Origin: Utricularia gibba
Lineage: Eukaryota; Streptophyta; Magnoliopsida; Lamiales; Lentibulariaceae
Length of the DNA: 64,000 nt
Reading direction: 5' to 3'
NCBI GenBank assembly: GCA_002189035.1
Contig: NEEC01000017.1
Coordinates: 2,480,001-2,544,000, forward strand
The notes under the pieces were generated by a model that worked only from the letters and a program-made list of their open reading frames with translations, did no database searches and was not told the DNA's origin. How positions within the stretch are numbered: the first letter of the stretch is position 1; each line of letters starts with the position of its first letter. The position numbers were made by a program, and so were the translations under genes. This document shows positions 1 through 64,000 of the stretch, in pieces.

Positions 1-709
1 CTGATCGTGTAATGAAAGCATCCCAGGTGGAGAAATCAAACTGAAGCCCTTCAGTGGAATGGTTGGTGTTGATTTTGGACGAGGAATCGGGAGAAAAAGT
101 GTGTACCTGCTGTAAGTGCCGTCCAAGTTAACAATGAAAAACTAGGAATTCCCCTGCTGTATGGTCTGAACAGTGAGCCTGTCAGGAACTTGCCCGAGGT
201 TAGAAGCGTCCATGAGATTCTTAGAGTGCCGACAGTGAGTGCCCGCTTCGGAAGTGATCCCTTCTTCTGGAATTGGGGGATGCAAACCCTCCCATACCTG
301 CTCCCACCGGTATGTTAAAGTGTCTCCTGCTTGCATGTTTCACATCTGCGGTGCTTGATATCGCCCCCGCCCTCTAAGACCGCATGGGACATGCAGGATG
401 TCTTGAGAGATCGAAGTGTGGTAGAAAAACTGGTCCATCTCTTGAACCCTTTAGTCAGGGCTGTGGATGGAATCGCAGGAGAGAAGTTCTCCATGAGGGT
501 ATGCTCTGCGCCAACCATTTTATGCATCTGCTAAGTGTGACAGCGATCTCCATTTTATGGTCGAAAAGGTTGATCTGGGGAGCTCAGACGGTCACACAAG
601 AATCGGTATATTCAGCCACAATAGACTATCCGAGTAAGAAGCACTTACTGACTTGTGCCTAATGCCTGCAAGCATATCCAATATCCACTTCATTTTCCTT
701 GCGTTCAGA

Positions 710-1069
710 TCAATGGGGATTGCAACAGCAGCATTTGGTTTGTCCATCCTGGAAGGACACACACAGCCCGGTGTCTGGTTCCCCGAAGAGGTAGAGCTGA
801 TCAACATCACTGTTTTTTCCGTTTCTTTTCCTTAGCCTCATTGTGTGACTGCAGCCGGAAGGCATCGCGGTGGACGCGAGAGAAGCTCTCCTGTCTCGTG
901 CCTCAACTGGGACCATCAACTTTGCCATGAACAACAAGTAGCTCGCTCCATCAGCTTGGATCACCACCGCATGCATCTTCTTATATTCATTCATTGGACG
1001 AGGATCATCTGTCAGGAAGCTGTTGGCCCTGTTTTCGATTTCAGTGTTCCTGGGGGACTCCTCCTGCAA
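710..1069 (-). other. Unrecognised possible coding segment
   Basis: An open frame of 119 codons on the minus strand is rich in charged residues early (ENRANSFLTDDPRPMNEYKK) and ends in a cysteine cluster (KCCCCNPH). The spacing of the first half (Ala-rich helix start, then YKKM, then a SYLLFMAK strand) faintly recalls cystatin-like folds, but the QxVxG motif is absent, so I do not assign a family. Neighbouring minus-strand frames at 592-810, 315-527 and 142-336 could be further exons of one gene, with plausible splice sites, or chance. There is no close gene partner. It may be an exon of a gene that leaves the left edge, a gene relic, or noncoding sequence. Confidence 0.2.
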
Positions 1070-1070
1070 T

Positions 1071-1090
1071 AATCAATCAATCAATCAATC
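1071..1090. repeat. AATC microsatellite
   Basis: Five copies of the tetranucleotide AATC stand in tandem just upstream of the unrecognised minus-strand frame. It is a simple-sequence repeat with no further role visible. Confidence 0.8.
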
Positions 1091-2210
1091 AAATCATTTG
1101 GTTAGTGATGAGGGCTCCATCCATCCATCCAATCAATTACCAAATTGATTATTTACTGTTAAACGTGGCTTAATTAAAATCGACAAGGAAGTGGACGTGG
1201 GCTGTGCCATCAACAACACCAGCTCTTAAATGTTGTTATTGCAATTGTTGGACTATTTCCAAGCACGTGTCATTCCATTTGAAAGAGAAAATAAAAGAAA
1301 GACAGGACTCTGGCCAACTGTATGGTAATAATAGATTCTAAGTAGAAGTTTAGGGGCAGGGCCCGGACCACTCTGGTTTACCAGAAGAAGGGAGTCGTGT
1401 GAAAGTAAAGGAGGAAGCACAAAGGGCCTACCCACGCCCAAGGTGTCAGCACCCATGTGACTGACTCACTAGGGCCACGCCAAGAAAAGGAGGGAGGGAG
1501 GGGAGGGCTCTTGGTGAAAACATGGATCTACATGCTGATTCAAAAGAAACAATTCACCTTGTGTCAGAGCCCCATGTGGAGAAATCGCAAGAAATTGTGT
1601 GTGGCCCCTCACTGGTAGGCAATAAAGAAGGCCATGAAATGGGAGAAAGGACGGACAGCCCCAAAGCAGACTTTAGTCAGTGCTGCGCTTTCGATTACTT
1701 CAATGAACCAAGAGTCTTTTATTGCAAAGTGTCTGCTTTGGCTCTGCCACCATGTGTTTAATCAACACTGATAATGTTCTATGATCATCAGGGGTGTCAC
1801 TGGCACCCCCCTTTTTCACGTAAGTACATTCTTCTGTTGTATTTAAGTTTGTCCTAACATAAACTACATACAGCAAGGCCGGTCGGAAAATGAACAGTGA
1901 GCCACCCCACTGCCTTGGATGATGTTGTCAGTAGTCTATTTCTGAAGTATTTCAAGTAGAATATGGAACTGGAGATGATAGGCTGGGATTTTCCTTTCCT
2001 TGAGGGACTTTTCTTTTCTTCTGTTGCTGCTGCTATGGTGTTTGGCTTCTATACAGCTTCTTCCGCGTATTTGTTACACAAAAACTTCTTAATTCTGCTA
2101 CGGAAAACGAAAGAAAAAGATTCAGACTCATGAACCAGGCAAAAGACATAGTTTACTTTCAACTGAGCTTACCGAATTATGTTAAATCCGGTGGACATCG
2201 GCTCTAGAAC
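1091..2210. other. Intergenic, no recognised gene
   Basis: AT-leaning sequence downstream of the CCCH zinc-finger gene. A 79-codon plus-strand frame at 1522-1761 has no recognisable family and no splice partners. I see no tRNA, transposon end or long repeat here. Part of it is expected to be the 3' UTR of the zinc-finger gene. Confidence 0.5.
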
Positions 2211-4924
2211 CTACATTTCAATGGCTTCTCGCCGGGAGACATTAAAGTAAGTGAAAGGTAGCAGCTTTAACAAGGGTGACAAGCAGGGCAACAAGTAAGT
2301 GTACCTTGGCATCTGAACGTAGCATGAGTTTAGAGAAGCCATGGCGAGGGGAGAACTGCTAGGTAGCATAAGAGGATTGTTGTCAGAAGTAGTTACAGGT
2401 ATGAGATCATCAGCTGAAGATTGTGTGAAAATGGTTGGTCGATTTTCAGCTGCCGACTTGGTCGGAGAAGCAAACAGGCTGTCGGGAGGATGTGTTCAAA
2501 GCTGCTCGCACAAAAAAGAGCATGCATTTACATCCATACCATGAGAATAAAAACACGTTCAGAGTTGCATACCTTTCAGGGAGATAGGAGTCATCACAGT
2601 TTGCATGTAGTTGGTTAAAACCACTGACAAACTTCTTAGCAGGAGATCCAGTTGCTTGTAGCTCTAAATTCTGATCGTCAGGAACATTCTGAGTTTTAGC
2701 ATCTTCCTTAAGGCCATCAATCTCTGAAATTATCAATACGGAGTAGGTCAGTCAGAATGTCCAGCATACCAACCGCAGAAAAATGAAAGAGTTCAATGTG
2801 CTGAACCTCCAGATGCTTTTTGATTGGTAACATCAGACGCAGAGTTAAGTTTTGAGAATTGGGAGTCCCTGGGAGAGGAAACTGCAGCTCCTGAACGCAT
2901 GCTCAGCAGAGATGGGTGGATATGCTGCTGCTGACTTTTAAGGTTCATCAGTTGTAAATTCATCATCCTCCGGCCTTGAAGTTCGATGACGTGCTGTAAT
3001 TCAGCTTCTTGCTCCAGTTTTCTTCTTAGCACCATCTCTTGTGAGCTGAACAAAAGTCTAGGACCTTCCAAAACACAAAAGAAGAAAGCTCATTAAAGCA
3101 GACTATACACAGACATATAAGCTAATAAAGATATCAAATCTCGTGTTGTTTCTGTATACCAAAGCCAAGATCGATCTCCCTGGAATCATAACCAGGACTT
3201 AAACAGGAGGGGTGATCCCCCCTCTCTAATTGATTCTGCAGTTGTTGTTTCCTGAAACCGCTGCAAAACCATGAAAGAGGAGTGAGTACAGGAATACGAG
3301 TTTCCAAATGAGCATGTATTGCTTACTTCTCCTGGATTTTTCCCTTCTCCTTGTAAGGCTTAACCAGCACACGGGAGTCGCATACAAAATGTGGGTTACC
3401 CTTCGCTAAAATGTGTTTCACCGTCTCCGGGTAGTGAAAAGTCACAAATCCAAACATCCGCTTCTGCTGGTATGGAATCCTGACATCTTGAACAGGTCCA
3501 AATGTGCTACAAACGAGACAATCAGAAGAGTCATCAGTTAAAAACACTTTTTCAGGCAAAGTGCAGAGGTGAAATCTGAGTTACAATTTCCACCTAAAAT
3601 AGTTGGAGACATCTTCTTCCTTGAATGTGCTGTCAGCTGGAAATGTGAGGTAAATTTGTCTGGAGCTTGAATTCCCACCACCAACCAATCCCATCGATGA
3701 AAAATCGGGCCTTTGAAAGCTATACTTTCGAAATTCATCAACAGGTGATCTAGCAGAAAAGCGGAATGTGGGTGAGATACAGAGAATCTACAAGTATCCT
3801 GGAAAAAAAAACCCTTTGGTAATTGCCAAGGGCTGCAGCAGGAGCAAGATCTAATAAGGAAATAGAAGAGCGGCAAGATGGTCATAACAGATGATGAACT
3901 TCAAACAAACAAGACAAAAAAAGATGCTTCAAACCTTTATAATTTCAGGAAAAAGTTTGGAACTTTAAGAACAGACGAGGAAGGAAACCGAAGCAAGGCA
4001 TTAATGAAAAACAAGCCAAAATGTAACATACCTCGGGTTCTCATTCAGGAAATCCATGCACCTGTTGTAAGGGAAGGCGTGATGAGCCATGAGAGCAAGT
4101 CTCTGTTGCTGAAAAGCTTTCATTCTCAACACCTCATCCAACACAGTTGAGTTCTTACCCGGTGACCCCACATCAAACGCGTCGCCGCTTCCAATTTCAC
4201 CGTGGAGGAACTTGCAAGAAGTGCCATTTTTGCAATGTCCTCTAGCAAAATACATGCAAGGTCTCCAACCAAATCCACCACCAGCTCCTTCCTCCAGATT
4301 CGAGAGAAATGCAGCGTCGTTGACTGAGCAACTTCTTCTGTGAAATGGGTGCGCGTTTGAGGAAGAAATGGTGTTCATTTCCTCCCCAAAATGGAAACCC
4401 AGAGATTCACTCCCGCCACTTGGGCTGATTATCGGATCTATCGGATAATCATCCAGAAAGGGCAACTGATCTTGCTCCCCGAGATCAGTTCCACTGTAAA
4501 AATGCAAACTTGGAGAACAAGAGCTAGTATTCTCTGCAGCAGAAGCACAGCCATTCAAGGCGGCAGCATAGGAAAAAGGTCTCGGACTGCTTCTCTGAAA
4601 AGCAGAAGCAGGGGAAGGTGGGTTGCTCAAATGAAGCCCATTGTTGGGTATGAGCAACCTGGGAGGAAAAGGGTTTGTGGGTCTGATGGGATTCGAGACA
4701 GGAGTTGAAGGATTGGAAGGAGGACTGTTAGAACCCAGCCCCAAGCACGCCTTAGCTTGATTGATGTAATAAATCAAAAGATTTTCAGGGCCAAAAGCCA
4801 ATCTTATCATCTCCTTCTCCCCTTGGTCCTGTATCAGAATATAACCCATGATTTTGGAAGCGTTTTCAGGATCCAGACTTTGGATCCTCGACATAACGAC
4901 TCTGGTAGCTTCATACGCATCCAT
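2211..4924 (-). CDS. CCCH zinc-finger and RRM protein (AtC3H46 type)
   Basis: A predicted RNA-binding protein. I read seven exons: 4924-4032, 3749-3594, 3506-3327, 3251-3160, 3064-2807, 2723-2573 and 2478-2211. They sum to 1998 bases, or 665 residues. The N-terminus ([20 protein letters not shown]) is the conserved start of this plant family, which is why I chose the ATG at 4924 over the one at 5002. A serine/proline-rich linker follows, then one CCCH finger ([20 protein letters not shown]), then an RRM ([19 protein letters not shown] through FGFVTF, split by an intron), a Gln-rich helix (KSQQQHIH), and a conserved LFASPTKSA tail. The family is linked to mRNA binding and turnover; that role is known for relatives, not shown here. 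The very 3' end is less certain: a possible donor in the last exon (CCAAG followed by GTACAC) could move the stop. Confidence 0.88.
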
Positions 4925-6316
4925 GGGGATGTGAGAAGTTGAGAAAGCAGTGTTAAATAGGTCCCTTCTTCCTCCGCTGGTGTTTGAGCTGCCGAGGATC
5001 AATCGCTACTACTAGTTGGTCTCGCAGTCTGACAAACAACAGTGGGTAGCCTCTCCTTCGACCACACACACACATACACACACCACACACCCACGAGGGG
5101 CTCAGAAAGCAAACAGGTTAAGAAAGAGTAGGGTTTTTAAAGCGGTGTGAGAAAGATAGCAGCAGGAGGAGCAGCAGCAGAGAGAGAGATGAAAAGATTC
5201 GGGACAATTAATTAAACCATAATAAATATTAGGGAAGAGGAAGAAGATGGTAAGCTGGAGCACTTGTATTCCAAGTAGCAATCATTGCACTCCAAATCCA
5301 AGATCCAATCCCCATGCATCAGAACACTTTTTTCCTCTGAGCTATCTCCCTCCCCCCTCTCTAACCGCCACACCAACTCATCATCCGCCATGCTCTAACA
5401 CAACCCAAACCTCAGATTCTCATTAAAAAAAAAAAGAAACAAAAACCTCAGAAGTTGTAGTTGTAAAATTGTTTCTTCTGCTAATTAATTCCTCTTTTCT
5501 GGGGCAAACCTACCTAAATAAGAAACAAGGGTTTGGGGAGCCAAGTATTTGATAATAATATGATATGGGGATTATGACAACTGAGGACTTAATAATTAAA
5601 AAGAAAAAAAAACATTTATCGGGAATGAAAGAAGGAAAGAAATGATTAAGCAATGAGTAATGATGCTCAAATCGGAATTAATTAATGCTAAACTATAACA
5701 ACAATTAATCAGTTGAAGAGGTCCAAATGTTCTCAGACAACCCTATGAAATGGGGTCCACTCCCTTTAATGCAGCCGGGTCGGGTCCCACGAGTAAGTAT
5801 CTGTCCATATCTCTTCCACCCCCAACCCCGCCCCCTATATATAAATAAATGAATAAACATCATATTGGCTTAATTAAAGAAAAAAAGCCCTTTTCAAAAG
5901 CGCACCAGTTCTCTTCTGGTTTTCCTCTTTTCAAAACCCCAAGATCAAGTTGATTTAATTTCTGAAAGAATATTAAAATGTTGTGCGCATGCAGACAAAC
6001 GGGAGATTGAGAATCTACGAGGCGTGGCGGGGGGCCCCACGTGTTGTCTGATTAATCTTTCTTCTTGAACGCCAACTTGGAGTTGGAAAAAATGGTGACA
6101 TGACACCACCTCATCTCGCCTCGGCACGCACACAGAAGAGGGAATCTCATCGCTTTCATTAATTATTTTACAGCGCTGCTGCTGCTGCTGCTGCTGCTGT
6201 TGCAGCGGCATCTCTCTCTCTCTCTCTCTCTCTCTCCTTTGTATTTATGATGATATAAAGAAGGAATGGCCCTCCAGTAATCAAGAGTTGCCAACATACC
6301 TCATGGGGTTTGTTTT
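4925..6316. other. Leader/promoter of CCCH gene and 3' flank of MetRS gene
   Basis: There is no coding frame I can support. The part near 4925-5300 holds CA- and GA-rich stretches typical of a plant 5' leader for the minus-strand zinc-finger gene. A TATATATAAATA tract lies near 5836-5848. The part near 6170-6316 is probably the 3' UTR of the methionyl-tRNA synthetase gene and carries a compound microsatellite. Confidence 0.5.
6175..6236. repeat. Compound microsatellite (GCT)n then (TC)n
   Basis: About eight GCT units (6175-6199) are followed, after a short GC-rich spacer, by about thirteen TC units (6211-6236). It sits within 150 bases of the stop codon of the methionyl-tRNA synthetase gene, on whose sense strand it reads (GA)n followed by (AGC)n, so it is likely transcribed in that 3' UTR. 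Confidence 0.85.
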
Positions 6317-10534
<4,218 letters not shown>

Positions 10535-10993
10535 ATGGACTCCAAGGTTGCTCTGCTCCTGTCCTTTGTCTTGGTAACTTCCCTTGTTTTGCCCGAGGTG
10601 GTAAGAAGCCAGACTCTGTCATGTGTGTCTTGGTTGCTGGATGCCATCATTTGCTGAACATTTCTCATGTGTACACCAGGCTCATGGCGATGGCAGCGGA
10701 GAGGGAAGTCTGCGCCCCGAAGGTACATGTTTTCAGGGTGCTTTACAACGGTTCGGCTTGCCAGAGTGTTTTCATAGATAAAGATAACTTCAAAACTGGT
10801 GATGTATACAGATTGCGAACCAAGATGCAGCTACAGATGCTCGGCAACTTCCCATAGGAAGCCATGCATGTTCTTCTGCCAGGAATGCTGTGCCAAGTGT
10901 TTGTGTGTTCCTCCAGGGACCTATGGTAATAAGGAAGTTTGTCCCTGTTACAACAACTGGAAGACCAAGGAGGGCAATCCCAAGTGTCCTTGA
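10535..10993 (+). CDS. GASA/snakin cysteine-rich peptide
   Basis: A small secreted peptide of the gibberellin-regulated GASA/snakin family. The exons are 10535-10600, 10680-10722 and 10812-10993 (291 bases, 96 residues). Residues 1 to about 25 form a signal peptide (MDSKVALLLSFVLVTSLVLP). A short variable acidic/glycine linker (AHGDGSGEGSLRPE) follows. The C-terminal domain carries the full set of 12 cysteines in the family order (CEPRC, YRC, PCMFFC, QECC, KCLC, CPC, KCP), so it should fold with six disulfides in the apoplast. Family members act in growth control, redox balance or defence, often downstream of gibberellin. The precise role cannot be told from sequence. An SCL3-type gibberellin regulator lies next door, which is probably chance. 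Confidence 0.94.
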
Positions 10994-11426
10994 GACGAAA
11001 CCTTTGCTCTGTTCTAGTAGAAAGCTTGCCAGAATAAGCTTGTCGCTCCAATAAAATCCCTTTTTTATCTCAACAGAATGCTTCATCCCTCAACTGACAT
11101 CTACATTCTAATCCGAAGCACAGATTAAGACAACCAACATTGAATTTGTTTCATCACAGGCATGATGATTATTAGTTTCCGGCAACTCGAGATTGAAATC
11201 GATATTTGGTAGTCTCCAACAGCTCGGTTCCGATATAAAGATCGAGTGGAGGATGAGTTGGATGCGTGTCAGGAGATGTAGCTAACTTTGAAACATTCAG
11301 CTACATGTATGGACAAACTGAACATTGAAACTGGGTAGAAGAATCATATATTGCTAGCGCATTCTACAAAATAAAAGCAGTGCATTCTTCCAGAAGAACA
11401 TAAAAAGGAAGGTGAGAACGATGCAG
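10994..11426. other. Convergent 3' flanks of GASA and SCL3 genes
   Basis: About 430 bases between two converging stop codons. I see only AT-rich 3' UTR-like sequence, including an AATAAAA stretch near 11050 that could serve GASA polyadenylation, and no gene. Confidence 0.5.
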
Positions 11427-12739
11427 TCATCTCCTACTGCTGCTCCATGCGGCTATGGAGAACAGTGGACGATCGTACCAGTAAATCGAGGCACAACCAT
11501 TCTCTACCTTGATCTTGTATCCATCACAGTTAAAGCTCTGGAGCACTCTGTTAGCTTGCACCAACGAATAATAGCTAAGTGGACTTTTAGTAAAACCAGC
11601 TAACTCAAATCTTTGGTTCCACTTTTCGAGCTTCTCGTGCCTTTGTTTCCGGTCAGTCCCCTCGCAAGCGATGATGTTCTTGATCTCCTCGCTTAGCATC
11701 ATCTTCTCTATCTTCGATCGCTCAAGAGATGATCTTGGGAGAGTTGATTCCAAACAATCAAACAGCGCAGCATAGAAATATAAAGACTCAGATAGCCTCT
11801 CCATCAAACCTTTGCTGTTGTGATTGGAGTCTTGCTCAGTTACCACCATCACTTTGGGAGAAAGAGCCCACAAATCAGAAAGAAAGGCATCGATCCTCTG
11901 CTGAGAGCGAAATGAATTCACTGTACCCTTCTCAACCGATTCACCTGTTGAGTTTGGGTTTGTGGACACTAGATGCCTGCTTTTTGGACTGTTACCAGAA
12001 GCTAAAAGTTCATGAAGCTGCATGACTGAGCTAATTGCCACAGCTTCCCCTGTCTTAACTCGCAGCTTTTCGATATCAAGATTCTCCAACTTGCTTACAA
12101 TGGGGGTGAACTGCAAAGGACATCCAACTTTTCTGCCTCCTCCGTCAAAACACGTGCTGTCTGATCCAAAACCTCCTTCTGCTGATGAATCCCGGTAATC
12201 CTCAAATGTGGAGGCCCTTGAGGCTGTGCACTCAGCCAATGGAGAAGGGTACACCACTGCATCGGCTCGACTGCATTTAAGTCGATGATATGAACAATCT
12301 TCTCCCCTTCCATGGCTTCAACAATAGCTTGGTTAGTGATCACGAAGGACACCTTCATGAAAGGCAAGAACTCGGAAAACATTTTCCGGACAAGCATTTC
12401 TTCAGCAGCAACAGGGATTTTTGTCAGAGAAAAAGCCTTATAAACACCAGGCCACATTCGGAGGATCCTATCAGCAAGAGCCTCGGAGAAATACGAAGCT
12501 ATTCGTTGCATTGTATCGCCTTCGGCCGAAGCAAGATACGAGATTTGATCAAGGGCCAAGTTAGCATTTTCAAAGTTGCCTGATGCCACATGACTCGCAC
12601 AAGTAACTAACAAATGGATCAGATACAAGCCCCTCTCTTCGGGCTTTAAATCTTTAAGCCACGGATATGAAAAGGACAGGGGAAACATTTGAATAGGCGA
12701 TGAACTAACAGAAGACGACGAAGTTTCTTCTTGAAACAT
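11427..12739 (-). CDS. SCL3: SCARECROW-LIKE 3 type GRAS regulator, one-base frame break
   Basis: A GRAS-domain transcriptional regulator. In Arabidopsis, SCL3 promotes gibberellin response by opposing DELLA proteins and acts in root endodermis development. The coding part is intronless: the N-terminal frame runs from 12739 (MFQEETSSSS) through the leucine-rich region (KPEERGLYLIHLLVTCASHVASGN) and the VHIID core motif (KIVHIIDLNAVEPMQW). The second frame holds the PFYRE/SAW-type regions (LSPKVMVVTEQDSNHNS; RHEKLEKWNQRFELAGF; YWYDRPLFSIAAW). The frames switch at plus-strand 12118-12119: one base is missing between LDV and PLQFTPIVSKLE. Restoring length gives 438 codons including the stop, normal for SCL3. 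A 5' UTR intron is likely from 12832 (GTAAGT donor) to 12757. Confidence 0.93.
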
Positions 12740-13649
12740 AAGCCCTTATTTTGAACCTGGAAAAGACACACGTAGCAGCAAGGATGATCAAATCATGAAG
12801 CCCAGAAATCGAAATCAAACACAGAAACTTACCACGCAGGCAACACCTTGGAAATCCCTTTGAGGGTTCTTCAATTCGGACACAACCCACAAAGGAAAAG
12901 CCCCTAAAAGTAAATCTTGCGTGAAGCACGCGAATCTTGTCACAACTAGAAAGCAGCCAAGCAGGTAGAAAAAAGTAGGTTGAAAACGATCATACTTGAA
13001 AAGTAGAGGATAAGACAGAACGTACAACTCCAAGGCAGAGATGGGGGTACGTGATGTGAGTAATGGGTATTACCGGACAGCCACCGTCGTGGACTTGATG
13101 ACGTTGAAGCATTTGTCGTGATCGTTTTGGTTTGTCCTTTTGCCTGTTAAAGGAATATGGAAGAATGCGAGTAGAGGGTCCCGACCCCCCTTTTTGCGCT
13201 TTTTGTCTTCTATTTGGTGGTTCCAAACATTTGTTTTCATTCTTCGTCGTCGACAACAGTCTCTTGTCATCATCAATAAGCCCGACGCCTCTCTTCGGAT
13301 TGCGTTTTCTCTCCGCCCTCATCTTCTAATGAAAAAACCCTGCACTGTTAGACAACAAAGAATCCTTTGAGAGATTGCCTGCGAGGAAACATTTCAACAA
13401 TTTCTGGTTGAGATGACTGAGGTTTTTGATACCATCAATGACGCTGCGCCTGCAACTCCTTTGTCTTGTCTGCGATGCGCCTTTCAAATTTAATGTAAAA
13501 TAGTAAAACGGAATGCGGACCCCACGCTTTCAGTCTGGGTCAAAAAAACGGGTAAACGGGCCGCAATTAAATTGATGCCGATGAAAATGGGTCTTCGCTT
13601 CTTGGTACAACGCGGCTTTAGGTTTTGAATCAGAAATCGCTTGCTGAGA
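12740..13649. promoter_or_regulatory. Divergent intergenic region between SCL3 and FIS1
   Basis: A 910-base head-to-head spacer. It holds the SCL3 5' UTR with a probable intron (12832-12757) and both promoters. Short open frames here look like chance. No motif is strong enough to name. Confidence 0.5.
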
Positions 13650-15010
13650 ATGGAAATCGGGAAGTTCTTCGAATCAGTCGGCAGTTTTTTCTCCGGTGGG
13701 GATCAAATTCCTTGGTGCAACTCCGACGTCGTTGCTGTAGGTTTTTTTTTTCTTTTTTTTTGGTATTCTTGTGTTGTGTACGTGTGAATGCTTAGGCCGA
13801 GTTCGGGTATTCCAAATCACAAAATGGAATCATGAAATATAGGTCTCAAAGCAGTTTAAATTAGATCCATCCTCTGGACATGGAGTTGCGATCGAATTTG
13901 TTCATGGAAACACGTTTTTCGCTGACTTTTCGTCGTGTTTTTTTGCTTTCCTTTTCGCCATGATGGCGCATACATACAGGGATGTGAGCGCGAGATGCTT
14001 GAAGCTGAGAAGGGATCATCTGAGAAAGTAAAGAGTGAATGCATCATGCGCTTGTCTTGGGCCCTTGTCCATTCAAGGCGACCTTATGATGTGCAACGTG
14101 GAATTGCTATGCTTGAAGGTGATATTGGAATGATCCCTTCTCCTCTCTTTGCGGCTATGATCGAGCTTAAAATTAGGCCTTTTCATAGGGTACTCCCATT
14201 TTAAAGAAACAAAGTAACATGGTTTGTAAGGAGGGGACATGATTTGTGAGAAGTCTTTTAGTCATGGCATTTATTGGTCTGAAACATGATCTCGACCCCT
14301 CCTTGTAAACCATTATTGTTTTCGTTGTCTTTGCTCAGTAATAGTCATTTATTTCTTTTGCGATAAATGTTGTGATGTATAATGCGTTTCACTCTATCAT
14401 TTTCAAATCTGATTGTGATGCTTGCTTCTGTGAAACTTCAAAACCTTGCACATGCTCTTTCATCTATTTTACTTTTCTGTTTGTGTGTTGGTGCTGCTGA
14501 CTTAAAAAAAACGCTTCTTGAAGCTTCTGTGTCAGGTTCCAGTGACTCTGTACAGACCAGGGAGAAGCTTTACCTTCAGGCAGTTGGATACTACAGAAGT
14601 GGTGACTATCAGCGCAGCAGGCAGCTTATTGAGCGTTGCTTGAAGGTTCGAATATTCAAGTTTCTCGATAGACCCCATATTTAATGAATTGGAAACCTGT
14701 CTTGCTGTTGAAAATATGTAACCGTATAAGCTGATGCTGATGCTGCTGTTGCAATATCTGGTTGATTTCAGATGGCGCCTGATTGGAGGCAGGCTTTGAC
14801 TCTAAAGAAGGCGCTGGAAGATAAAATCACAAAAGGTAAGTGCTATTTGCGTGTGCATCTGTGTTTCCCTCAACTGTTCGATTGATTCAGCATCGAGTTG
14901 CGGTTGTCGTTGTTCCTCCAGATGGAGTGATTGGTATTGGAATCGCGGCAACGGCTGTTGGACTTGTAGCTGGCGGCATTGCAGCAGCTCTCTCAGGGCG
15001 CAGGAGGTGA
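13650..15010 (+). CDS. FIS1: Mitochondrial/peroxisomal fission protein FIS1
   Basis: Tail-anchored adaptor of organelle division on the outer mitochondrial and peroxisomal membranes (BIGYIN/FIS1A in Arabidopsis). The exons are 13650-13736, 13980-14118, 14524-14645, 14772-14835 and 14922-15010; they sum to 501 bases (166 residues). The TPR-like bundle is seen as SECIMRLSWALVHSRRPYDV, QRGIAMLE and EKLYLQAVGYYRSGDYQRSR. A single C-terminal membrane helix (about residues 139-161, GVIGIGIAATAVGLVAGGIA) ends in a short basic tail (SGRRR), the usual signal for mitochondrial tail anchoring. The start codon gives the usual MEIGKFFESVGSFFSGGD opening. Confidence 0.95.
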
Positions 15011-15360
15011 AGTGAAGCCTCTCTAGTTTGGCGTCTGTGAACTTGTCTCCTTATACTTGTGCATTTATTTATAAATGTCGCGTACTTGGTATTACCTATA
15101 AAATATTCCCATAGTATCGACATGTTGATATCATTCACGTAGGGCCGTTTTATTTAAACCGTATCGGCCCGTGTAGTAAAGACTAGGCGCCCATTATGTT
15201 CTTAGTCCGGCCCAATAAAGATCATTACTATTCCTGAACGGTAAGGGCGGGCTCGGCCTACTATGACTTGCTTGCCATTTGGCGAAGCATCTGTTGCACG
15301 GGCGTTCGCGTTTCCCGCCTCGAACTGCCTTTCTCCCAGGACAAGCAAGAAATTGAAGGA
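15011..15360. other. Spacer between FIS1 and ASY3
   Basis: About 350 bases that must contain the 3' UTR of FIS1 and the promoter and leader of the meiotic gene. No gene or strong motif is seen. Confidence 0.45.
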
Positions 15361-18300
15361 ATGCTCATGGTGAGTAATGATCTCAATATTTGCGTGCTTT
15401 GGTTGCTTTTCATCCATGCTTTTGAGTTTGGAAGATATGAAAGCAACTGTATATTTGAGCAATTTGGTGCTCAAGGATGGAAGGCTCTTTGGGACTATTC
15501 TGAAATGGTTTTTTTTTTTTTTTTTTTTTTTTGTGGTGCTCAACGAATCTTTAGAATTTTTTAAGAATAATCTGCATTGAGTTCACCGGCCATTATATTT
15601 AGATCGCTTTTGAACGGGATGTTCATGAAATCGGAAATTGATACTGGGTTTGAATACATTTTTTAATGGTAGGACCAAAAAAGTGGGAGTCGCAGTTGTA
15701 GCACGAATTTCCACTCCAGAAAGATATCTATAGGGATTCTGGCGGACGCAGCATGCGACGTAGAACCAATCTCCCGCCCCACAGGAATGGTGGCCAAGCA
15801 AGCAGCAGGCCTGCAGAAACAAGTTTTACGTCAGGCTTCAAAAAGTTATTCACGAAAAAATGTTGGAGCAGATTCTCCAGTTTTTTGTGTTACCAGTCAA
15901 CCACGTCCCCTGGAGAATGCTTTTAGCGACCATTGTGCTCATCCATTTGCCGGCGCTAATGGCACAGAAAATGATGCTTTCATAGACAACAAGTCTCAAA
16001 GATCCGCTGATTCTGGGAATGGACGGAAGTATAAGAAAAGCGAACATGTTCAGAATCCGGTTTCTTTAGTCCAACCAATTCAGTTGGAAAACAATGTGGC
16101 GGATGAGGGCAGAGAGATCAAGATTGCTGGTCATGAAACTTTGAGGATGAAACTGTTGGAGGTTTTAGGAAATGTACCATCCCCTATAAAGTCAGCTGAG
16201 TTGAATATTGATAAGGAAAAGGAAGCAGGTCAACGTCCTGAGGCAATGATAAGTCTGAGCTCTGATGCAATTGAGAGTGACTCTGATAAAAAGTCACCTG
16301 GTAAACCAATTAAGCGTTATACTAGTAGGAAGAAGGCACTTCCCAAAAACGAACATCAGAAAGTGATATTAGAGAATTCTACTAGCACCAAGAAGGATGT
16401 TGTGCAGAAAACGGTACTTCCGTTCAATGGAGATCAGCATGGTAGTCTATGTGGTAATTCGAAGGATAAAGCCTTAGCTTCAACGATGGAAATTCATGAG
16501 GGCTCTAAGCATGCTGCTGTTAGAAGTAAACATCACTCTGAAACTAGGAGCAGATCATCTACCGCTGTAGAGAAATTTGTTGAAGTGTCCAATGCTGATA
16601 GTTTGAAGGTCAGGGCAAAAGATAAATCTTCTGATCAGGTGATTAGCACACGTAAGGTTATGGATGAACTCCAGACGGACATTGAGCAGCCGCAGGATGT
16701 TAAAACTTCAACTGACCAGCCGGTTGATTTAGAATATCGAGAAGGTTATTTTCCTCAAAAGGAAATATACAATGCCATGAATAGAAAAAAAATTGGAGTG
16801 AAAGAGAGCACAACTGATCCATTGGTTGGTGAGAAGAACAACTCCTTCAATTCACCTCTTAAGACTATGGCTGAAATCTGGAAGAATGAGCAGTCACCAG
16901 CGGTTGGAATTTTCAAGGACAAGCTTGATGATAAAGAAAATAGAGCGAAGTCTTTGTTTGGAAAGAGAACCAGCAAGATGAATGATGCAGTTCTTGGTGC
17001 AAGTAACAGTAAGAAGAAGAATGATCCAACTGGGGTTGAAAGGCAGCCAATGGATGTTGAGCATTCTAACTTCATGAATCAGCAAACGAGTATATCTAAT
17101 CCTTTGTCAAAGAAGAGAAGGGTCCATTCTGATGATCATCCCAATCCCCAAAGTTGGATTGATGTAATTGGTCCGTTGGTACAGAGCAATGGAAATCTTA
17201 TGGGAGACACTCCTGCTGATAACATATTTAGCTTCATTAACATTCGGAACTTCAAAAGTCTATGCAGTTCAAAGTCTTTTGAAAGGAGACAAAGGGAGAT
17301 GGATGAATTGCATGTATCCTAACGTGCGTAGTCACAAAATATACAAATAAAGTTCTTTCTTTATTTTTTTTTCTTTTCTTGTTGATAAAAATAATATATG
17401 CGTTTTGCTGTTCCTTATTAAATCGAAGAATGACACAGATGGAAACATGTGTTTTCCAATTGATCCAACCTTCAACATGGATGTTGGTGGAAATAACCGG
17501 GTTCAAGGATCATCTAATAATGGAATGGATTCTGAGAGCTTAGGAAATGATTCTCCATTGGCCGGCGATTCTGAAGGTGGAAAGGGTATTATTCTTCATC
17601 TGTGAATTGTCTTCCTAAACCACACAACGTGTTTTTTAGTTTACAAAATTTCCACCAGTTTGGCAATAGGCATCTCTTGAAGCATAAAAACATGAAGTGG
17701 GGACAGAGTATATTATGATTTTTGCTCTGGAGATTTTGCATTATTTTATTTCTTATTCCCAGGGACTGTTTAGGGCTATCATGAACTCCAAGTTTCTGTT
17801 TCTGGTGAAGCCACATCATCGTTCACCCAAATGGGTGTGGTGATTTGGGCTATAAGAAATGAAAATGCCTAGTCAAGTTGAAATGCATGTGCAATATCTT
17901 GAAGAACAGATGCTTGCCTTTGATCAATACTGATGTAAAACTTAACTGCAAATCGAGACTTAAACAACATTCCGGCTTGGAATATTACTGACAATGTTAT
18001 CAACGTACAGATTGCAGGGAACTGATGCCATCATCCCCTGAGATTCATCGTGATAAGAAAATTCAAAATGACACTGACAGGACTCCAGACAATGAAAAGG
18101 ATGACGATGTTACAGGTTCTTTTCTTGCAACATATTTTCATAGTGGTTTTCTATTCTGGATCTACTGCCTTTCTCCCCTGCGTCGGTTTATGGCTTTTTT
18201 CTTTCTTCGTATCTTTTTCCTATCTCACGCGTAGTTTTCTCGTTCACAGAGACTCAGGAAAGTACTCCTCCAGTGTCCTTGGATAAGAATATCAATGACG

Positions 18301-19402
18301 ACCTGGGCAGGTATTCTTGCTTTGCTTTGCTGACCGGGAAGAAGAATCTAAACGGATTTTGACAAAAACTTCCCACCTAATTTCTTTCCTTTTCTAACCT
18401 TACAGTGGTGTAACACTACTCATCATGGCTCTTGATCGCGTGAAGTCCAAATTGAGTTCGTTGACTACCAAAAGATGTGTGTCAATTTTGCGGGCTTCTT
18501 CTGAGGAAATACATTCATTAATGCAAAACGCCGAGTCTCAAATCAAGGGAGATACGTAAGTAAAAGAATGTACACCGTTTTGTAGTAAAACTTTTTCATT
18601 TCTTAGTTCGCGCCTTTTCTATTCCAGGTCAAAGCTAACAAATCTTTGCCATTTGAAAAGGGAACTTCTAGAAACAAAATTCCAAGGTCAGTTCCTGTGC
18701 TTTTTTCATTGAGCTATATTTCAGGATTCTGAACCTTGTTTAATGAATGCATTATGTTAAGAGCTAAAAAGTTGTTTTTGAAATATTTAGCCCGAGATAC
18801 TAATATGCAATGAAATGCATTTTCTGAGGGTTTTGATGCTTTGACAATACCTATCTGAGTAGAAAAGCAGGAACACTTAATGGGAGTATTCAAAAGATTC
18901 AAGGAAGAGATAGCACAGCAGCTTCAAGGTTACCAAGGTCTTGTTGATGATCTAGAAGAGCATAAAGTTGACCTGAAAAGAACTGTGGAAAGACAAGGTC
19001 CGAAAAACTAAGATTGGATGTCTGCCAAATAGATTTCCGGGGATGTTTCGATTGACTCTGATTTTTGTTGATCGGTTTCTTGAAATCTCAGGAGCAGTAC
19101 ATAAAAAGATTGTGTCACAAGTCGACCAAGAAATCGACAGTCGAATCCAAGATGCTGAAAGCAAGATACTAGCCGTCCAGAAGGTACGCCTGTCTCTTTT
19201 CCAACTTGTCAGCAATACATACCCTTGGGGAATTCTCTAGTTGAACTAGTTCTATATCCTCACTACGTTCTTTGTTTTGGAATCAGCCTGCGCTAATCTC
19301 TCCGAACGCATGACAAGTTGCTTGATTTTGCAGTGGAATCAGGACAAGATGCTGCAATTGAAAACTGTCGTAGCTGAGCTCATGAAAAGCGTGGCCTTCT
19401 GA
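15361..19402 (+). CDS. ASY3: Meiotic chromosome axis protein ASY3
   Basis: Coiled-coil axis component that, in Arabidopsis, binds the HORMA protein ASY1 and supports crossover formation and synapsis. I read ten coding exons: 15361-15369, 15673-17313, 17429-17576, 18011-18115, 18250-18310, 18406-18555, 18628-18686, 18863-18997, 19092-19183 and 19334-19402. They total 2469 bases, exactly 823 codons. The N-terminus keeps the ASY3 signature (STNFHSRKISIG, about residues 13-24). A long polar, disordered middle carries a basic motif (KKRRVHSDD, from about 17109). The C-terminal 200 residues form the conserved coiled coil (FKEEIAQQLQGYQGLVDDLE; VDQEIDSRIQDAESKILAVQ). The first coding exon would be only nine bases (ATGCTCATG then GTGAGT), so the exact start is the least certain part. 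It is convergent with the WDR6 gene, stop codons 170 bases apart. Confidence 0.9.
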
Positions 19403-19572
19403 TGCTTCAGTTGAAACTCGGGTAATTTTGGTGTTGGTATGAGTTCTTGGAATTCGCAACCTGAAGTATATTCCTTTCGGTGCATTAATTCAGTCTTCCA
19501 ACTTACGCGTGTTTACAAAATCTGGATAAAATACTCGTGACTTGAGTAAATGACGTTGCCTCGTCAACATGT

Positions 19573-22500
19573 CTACTGATCATAATTACTTGGAGTGAAC
19601 TCGATCATTTGGATCCCTCGTCCCGCTACTGCAATCTGGTACTTATTTCTGGAATTCACAGTCCCACGATCAACAACACAACTCCAGCAAAAAGTAGGTG
19701 AAAGTGGATTTGGAAGAAGTCGTTTACCTTGCACTGTTTTTAACATCTAATGCTTCTGGTTCTGGTACACTGACGACTAAGTGGGCACGCTCCGTAAGCT
19801 TGTCATGACTGAGGCTCCAACACCGGACCCGTTGATCGAGGCCAACAGAGAAAACGAAGATCCCATCCGTCCAAATACCTTTCATCAGAACCACATCAGC
19901 ACCTTTACAGCTTGTAACATGGGAATATAGTGTGATTCAGACAGGTAATACAGACAATGCAAGGACCTGTCATCTTTAAGAGCTAAGGTGGTCCAGACAT
20001 ATAACGAGAATAAATGCATATAAAATAGAACAAGCCTGCGTGTGGTACCTTTGACAGCGGAGCTGTGAGCTGATGTGATCTTATCTACACACGTAGGACT
20101 CAAATGGCTGATTCTGACCTGGCTAAAAGGGTGGCCATCATCTGCAGTTGGCGGTGAAGAAGTGCACTCAGAACCTGGTGTTCTATCTGGATACATTTCC
20201 GTGAAAGGGCTTAGCCTGAGATCACATCTGAGACAGTTAATCGCTTGATCATCTCCCCCCGAAATAATGTAGAAGGAGAATGTTAAGTCTGAGTGTCTAC
20301 TGGCATCGTTGATGTTAGACACATAGATGCAGTTGACACCAGATTGATGTGCATTCTCTATAATCTGCAAAGCTGTCACAAGAGTAGGTTCTCGCAAAAC
20401 GTATCTGCTTTTCAGCGAGTCAAGTGCCCCATGATCATCAGCATGATCACCACTCTGAAACCCGTGATTCTCCTTGGCATTGCCGGCATCTTCTTCTTGT
20501 CCATTGTTGCACTGAACTGTCTTTGTCTTTGCGTAGTGATCACCTGATGATCGCCGCCAACGTCCACCTTGGCTTCCTCTACCAGTCTGCGGCCTTTTTT
20601 GGACGCCTGGACAACTCTCTGATTGAAGAATTGACACATGCACCATAAAGGTTTCAACAGTTGCTGTCAAGTCCCAGATCCCTATATTTCCATCCGTAGA
20701 TCCAGTGACAGCCAAGTAAAAGTTTCCAACTTGAGTATTGCCTGACAGCGTGATAAAAATTTCAATGCCGCGCAAAAAACCAAACTCCTATGCTGAAGCA
20801 CAGGGTGTTCCATCATTCTGCTTTATGATTAAAATATCTTAACTTATTTCAAAAACTGACACCTGAAAGTCTATTGCAAAATGAAATGCAACTCGCGGAA
20901 GAGAGATTGAAAATCGACCAAAATGCAATTATGTAATTTTCATAAGCCTCCAGGAAATCTGAGCGGTTATTACCTTGTCCTTGATATTCCGAATGCAGAA
21001 CCTTGGGAACGACAACATGCTGTACAGTTAGCACTGGTGAGCTTGAAGAACTCAATTCAGCAATGTCATACCTGCATTTGGCATGACATCAAAGAATTGG
21101 GCAGGGGCAAAACAATAGTTCTAATAACAACTAGCAAACCGAAATGCAACTTCACAGTACATTCTAAGAATAAAACTCTTGAAGAGAAATATTGTGCTGG
21201 AAACTGGCTTACCAGAGATGAAATGGAAGCACTAGGGCCCTTAGTGTAACAGTGGCGTCTGAAGAAGCAATGACAACAAAACATACACAAACCCTGGATA
21301 AAACATACATCAAGCAGTGAGTTGTGTGAGACTTCATAAAGTTAATATTCCTGAAAATGGAAAGAGAATACACTCATATGGTAACCTTGAGCCATTCTCT
21401 TTAACAAGAAAGGCAGTAACAGCAAGATGTCGGAAGTTGTCATCACAAGTCGAGTCAGGGACAAGGTCTAGTTCTGCATTTTTCATTTCTGAAGAAAACG
21501 ATGCACCACAAGCATCTTGTAGGGTTTCACAAATATTTTTCTTGGTTCTGCAAGCAGAGCCTAAAACAGGCACATCTGCTGATAGCCACTGAAAGGAAAA
21601 TGGCTGCTTAGCATCTGCACATAGGCGGGTCATATTGTTTTCACTCCCTACTTTACTGCCTGCATCATCCGCCTTCTTGTCACATATACCAGCAGTTTGT
21701 TTCCATGCAGTTACAACCCTTTTTGCACCGACAGATATAAGCAATATGGTATCCCTGGATTTGTTTTCAACATAATGTATGTCCGACACAGTTATGGAAT
21801 CTGGGAAAAACATATGTGTGTTTGAAACATAACATATTGACCGCACAGCTGATCCACCAACATGCACCCCAAGAAGTTCTGAAGATAACCATTTGTGCAT
21901 CTCCGGGTCGTACCTGAAACATTCACAATGCTGCTTTTAAGATAAAAAGAAGTTAAAAGGACATTCCAAAAGGAAGCTGATACACACAATCACAAACCTG
22001 GTTAACCGGATAGTCCCATCCTCACAACCAGTGATAATCCAACAAGATTCAACCACCGATCCCAGATTATCATCTATAGTAAATAATGATTGTTCAGAAA
22101 TGAAGACCAAAGAATGTAGCTCCCGACCATGAAACTGCAAGTGAATATTCTGAGGATACAACTGCAGATAATTTTGAGGCAGCCAATTCCTATGTATATG
22201 AATGACATCATCCTGCCAGAAAAAAAAATCAAGTATAATGTATTTATAAGTTTGGTGCCGTAATAATCAACATTAAACTTTTTGCAGGACTCGAGATATT
22301 GGCATAAAGAAACAAAAATAGCAGAAAAAACAAATTCCTGCTTGATACCATCTTACAGAACACCTGAAAATGAATATTTCACAGCCAGATCAATTATTAT
22401 GGCTGATACCACCAAACAGAATATCATCATCAGTTACTCACTATATTTAAACAAGACTTCTATCATGATGATTATGCATCAACATACACCTTTCATTACA

Positions 22501-25500
22501 AGAACAAGGATACAAGTATAGGATAAAATCTCAGTAAATGTTAAACTGTCACAGAAAATAATAAATTTTGAACATAAAACATACCTTAACAAAGGAAAAG
22601 CAGTGCATAATCTCAGGATTTTCACCAATATAATATGAATTAGGCCGGCGCCAACCACCACAAGCAATTTGAAGCACCTTATGCAAGCAATCAAATGAAG
22701 CAAAATAAGGCCTCAAATCCAAACCATGCATATTGAATCTTAAATGGGCAATTCCATCTTAGTCTATTGATGACAAGAAGGGCCTAATATAGTCTCCTTT
22801 GGTTGAGGCAGAAGGAGAAAGTACGAGACAGAAAAAATAATGATATCAAGTAGCAGAGAAAAAAAGAGTGGCAAAGAGAGGTGATTCTTGAGAAGAGAGA
22901 GTGAACCTTCATGGTTGTAGAAATATTCCATATCACAAAATATGCCGATGTAAAGCCCACTGCATAGATTCCAGAAGATAAATCATAAACAGACTGAACG
23001 GCAGTCAGCTCTTTAAGTTGTTTCATTCCTACAAATTCGAGATTAGGTGGATCTCTGTTGCGCTGTAAGTAGCATATACATCCATCTGTTCCAGTCTGTC
23101 ACACAACACCAACACAACGGTGGAAAGATTAAGTGATCAATCTGCTTTGTATATACGAAATGGCAAAAATGCTGTAGTCTCTATTTAGATAAATGTCATA
23201 TTTAGCTAATAACTTCTAGATTAGAGAACTGGAAAACAGGATAAGTAAATGGAAAGATAGGCGCATACTGAACATATTTGTATTTGATGAGATTGCAAAC
23301 TAGCGATAGAGACACTGTTCACAGTAGATATGCCATGAGCTCCCTTGAAATAACAAACAGGAAATGCTTTAACTTCTGTATGTCTAGATGAGCCATGAAG
23401 CAGCTCCTTGGGTAACAAAAACACAAGAAGATTGCCACGAATATCTCCGCACACTAGCATCTGCATAGAAAAGAAGCTCATGAAAAATGAAAATATGTGG
23501 AGCAGAACATAAGAAGGATATGCGTAAAACTAGCCAATGTATGCCTGCATGTCAATCTCTAGAGGGTTGATTAATTTTAATTACACAAGGCCTATTAATA
23601 GAAGATGAAATCCAACAATGAAAAACTGAGGGTTCATATGATGACAAAAACAGACCTCTTCATCACAAGACACATCTACACACATTATCCGCTTTGCAAA
23701 GCATGAGGTAAATTCTCCAACAAGGAATGCTTCATGACTTTCAGAGTTTTTTGACTCATAACATAACTTCCACAGCTTCAGTCTGCCACCCGGATCTGCT
23801 GTAATGACAAACCTGTATAGCATCGTGCAGAAAGACACTTTATACAATGGAAGGGTAATGATAAAAATATGGATGGAAGAATATTGGTACAGACCAACTG
23901 AAAAAAAAACACACACACACACACAAAACTCCATAATCTAGATCAAAATTTACACTAGATAGCAAGTCAAAGAGCACAAAGCTATGACTCGAAATCTTGC
24001 ATGGTCAACTTGTGATGATCAATATCTACTCTGATGGTGGCATCACAATAATGGTACCAGTTACTTTTCTAGGAATGGAACTACTGACTACCTTTCTTGT
24101 AATGACCTGCACCAGAAACAACCTAAGAGATGCCGCTCTCTTTCTGCCTGCCAACTAACTCTAAACTGAACTTCTACAGAGTGAGGAGTGACAACCGCTT
24201 GAATAATATTCATGTTCCCTTTACCATCACCAAGAGCAACCCAATCTTCCCGTCCACCACATGGGTTATGGAAAGTAGATAATAAGTCCATACAGATGAT
24301 TGGGGCATCCTTACTGACATGGCCCAAGTCAGTCCATATAACATCATCAAGTTCAGCTAGGTTGACATGATATAGATATCCATTATTTGTAGCAACATAA
24401 AGGGATTCGTGGCTTGCCATGTGTAAACATCGAATGTACTCGCTTTTGCTGCAAGAGTGCCAGTAAAGAGAAATTATGATATAAGGCAATGCAGAATGGC
24501 AATTATCATATAGAGTTTCCTGAAAAGACAGTAGTTAGGTTGATGCAAATACCTGTCCAAGAGGCCATCAGGTCTTGAATGACTTGGCAAGGGATGTGCA
24601 CAGACTTCCCTTGTATGACTAGAAATCCTTAAGTCAAGCCCTCCTTCTAAGCCATTTACAGGCCTTGCCAACTGGTGAATCCTTATAGCTGAATCAAAAC
24701 CAGCAGTGACAAGCAGCAAAGAGTTGGGATCAGATAGGCACCTCCATATACCTCGTCCACTAAGCACATTATAACAACCAATGCACAAGCTTAAGTGCCA
24801 AGACAACACTATTATTAGGTACTGGCAACACAAACACTATTTTCTTTTTTTTTTTGGGAGGCGTTCCATATCCATTTAACGTAACAGATAATGAAATGGA
24901 GCAACAGGAACCACAACCCTTGCCCATCAGCAAATCTTTGAGGGGATTCTCTCTTACATGTGCTCCTTGAACTCCTTCACTTGTTGGCCATTCTGATTCC
25001 AAACTCGGCAGCTACAATCCTCACCAGCTGTGATGATCAACTGAGAAATTCATAAAACAAGAAATGTTCAGAATAAACATATCTCCTGTTCTCATAACTT
25101 TATTTTATTTATCCGCTTAAAAACTCAAAATTTATATAGTGGAAGCAGCCATCTAGCCACGAGAATGATGTATTGTAATCAGCTGAACTGTTATTTAAGA
25201 AACCAGGACTCCTTACAGAGTCAAATACGCAGCAGTCCCATATCCGGGCATTATGTCCAAAAAGTACACATCCTGTCATACGATTGACCTCATTTTGGCC
25301 TTCTTTTTCAGCCTGAACTTCCCAAAGACGGGCACTGAAGTAACAGAAAATGATTTTGAGGAGTATCCAAAAAGTGTGAAGTCCCACACCTTGACATAGA
25401 GAGGACATGGAGATGAGAAGCAATTACCAACCTCCGGTCGTCAGAAACAGAGACAAGTTTCCTTCCACTAGAGAACCAAGCAATGCGAAATATTGAACCT

Positions 25501-26856
25501 TCATGGCCAACAAGCCTATTTATGAGAACGTCTCTGTGTATAGGAGCAGGAACAAGTAAGCTTTCATGGGTTCTCAGCCTACAGGGGTTCCCAGTACTAG
25601 TTAAAAGGGTAGTGAACTGCGCCTGTGGTACCACTTCCCAGACAACAATCTGCAATACATTATATTGGCTATATATTTGACGAGAGCATCACAATGCTAC
25701 CATACAAAAATTACAAAAGAATAGAGGCAAGCCACTAATATTTACCAAATAGGAACAAAAACTCTGTACAAAATAAAATCAGTGCAGCATCATGGAAAAA
25801 AAAATATACCAAATAAAATCAAATACGAACATCTCAAAGCTAGCCACTAGCCCGTCAAGTAAAATCAATGCAGCATACTAACAAAAACTGTGTACAAATA
25901 TTTCCCAAAGACTACGTACAGCATCATGGAAAAAAAAAGTAAAAAACTGACAGCCCAGTTTGCGCAGACTTATTTGTAGGCCACTTACCACATTGAAAAT
26001 GGTACCAGATGCAATTCGCAGTGACTCTATTTTATTCCCGAACATCTTCATTGAATACAACAAGCACTTCTCTGAAAGGTTATTTGGTAAGATTTTTAAC
26101 GACTGAAAGATATGCAACACAAAAGAGCGTACTGCAAACGCATCAAAATACCCTGGAGAAGGATTTACCTGAGCACTTGACATGAGAATGCATATTACGT
26201 CCCGGGATATCCCAAAAATGCACAGAATTATCACTACATCCAATGGCAAGATAGTATGCATCCTCACTTGAGTTCGCACCTTCCTTACAAGGTTTAAAAA
26301 GGGAAACTAACTGAGTCATTAACGCCTGGGGAGCAGCCTAGCATTCAAAGAAGTAACTTGCGAAAAAACTATTCAAACCTCCAAGAAGGAAACATCCAAA
26401 ACCCAGTGGCTGAACATAGGGAGAGAGATAACACAAGCGAGTTCCAGAACAGGTTTGTGGCCATTTAATTCAATTTTCAGATTAAAAATCTTAACTCTCC
26501 TTTCTCCAAACACCGCAACAAGGAAATCTAGTGCATTGCATTGTGACTGTTGGTGACAATTCTGCAATGAAATCCCGTGGACGCGGATACCCTCAAAGAC
26601 TTGAAACGTTAGTATAATATTTCCCGTATCTAAGCTGTGCACTTGAATCTGCGAGCCAGTCCCTGCAACGGCAAAAGAGAAAAGAACGAAGTCACTAAAA
26701 TTCCTTCAAGGTTGAGGATTCCTGATGTCGGACGAAAATCATACCAGCTAGGAGAAGAGGAAGTGACGAGAAATGTGATGGAAGATGAAGGAAGCACAGG
26801 GCCGAGATTTCCCCGAGATACTCTCCCGGGTGGAGCCGCCACCGGCTCTCGCTCAT
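19573..26856 (-). CDS. WDR6: WDR6/Trm734-type WD40 regulator of tRNA 2'-O-methylation
   Basis: Large WD40 protein homologous to human WDR6 and yeast Trm734/Rtt10, which partner the Trm7/FTSJ1 methyltransferase to modify position 34 of the tRNA anticodon loop. About 20 exons are visible. The first is 26856-26745 (MSESRWRLHPGEYLGEISAL), chosen because the EISALCFL opening matches the plant family; the second is 26662-26379. WD-type blades are seen in YLAIGCSDNSVHFWDIPGR, HEGSIFRIAWFSSGRKLVSV, LIITAGEDCSCRVW, GRGIWRCLSDPNSLLLVTAG, LAVTGSTDGNIGIWDL and FVFSVGLDQRVRCW. The last exon, 19648-19573, gives the conserved ending NKYQIAVAGRGIQMIEF, joined to the exon ending near 19729. A charged, His/Asp-rich loop near 20400-20600 looks like a lineage insertion between blades. 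Roughly 1300 residues or more. Confidence 0.88.
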
Positions 26857-28386
26857 TCCGCACTTCCGTTGGGAAAGAAGCAAAAACGGAAGTGCGCCGC
26901 GAGTATAAACGAATGGGCCCGAACATGCGTAATACATTGGTTTTATAGGAAGGCTCGGGCTCAATAATGATAGGCTCTACAGGAAGGCTCGGGCCATAAA
27001 TGAATGGGCCAGGACACATGCGGGCGCGACTTGGGCCCAATTGAGCCTCTTTATGAAAATGAAATTGCATTTACGGTGCAATGAAATTTACTGTATATCA
27101 CTTGAAGCCAAGCATGGCGAAGTTGAGAACACGGGAGCATGAAGCATCCTGTGCCAAGGGCAATGGGGGTGACGGAAAGGAAGGAAAACTCAGGCATCCT
27201 CTGCCAGGAGCATTTTGTTGCACCAGCGCTAGGCTACCCGCTGCGAGAACTATGGCTGCTGGCAGGTCCTCTTGTTGGCCTAGGAGGTGACAAAAAAGAG
27301 CTGCTTTGGCCTCCTCTTGGAAAGCGGAAGTAGTGCACGATTGACTCGGAACGCCCCAAGCAATCCGATGAATGGGAGTAGTTACTACTGCGCCAACCAC
27401 ATCAGTCTAGTAGCAACTTCAAGAAAGAACCAAGGCTCTCGGTGAGTTATCTGGGGGAAGCCTGAAGCGTCACAGATTTTCACCGATGTGGTTGTTTCAC
27501 GGTTTTGTTCTTTATCTTTTAACTCAAATGGTTAAACCAAAAGACGAAAGAAATGGTGGGTTTTTCCGCATGACTGTTGGAGTGAAAGTGAACCAAATTA
27601 AACAACCGAGGGGGATAAAGCAAATGTGGTTGAACGGTCAAAGGGTCAAAAGTAGTGCAAAAAAAGAAAAAGCTACCCATGCGCCGGGTAGGAGGAGGCA
27701 GCAATTGGTGATTTTGCTCTCCGGTTTATGGTATTTGTAGTTACTGCTGCAAAGCAACAACACCACTTTAATGATCTTTAGGTTGACCGACTCCTATTGA
27801 ATTCCACTCGTCGGAGGAGAGGAGTTCCTCTCCAATCTGAAAGATTTGCCTCAGAGCTTCCCCCGCAGTTTATTTATTGTTCTCTTGGAAGCTGCGCTTA
27901 TGATTGCTGATCCGACTGGTAAAAAAATTGCTCTTTTTTTTCCTTGGGTGTTGGTTAGCTGAATTTTGAGCTGGATATGTTCGGGGCTCACTGGGTTGCT
28001 TTTGTTTTCTTCTTTCTCATGAACAAAGAAAACGACCCCTTGTCAATTATTATCGTGTCGTTTGTGTTTAGAAAGGGATTCGCTGTTGTGTTTACTTCAG
28101 ATCTCGTCGTCACTTGTGGGAGTTTCAACTTTGTAAGGCTTATTTGTGAAACTGGGGCGACTGTTCTTTGTACGGGCAGTTGATTTTAGGCAAGTTCTTG
28201 AAATTTGTTGTGCTGATAGTTGCGACTTTGCTGCTGTTGGATGATGTTTTATCATCCAGCTTCCGAGCTTTTTAACTTGGGGGTATACCATCGTTACTGT
28301 GACTAATTTTATGCTGAATGTCAAAGCAGGGGGATTCTTGTAAGATACCTCTGCTCTTAACTGGGGTTGCTAGTAAGGGACCAAGC
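26857..28386. promoter_or_regulatory. Divergent intergenic region between WDR6 and SHAGGY-like kinase
   Basis: About 1.5 kb between two diverging start codons. The part after about 27780 looks like the 5' leader of the kinase with a 5' UTR intron: a GACTG/GTAAAA donor at about 27919 and a TCAAAGCAG acceptor ending at 28329. The stretch 27081-27780 has no gene I recognise; its short frames (27081-27290 plus, 27098-27400 minus) lack family features. Confidence 0.45.
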
Positions 28387-30514
<2,128 letters not shown>

Positions 30515-30881
30515 GTTGGGCTCCAATGCCCGACCCGATCATTAGTAAGAAGAAGGGGGTTCCAATTACAGTTGTATCGTGCGTGTGTACTCACTGCTAA
30601 CCAGACAGAGTTAGTTCTCTTGTGGAAGAACCTGATGCCGGAGAACGCACTTCCTCACCTAGTGTCGGTCGTGTACTCCACTCTGCTGCTGCTACCCTTT
30701 CCTTTCCTTTCCTTCCCTTCTGTTTGTTGTAAATGTCAATTTTACGCAGTTACCACCTAGCTGTCTGTTGTGCATCCATCGGATGGTGCTACGCCTAGTC
30801 ACTTGTCTGTCGCCCATTTCTACCGTCTGTGTACCAGAGGATAATTCGGTGAAGCCACCTGAGGCAAAAAAGTGGCGCGAA
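30515..30881. other. 3' flank of kinase gene
   Basis: Probable 3' UTR of the kinase followed by spacer up to the tRNA gene on the other strand. A pyrimidine-rich CCTTT-type tract lies near 30698-30722. No gene is seen. Confidence 0.4.
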
Positions 30882-30954
30882 TGCGGTGAGCGTGGATCGA
30901 ACACGCGACCTCCAGATCTTCAGTCTGGCGCTCTCCCAACTGAGCTATCCCCGC
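30882..30954 (-). tRNA. trnF-GAA: tRNA-Phe (GAA)
   Basis: A 73-base intronless nuclear tRNA. On the minus strand it opens with GCGGGGATAGCTCAGTTGGG and carries anticodon loop CTGAAGA (anticodon GAA) between the stem arms CCAGA and TCTGG. The T arm reads CGCGTGTTCGATCCACGCG-like, and the gene ends TCACCGCA with the discriminator A. The G5-A68 mismatch in the acceptor stem is also present in cytosolic plant tRNA-Phe as I recall it. A and B boxes (TAGCTCAGTTGG and GTTCGATCC) are intact, so it should be transcribed by RNA polymerase III. It lies between the convergent kinase and NFU genes. Confidence 0.97.
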
Positions 30955-31034
30955 TGTTGTTAACCCCACGACAGAGATCTGTAATAACCAAAAACAGTAT
31001 CCGAAAACCAATTCTCCACAACAGCAAAAGTTGT

Positions 31035-31812
31035 CTATGGTATGAGCTGCACGTTGGTGATATCTGGGAACCTCTCCTTGATTGCAGCCTTGATTCCTGA
31101 TCCGATGGAAGCTGGACCCGTGTACTCCACGTGGCAATCGCCTCCGGCAACCGATACGACTTGGACGCTCCCACCGTAGTTCTTGATAGCCGGTCTCAGG
31201 ATATCAAGATGGGAATTCACCGCCTGGAAAACACAATCGTCCATGATCTCCATGGGAAAAGTCAGTGGGTAAGGCACATCTCGGTCTAACTCACCTCAAC
31301 AGTCGCTTCCATTATTTGGTCATCGGAAACTTGGCAGATATCCTTAATGGCATCTCCGAATTTTTCCTTGAGAACCCTCTCGATTCCCATCTTCATGGTG
31401 GTTGTTGAGCTAGGGCAAGTACCGCAAGCACCTGTACACGTACTAGGCTTGAGGAAAATCTGAATTGAGGGACAGGGGGGACGAGGAGGGGGAATACGAA
31501 GGAACCTTGGAGTTTCAGGGATACGACGCCGTTTGCCACCGAAGCCACCTCCACGTTACCGCCGTCCTCCATCAGATAAGGGCGGACGCCGTCCAGGACC
31601 TTGTCGACGTTCTCGAGGGTCAGATCGAATTGCTCGGCGGAGTAAAGCCCAGATGACGACGCGGCGACGGCTATCGATTTGCCGACCCTAATACTGCGGT
31701 GCCTGAGATTGAAGGGCAAGGGACCTTTGAGAGTTCCAGATGTGGGAAGATTGGGTGCCGCCGCCGCGGTGGAGAAGCTAAACATCGTCGGAGGCAAGGC
31801 CGCCATACGCAT
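31035..31812 (-). CDS. NFU: Plastid NFU iron-sulfur scaffold protein
   Basis: NifU-like protein that assembles and hands over iron-sulfur clusters in plastids (NFU1-3 class). Three exons: 31812-31506, 31431-31295 and 31223-31035; 633 bases, 210 residues. The first 45 or so residues are Ser/Ala/Pro-rich with arginines, a typical transit peptide. A first NFU domain ([20 protein letters not shown]) contains the cluster-binding CGTC motif (C105-C108), spanning the first intron. A second, degenerate NFU domain without cysteines follows ([20 protein letters not shown]), as in plastid NFU proteins. Either M1 or M3 (MAALPP, 31806) could start. NFU2 supports photosystem I in Arabidopsis; the exact paralogue is not decided here. 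Confidence 0.93.
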
Positions 31813-32102
31813 ACTCCACGCCGTGAGTGTGGCCTTCGCGAGGGACTACAAATCTTGTGGTGTGGGAGAGAGTAGAGACCTCGTGAAACTCACGTGGCGC
31901 CCTGTAAGTTATCAAGTATTAATTAATTCTTGTTAACCACAGTGCACGGACGGGGCGGGGTTGGTTCACGTGGGAAAGAGGAAAAAGTAATTTTATTTTA
32001 CGGTAGATAGAAAAGGTTGAAGTTGGTCATAACATTGTGAGTTGCACACGACATGGAGAATCATGGGCAAATAATGATCATACACAAACATTAGGAAGCG
32101 AC

Positions 32103-33010
32103 TTAGTTGTTCCCTCCGGATATGTGGCCAAAACCGCCACCGGCACCACCTCCGAATCCTCCCCCGCCGCCGCCTCCGAATCCTCCACCCGCACCACCTC
32201 CGAATCCTCCTCCGGCACCCCCTCCAAGTCCTCCACCGGCACCGGCACCACCACCCAAGCCTCCACCGGCACCACCACCCAAGCCCCCACCGGCACCACC
32301 ACCCAAGCCCCCACCGGCACCACCTCCAAGGGCACCACCTCCAAGGCCTCCACCGGCACCACCACCCAAGTCCTCCACCGGCACCATCTCCAAGTCCTCC
32401 ACCCGTCACCACCTCCAAGTCCTCCACCCGCACCACCTCCAAGTCCTCCACCCGCACCACCTCCAAGTCCTCCACCCGCACCACCTCCAAGTCCTTCACC
32501 CGCACCACCACCCAAGCCTCCCCCAGCGCCGCCTCCAAGTCCTCCACCCGCACCACCACCAAAGCCTCCACCGGCACCACCACCTAAACCTTCACCCGCA
32601 CCACCTCCAAGTCCACCACCTAAGCCTCCACCTGTACCACCTCCAGCGCCTCCTCCAAATCCTCCACCGGCACCACCACCTAGGCCAATCCCGCCACCCT
32701 TACCACCTCCAAACCCTCCACCAGCACCACCAGCGCCGCCTCCAAATCCTCCACCAGCTCCACCTCCAAGTCCACCGGCACCACCCCCAAATCCAACTCC
32801 CTTTCCACCACCAAATCCTCCACCAGCACCACCTCCAAAGCCTCCACCACCTCCAAATCCTCCACCAGCGCCACCTCCCAGTGCGCCTCCATATCCAAGC
32901 TCATCAAATGACTCTTTTTCAAGTCTCCTAGCATCAGCATTTAGCATCAAACTTAAACTCACGAAAAAAGCGACAGTAAAAGTGCCCCCAATTTTGAAGG
33001 GCTTTCCCAT
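32103..33010 (-). CDS. Glycine-rich secreted protein, frame broken in repeats
   Basis: A cell-wall glycine-rich protein. From MGKPFKIGG at 33010 a signal peptide (FTVAFFVSLSLMLNADA) leads into RRLEKESFDELGYGG and then a long array of GGGAGGGFGG/GGGAGGGLGG units. The glycine frame holds to about 32410, is lost over about 40 bases, and resumes at about 32370 to end GGFGHISGGNN at 32103. Two single-base insertions relative to the repeat unit, at 32401-32409 (GACGGG for GCGGG) and 32362-32370, explain the break. Such repeats are prone both to real slippage and to assembly error. The opposite strand reads as long proline-rich frames, which I regard as the shadow. Glycine-rich proteins stiffen or repair walls; the role here is inferred from composition only. 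Confidence 0.78.
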
Positions 33011-33084
33011 TTTTTTATACAGAATGATTCGGAGCTCCCTCACTCGAGCAGTGCAGAGATGTGCTGTGCATTGACGAATGGTGG

Positions 33085-33094
33085 CATATAAATA
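33085..33094 (-). promoter_or_regulatory. TATA box of glycine-rich protein gene
   Basis: On the minus strand the sequence reads CTATTTATATGCC, about 80 bases upstream of the ATG at 33010, a normal distance for a plant TATA box and short leader. Confidence 0.5.
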
Positions 33095-34263
33095 GTTTTA
33101 CGAGCAGGAGGTTCATAAATGCATACATGTGAGATAAGACTTGGTTTTTGTGTAAAATCCACGGATAATTTCTGGAACAACCTGTTTCGCAGAAAGTTCT
33201 ACCATGTGCGCATGCAAACTTAATGTTACCAACTATCAACGGCCTTGTTTCCCCCTGCCCTGAGAGCAACATGTACTGGATCAACTTCATCAATGCGACT
33301 TTCATCCATACATCAATTAATTCCATGACGATCAAGAACGGGTCGCCAAGCGGTTCTCTCATCATGTAGGATGCTTAAATTCATTCTTAAATTTAATCAA
33401 AATTCCGGCACATGTGCCGGTGCATCAAATACTACCACATAGATGTAAAATGTACATCCCTGAGGTCATTAAATGTGCTGGGCCTGGATGTTGACAATTG
33501 AGCACCCAAATCCTACCACATGCAGACGTAATAATTGGAAGAGAAGACGCGGATTCATCCATCGCAAGAAAGTCATAAAGAAGTATCATACTCAAGCTCT
33601 TCTTTAAGAGGCTTTTACCTTTTTCTTTCACTAACAGCTATGCTAAGTAGCTTTTACTAAAATTCACAAGTTAATACGAGTGCTGAGCTTTAGAATTGAC
33701 AGGAAGAAAAAGTTGTTTTCACATGAAAAACCAGCACTTCATCTCCAAGATCACCACTAGACAAGGATTAAAAAAACACTTTCACTAGAAAGTTGAATCT
33801 GTTTTCACACTTCACCACAGCAAAGTAGATTTCACATATTGCCGGTGGTAATGACATTATGCAGATCGGGTAAGGGCGCATTTATTAGTCAAGTGACAAG
33901 GAGCATTTTCAACTGAAAAACATCAAAGTTATACCAAGATCAATTTAAATCGCCAAAGGGATCATAGTACCTTATAGAGAGAGCGCGACGAATAGGATTT
34001 CTTCTGTTACTTCCGTTAGCATTAATTCCCTAAGTTCTGCCAGCTCTCCACATTCCAGAGGCACCAAGTGTTAGCAGGATGTATGTAAATTCTCCGTTAT
34101 GATAATCATAAATTTCACAAACATAGCAACTTAAAAAGAGAAAGCATAAGTCAAAACTCTCGACTTGCTAATATGCAATTAAAACCAGGTGAAAGTACAG
34201 TAGAGCCCATACAGAAATTTTTTATGATGTACTGTCAAATTCCTTGCTCCGAAGGATGGCTCG
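33095..34263. other. Intergenic, no gene seen
   Basis: About 1.2 kb of AT-rich sequence between the glycine-rich gene and the stop codon of the PPR gene. Short frames only, with no family features. It probably contains the upstream promoter of the former and the 3' UTR of the latter. Confidence 0.5.
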
Positions 34264-35897
34264 TTATCCCGAAAGATAAGCATAGAGTAATGACCTGTAG
34301 ACAAGGCTTCGGTGAGGAGTTGTGGTCATTGCTTTCATGGATATGCACAGCTCTCTAACACTATCCATGTCATGCTCTTTGTTTAAATCAGTTATAAAGC
34401 TATCCAACTTGGAAGGTTCCAAATTCCACTCTTCAGTGGGTGGAGGAACTTGCATCATTCGTAAACATCGCTTCACATCCTTGTTTTTCAGGAAGTAAAC
34501 CATGAACATGTCCCATGAACTAGAGAAGAAAGGCCCCGTTGAACTATCCAGTGCCTTTTGAAGAACCAACTCAGCCTCTCGAAGCAAATCATGTTTTAAG
34601 TATGCACAAATAACTGTGTTGGCTAACCTAACATCATAACTCAAACAGATCGACACCCATTCCTCATAGCATTTCTGCATCCCTTTAACATCATCCAGAT
34701 TTTTAAGAGCCTGAAGCATGATAAGATAACTCGTATTTGTCACCACCCTCATTGCAGATTTCAAAGTTTTCCATATGCGAACAACATTATGCACATCAGA
34801 CAGTTTAGAGTACAAGCTTATCAGAAAATGATATGCCTCGCGATTATCCTTGTCCATTTCCTCCTCCAGCTTCTTCAAGGCCAATTTGGCTTTCATGTGA
34901 TGGCCACTGTTGATATAGGCAATTGCCAGGTTACTGTATGTTGTCCAATCACCGAGTTTTCTGTGTTTCAATTTCATTTCTTCAAAAACTCTTTCCACCC
35001 CTTCAACGTCCTTTAAAAGCGAATAAGTCCTCATCAATATGTTGAAAGTAAAAGTGTCTGGCTCAACATTCGTCTTCTTCATTTCATCCCACAAGAGTGG
35101 CACTTTCTCAGGCATCTGCAATTTGAGATATAAACTCATAAGATTATTATATGGTAGTGCCTTAACTACCATCCCCCTCTCCAACATTTTGGAAAAAAGG
35201 GTCTCCGCCTTGTCCATCATCTTTCTAACGCAGTAACCGTTCAAAAGGGTGCCATAAACTGAAATCACTCTAAATTTGGGCGGGAGGCCACTGAAGTAAT
35301 TTTCAGCCGCATCTATCCCCTTGACCTTTGCAATTAGATCCAAGTGAACAGCATGATCCGTCAATCCAAACTTAAATTTCTGAACCAGCATCCATTCCAT
35401 CATCTGAACGAGAAAAGCATGATGGAAATATTGTCAAACAAGATGACAGTGTGTTTTAGTGACTTAAGCAGCATACTTGAAGTAGAATTTCAACTTAAGA
35501 GGCCGAAACAATGTATACAGGAGAAAGACAGTGACAGATTAAGAAAAACAAGTGTGATGAAGTAACCAAAAAATATGTGATTACCAAAGTCAGTTAAAAA
35601 CGATCACAGAGCGCAGAATTTAAAAATCATGTGAGTTCGAACTGAGGAGGGGCGCACCTCGAGAGCATGGGGATATCTTCTGTACTTTCGGAATTCCCGA
35701 ATGCAGCGATCTAGCTCATCCTTGGTCACGTCTTTCCCCTCCCGAATGTACGTATTTATGGTAGTTGCCACCACCCCCCTTGCACTTCCTAGAGCCGAGA
35801 GTCTCCTGTACAACCTATCCTCCGATTGAACAGAGACAGAGGCTCTCCCCTGCGAAATTCTACGGTAAACACCTGAGACGCCATGCCTCACCGCCAT
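34264..35897 (-). CDS. P-class pentatricopeptide repeat protein
   Basis: PPR protein predicted to bind organellar RNA, resembling the mitochondrial At2g20710-type group. Two exons: 35897-35658 and 35403-34264; 1380 bases, 459 residues. An Arg/Ser/Val-rich leader (MAVRHGVSGVYRRISQGRAS) suggests mitochondrial targeting. Ten or so 35-residue repeats follow, for example YGTLLNGYCVRKMMDKAETL, YNNLMSLYLKLQMPEKVPLL and FNILMRTYSLLKDVEGVERV. There is no E, DYW or SMR domain, so it should act by binding (stability, splicing or translation) rather than editing. The RNA target cannot be read from sequence. Confidence 0.92.
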
Positions 35898-36119
35898 ACA
35901 CCCGCTCCTAATTTCGTGGGTTCACCTCTTAAGGCGCGTTGTGCGCTAGGCCCAGAAAAGAAATCCTTTTTTTCTTTTCAATGGCAAGGCCCAGAAAAAG
36001 AAACCCATAGAATTTAGAATAGAAAAATGGTTTTTTTTTTTAATTTTTGAAAAGTAATTTATTCGTTTTTGAATAAAATATGTTACTCGTGCGTTACTGT
36101 GCGAGACATGACCCGAATT

Positions 36120-37147
36120 TCAGAAAACAGCCTCCAGAAGCAGATGCTTCTTCTTGGGGTAGCCCATGCCGAAAATATGAGTCAGGTACACCTTCCCCTC
36201 CTTGACCAACGCCGACGTAACCATACGATGTGTAAGCCCGGAAAACAATCCGATCACCTGAGCAGTTTCCCAGTCATCGGAGCTCTCTAGCAGCTTAGAC
36301 GGGTTTCCAGCGACCACCAGCTTCCTGGGGGACAAGAGATCCATCCCATCCCCAAATCTCACAGAGCCTCCCCCCGACACATTAACGATGCTAACGTGGT
36401 GCCCATCTCCGGTTTGGATCTTGAACAGCTTTCCGGATAGAGAGTGGCCGACAAGCAAGTAGCCATTTGGATGGAACACGATTCCATTGAGGCCGACAAG
36501 GTTTTCGTACCATCGATTTGCTGTAAAGAGAGGGCTTTCAATTGCTTGTAGCAACTTCCCGTTCACTCCCACCTTCCATAACTTGTTCCCGATCGCGTCC
36601 GTCACGTAGGCGTTGCCTTCGCCGTCCACCGCCACATCGTCCGCCAACGCCTTCGAATCTGAAGGGAAGAGCGGAATTGTTGAAAAGTATCGCCTCATTC
36701 AAGTTTTCAAAACTCGCATCTTTTACCTGGTCCACTGAGGTTGGCCAAGAAAAGTAGATTCCAAGTAGTCAAATCGTAAGCCGCCAGGGCCCCGAACCGA
36801 AATCCCAGCACATCGGAGATGACGACCAGGACGCGGTTTCTGGGGCGATCGATTGTGAGCCCTAGGAAGGGTTTTTTCGCAAATCCGTCATTACCGACAA
36901 CCTGAATCTCCTCAAGGACGGCGCCAGAGTCACCATCCGGCACAGGGATGACTCCGAGGCCGCCCTCCATGTAGGAAACAATGAAACGGCGGCCGACATC
37001 GTCCCATTTGGTGGTTTCGCGAAGCCACCCGCGGCTGTGGTACTCGAACGCGTGGGTGGGGCGCTCACGAGTTTCCCGGTGTACAACGTAAGCTATGGGG
37101 ACCGCGGAGGAGAGCAGAAGCAAGGAGAGGAGGAACAGCAATTTCAT
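36120..37147 (-). CDS. SMP-30/gluconolactonase-like six-bladed propeller protein
   Basis: Secreted or endomembrane beta-propeller of the calcium-dependent phosphotriesterase/SMP-30 superfamily. Two exons: 37147-36727 and 36658-36120; 960 bases, 319 residues. Residues 1-18 are a clear signal peptide or anchor (MKLLFLLSLLLLSSAVPIAY). Propeller strands include GLTIDRPRNRVLVVISDVLG, ALADDVAVDGEGNAYVTDAI and GLNGIVFHPNGYLLVGHSLS, with the family D-D-V and N-G-I landmarks. The substrate is unknown for plant members, so I do not assign a reaction. Confidence 0.88.
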
Positions 37148-37476
37148 CCTACCTGATGATTGGGGTGAGAGGGAGATGCGGGCGCCTTAAAAAAGCGCCC
37201 CCCTCCCGACGTTGGGCCTGAAGCCCAAAAGAACAAGCCCTACGAAAGAACGTCGGCCCATTAGGGGGGAAGTGTGATTTGTCCTGAGAGAAGAATAAAA
37301 GAAGGCGAAGGTTCCATTCATATGAATCACACAGTCAACATCTAGGGGTGGAGAGATAGACAGATACAGCACTAAATACCATCTACTCGGCAAAAGCAGA
37401 AACCACAGCGTTGTTCGTTAAATGACATCAGACAACGCGCAGAGCAGAGCAGAGCGACATCATCCCGCCACGGTTT
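37148..37476. other. Spacer between SMP-30-like and bZIP genes
   Basis: About 330 bases holding the promoter of the SMP-30-like gene and the 3' UTR of the bZIP gene, both on the minus strand. No gene is seen. Confidence 0.45.
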
Positions 37477-37902
37477 TCAGCAGGGGAACATTTGAGGTGA
37501 AGCAGGGAGGCGTTGGACGGGGCATGGGAGCTGCCACGGCTCAAGCAGAATATCCGGGATCGCCGGAATATCCACATCCAGAGCGCCGACCTCCGATGCG
37601 ATTTCAAGAACTGAGTTGAGGCAACGAAGACGATCGGTGAGTTGGGACAGCTCCGCCCTCAAGACATTGTTCTCGGATGCGAAGTTGATGTAGAGATCAG
37701 CTGAGGCATCAATCATGGTCCTCAACCTGTTGTTCTCCTCCTGAATTTGGGTCACTTGACCGATCAGCTCATCCAAGTGCTTTTGCTTCCTCATCCGTGA
37801 CCGTCGGGCTGACTCGCGGTTGGACAGCATCCTCTTCCTCTTCCTCTCATCGCCCCCCGAGGATCCCGGGCTATTCGGCAGTTGTTTAGAGGCCATGGAC
37901 AT
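37477..37902 (-). CDS. S1-group bZIP transcription factor
   Basis: A short single-exon bZIP of 141 residues, matching group S1 (bZIP11/2/44/53/1 relatives), low-energy and sugar-signalling regulators that pair with group C bZIPs on ACTCAT and G-box elements. The basic region has the invariant N28-x7-R36 (NRESARRSR), preceded by a KRKRM nuclear signal. The leucine zipper follows (HLDELIGQVTQIQEENNRLR onward with heptads to about residue 95). The mRNA leader carries the conserved sucrose-control uORF ending 58 bases before this ATG, which itself supports the S1 assignment. Translation may start at M1 or M3 (MASK). The S1 member that is orthologous is not decided; bZIP11-like is the best guess. 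Confidence 0.95.
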   Translation of the reverse strand: MSMASKQLPNSPGSSGGDERKRKRMLSNRESARRSRMRKQKHLDELIGQVTQIQEENNRLRTMIDASADLYINFASENNVLRAELSQLTDRLRCLNSVLEIASEVGALDVDIPAIPDILLEPWQLPCPVQRLPASPQMFPC

Positions 37903-37960
37903 AAAAAAGGGGAAGGGGGGGTTGTCGATTCAACACGTTGAGGTGGTCGGGACAAGCGGT

Positions 37961-38044
37961 TCAAGAGAAAACGTAGAACCAGTAGAGAAAGACAACTGAG
38001 AAGGAGTGAAGAATTCTAATCCTGCGCACCCGGATCCCCGTCAT
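37961..38044 (-). CDS. Sucrose-control peptide uORF (CPuORF1 type)
   Basis: A 27-residue upstream ORF, ATG at 38044 and TGA at 37961-37963, too short for an ordinary gene call. Its C-terminus reads SFSVVFLYWFYVFS followed by stop, the hallmark of the SC-peptide found in leaders of group S1 bZIP mRNAs. In Arabidopsis bZIP11 this nascent peptide stalls ribosomes when sucrose is high and represses translation of the main ORF (sucrose-induced repression of translation). The N-terminal part (MTGIRVRRIRI) is not conserved with Arabidopsis, as expected. I infer the same control here. Confidence 0.93.
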   Translation of the reverse strand: MTGIRVRRIRILHSFSVVFLYWFYVFS

Positions 38045-38076
38045 GTAAACCCACTGACAAATAACAACAGAAACAT
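38041..38076 (-). CDS. Second uORF overlapping the sucrose-control uORF
   Basis: An 11-codon ORF (MFLLLFVSGFT) upstream of the bZIP gene. Its TGA overlaps the ATG of the sucrose-control uORF as ATGA, an arrangement that allows termination-reinitiation or leaky scanning. Its peptide is not one I recognise. That it is translated is inference. Confidence 0.5.
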   Translation of the reverse strand: MFLLLFVSGFT

Positions 38077-38320
38077 GGAGCAACTGTATTCCCAAGCCCT
38101 GTGCTATGCTAACTTGTGAAAACTAGAACTAACAAGTGGGAGAGAGGAGAGATGATTCAATCTACAGATGTGAGAAAGAGAAAGGAAATCAGCAGGCAAC
38201 ACAAAACATAGAAAAAAAAAAAAAAAGAGAGATAAATGAGCAAGGGAAGAGAAGAGGAGGACCTCAGAAGCCACGTGGAGACTCAAGTCGTTGGAAGGAG
38301 GTGGAAAGAGTGAGGAGAGG

Positions 38321-38332
38321 GGATATTTATAG
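38321..38332 (-). promoter_or_regulatory. TATA box of the bZIP gene
   Basis: On the minus strand CTATAAATATCC is a near-perfect plant TATA box. It predicts a start site near 38290-38300 and thus a leader of about 390 bases, long enough to hold both uORFs, as in other S1 bZIP genes. Confidence 0.65.
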
Positions 38333-38824
38333 GGAGGAGAAGTGGCTGGTTGGCTGCAGGGCGGGGCGGCACGGGATTGAGCACACATTTTTAATTGGGA
38401 GAGGAAGTGAAAATGGATAAAGGCAGTTACGTGGGGAAATAGAACACGCGCCTGCTCATGCTGCACTGCACTTATTGCACGCCGGACGCCTTTAGAAAAG
38501 CTACCTAGCTTTTCTAGAAGTCTCGTCTCGTCTCGTCTTGCCCATCGATAATCCATATGGCCCGGGGGCAGCATGCCTGATTCATTATAATATACATAAA
38601 TTCTTGTGTTCAACTTGTCCTGCTTCTGCTTCCATCATCTTCTAAAAAAGGCAGATAGATGCTCGGCGGGCGTCGCGTCGCACCAGCAGCCACTTTTTTT
38701 TGACCTCAAACCGCCAAAAATATCTGAGCTTTTGGAAGGCGGGATAGGATAAGGGTACCGGGCAGTGGGCCGAGGAGAGGAGAGGCCCGATGGATTCCGG
38801 TACTGCTACGGATGCTGACGACAG

Positions 38825-38852
38825 CTGGTCTGGTCTGGTCTGGTCTGGTCTG
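38825..38852. repeat. CTGGT pentanucleotide array
   Basis: Nearly six tandem copies of CTGGT. Simple-sequence repeat in the bZIP-TPR intergenic region. Confidence 0.85.
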
Positions 38853-39166
38853 GGCTTCTCCTTTATTTGTGCCGTCCCTGATCCAATATAAATAAATATA
38901 TGAAGAAGCCCAGCCCAGGTTCCACTGTGTGTCGTGTCGAGTGTGTGTGAAGGTTGAGAAGTTGGTGTCCGTGTATGAATGCGAGCGATAATGGAGCAGC
39001 GGCAGTGGAGCTGGGCCTCCGGTAGGTTCGACATTCATTCCCATTCCCATTCGCATTGGCATTGGCATGGCGTCTCCTCCAATGAATAAATACTTGGGCG
39101 ACCTGGCTTTTACTCTCCTCGAATCATTTCGCACCGCTCCGCTGAATTATCTATGTATCATACATA

Positions 39167-39196
39167 GCCGCTGCCGCTGCCGCTGCCGCTGCCGCT
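39167..39196. repeat. GCCGCT hexanucleotide array
   Basis: Five exact tandem copies of GCCGCT, a GC-rich simple repeat. Confidence 0.85.
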
Positions 39197-39621
39197 GTGG
39201 GAATGAACCAAATCCTTCCTTGGCGCTGCTCATTACCACATTATGCATCTGCACACACAAGCACCAGGCCAAGCCGCACACACACACACACATATACATG
39301 AACCTGGCAGTGTGACTCCAACCTGAATAAACTCACTAACAACATCCAAAATGCATCGCCTAATATCCCAACTAGCCACCCACCCAGCCAGCCCAACGCA
39401 ATAATGTCCATCTACGTCCACCCGCTACAATCCCTTCGGTTTCATGGCTGCTCTCTGCGTGCCTTGTCAATTATAAAACATTCGAAAACTAGGATGTTAG
39501 GCCGAGGCTCCGGTCCAGTTCGAACGCCATTGCCAATTGCACCAGGCAGCAGCAGCAGCCGCAGAGGTAGGGCTGGGCGGTTCGGGCGTAGGGGCATAGC
39601 CCCGGGTGGGGTGGGGTGCTG

Positions 39622-39650
39622 CTCTACTCTACTCTACTCTACTCTACTCT
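39622..39650. repeat. CTCTA pentanucleotide array
   Basis: Nearly six tandem copies of CTCTA followed by an ATTACTACTACTAG tail. Confidence 0.85.
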
Positions 39651-39914
39651 ATTACTACTACTAGTTACTACGGAGTTAGCCAGAGGCTGGGCCGAGAATG
39701 CAATATTAATATGTTGCAACGTGCCACCCAGACGAACGGGACGGGCAAGGGAAGGAAAGGAAACCTTTATTTCTTCTCGCACTTCAAAGCTGCCCTCCCC
39801 CTTCCCTCTCTTTAAACTCCCACTCCCCCTCCCCTCCTGCTACTCTACTTTCCCCTACCTACCCTTTTTCCAGTTCTCTTCTTCCGATCCGATGGCTCGT
39901 TGACGAGCTTCGCA

Positions 39915-41612
39915 ATGGCGGCGAATTCCGAGAAGAAGCTCTGGTGGCTCTCCACCAGAAAGGTGAGTGACTTGGGGTGAATTCCATCCTGGATTCTCGC
40001 GTTAATGGGTGACTCTTCCCTTGTAGGTGGTGGAGAGGTACGTGAGGGAGGCCAAACTCTTGATGCTGAGTCAGGAGAAAGGGGCGTTTGTCGCCGCCTT
40101 GGGGTTGCTGGAGGCCGCCTTGGCGATGGCACCGCGGATGGATGCCGCGTTGGAGATGAAGGCGCGCTGTCTATTGAGTCTCCGGCGCTTTAAGGACGTT
40201 GCGGATTTGCTGCATGATAGTATTCCCAGTTTTCGAACCGCTGTGGCCGATGAGTTGTGGTCGGCGTCGGAGGAGGAGGGGTCCTCGATGCAGTTGACGG
40301 GGGAGAAGAGGGCGAAGATGCAACTTCTTTCTTCCTGCGCCGATGAGGATTTCAAGTGTTTCTCGGTCGCGGATTTGAAGGAGAAGCTGATGGCGGGGCT
40401 GGGAATCAACGGGCGCCAACAGGGGCAATGGAGGTACACGGCCTCGTAATTCGGATCTCTTCGACCTTGTGATGCAATTGCCACTCTCTGACTTCTGTTG
40501 TGTTACGCAGGTACTTGGTTCTGGGTCAAGCTTGCTGTCATCTCGGTTTGATGGAGGACGCGATTGTGCTCCTCAAGACCGGGAAACGCCTCGCTGCCGC
40601 CGCATTCCGCCGTGAGAGCGTTTCCTTATCCGACGACATCTTTTCGTCCAACATGTTTCCCCTTTCCAGCGAGAATTTCCTCAACAACCCATCTGAAGTC
40701 CCACCCAAAATGGAGTCTGAGAGCATCGCCCATCTCCTCTGTCACATAAAGCTTTTAGTCCGCCGGAAGTCTGCCGCCCTTGCCTCCTTCGATGCTGGTC
40801 TCTACTCGGAATCCATCAAACATTTCTCTAAAATACTGGACGGCCGCCGCAGTGCTCCCCAATCTTTTCTGGCCCAATGCTACGTCTACCGCGCGTCGGC
40901 TTATCAGTTATCTGGAAGAATCGCCGATGCAATCGCGGATTGCAACAAGGCTCTTGCATTGGAAACCTCCTCCATTCAAGCGCTCGCCATTAGAGCGAGT
41001 TTATTCGAAACAATCAGATGTTTCCCAGATTGTCTCCATGATTTGGAGCATCTCAAACTTCTCTACAACTCCATTCTCCGAGACAGAAAGCTGCCAGGCC
41101 CCGTTTGGAAACGCCAATCTTTTCAGTACAGAGAAATCCCCGGAAAGTTGTGTTCTTTAGCATCCAAAATCCAGCAGCTGCAACAAAGGGTCGCAGCAGG
41201 TGAAACCCAGAACACAGATTTCTACGCTTTGATGGGATTGAACAGAAATTGTTCGAAATCAGAGCTCCAACGATCCCATCTAGTCCTCACCCTGAAACAC
41301 AAGCCTGACAAATCCTCTGCCTTCATCGACCGCTGCGAATTCGCCGATGCCAACGAGGCGGATTACGTTAGAGACAGAGCAAGAGTATCCGCCCTACTGC
41401 TGTACAGGTTGATTCAAAAGGGGTACGCAAGCATAATGGCTGCAATACTGGAAGAAGAAGCAAAGAATGCATCTTGTGCCGCTGAATCTCCGGCAGCCGC
41501 CGCAGCGTTTCAAGGCGTCTTCTGCCGCGACCTCGCCGCAGTCAGAAACATGCTTTCTCAAGCGGGCTTCAGCCGTCCGATTCCACTAAAGTACGAAGCA
41601 TTAAGCTGTTGA
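39915..41612 (+). CDS. TPR protein with C-terminal degenerate J-like domain
   Basis: Predicted co-chaperone-like protein of a plant TPR family (At2g47440-like, from memory). Three exons: 39915-39962, 40027-40433 and 40511-41612; 1557 bases, 518 residues. The start gives MAANSEKKLWWLSTRK, the usual opening. TPR-type helices are seen in GAFVAALGLLEAALAMAPRM, YSESIKHFSKILDGRRSAPQ and CYVYRASAYQLSGRIADAIA. Near the C-terminus a J-domain fold is recognisable (TDFYALMGLNRNCSKSELQR), but the catalytic HPD reads KPD (TLKHKPDKSS), so it should not stimulate Hsp70 ATPase in the classical way. Exon GC content is high compared with neighbouring introns. Confidence 0.88.
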
Positions 41613-44600
41613 TCACGGTGATGATCAGAAGGCCCATGAACGAAGTAGTCAGCAGTGGTGATGAAAACGACAGTAGCTGGTTGTTGCCTGTGATGATGGA
41701 GTGTTGTACAAAGGCGCTTTCGTTCTAATCTTCCATCTCCATTCTCCACGTAGCGTTTCATTTCCTGTATCAAAACTTTTTTGTCTCGAAATGTCTCCTT
41801 GCACGATTCGCTTACATTAATAGACACCATGATCAACAATTGAATGGAATGATTCCAATGGACGTGTTAAGCAAGTTGTGTTGTCCCCGAGAGAACTCTC
41901 TCGCTCCCATTCCCATTTGAAGACCTGCAAGATACTTTCCCGGTTCACGTGCAGCATCCAGGCGAAGTTTGGAACATGGCACAAGTGAAAAGAAGGAAAA
42001 ATGTTGGCCAGTTCAGGGGCAGAGGAACACAACACAAGTAAGGTTAAGTATAGAGTACAAATTGGTGGTGGGTTGTCGTCCCGGCCGTCGTATTCTCGGA
42101 TCCTGGAAACGGGGGGTGGGAATTAAATGCAGTTTATCAGCTACTGTTACAGGCGTTATTGAAAGTAACGGTAAGTGGGATAGTGGAATTAAATGCTGAT
42201 GAGAAATGGATATGAAATGGGGTAGCGATGGCTCGTGGCCGTGGCAGCTCCTCTACAGGCCCTCTCTTCTTTTTACAGTGTCACTGTAATTAAATATACA
42301 GGAGATATGCCTAAGATGCCAGGGTAGGCATGCAATGCAGGGCAAGGGCTCCCAATTCCCCAAAAAAAAACCTGGTGGACTGACATTCCCCCGTGTTTTT
42401 TCACATCCCACAAACACCGATGCTTCTTCACTACTTCCAAGGATGGACGGAAGAATAATACCATAGTTCAAATGTACATTCACACCAGTGTATGACTAGA
42501 GAAGCACCCAAGCATGCACTAATCAACACACTGATCCATAAAAAAAAAAAGGAACAAGGATTAATTTTTCTCCACTGTGGGGTCAATCAAAGCTGTGGAA
42601 TCATACCAAGTACTGCTCAAAAACCCCACCTCAGGACAGTGCTTTCTTAACTACGCATACCTTGAACCGGATCCAGAGGTCAAAAGTAGAGGAACCCTAT
42701 TTAGTACGCAAGGGGTTGAGTTGGGATTAACTGATGGCAATTATGGAACAGTTCAGAGTAAAGTGCAGTACTCCTTCACCTGCATCAAGACGGGATGAAT
42801 GGTGATTAATGAAAGCCTTGGTTGGTTGGTTGTTAGTCAACTCCAAAAGTGTCCGTATTAATAGTACACTTGCCCCCAGTGAGAAGACTAACCCCAATCC
42901 CCTGGTAAAAGCAAACGAACACAGTACTTAAAAGCAGTAGTTGCAAAAGCTTTTGGTCCCTTGTGAATGGGGGAAGTGGGGATGCTGAATCTGTCCTGAG
43001 CGCAGCTGTTTAATCTCTTAAAACCCGCTTTATATTAACTCACAGTGGGGTTTCCTCATGATCCCGTCAGCAACAGGACCAAAGCCCTTGAATTGTATTT
43101 CCTTGACCGGTGAACGAGGTAAAAGTTAAATCAGAATTTACCTGCAGTAGCAGCAGAGGCAGCATATTTACCTTACCCATGACAAATCCGGGATAAAAAC
43201 TATCATCAAAGGACTGGTTGTAGTCATGGGTCATCGTCACACACCATGACCGAGTTGCAGCCATGTGAGTCGTCGGCTAGCAGTCGCTCTACTAGCAGCC
43301 ATGTGAAGCATGCATCATTATCATGTTTCATACCATCGATTGGCCACGGCCATGTTGCGTTGCATCATTGGGGTATGTGACCGATGATATGCTTCCTTCC
43401 TTGAAAAGGCCAAGCAGCCGAGAGATGCATAAAGCATCGCCCGCACCCAGCCTCCGTCAGAGCACCATGACCATAGATAGCATTATCACAACTACAGCTG
43501 AATGTTGATTTTAGTGATGCTGTTTCGTCAGGGGTAAGAGTGGCGCAGCCTTATGGAGATGTGCCGGATCCATTCGTTACATTATCAGTCTGGGCTGCAT
43601 TGACCTAACAAAACCTTATAACCCATCCCCACTGTCATGCTCGGCCCAGCAGCATAACGCGCACGATACGATAGCACACTCAAGGAAAACATGAACGAGA
43701 AACAAACGACGACCACAGCAAAGGAATATCGCAAGAAGTCGATTGCAGCAGTAGTCGCCACAGCCGATGCATATGCCACTTTACTAGCATGTCGCTGGAG
43801 GCCGGAGGATTATTCTGACGGATTTACTTTGAGAGATCAGCTAAATTAACACAGGTATCGGAACCACGGCGGAGTAATATGACATTCATGAGCACGCGAA
43901 AAACAGATCTGCAGGTATAATAGCAACCGAATCGAAAAAAAAGAATCAGAAATCTCGCGTGGAAGCGCCGCTCACTGCACCGATGGTGCTGCGTCTACAA
44001 TTGTGAGATTTTCATCATCTTCTTTAGCCTAGAAATCAAACGAAAACAGAAGAAAGGAGCGGTGATGCCCTTGCGGCATTCGGCGTGATGTTGCAGCAAA
44101 TGCTGTGCCCTAATGAAATCAACCAATTAGGGCTAGCAACTGATTCCTCAAGCCCATATAATACAATAGAATGTGCGGACCCAAAAAACGAACAAGCGGG
44201 CCCAATTGAATCATACCAAAATCTTTATTTAATGTGAAAATATTTAGTATTTAATTAAGGGTTGGTTTAGGGTTGATACTAAAACCGCCGGGACGTCTTT
44301 GACTTTGACCATCTGTAGTTCAACACTTGGACGTGATGGCATAGTCGTGAATAGCGTGATATGTGAGCCCTATTACGTACAATACAGTTGGAAAGTTACG
44401 AAGAAATTGCGATTGTCTCCTCCATCCCGGGTTTCGGTGGACGGAGGGCATCCTTTTTGTTCCCTGTCTCACTCCACCCTCGTGGTGGAGAGAGTCCTTG
44501 CAGTTATCGTGATCGGCGTCCTGGCTTCACTGTGCCATCCAGTCAGTTGTTTAGAACTGTGACTTTGTTTCTAGGTTTATTTTTCGCTTTTAGTTTCCGC

Positions 44601-44616
44601 TGGGTAAAGGAAAACG
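41613..44616. other. Three-kilobase block without a recognised gene
   Basis: Only short frames are present (for example 42577-42798 plus; 43585-43779 minus, one hydrophobic helix). None shows a family motif, splice partners or codon bias I can defend. No tRNA, transposon terminal repeat or long direct repeat was spotted. The last 300 bases are probably the promoter and leader of the importin alpha gene. Confidence 0.5.
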
Positions 44617-47071
44617 ATGTCGCTGAGGCCGGGTGCAAAGGCCGAGGTCCGCCGTAGCCAGTATAAGGTTGCGGTGGATGCAGAAGAGGGTCGCCGTCGG
44701 AGGGAGGATGATATGGTGGAGATCCGGAAGAATAAAAGGGAGGAGAATTTGCTGAAGAAGCGTCGTGAGGGGCTTCAGGCTCAGCAGTTCGCGGCTGCAG
44801 TAAATCCGCCTCAGTTTGACAAGAAAGTAAATTGGCTTTCGTGACTTGCTGTTGTTTTGATATCTAGTACTTTTTTTTTACCGCTCACTTTCAGTCGAGA
44901 ATTGAAGATCGCTTTTGTCTCAGTTAGAATATCTCCCAGCTATGGTTGCTGGGGTTTTATCAAGTGATCCTGCGTTGCAACTTGAGTCCACAACTCAGTT
45001 CCGTAAACTTCTTTCTATCGGTATATTATCTGTATTCCTCTTTGAGAATCTTGCTGTGAGTTAGATTTACGTATGTCGTATTCATTTGGTTATGCTAGAG
45101 CGTAACCCCCTATCGAGGAAGTGATACAGTCTGGCGTTGTTCCTCGTTTTGTTGAGTTTCTTTCCAGGGAGGACTACCCCCAACTTCAGGTGATCACGGG
45201 GCTTTTGTGTATGTTGTTTATTCTTCTGTATTTATCGACTCTTTTCTTAATATAATTATCTTGTATCCTAGTTTGAGACTGCCTGGGCCCTCACAAACAT
45301 TGCCTCCGGAACATCCAATAACACGAAGGTCGTGATTGATCATGGTGCTGTCCCAGTTTTTGTGTGGCTTCTTAGCTCTCCAAGTGATGATGTACGCGAG
45401 CAGGTACTTCGCTTCTCATCCGAGTTACTGAACAAATAGTTTGCTTGTATTTGGATCGTTCTGATTATGACTGGTGATGTACATGTAGGCCGTTTGGGCG
45501 TTAGGTAATGTCGCTGGTGACTCGCCAAAGTGCCGTGACCTTGTGCTTGGCTATGGAGCCTTAATGCCATTACTCGCATTATTTAATGATGAAGCTAAGC
45601 TATCTATGTTGAGGAATGCCACATGGACGCTTTCAAACTTCTGTCGTGGAAAGCCGCAACCCCAGTTTGATCAGGTTTGATGATGTCTGTGTATGTTCTT
45701 CACCCTGTTTCATTATGTTGGAGACTCGAATTATGCAGTTGATCGTTGAACAGGTTAGAGCAGCGCTCCCAACTCTTGCTCAGCTTATTCATTCAAGCGA
45801 TGAAGAAGTTGTAACAGATGCATGTTGGGCACTTTCGTATTTATCTGATGGTGTTAACGACAAAATCCAAGCCGTGATTGAGGCTGGTGTATGCCCTCGT
45901 CTAGTGGAACTTTTAATGTGAGTACTACTGAGTGTGAAACGAATTACTTTTGTATTCCGATAGAGAGAATGCGAAATTTTATTGTACCCGTCATCTTTTC
46001 GGTTTTGCAGGCACCCCTCTCCATCTGTTCTGATTCCTGCATTGCGAACTGTTGGCAATATTATAACTGGTGATGACGTCCAGACCCAGGTACGAGTCTT
46101 GAATTTTTCCATTGTGCACCATCAGCTTTCTTGATGTTGGAGGCGTTTTCTTTTGTGGTAGATGAATTCATGATGAACTTCTTACAGTTACTGTTGGTTC
46201 CGTTTCAGGCTCACTCTCTTTTTGTTTGGTTTAACATCTCAGATTATAATCAATAATGGGGCTCTTCCTTGCTTGCATAACTTGATAACCCAAAACTACA
46301 AGAAAAGCATCAAGAAGGAGGCTTGCTGGACGATCTCAAATATCACTGCTGGAAATAGGGACCAGATTCAGGTTTTGTGTTTGAAGTTCAATTGTGAACC
46401 TCCTTGTATCTATAATAATGGTATCCGGAGAAGCTCAAGGAGACTCCTCTTGTAAAGACGTTGAAATCAGTTCTGTTTTCAGACGAATTTGTTGGTCTGT
46501 GTAGGCTGTGATTGAGTCCGGGATAATATCTCCCCTGGTTCATCTGCTTCAAAATGGTGAATTTGAGATAAAGAAGGAGGCCTCCTGGGCGATTTCAAAT
46601 GCCACTTCCGGCGGAACTCACGAACAAATCAAGTAGGACCCATCTAGGTTCCACTTGTTTTGCATTTTTGAACGATTCTGGTTCGGAAAATCAGTGGAGT
46701 CAACTCCCACCCTCAGGTTCCTGGTTGGCGAGGGATGCATCAAGGCGCTGTGCGACCTTCTGGTGTGCCCCGACTCCAGAATAGTGACGGTTTGCTTCGA
46801 AGGGCTGGAGAACATCCTGAAGATTGGAGAGGCGGTGAAGAACCAAGGCACAGGCAGCAGCGGGGATGTGAACGTATTCGCCCGGATGATCGACGAGGCT
46901 GAGGGGCTGGAGAAGATCGAGAACCTCCAGAGTCACGACAACAATGAAATTTATGAGAAGGCTGTGAAGATTCTGGAGACGTATTGGCTTGAGGAAGAGG
47001 ATGAGCATGAACATGAGCAGGTGGGTGCCGCTGGAAGCACACTCCCTCCCGGAGGCTTCAACTTCACTTGA
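44617..47071 (+). CDS. IMPA: Importin subunit alpha, one-base frame break
   Basis: Nuclear import adaptor that binds classical NLS cargo with its ARM repeats and importin beta with its IBB domain. Ten exons: 44617-44826, 44924-45020, 45099-45189, 45272-45403, 45489-45674, 45754-45917, 46011-46089, 46243-46371, 46505-46632 and 46717-47071. The IBB domain is at residues 12-51 (basic RRRRE and KKRRE clusters). ARM repeats keep the NLS-contact Trp/Asn pairs ([77 protein letters not shown]). The C-terminus has the acidic CAS-release segment ([13 protein letters not shown]). The exons total 1571 bases, one short of 524 codons: a run of five Cs at 45106-45110 should be six to read [11 protein letters not shown]. 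Confidence 0.94.
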
Positions 47072-48258
47072 GGCGGCTTTTGGGCTAATAATATATGTAG
47101 TTTTAGCAGATGTGGAGGTTGACTAGTCAGTCGCCGATAGCTGTGCTGTGCACGGCGTAGAACCCATTATCTCCAACTCCATCGCATCCCAAATCGCCCT
47201 GTACAGTGGAGAGATTGCTAGGGTTCTGCAATCGCCAACATTTACACACGCCGGCCGCGCGCCCGCGGTCATCATTTCATTCAGCTTACCCAAACCCCTC
47301 TTCCTCTTCACCTCATTTTGTTCTGCTTTTCTTTTTGTTTTTTGGGGGCTGTGCTGTGATGATAAGGTGGGAAAGGGAACGAAAGGGGAGTTCAATCTGT
47401 GTTGTTTCCAGATAAACATTGGCTGGCTGGCTGGCTGGCTGGTGTAGCTTGTTTCCTTCTTCAGAAGATGGGGAAAATTAAACCAATCGCTTGCACGAAA
47501 AGCTGCGCAGGGTGTCTCGCGGTCCTGCCGGATCCAACGTATCCTTACTCTATGCGCTCTTCAAAGAGGCAAATCCCTTGTGTTTTTCTGATTTCGCACT
47601 TGGATCATCCAACAAGAAGCTATGGCAGCTTCTCGGGCTGGAGAGTGGGAGGAGCGGCCGGCGTGATAGAGGTGAGATCTGGCAAGCTGTCGGGTTCACC
47701 TAGGGAAGAGCCTCCTCCTCCGACTAACTGCTTGCGTTTCTGTAATGGTAATCGGGAGGCGGCGTTTGGCGTGCACATTGTAATTTACGGTCACTCCGCA
47801 CACCAGCATTGATTCACTTGTTGCAGCTACGAATCCGGCTGCTTCCATTAGAAGCCGGATTATTCAGAATGGTAACAGCGGATTTAGTAGCTAATTACCA
47901 GGATTACTACTGTTCCATTAGGAAAGCGGAGGCGGAGGCGGAGGCGGAGGCAGAGACGGCGACAGGGAGAGCATGATGCATCCATCACATGGATGGGGCG
48001 ACGCTGGTCCCCGACACCCGTGCCTCGCTTTCTTCGTCTTCGTCCGGCTCTCTCCACCAGCATCTTGTTTTGTTTGTGTTTGCGTGGAAGGCAGGAGAAA
48101 TAACAAGCAACAGCCAGAATGAAAGATTCATCCAACAAAGCGTCTTGCGAATCATTACTTATTATTATTCTATGGGTTGCTACAAGGTAATAAATGACAT
48201 GAATTCCACCTGCATTCTCCCGTCCCGTCCCGGGTGCCGGATCGTGAAAATAATCATC
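47072..48258. other. Intergenic, no gene seen
   Basis: About 1.2 kb after importin alpha. A plus-strand frame at 47399-47812 (137 codons) and its overlapping frame 47491-47703 show no recognised family; a leader-like CTAGGGTTCTGC at 47218 hints at an unannotated transcript. A GGCT array (47420-47442) and a GGAGGC array (47927-47953) are present. Confidence 0.45.
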
Positions 48259-48711
48259 TCAAAGTGCCAACACCAAGAGGAGAAGCCAAGTTAGGAGGAC
48301 TTGGACTGGGAGAGGAGTGGTGAGGAAGCGGGTGCCGGGGGAGGGGAAGTTGTTGAAGGAAGAGGAGCCGGGCGCCGCGGGCGGGGGGTTGTAGGGGTAG
48401 AACGGGAAGTAAGGGAAAATTGGGTTGGGAGGAGGTGGGGCTGGATAATAGCCACTGCTGGGTGGGTAATTGTAAGCCGGGTGAGGGGACGGCGGTGGGT
48501 AGTAGTAGTAGTTACCGCCGCCGCCAGTGGGAGGCGGAGGCGGAGGCGGAGGCGGCGGAGAGTAAGAGGGGCGGGCGGGAGGAGGGGACGAGATTGTCTG
48601 GCACGGGTTGTCACAGGAGGAGCACATAGTGCAGGAGGCCACCTGATCTGCCGCCACCAGCCCGCCGGAGAATGAGAAGAGGAGGGTGAAGAGGACAAGA
48701 AGCGGTGCCAT
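48259..48711 (-). CDS. Small proline-rich, possibly GPI-anchored wall protein
   Basis: A 150-residue secreted protein, single exon. MAPLLVLFTLLFSFSGGLVA is a signal peptide (an ATG five codons upstream is also in frame). A short cysteine motif (SCTMCSSCDNPC) is followed by extensin/leucine-rich-extensin-like proline blocks (YSPPPPPPPPPPTGGGGNYY; PAYNYPPSSGYYPAPPPP). The last 20 residues are hydrophobic (LPVQVLLTWLLLLVLAL) after a small-residue stretch, as in GPI-anchored arabinogalactan or extensin-like proteins. It probably sits at the plasma membrane/wall interface. The function is not assigned. Confidence 0.82.
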   Translation of the reverse strand: MAPLLVLFTLLFSFSGGLVAADQVASCTMCSSCDNPCQTISSPPPARPSYSPPPPPPPPPPTGGGGNYYYYPPPSPHPAYNYPPSSGYYPAPPPPNPIFPYFPFYPYNPPPAAPGSSSFNNFPSPGTRFLTTPLPVQVLLTWLLLLVLAL

Positions 48712-49674
48712 TGCCGACACTTGCAAAAGGTGAAAAGAGAGGATTCGGAGGAATAAGCAAGAAAGTTATTAGTATTAGGCTGGCAGGCAACCAAGGGACC
48801 AACATTCGGGTGAGGCGAATCCAGACCAGGCATACATACAAAACAAAACAAAGCAATACAAAACAATCTGCAGCGCCGCAGGGAGTGGGAGTGGGAATCC
48901 AATGCTGTCGTCCAGCGGCCCGGCCCAGTAGTAGTAGTAGTAGTAGTGTGGCCCTCGGAAGCCCGACCCAGCAGCAGCGTGCGATCCGATCCGATCCGAT
49001 CCAACCGATACAATACAATACAGAGACATACATACGCCCGGTGAGGTGAGTGCTGGCTGGTCCTGGTCCAGGCCCACCACCTGCCAGGGCAGGATGAACA
49101 CAGGCCAGGCCAGGCCAGCTGTCGGTCATTCAATAAACAATGCCCTCCCCTGACTCATCGAACACCCACATCTGCCAGCTGCCACCTGCCACACATACAT
49201 ACAAATCATATTAAACAATTCCCAACAATGCCCACGTCGACTTAACTTTACTTTATCTTGTTAACCTCCAGGGACAAGGAAATCCTCGAATCAAGGCCTC
49301 CCCTCCCCTCCCCTCCTCGGCGTCGTCGTGTGCGGGCGGGAGGAGCACGTCGGCGCGTAACATTGACGTGCCTTTTGCGTCTTCTTGTACCTATGTATCG
49401 CTGCTTTGCTTAGCAGCCGTGGGGGCGATGGATTGATTCATTCGCAGGGTTCTCTCAGGGGACATCGCTTTGTTCCCACGGCATGCCATGCCAAAAGCCC
49501 AGCCTCGATTTGGGATTGCTTCTTCGGTTTGGGTATTCTTAGCCGGGTGGCGGAAATCCCAGGACCCCTACCCCTGCCCTACCGCCCTTCCTCCTCCCCC
49601 CGCGGCCTCCGATTGCTTCCATTTTGGTATTCTCCGATTAGGCGACGCGGAGATTCTTTACCAAGGGGGCCAAA
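48712..49674. other. Divergent promoter region with short repeats
   Basis: About 960 bases between the proline-rich gene and the GATL gene, start codons facing away. It holds a GTA array, a GATCC array (48984-49006) and TACAT-rich stretches. No gene is seen. Confidence 0.45.
48928..48946. repeat. GTA microsatellite
   Basis: About six tandem GTA units; an ordinary simple-sequence repeat. Confidence 0.8.
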
Positions 49675-50766
49675 ATGCTCTGGGTCTTCAGATTTTCATG
49701 GCTCTTCTCTGCGGCATTGCTCATCGTTGTGCTCTCACCTGCTTTGCAATCCTTTCCGCCTGCCGAGGCTATCAGATCTTCTTCATCGCAACGCCCTGAT
49801 TCGCCCCTCAGATTTCCGCCTCCGTCCGATAGAATGTCTTTTCGCCGCGCACCGCCGTTTCGCAATGCCCACGACTGCCGGCCGTCGAGAATCCAGAAGC
49901 TGGGCGTCTGCGATCCGTCTCTCGTTCATGTGGCGATTACTCTCGATGTGGAGTATCTCCGTGGCTCGGTCGCTGCCGTGCACTCCGTTCTGCAGCATTC
50001 CAAGTGCCCTAACAGCGTCTTCTTCCATTTCCTTGTCTCCGAGACAGGGTTGGAGTCGCTCGTCGGATCGACCTTTCCAGAATTGAAGTTCAAAGTGTAC
50101 TACTTCGATCCTCAGACGGTCCGCACCATGATTTCGAGTTCCGTCCGTCAGGCCCTCGAGGAGCCGCTGAATTATGCGAGGAACTATTTGGGGGATCTTC
50201 TTGAAGGCTGTGTGGACAGAGTGATTTACTTGGATTCTGATCTTGTCGTCGTTGATGATATTCAAAAGCTTTGGAACACACCTATGGGAGGAAAAACAAT
50301 CGGTGCGCCGGAGTACTGCCATGCCAACTTCACAAAGTACTTCACGGAGTATTTCTGGTCGGATTCCCGGCTCCACGGGGTGTTTTCAGGGCGAAACCCA
50401 TGCTATTTCAACACCGGCGTAATGGTGATAGATCTAGGCAGGTGGCGGCGCTTCCAGTACACGCGCCGTATCGAGATGTGGATGGAGATTCAGAAAACCA
50501 GCGCCAGACGGATATACGAACTGGGTTCCCTGCCGCCGTACCTCCTGGTGTTCGCCGGGTCCGTCGCACCGATCGAGCACCGGTGGAACCAGCACGGCCT
50601 AGGAGGCGACAACATCCACGGCAGTTGCCGGAACCTCCACCCAGGTCCGGTTAGCCTCCTCCACTGGAGCGGGAGCGGCAAGCCGTGGCGTCGGCTGGAC
50701 TCGAAGCAGGCTTGCCCACTGGATTCCCTGTGGGCTCCCTTCGACCTGTATGGTCCACCGCCTTGA
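49675..50766 (+). CDS. Galacturonosyltransferase-like protein (GATL, GT8)
   Basis: Golgi glycosyltransferase of CAZy family GT8, GATL clade, implicated in pectin or xylan synthesis. Intronless, 363 residues, the normal GATL size (shorter than GAUTs, no long stem). Residues 5-25 form a signal anchor or cleaved signal ([20 protein letters not shown]). The catalytic DxD motif is DSDLVVVDD (D187-D189), and the conserved C-terminal HxxGxxKPW motif reads [10 protein letters not shown] (H330). Other family landmarks: [30 protein letters not shown] and [14 protein letters not shown]. The gene is GC rich throughout, unlike the AT-rich spacers. An upstream open frame from 49385 is not supported as part of it. 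Confidence 0.95.
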
Positions 50767-51420
50767 GGTTTGCCGCCGATAACTTCCGGTAGTTACACGC
50801 AATGGGTTTTAAACGTTATTATGATTAATACGTGTGACGCCGGAAGACAAGTCCCCACCCCCACCCTGCTTACCCTCACCGCAGCTTGGTCTGTTGGATT
50901 CTGAAGAGAGGTAAGGGATGATGTGCTCTTCCTGTTCGTTGTTATGATGATGATGAGGACATTGACGTTACAAAAATGGTGAATCATATGCCGGCCAATT
51001 GCCACGATAATGATTCCTGTCTGAACGAGGCACGCTTTTCCAAAATATCACAGCATCCGATTCGGATTCCGATTCCAACCCCTGCCCTAGCTAGCAGCAG
51101 CTGAGACATCCTCCATTATGATGATGGAACTCGTCGGTAGGACCTGGACGCCAACCAACTCCGCCCCCTCCCCGCCGCTGCCGCTGCCGCTGCACAGGTA
51201 GGTATTTCTGAAAAGCATAAGTGGTGGGTGGGATGGAGAGATGGTGGATGTCCAACTCGCAAGTCACTCAGTCAACATGAAATGACCGTTGTGCCCTCCC
51301 CTCCTTGCAAACCCATTAATGAAGAAGATAGTTAACCCAATCAATGATTGGCGGCAACCAAACACCTTAAAATTCCGTACACTAACTCTAGTAAACAGCA
51401 CCCGTCCTAGCGCCGGTTGA
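50767..51420. other. Convergent 3' flanks of GATL and CSLD5 genes
   Basis: About 650 bases with no gene. It contains a CCGCTG-type repeat near 51174-51192. Confidence 0.5.
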
Positions 51421-54400
51421 TCAAGGAATCTGGAACCTGAGGTTGGTCTGGCCGCCGGAGGGGGGGTACACGTACACTGTCAGCAGCGAAATGACGATGC
51501 AGATAAGGCCGGACCACAGGTACACCACCGTCGGAATCTTACCCTTTCTTCCCATCAGCCCCTTCGCGAACGGATATAAATGGGATAGAACCCAGAAACT
51601 GAAGAATACCCCACCCAGAAGCTTGCTCCACTCCGGGAACGGACTGTAAACAGTCCGCGAAGTAGCAACCCCGATCGCCAGCACGTTGAACATGATGATG
51701 CTGATCGGCGGAATCATCAACGTCGTCCACCGGAACTCGTACAGTTCTGCGAACTCCTCTTCCCCATCCTCCGCCCCTGAGGATTTTGACGTCAGGGTGA
51801 ATGAGATGTCGATTCCGGCGATCACTTTCAGGAGGCCTTGGATGACCGCCGCCGGATGTGCGCTGGTTCCACCGATGAGCCAGAACTGCTCGTTCCGCCA
51901 CCAGTCGTGGAGGGTGATGCCTGACCACCGGATTTCCAGTACGGCGAGGAGACACAGGCTGAGGGTAATGGCAAGAAGGAAGATCAAGAAGGTTACATCT
52001 AATGACTGTACGATGAACTGACCCGAGAAGAGCGACAGCGCCGGAAGAACGCAGTAAACCAGGAGGAATATTGAGGTGAAAGGGTAGATTCCGACATTGA
52101 AATACGCCACCCTCTGAAGGAACTTCATTCTGGGGCAAGCGAAAAGGGCGTTGTTTCGAGAGAAGAATATCTCCACGGAGCCTGTTGCCCACCGCAGGAC
52201 CTGATTCAACCTGTCCGTCAGATTAATCGGTGCCGTGCCTCGGAATGCATCTCTCTTTGTGACACAGTACACCGACCGCCACCCACGGTTGTGCATCCTG
52301 TATCCTGTGACCACATCCTCTGTAACCGATCCGTAAATCCAGCCGACCCTTTTCCCCCACTCTGTCCTCTCTTCGTAGAAACATGTAATCACACTAACAG
52401 CTTCTGCCAGTGCCGCCCCATCCAACGGCTCACGCTGCACTGCGAGGGATCCTGCTGGCCGGCCGAGACACCCTTTTCCTCTAAGGTCATGAAGCAACCT
52501 ACCACCAAACTCAGCTACAGCAATGGAGTCTACCAAGGACGTCGAGTTCCCAAACTGTTTAGAGAATGCGGCTCTCGCAGCATCGTCGTTCTCGTAGACA
52601 TTTCCGTTGATGGGCAGAAGCATTTCTTCATCATCCTCATCTTTCCTCTCCTCATCTTTGGCCTTCTTCCTCAAAAGCAGCTTTCTGATCTTCCGTCTTC
52701 CAAACCATCCATGGTGCTCCGTTGTTCGCGGTGGGCTAAACCCGTAAAGCGCAATCCTACGAAAGATGCAGCCTGTCCCGACGTACATTGGCCCCTGCAG
52801 TCCATCAAGGGCCCTCATGCTTACATCAAAGAAGACAGTGTTATGATTTGCATATCGATCGTTGGTGTCGATTCCCTCGAATCTCTGAGGGAATTGGACG
52901 AAGCATATCTTGTCACCTCCCCTGTCAAGCATGAAGCACATCCCCTCCCGCAGCGCCAAAGAGTTGTGCACGTAGTGATCACAGTCGAGATTGAGAATAA
53001 ACGCACCGTTGGACATTATGGCGCTCGCACGAACCAGAGCATTCATCGCCCCTGCTTTCTTGTTGTGGTCGAAACCAGACCGTTTCTCCCTGGACACGTA
53101 AACCAGCATCGGAAGTCTAATATCAACTTCAGTTGTGTCCACCAAGTTCTTGTCATCAGCTTCAGTGCCGAATTGTGGTTCAGGGCTTGCTGGGACTAAC
53201 ATTATCTTCAACAACAGATAGATGTCTTCGTGTCAATATTCATTTCAAAGAAGATTAAAAAAGAAACTGAGTTCCAAGTATCTCGGAGAAAAGGGAACCT
53301 GTATGATGCCCTCGTGATCGCCTCGTGAGTGGTGTTCCTCTGAAGAAGCCCAGGTTCCATGCCAATGGCTTCCATCAGACATCCAAGTGGCCCTCGGAAC
53401 ATTTATGGGTTCAAAAGAATTATTGCCCTGTTCAAGTTGCTTCTTTTTCGCCTTAATCTCTTCCTGTGCGTTGAATGCATCGGATCTCCGTCTTATTGAA
53501 TCCGGCAAAGCGTTGATTCTCACCTTAAATTCGTCGTACTCCCGTTTCACTCGTCTCCTTTCCCTGACGAAGTCAAGCCTCAATTTGTTCTTCAGAGGAT
53601 CGCGCTTCTGCGAGAAGTAGGCCTCGGGATTCCTTGGTTCAATCTTGTGTTTCCTGCAGAATGGAACCCAGGTTCTCGCGAAGCTTGCAGCTTCGGCTAA
53701 AGCCTCAAACGTTACTAGAGAACCTCCGTCATCAGAAAGGTAACAAGCAACCTTTTCAACAGGGTAATCTACTGCCAGAATCGAAAGGATCGTGTTTGCA
53801 GTAACCAATGGAGGCTCCTTTTCCGGATCTGCTGTGGAGACGAATATGTCGATCCCTGGGAGGTCGGACAGCTTCTTGGGGTTACGGAGATTCGGCTCTG
53901 GATACTCGAATCGCTGTCCCAGGACAGTCAAGTCTGTCACTCTCTTGACAGGGCAGATCTTGGGAAGCTGATCGAGAAGCCATGAAAATGCGAACCATAT
54001 CTCACAGATGACTGACATTAACCAAAGCCATTTGGCTTCTCGGTTAGGATGCCTAATTCTCCACGCCAAGAAGCAGCCGAGAACAGCAAGACGAATGACC
54101 ATCAGCAATCTGCAGTCGAAGAAACAAATATCACCATGATATGAAAGGTCAAAGCTAGAAATCGAACAAGTAATAGTTGAGTTACCTGTACGGACTGATT
54201 ATTGCAGCTGAGATCCCAACTTTTCTTGTCAGGGGCTTGTTCCTCCGATCGCTGAAATCAGGGGGGTTATCATAGAACTCAGCCTCTCTGGGCCAGAGTG
54301 CATTCCCATAACCATAAGTCCCTCTCGTCTCAAATAGCCACCTTGTGTGATCAAAATCATGGTTTGGGTTCTTGAAGGATTGCATCAGAGAGAAGTTCTT

Positions 54401-55087
54401 CTCTAGTTTAACCCCCCTTCCCCAAGAAGGCAGAGGATTCGCCTTATCCTTCTCCTCCGATCTCGGACAATCGACATCACCGTAGTCTTCCTTGTACATG
54501 TCCTTGCAACCGGGACAGCGGCCGCCACCATTGGTAACACAGTCATAGTAACAATCATCACAGAGCCTAAAGCCACAGTCGCAATGGCTCTTGAACTTAC
54601 CATCTACCGCCTTCTCATCGCAGCCCTCCATCCAACACACGGTTTTGGATTTCTTCCCCATCCTGTTTTCCTCGTCATCCGCGTTCTTGATGGAATGGGC
54701 TTTGGTTGCAGAGTTGAGTCCGCCGGTGTAGATCGTGTCTTTGATGAAGCCCTCATTTGGGTACAGCAAAGCGGGGTTCTTTTCTCTGGAATCCAGAGGC
54801 AAGCTTCCTTGGGAATCCGAGAGGATCCTGTTATCTGGGGTCGCCGGAATTTGAACTGTGTAAGCCACGAACTCGTCGGAACTGTCTTTTGTGAAAGCGA
54901 GATACCGCCCTCCTCCTCCAACTCCGCCTGATGACTGCCTGCGTTTCTCAGCGGCGAGCGGCGAGTTAGACAGCGAGTAGCGAGGAACGGGGCTGGTTAT
55001 TCCTTTGCTCCGAGATCCGCCGGAAGAAGTGACGGTGATCGTCACTTGGGAAGACGACAGGGAGTCGTCGACTGCGGGTTTGACCAT
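51421..55087 (-). CDS. CSLD5: Cellulose synthase-like D protein, CSLD5 type
   Basis: Processive GT2 glycan synthase of the cell plate and tip-growth machinery; Arabidopsis CSLD5 acts in dividing cells. Three exons: 55087-54186, 54109-53299 and 53205-51421; 3498 bases, 1165 residues. The start [19 protein letters not shown] matches the CSLD5 N-terminus; an ATG 60 bases further up probably lies in a leader. A RING-like zinc domain ([28 protein letters not shown]) is followed by two membrane helices. The catalytic set is complete: SDDGGS, DCDH, TED and QVLRW. Six further C-terminal helices follow. The sequence is closest to CSLD5 over its whole length, including [10 protein letters not shown] in the class-specific region. 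All introns are GT-AG and the frame is intact. Confidence 0.96.
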
Positions 55088-56157
55088 GTTGGTTTCCAGC
55101 AAGTGAAGCAGCACAACAACAGCGAGAATGAAATCTGAAACGAGCAAACAATCAGATTTGTGGGGGGCTGTATTTACAAACCGATTTGAAAATTTTTGAA
55201 ATCAGGTCAATGGGGAAGCATTTGAATCCGTCTTAAAGGCAAGAGTATTTTGAAGCCAACGGTCGAATGATTTGAAATCAACGGGCCCCGCAAGCAGGTT
55301 CCGACAAACAAAAAAAGGAGAAAGAAAGAAAAGGGGCGACCTGCCACTTTAACTTCCAACGGTCGAATCAGCCGAGGGCGGGCAATTCAGTTTCGAACCC
55401 TCCCAAGCGAAGGGAAAATGCACACAGGTTACTGGTGTACCCTGAACAAAAAAACTTGGGTTTGCATCGAACTGCGCCGGTGCCTCAATGTATGCAGACA
55501 TCATCAACCTCAATGCATGGGCGTTCCTCCACACGAGTTTCTGATTATTACAGTGGTGGTCAACCTGGAATTAGTTGATCGACAGCAAGTCCTGTATTAC
55601 CTGGGGTGGACTACTACTAACCATATGGAAGATGTCGACTCACAAAAAGTGACTCATGGGTGCCTAAGTAAAAGCAGCCGATTTCCGCCACGCACACAGA
55701 AAGATAACCAACCTGCAGTATTTCATCAACACCGCAGGATGAAAACTATCGAGTAAGAAAAATTTACCGCCATTGGCTCAAGAGCACCTAGAGAATGCCA
55801 ACTCCAGTTCTACTTTGACCTTTGTTGGAATAAGAATAATCACATGCAATAATAAACAGCACCGCCTGAATGCGCACCACCAACACAGAGAAATCTAAAG
55901 GAATTACAGATAGCATGAAGGGAGTACCGCTGATGAGGCAACAGAGAAATAAGAAAGTAAACAAGTAGAGCTGAAACAGTGGGTACCTACCTCAGCCTTT
56001 GCTCCACTAACTATATTGAGGCCCGGCCTCAAAAGAGCTGTGAGGGTAGAACACAAATTTTCTCATGACGAAAGTATTCCAGGTATCATACATCATGCAT
56101 GGTGTTTTGAAATAAATTCTACCTCTTTGGACATCAGATATGAATCTACAAAATCCG
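55088..56157. other. Spacer upstream of CSLD5 and downstream of LUC7
   Basis: About 1.1 kb; both neighbours are on the minus strand. It should contain the CSLD5 leader (probable 5' UTR intron acceptor near 55131) and the LUC7-related 3' UTR. No gene is seen. Confidence 0.45.
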
Positions 56158-58059
56158 TTAAAGTGGGCGCCCTGGACTCCTTGATGACCTTTTATGACCA
56201 TGCCTGATAGGAGACCGGGACCTGCTTCTCTCTTGCTCACGAGATCTATCCCTGCCCCAGTCTCTTCCATTACTTGAATTGCTATTCTTCCTATCGGAAC
56301 CCCTTGGCCCATTTCTATTTCCTCTAGCACTCCTGTCTCGATATCTCTCATAATCACGCTCACGGTAGTGATCCCTCTCCCTTCCATAATCTCGATGGCG
56401 GTGTCTATTCATGCCATCTGGTTCAATTTCCTTGCGTTTATCCTCAGTCTCTTTCTCACGGAGCTTCCGACGTTCTTCAGCCTCATTCTCCCGTGCCAAT
56501 CTCTCTTGTTCTCTTAACTTATCTTTTTTCTCCTGAAAATTAGGTAAAAACCATATGCTAGTTACAAAAGAATAGCAATAACCACACAATAGCTTCTCAT
56601 TCACCACAGGAATCTGTCTCCCATAGAAAAATATTGGTTGTAATCACCTTATACTCTGCCAGAAAGTCACGGACCATGCCATAACCCATATGCTGTTTTC
56701 CCGTCACATGTGACTGAGTTCTCTCTGCAGCATCATTCGCTACTAAAAAGGAACCGCATATTTCACATAAAGCCATTTTTTTCTCCTGTGCAGCCATCAA
56801 TATTTTATCCTGGAGTGGTTGCTGAGTCAAGCTTGCCTTTTCTATATTGAGCAATTCGACCTAACATGGTGATCATAGATATTGATCAAACATTTCTAGT
56901 AGACATGAGAAAAACCATCTTCAAGGTAGTATGTATAGAAAAGACTCACCTTTCTCATCAGTGCCTCAGCTTCATCAACCTTCCCTGCTTCACCTAATGA
57001 CTCAACTTGTTCCAGCAGATTCTTTATCTTCTCTTCAAGTACAGCCAGCTGTTCTGCCTTTTCAGCTGAAAGAGGTGGAGGTGGAGGAACTTCGATGTCC
57101 TGTGCAAGTCTCTCACGGCCACGCCTAACTTTTCTATCTAAATCAGAGACCTGAAGCAATCACATTCAACACTTCAGAGCTCAAACCAAAGAGAGATCCA
57201 AATTAGAACAGTTGAAGGGTCTGATCATGCCAATCTCTCACAGAAGTGTGCTAATTCAGCCTCAAACTTGGGAACATGGGAGTCATGCCGGGGAGACTGC
57301 TCAAAACTACACCAAGGGAAATGACAAGAGATGTTAGTATGCAACTGTGAGCTATAAAATTAACAAACAGAGATTCAGAATAACAGGATAAACTTGAATA
57401 CTGGAAAATCAGAACAAATAAACTGCAAAATATACTTACCCAATCGAAGATTCATAATTTTCTGATAATAAAGTAACTTTGTACCAAGATGTGATTAAAA
57501 AAATGCGTTTGTTACCTCTCTTTTAGCTTCTGATCATGGATTTTTGGGCATACTCCTAATGCACCATAAAAAAACATCAGCAAAAAACTTTAAAGAAAGA
57601 AAAAAGAGAAAGAAACAATTAAAAGACCAGGCATCACCTAGATCACTCCGAGTGTTGACAAACAAATCGTGAGGGCAGAAGCGAACCATATAGCATCCAC
57701 AAACTTCCTTATCATCCCATCTAATTTCTCGGAACCCTCTTCTCTCTTCTTCAGTCAAATTGCGCGCTGAAAACAGCCGACAATCATTACAATTGGTTCA
57801 ACATAGATAATAACACCACCGACGCGCAGTAAAAGATTACAATTTATATACGGCTAGGAAAGGGAGAATGAGCGAAAGAAGCATTCGCACAGTGAGAGAT
57901 AGGGTGAAAGCAGTTTCGATTGAATAACATAGCGCCGGAGAGCGAAGAGCAGAAATACAACCCACCACCATCAACGAAAACACAGATAGGTTTTGAAAGG
58001 GCGGGAAGAAGCTAACCTGAGCCCATGAGCTCGTCAAGGAGAGCCCTCTGCGCATCCAT
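56158..58059 (-). CDS. LUC7RL: LUC7-related U1 snRNP protein (LUC7RL type)
   Basis: Component of U1 snRNP that helps choose 5' splice sites. Seven exons: 58059-58017, 57766-57638, 57555-57516, 57306-57231, 57150-56950, 56860-56648 and 56532-56158; 1077 bases, 358 residues. MDAQRALLDELMGS opens the LUC7 domain; the CCCH-type finger is seen in VCGCYMVRFCPHDLF and CPKIHD; the C2H2 finger is CEICGSFLV with HVTGKQH. A coiled coil (AEQLAVLEEKIKNLLEQVES) and an Arg/Ser/Glu-rich tail (SREQERSRSRSPIRHGHKRS) follow. The fourth intron must begin with GC, not GT (TTG then GCATGA), to give HFCERLVSDLDRKV, and only this choice keeps the frame. A U1 protein gene that itself uses a non-canonical donor is noteworthy. 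Confidence 0.93.
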
Positions 58060-58390
58060 GGGTATGAGTCGAGAGATGGAAATCGCCGGAAACAAGCAAA
58101 CCCTAATCTTTCTATCGGGGTGAGGGTCAAATTCCCACAAAAGGAATGAAAAGTGGGGTCCGTGCGTCCGTCCATGTAAATCCCCTTATTGACAGCATGA
58201 TATTATTGATCCTTTTTCTGTATTAATCTTTTTGGGCCTGCTTGTGAGGCTTAGTGGACGGAGCCTCTGGGCCCATTCCATGGTGGTTGAAACTGATGAT
58301 GCACAACTGCCTGCCACGTGGACAAGCAAGCGGTTGAATTCCCAAGAAACCAAAAGGGCCAGGGCCGGGGCCAGGGAATCACAAAACGAA
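58060..58390. promoter_or_regulatory. Divergent promoter between LUC7RL and TIP5 genes
   Basis: A 331-base head-to-head spacer. It must serve one housekeeping and one probably tissue-specific promoter. No clear TATA box at the right distance was found. Confidence 0.45.
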
Positions 58391-59276
58391 ATGGCGACGT
58401 TGAAATCCCGTCTGCAGCACTCCATAACCCCGACCGCCCTCCGGGCGTATCTGGCCGAGTTCATCTCCACCTTCCTCTACGTCTTCGCCGCCGTCGGCGC
58501 CGCCATGTCTTCTCGTAAGTAGTGTGCGGGTGCGTGTGTGGCATATCCGAGGAGCGAAATGAGCAAGGATGACGACGAATGTTTGCAGGGAAGCTTTCTT
58601 CGGGCGTGGCCTCCGAGGTATCCGGTCTGACCGCCATGTCACTGGCCAGCGCCTTCGCGCTCTCCGTGGCGGTGTTCATCGCTGTCAACATCTCCGGCGG
58701 GCACGTGAACCCCGCCGTCACGTTCGGCGTTGCCATCGGAGGACACCTGTCCTTCCCCATGGCCATTTTCTACTGGATCTCACAACTCCTGGGTTCCATT
58801 ATGGCCTGCATGCTACTCAAAACCGCCACCGTGGGAGCAGTAAGATTTGGTTTGGCTCACCAATTCCCTTCCCTCCCTCCGACATCGGATCGGAGCAGTA
58901 AGATTACTTAATTGTGCAGAGGATAGGTGTTCACGGGATCCCAAGCGAGATGACGGGGTTCGGGGCAGCGCTGCTGGAAGGCGTGATGACATTTGGGCTG
59001 GTGTACACCGTGTTGGCCTCGTCGGACCCAAGGAGAGGGGGCGGGCCCAGGAATGTGGGGATAGGCCCAGTTTCGGTGGGCCTGATCGCTGGGGCGAATG
59101 TTCTGGCGTCAGGCCCATTCACGGGAGGATCGATGAACCCGGCCTTTTCCTTCGGAGTGGCGGTTGCGGAAGGCAGTTTCGGGAATCAGGCGGTGTATTG
59201 GGTTGGGCCGCTGATCGGGGGCGGGGTTGCCGCCATCCTCTACGAAAACCTTATGGTCCCTGTTCCTGATGACTGA
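58391..59276 (+). CDS. TIP5-1: Tonoplast intrinsic protein, TIP5;1 type
   Basis: Vacuolar-type aquaporin of the TIP5 subgroup, which in Arabidopsis is pollen-expressed and carries water and urea, with reported mitochondrial location. Three exons: 58391-58514, 58589-58839 and 58920-59276; 732 bases, 243 residues. Six membrane helices and two half-helices are present. The first NPA is at residues 82-84 (SGGHVNPAV), the second at 198-200 (GGSMNPAF). The selectivity filter position on helix 2 is Asn (N75, VNISGGH), typical of TIP5;1 rather than the His of other TIPs. Filter position LE2, just after the second NPA, is Phe; most TIPs have Arg or Val and AtTIP5;1 has Cys. The C-terminus (MVPVPDD) matches the subgroup. 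Exons are markedly GC rich. Confidence 0.95.
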
Positions 59277-60012
59277 TTGATTAATCACTTTGGAAATTAG
59301 TAGTAGTAGTACTAGTCGTGAAGGCGTGTGCCAGGTGGCCTGACCCAACCCAACTGCATGTGTGTGACTGTGTGCGTGATGTTTCTAATCTATTCGGGTA
59401 CTTGGTTTTCTACGTGTAGTTTCGTTACTCCTGGGGAGGAACATAAGAAATGCGAACCAGGATCTCTTCAGTCCGCTGTCACTTCCTATACGCCGATTCT
59501 GGATTTTCGTCAATCACATTACACCTATCTGCCCACCTATTCATTTTGGAAATCAAGGCCCTTCAGTCACCAATAGGCGTGTTAAGGCCCCTCCGGGAGA
59601 GACGATTTCAACGCCTAAATATCTTTCCAGGGTGCATGGAGTGGCTGAGAAGAGCATTGGGTTTCCACCATTCCGGAAATTTACCCCACAATCGCAGCCT
59701 GCATCTCGCACCCAAAGCTATCCTGCCAGTGCCACCCGCAAGATCAAACAAGAGCCAAAAGAAAACACAGCAAGTTGAAGCTGCTACATCCAACTCCGCG
59801 AGTGCAAGCTGGGATCTTGAATCCAGGATGTGCTGATTTCGGGCAACGAACCGTCCCGCAGGAGGCTCTCTCTCACAGTCGGGGGTTCGACACTTGAGGG
59901 AAAAAAACATAAAAACTACCTTGCAAAAACATCATCCAATCGAACAAGTCAAAATTGAAGCCTTTATTGAAAGGCCGCTGTAGAACAAGCCAGCCAGTTG
60001 CGGGTTTATTCC
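59277..60012. other. Convergent 3' flanks of TIP5 and UTP10
   Basis: About 740 bases between converging stop codons. Short frames on both strands lack family features. No gene is seen. Confidence 0.5.
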
Positions 60013-63000
60013 TCACAGGTACTCCTTGAGACTTTCACCGCTAATGGCTTCCATTTCAAGTCTAACTTCTTGCGCGAGGGCCTTGACAGAGTCATCGGAG
60101 TCCTCCAGGAGCTCGCTGAGGAATGGTATAGTTTCGGCCAAGAATGCCATGTAACCATCCCGCAAGTTATCAACCATATACTTGACTATCCTCAGACCCA
60201 AGATGCGGGGACGCAGCTTTTCACTACGGGTCTGCATCAATACCTGCCATCAACAGAATGGATAAGATGACAAACATGAGGATGGATTTTATATCAAACC
60301 AATGGTGCACCCTAGTGCTTAAAGCTGATTCGTCCAGAAATGGTGCTAAAGCAAACTTGTGAAAAGTTGTAACACTCGGCGATTGACAAATTCCAGTCAC
60401 CTCGTGATTCAAAGGCTTCCACAGGAGATCTGAATCAGCAGTAACAGCCATCTGTCCTACACAAACAACCAATAGATCATCCACCTCCTTCAAGGACGGC
60501 ACATTGGGATGGTTTTCAATATCCTCAGGGGGATCCACAATAAGCTGTGAAACTATGGGTTTCATGAGAACCTGATAGATGGAACAACAATAAAAAAGGT
60601 TTGAAGCGCCACGAAAAAAAGAATATTTATTAAGATACTCATTGTGGAATGATGCATAACCTGAAAATTAGAGGAATCCAGAAACTTGGGGCTTCCAGTG
60701 TCATATAGAAAACAGTAGTGCAATGCCGTTAGAATCAAGGCCCTCAGACGCCAAGTTTGAAGGGACAGTGCAAAATCATTGTCACTCGAATTGTTTCTAG
60801 CCTTCTTCCTCTTCTTCTGAAATGGACCTGCCTTTGTATCATCACTGCCACCGAGACCTTTGATACATCCATCAAGCAACCACTTGAAGTATGGTACAAA
60901 GAGTGACCTGCTCAAATGAATACAATAACTGAATATCCAACAGTGATAGAAAAAAAAAATTCTGTAACCAGTCAAAGATTTCTAGAAAAAGACAAAAGCA
61001 TTGGCATTTGTTCTCAGTGAAGCATATAAAGAGTATGGCAAATCGAAGACATATAGAAAGTACACCCACCGATGACTTTCAACAAGTTTATTGACTAAGC
61101 TGAAGAAAGAGATGGCTCGATCATCAGGTTGGCCAGAGTCATCCATACTTGAGTTTGACCACTCCACAATCTTGATAAATAATGGCCTGAACATAGGCTC
61201 TGTGAGCTTCATTGTGAGGGCGACAAAAGCATCAAGTACTTTTTGTTCAACTACATCAATATTCTGAATCGCGGTGTGCTTTTGATGACGCAGATCCAGT
61301 GCAACAAGGCACAAATCAAAAACTTTAGCATGATATGCAGCAATTGAGGCTCTATCCATGGAGCTAACCAACTTTTCTAACATTATAAAAAGTGTTGAAA
61401 CACTTTTCTCCCCAACGTTGACAGCATCCATGTACATAGTCAACAAAGGTGGAAGCAGAATGCGCACCTAAACAAAAAAAACACACAAATCAAGAGACCG
61501 AGCACGAAAAAAAATGAGAGGCCAAAATGGAATATACTGCAGTAGTTCAGCAAGATAACCCACAGGAATCCTTCCAATGATGAGATCACGCAGAGCATCT
61601 GCTTTCAGCCTCAATTTGAGCTCTGACTGGGAAAACAAAAGAGGGTGCAATACGACTAGCCTTAGCATGTCCCCCATGTAAGGGTTTAGGAATCCTGAGA
61701 GCTTGTCAGTGACCGACATTAAGGTTTGGAGAATAGAAGTGAAAGCATGGTGCTCAGAGCTTGAAGCAGAATCAGTTGTGCTTTCTCTTGCAAGCTTCAT
61801 AGGTAACAAATATAGGCCAGACGATTTTTCAAGCAGGCTTTGCATAACATTTGGAAGTTCAGGCAATGCCCTTAGACCAAGGGCATTAACCAATGCACCA
61901 GTTGTTAATAAACAATGACTAGCAATCGCAGGATCTGATGAGCATATCCTTTTGGAAACACATCCAAGGCATATGCCGAAAACCCTATCTTGCATAGGAA
62001 ACCTGACAGCTAGAACTTCTAAGGCTGACAATGCTGTAATTTTAATGGAAATATTTGATACATCATCAGGGGCATCAAATATTTTCAAAGTCTCCAAGCA
62101 TAAGTTTTCCATCAATGCCAAAGAAGCCTCGCTGAGGTGCAGCAATGATTTTCTTACTCTTGGGACTGGTCCCTTCCTCTCAATTTTTTTGTTTACAGCC
62201 AGATCCTTCATATTCTCACAGAAAAGCTGGAGAGCCTGAACAACATTAGGAAATACTCAGAACAAGTGGCCTGGTTTGGGATAATAACTGCAACTTACAG
62301 TAACTGCAGTTCTTTGAATTATCGATATTAGAAGGCAATCATGCTTACCTTTTTCCTAACATCTCCTTTGTCATTGTGTAACAATTTTGTGATGACTTTA
62401 AGAAACAAAGAAATCGGGAGGCCCTTCATTAGAGTTCTTAGAACGCCACGAGTAAAAATTTTCAGTTCATTCCTGATGATATTGGGAACACCAACACTAT
62501 TGTTTGTTGACTCGATCATTTGCTGATGACAAACTATTTGTTCTATAACCTCGCCAACTGCACACTGAAATAAAACCAAGTTGCACCAAAGGCATTAAGA
62601 GGGCAACCATATACATTTCAAAAGCTCATCAAAACACTTCACACGTAGCCATCAAAATAGGGGAACCTTGAGTTATAACTTTTGAAAAAGATTTCCAGTA
62701 ATACCAACAGAGGAGCCACTATTTTCAAAAGATAGAAAAGATATGAACCACTGAGCAATAATGTATAAGCTAATGTATTTTTACAAAATATTCATTGCAT
62801 ACCTGTATGAAATTCACATCATCTTCTAATTCGAGCATATGAGAGATTTCAGGATCTTGGAGCTTGTCCTCAATAAACAGTACGATAGCAAGCAGTTGCA
62901 TATAACTTTCATCATTTGAAACGCAACCTTCAAATTTTTTTAGCAACACAGCGAGGGAAGGAAGCCAGATTGTGCATGAATAGCTACCACAAAGTTGCTG

Positions 63001-64000
63001 TGCGAATTCATACTCCCACTGCTTCTTGATATTTAGAGAAAGATCATCTATAGAATGATTACTCGAAAGATTACTGTCCAAGCTCAACTTGATCATAAAT
63101 TGGAAAAGAAGAAAAAGCAGCAAACCCAAGCTTTCATCCTCACCGAGTGTCCTACAACAGAGTTTCTCAAAATAAGATAAACATCAAACACCATGGTAAC
63201 ATACGTTCAAGTCTACCTCACAATGTGAGCAACAATGGGAACCCTCCTGTGTTGTGCAATTTTAGGTAACATGGTAACAAAAATCTGAGAGAAAAAATAA
63301 GCGTGAGGCAAAAATCCTAAGCTTTAAAAAAGAGGCTCTTCAGCAGTACAAGGCGTTTACAGTAACAAAAGATCTATCAGTGGTAACACCTGAAGCAAGT
63401 GGCCCATATCATTTGTCTTCGATAACCAGCAAGGAATGATGGCTGATATTAGACCTTCCAAAACTTGTTGTGAATAGCTATCCCACTATAAAAAGGAGAA
63501 ATGGCAATTCATTATGATGGGGTCATTTTAAGTAGGCGAAAATATCATCAGGAGTTCTGTAGGGAAATGACATCTCAAGCACTCATAGAGGTTAACAACA
63601 TAGCCTAACCTGAGATGTAGATTCACCAACAGCGTCAAGGATATCTAACTTATGGTGCAAAACTACATCAGGCATAATCCTTACAAGAGTAGTTATAAAA
63701 GAGAATATGCGGTTGCGGGTAACTGCATCAGTTGAGGTTCGGGCACAACTGATCACCAGTTGCAAGTCAAATTTCTTAAGGATACCCTATCATGAGAAAA
63801 TACGCTTACTTTAGAAAGGAAAACTCCAGCCAAGTTGGGAACATACAAAGAAAAAAAGTTATTCAACAGACAAACCTTTGGTGGAGTATCATTTCCAACA
63901 GATGCACATATGTTTTCCAACACCAAAAGTAGTGTCTTCTGAATAGAAATGGTAGTACTTGAAATGGCATGAGAAGAATCAGAACAGTGTGCATGCGTGC
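60013..64000 (-). CDS. UTP10: UTP10/HEATR1 U3 snoRNP protein, 3' part
   Basis: Large HEAT-repeat component of the t-UTP/SSU processome that supports 18S rRNA maturation in the nucleolus. Only the C-terminal portion is in the window; the 5' end lies beyond 64000. The BP28 C-terminal domain is clear: MGDMLRLVVLHPLLFSQSEL, RILLPPLLTMYMDAVNVGEK, VEQKVLDAFVALTMKLTEPM, VESHRSLFVPYFKWLLDGCI, DLLWKPLNHEVLMQTRSEKL and the ending IPFLSELLEDSDDSVKALAQ...KEYL. Upstream exons with HEAT-like helices continue to the right edge (for example 62211-61468, 62579-62350 and 63129-62805). All junctions I checked are GT-AG and the frame is unbroken in the part read. Confidence 0.9.

Follow-up and report, generated by a model that had tools for sequence, protein, structure and literature searches.

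Whether the very short open reading frame (ORF) at positions 37961 to 38044 of the window, that is, the 64-kb stretch of Utricularia gibba DNA analysed here, is a conserved sucrose-control uORF (SC-uORF) acting on the neighbouring bZIP gene, and whether its length sets it apart from other SC-uORFs, are the two questions raised by this locus. Among the papers searched, none joined Utricularia, bZIP and uORF.

Anatomy of the SC-uORF and its bZIP leader

Translation of the window gives, on the minus strand from 38044 to 37961, the ORF MTGIRVRRIRILHSFSVVFLYWFYVFS followed by a TGA stop. The frame spans 84 nt and comprises 27 codons and the stop, hence the 28 codons of the original prediction, and its peptide is made of 13 residues, MTGIRVRRIRILH, followed by the 14-residue conserved core SFSVVFLYWFYVFS (37964 to 38005), again as predicted. 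It carries a single in-frame AUG. The plus-strand reading of the same positions is interrupted by an internal stop; a 34-aa plus-strand ORF at 37895-37999 was considered as coding and discarded, as it is absent from the paralogous loci L002 and L003, whose antisense ORFs differ and are unrelated. Six-frame translation of the window contains the core a single time, and a Pfam search with the uORF peptide gave no match.

Specifically, residues S14, S16, L20 and Y24 of the window peptide correspond to Ser-29, Ser-31, Leu-35 and Tyr-39 of AtbZIP11, which have been reported as required for sucrose-induced repression (PMC4960570), and all four are present at the same spacing; paired arginines are found as well. 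The TGA (37961 to 37963) directly follows the core (...FYVFS), the standard place in angiosperms, in which the stop position has been termed invariable (PMC4960570); the same holds for 9 of the 10 paralogues described below, L004 being the deviating copy. With the essential residues in register and the stop in its standard position, the frame is assigned to conserved-peptide uORF (CPuORF) homology group 1, a group recorded in five rice bZIPs and in each of the five S1 bZIPs of Arabidopsis (PMC2075485).

The SC-uORF lies on the same strand as the main ORF (37477 to 37902, minus strand), upstream of it and without overlap, the two being separated by a spacer of 58 nt (37903 to 37960). The main ORF encodes an intact bZIP protein of 141 aa (Pfam bZIP_1, E=1.4e-12; bZIP_2 also matched), which we designate S1-type on the grounds of the uORF and of bZIP similarity. 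Its frame is short and intronless, and among the bZIP loci compared in the genome a leader of this kind was found only at those bearing an SC-uORF. Two in-frame AUGs are available to it, at 37902 and 37896 (MSMASKQ); the second is present in all three closest paralogues, and L003 and L004 have it without the first, so that the true start may be at 37896.

A TATAAAT box, conserved in the two closest paralogues, maps to 38325 to 38331 (minus strand), 287 nt upstream of the SC-uORF AUG. The transcript start is therefore predicted to lie upstream of the uORF, which would make the latter part of the transcript. Between this box and the main ORF, reading of the predicted leader reveals three uORFs: the 6-codon MFCVAC (38189 to 38209, minus strand), the short MFLLLFVSGFT (38041 to 38076, minus strand; hereafter uORF1), whose TGA overlaps the AUG of the SC-uORF (ATGA), and the SC-uORF itself.

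The arrangement closely resembles that of AtbZIP11 (ATB2/GBF6, At4g34590), whose uORF2, also of CPuORF homology group 1, shares with the window copy the C-terminal SC core, the S, S, L, Y spacing, the stop right after the core and the location within a bZIP mRNA leader. Both leaders also contain several uORFs and weak AUG contexts: uAUG1 and uAUG2a of AtbZIP11 are reported as weak in context (PMC3020687), and the SC-uORF AUG has a T at -3 in 9 of the 10 U. gibba paralogues. The small uORFs around the SC-uORF differ between the two leaders, and Arabidopsis has two in-frame AUGs (2a, 2b) and an SC-peptide of 28 residues, while the window copy has one AUG and 27 residues. The SC-uORFs of tobacco tbz17 and strawberry FvebZIPs1.1 likewise place a conserved SC peptide upstream of an S1 bZIP, and both repress their main ORF, as established by reporter or editing (PMC3310857, PMC7470447). 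The RR pair is common to the strawberry peptide and the window copy, and in strawberry the paired arginines were among the altered codons (PMC7470447). The window copy has one AUG; by contrast, the tbz17 work mutated both the start and the second Met, and editing in strawberry altered two AUGs. The S1 5'uORFs of gymnosperms (Picea abies, Pinus taeda) are more distant: they repress in response to sucrose and have the Leu-35 and Tyr-39 equivalents, as does the window copy, but they lack both serines and stop at another position. The window copy belongs with the angiosperm form.

All together, these features make it very probable that the window holds a conserved sucrose-control uORF of homology group 1 in the leader of an S1-type bZIP gene, including the proposed sucrose switch, the sucrose part being argued by analogy with AtbZIP11. 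The original prediction is thus upheld as to the exact ORF, now placed on the minus strand, its motif and its place in a bZIP leader. The window copy is a further example of a known switch, itself ordinary, and not a new switch; its presence would extend that switch to a rootless carnivorous plant.

Conservation among the paralogues

A tblastn search with the 27-residue peptide over the assembly of the same genome (100.09 Mb, 516 contigs) returned eleven matches, with E values from 1e-11 to 0.016. Ten of them (L001-L010) lie within the leaders of bZIP ORFs, 42-153 nt separating the uORF stop from the first bZIP AUG, and the eleventh, L011, is a degenerate remnant that has no bZIP. When 11 further bZIP loci were inspected together with 1.5-kb flanks, none contained the core motif. 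Ten S1-type genes with an SC-uORF leader are therefore retained in a genome of about 100 Mb, which has undergone two recent duplications (PMC8333044), and length-filtered gene finders would miss all ten uORFs.

Comparison among L001-L004 shows that the uORF is a conserved island inside a diverged leader. Against the three closest paralogues, 75/84, 69/84 and 64/84 bases of the uORF are identical; in the same comparisons, identity falls to 40/80, 26/80 and 37/66 over the 80 nt that precede it, and the spacer has 31/56, 18/56 and 18/39. In addition, the closest copies differ almost only by synonymous changes. Over the 27 codons of L001-L003, pN was 0.032 and pS 0.38-0.73; the bZIP frames of the same pairs have a pN of 0.075-0.116, above that of the uORF (0.03). 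Between L001 and L003, 14 of the 15 differences fall on third positions (P=2e-6). Pooled over all ten paralogues, pN/pS is 0.09 for the core, and it is 0.22 over 21 codons. This pattern of substitution indicates that the SC-uORF peptide is under purifying selection.

At four of these loci (L005, L006, L007 and L008) the uORF is intact and the bZIP frame of the main ORF is broken by a frameshift, located at or near short G runs in L006, L007 and L008 and near the RKQKH codons in L005. We considered these four copies as pseudogenes; the placement of the shifts at or near G runs (L006-L008) favours uncorrected long-read indels, and we infer that the frameshifts are probably assembly errors.

Proposed mechanism, alternatives and peptide length

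For AtbZIP11, the sucrose response is due to uORF2b, which starts from the second AUG (PMC1896003), and the nascent peptide arrests the ribosome on the stop codon when sucrose is high (Yamashita 2017, cited by both PMC8795868 and PMC11120861). By analogy, sucrose-induced stalling at the SC-uORF stop is the best candidate mechanism for the window gene. On the model of AtbZIP11, tobacco tbz17 and others, the weak-context uAUG would be used by a fraction of the scanning ribosomes, its context allowing leaky scanning, and the nascent SC-peptide would occupy the exit tunnel. High sucrose would make termination stall at the TGA, and the stalled ribosome would block those behind it, keeping bZIP translation low. 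Under low sucrose, ribosomes would either leak past the uORF or finish translating it and start again at the main AUG. The 58 nt to that AUG slightly exceed the 50 nt reported to be necessary or sufficient for reinitiation in wild-type Arabidopsis (PMC3020687).

The prediction of sucrose-dependent repression is well supported by the motif, the essential residues, the stop position, the signature of selection and the place upstream of a bZIP frame. That the frame could instead be a chance ORF or a non-functional relic is suggested by its shortness and by L011, which shows that relics of the SC-uORF do exist in this genome; this explanation is nevertheless refuted by the eleven hits in the genome, the best with E=1e-11, by conservation limited to the ORF and by the synonymous bias, with an intact bZIP downstream, and its probability is negligible. 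A different case would be constitutive repression of the bZIP by translation of the uORF, through peptide-dependent stalling, the sucrose response having disappeared or changed in this lineage of aquatic carnivores. Sequence alone cannot separate constitutive from sucrose-dependent stalling, and the displacement of the stop by three codons in L004 indicates that not every copy of the system in this genome is frozen; however, the window copy keeps all four sucrose-control residues together with the stop position, and the copies are under strong purifying selection, so that we regard constitutive repression as very unlikely.

The original prediction had also called this peptide shorter than the Arabidopsis version and close to a minimal natural SC-peptide. 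The first statement stands with respect to the full uORF2, which is longer; with respect to the SC-peptide produced from uORF2b, described as 28 residues (PMC8795868), the difference is of one residue only. As to the second, 27 codons are the shortest class among the paralogues here, and the window copy has no counterpart of the earlier in-frame AUG found in the paralogues with two (L005, L006, L008, L009 and L010, with products of 39-41 and 28-29 residues); yet the same 27-residue length is shared by 4 of the 10 intact SC-uORFs (L001, L002, L003 and L007), L004 having 30 residues, and initiation at internal AUGs could yield products of 22-24 residues from L002 and L003. The window copy thus matches what the second AUG produces, less one residue, and is no special minimal version, a specially shortened N-terminal part being improbable in our view. 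Moreover, a chain of 27 residues should be wholly within the tunnel when the ribosome reaches the stop codon, and a short N-terminal part need not matter. In conclusion, the identification as an SC-uORF is sustained by sequence, position and selection, and the claim of unusual shortness is not.

The overlapping uORF1 and natural variants of the SC-uORF

A short out-of-frame uORF overlapping the first SC AUG was found in 8 of the 10 paralogues (L001-L003, L005-L007, L009 and L010), and its TGA forms part of the ATGA at the SC start in L001-L003. Shuffling of the 100 nt upstream gives an expectation of 3.2 such overlaps (P=0.0017 if the copies were independent); the copies are related, however, and the excess is therefore only suggestive. 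This overlap could reflect a maintained gate on ribosome entry to the sucrose sensor, either carrying ribosomes past the SC AUG or feeding it through stop-start reinitiation, a tentative idea to which we assign a rather low probability.

The set of paralogues also contains natural variants (the displaced stop of L004, the F to L change of L010 and the fossil L011), which offer ready material for testing what parts of the SC-peptide are important. In L004 (G000:C317, match 646337-646414, minus strand), which offers a natural test of stop position, one lost base has displaced the stop: compared with L003, the T of the stop is missing (TCAGAG instead of TCATGA), and the peptide ends ...WFYVFSEAS, three residues past the standard end. 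This uORF lies upstream of an intact bZIP ORF of 132 aa. As gymnosperm versions with another stop position are still sucrose-responsive (PMC4960570), loss of control in L004 is possible, not certain.

L011 (G000:C414:1962551-1962613, plus strand) is a fossil SC-uORF, recognisable from a 153-nt stretch that is 80% identical to the leader of L008; its ATG, frame and stop are lost, and a core S has changed to N. There was no bZIP match within its 3-kb locus, which suggests that an SC-uORF persists only as long as it has a bZIP to control. Finally, L010 (G000:C98:2080453-2080518, plus strand) has W-L-Y in the core in place of W-F-Y (FLYWLYYIS), at a position that is otherwise constant in the set.
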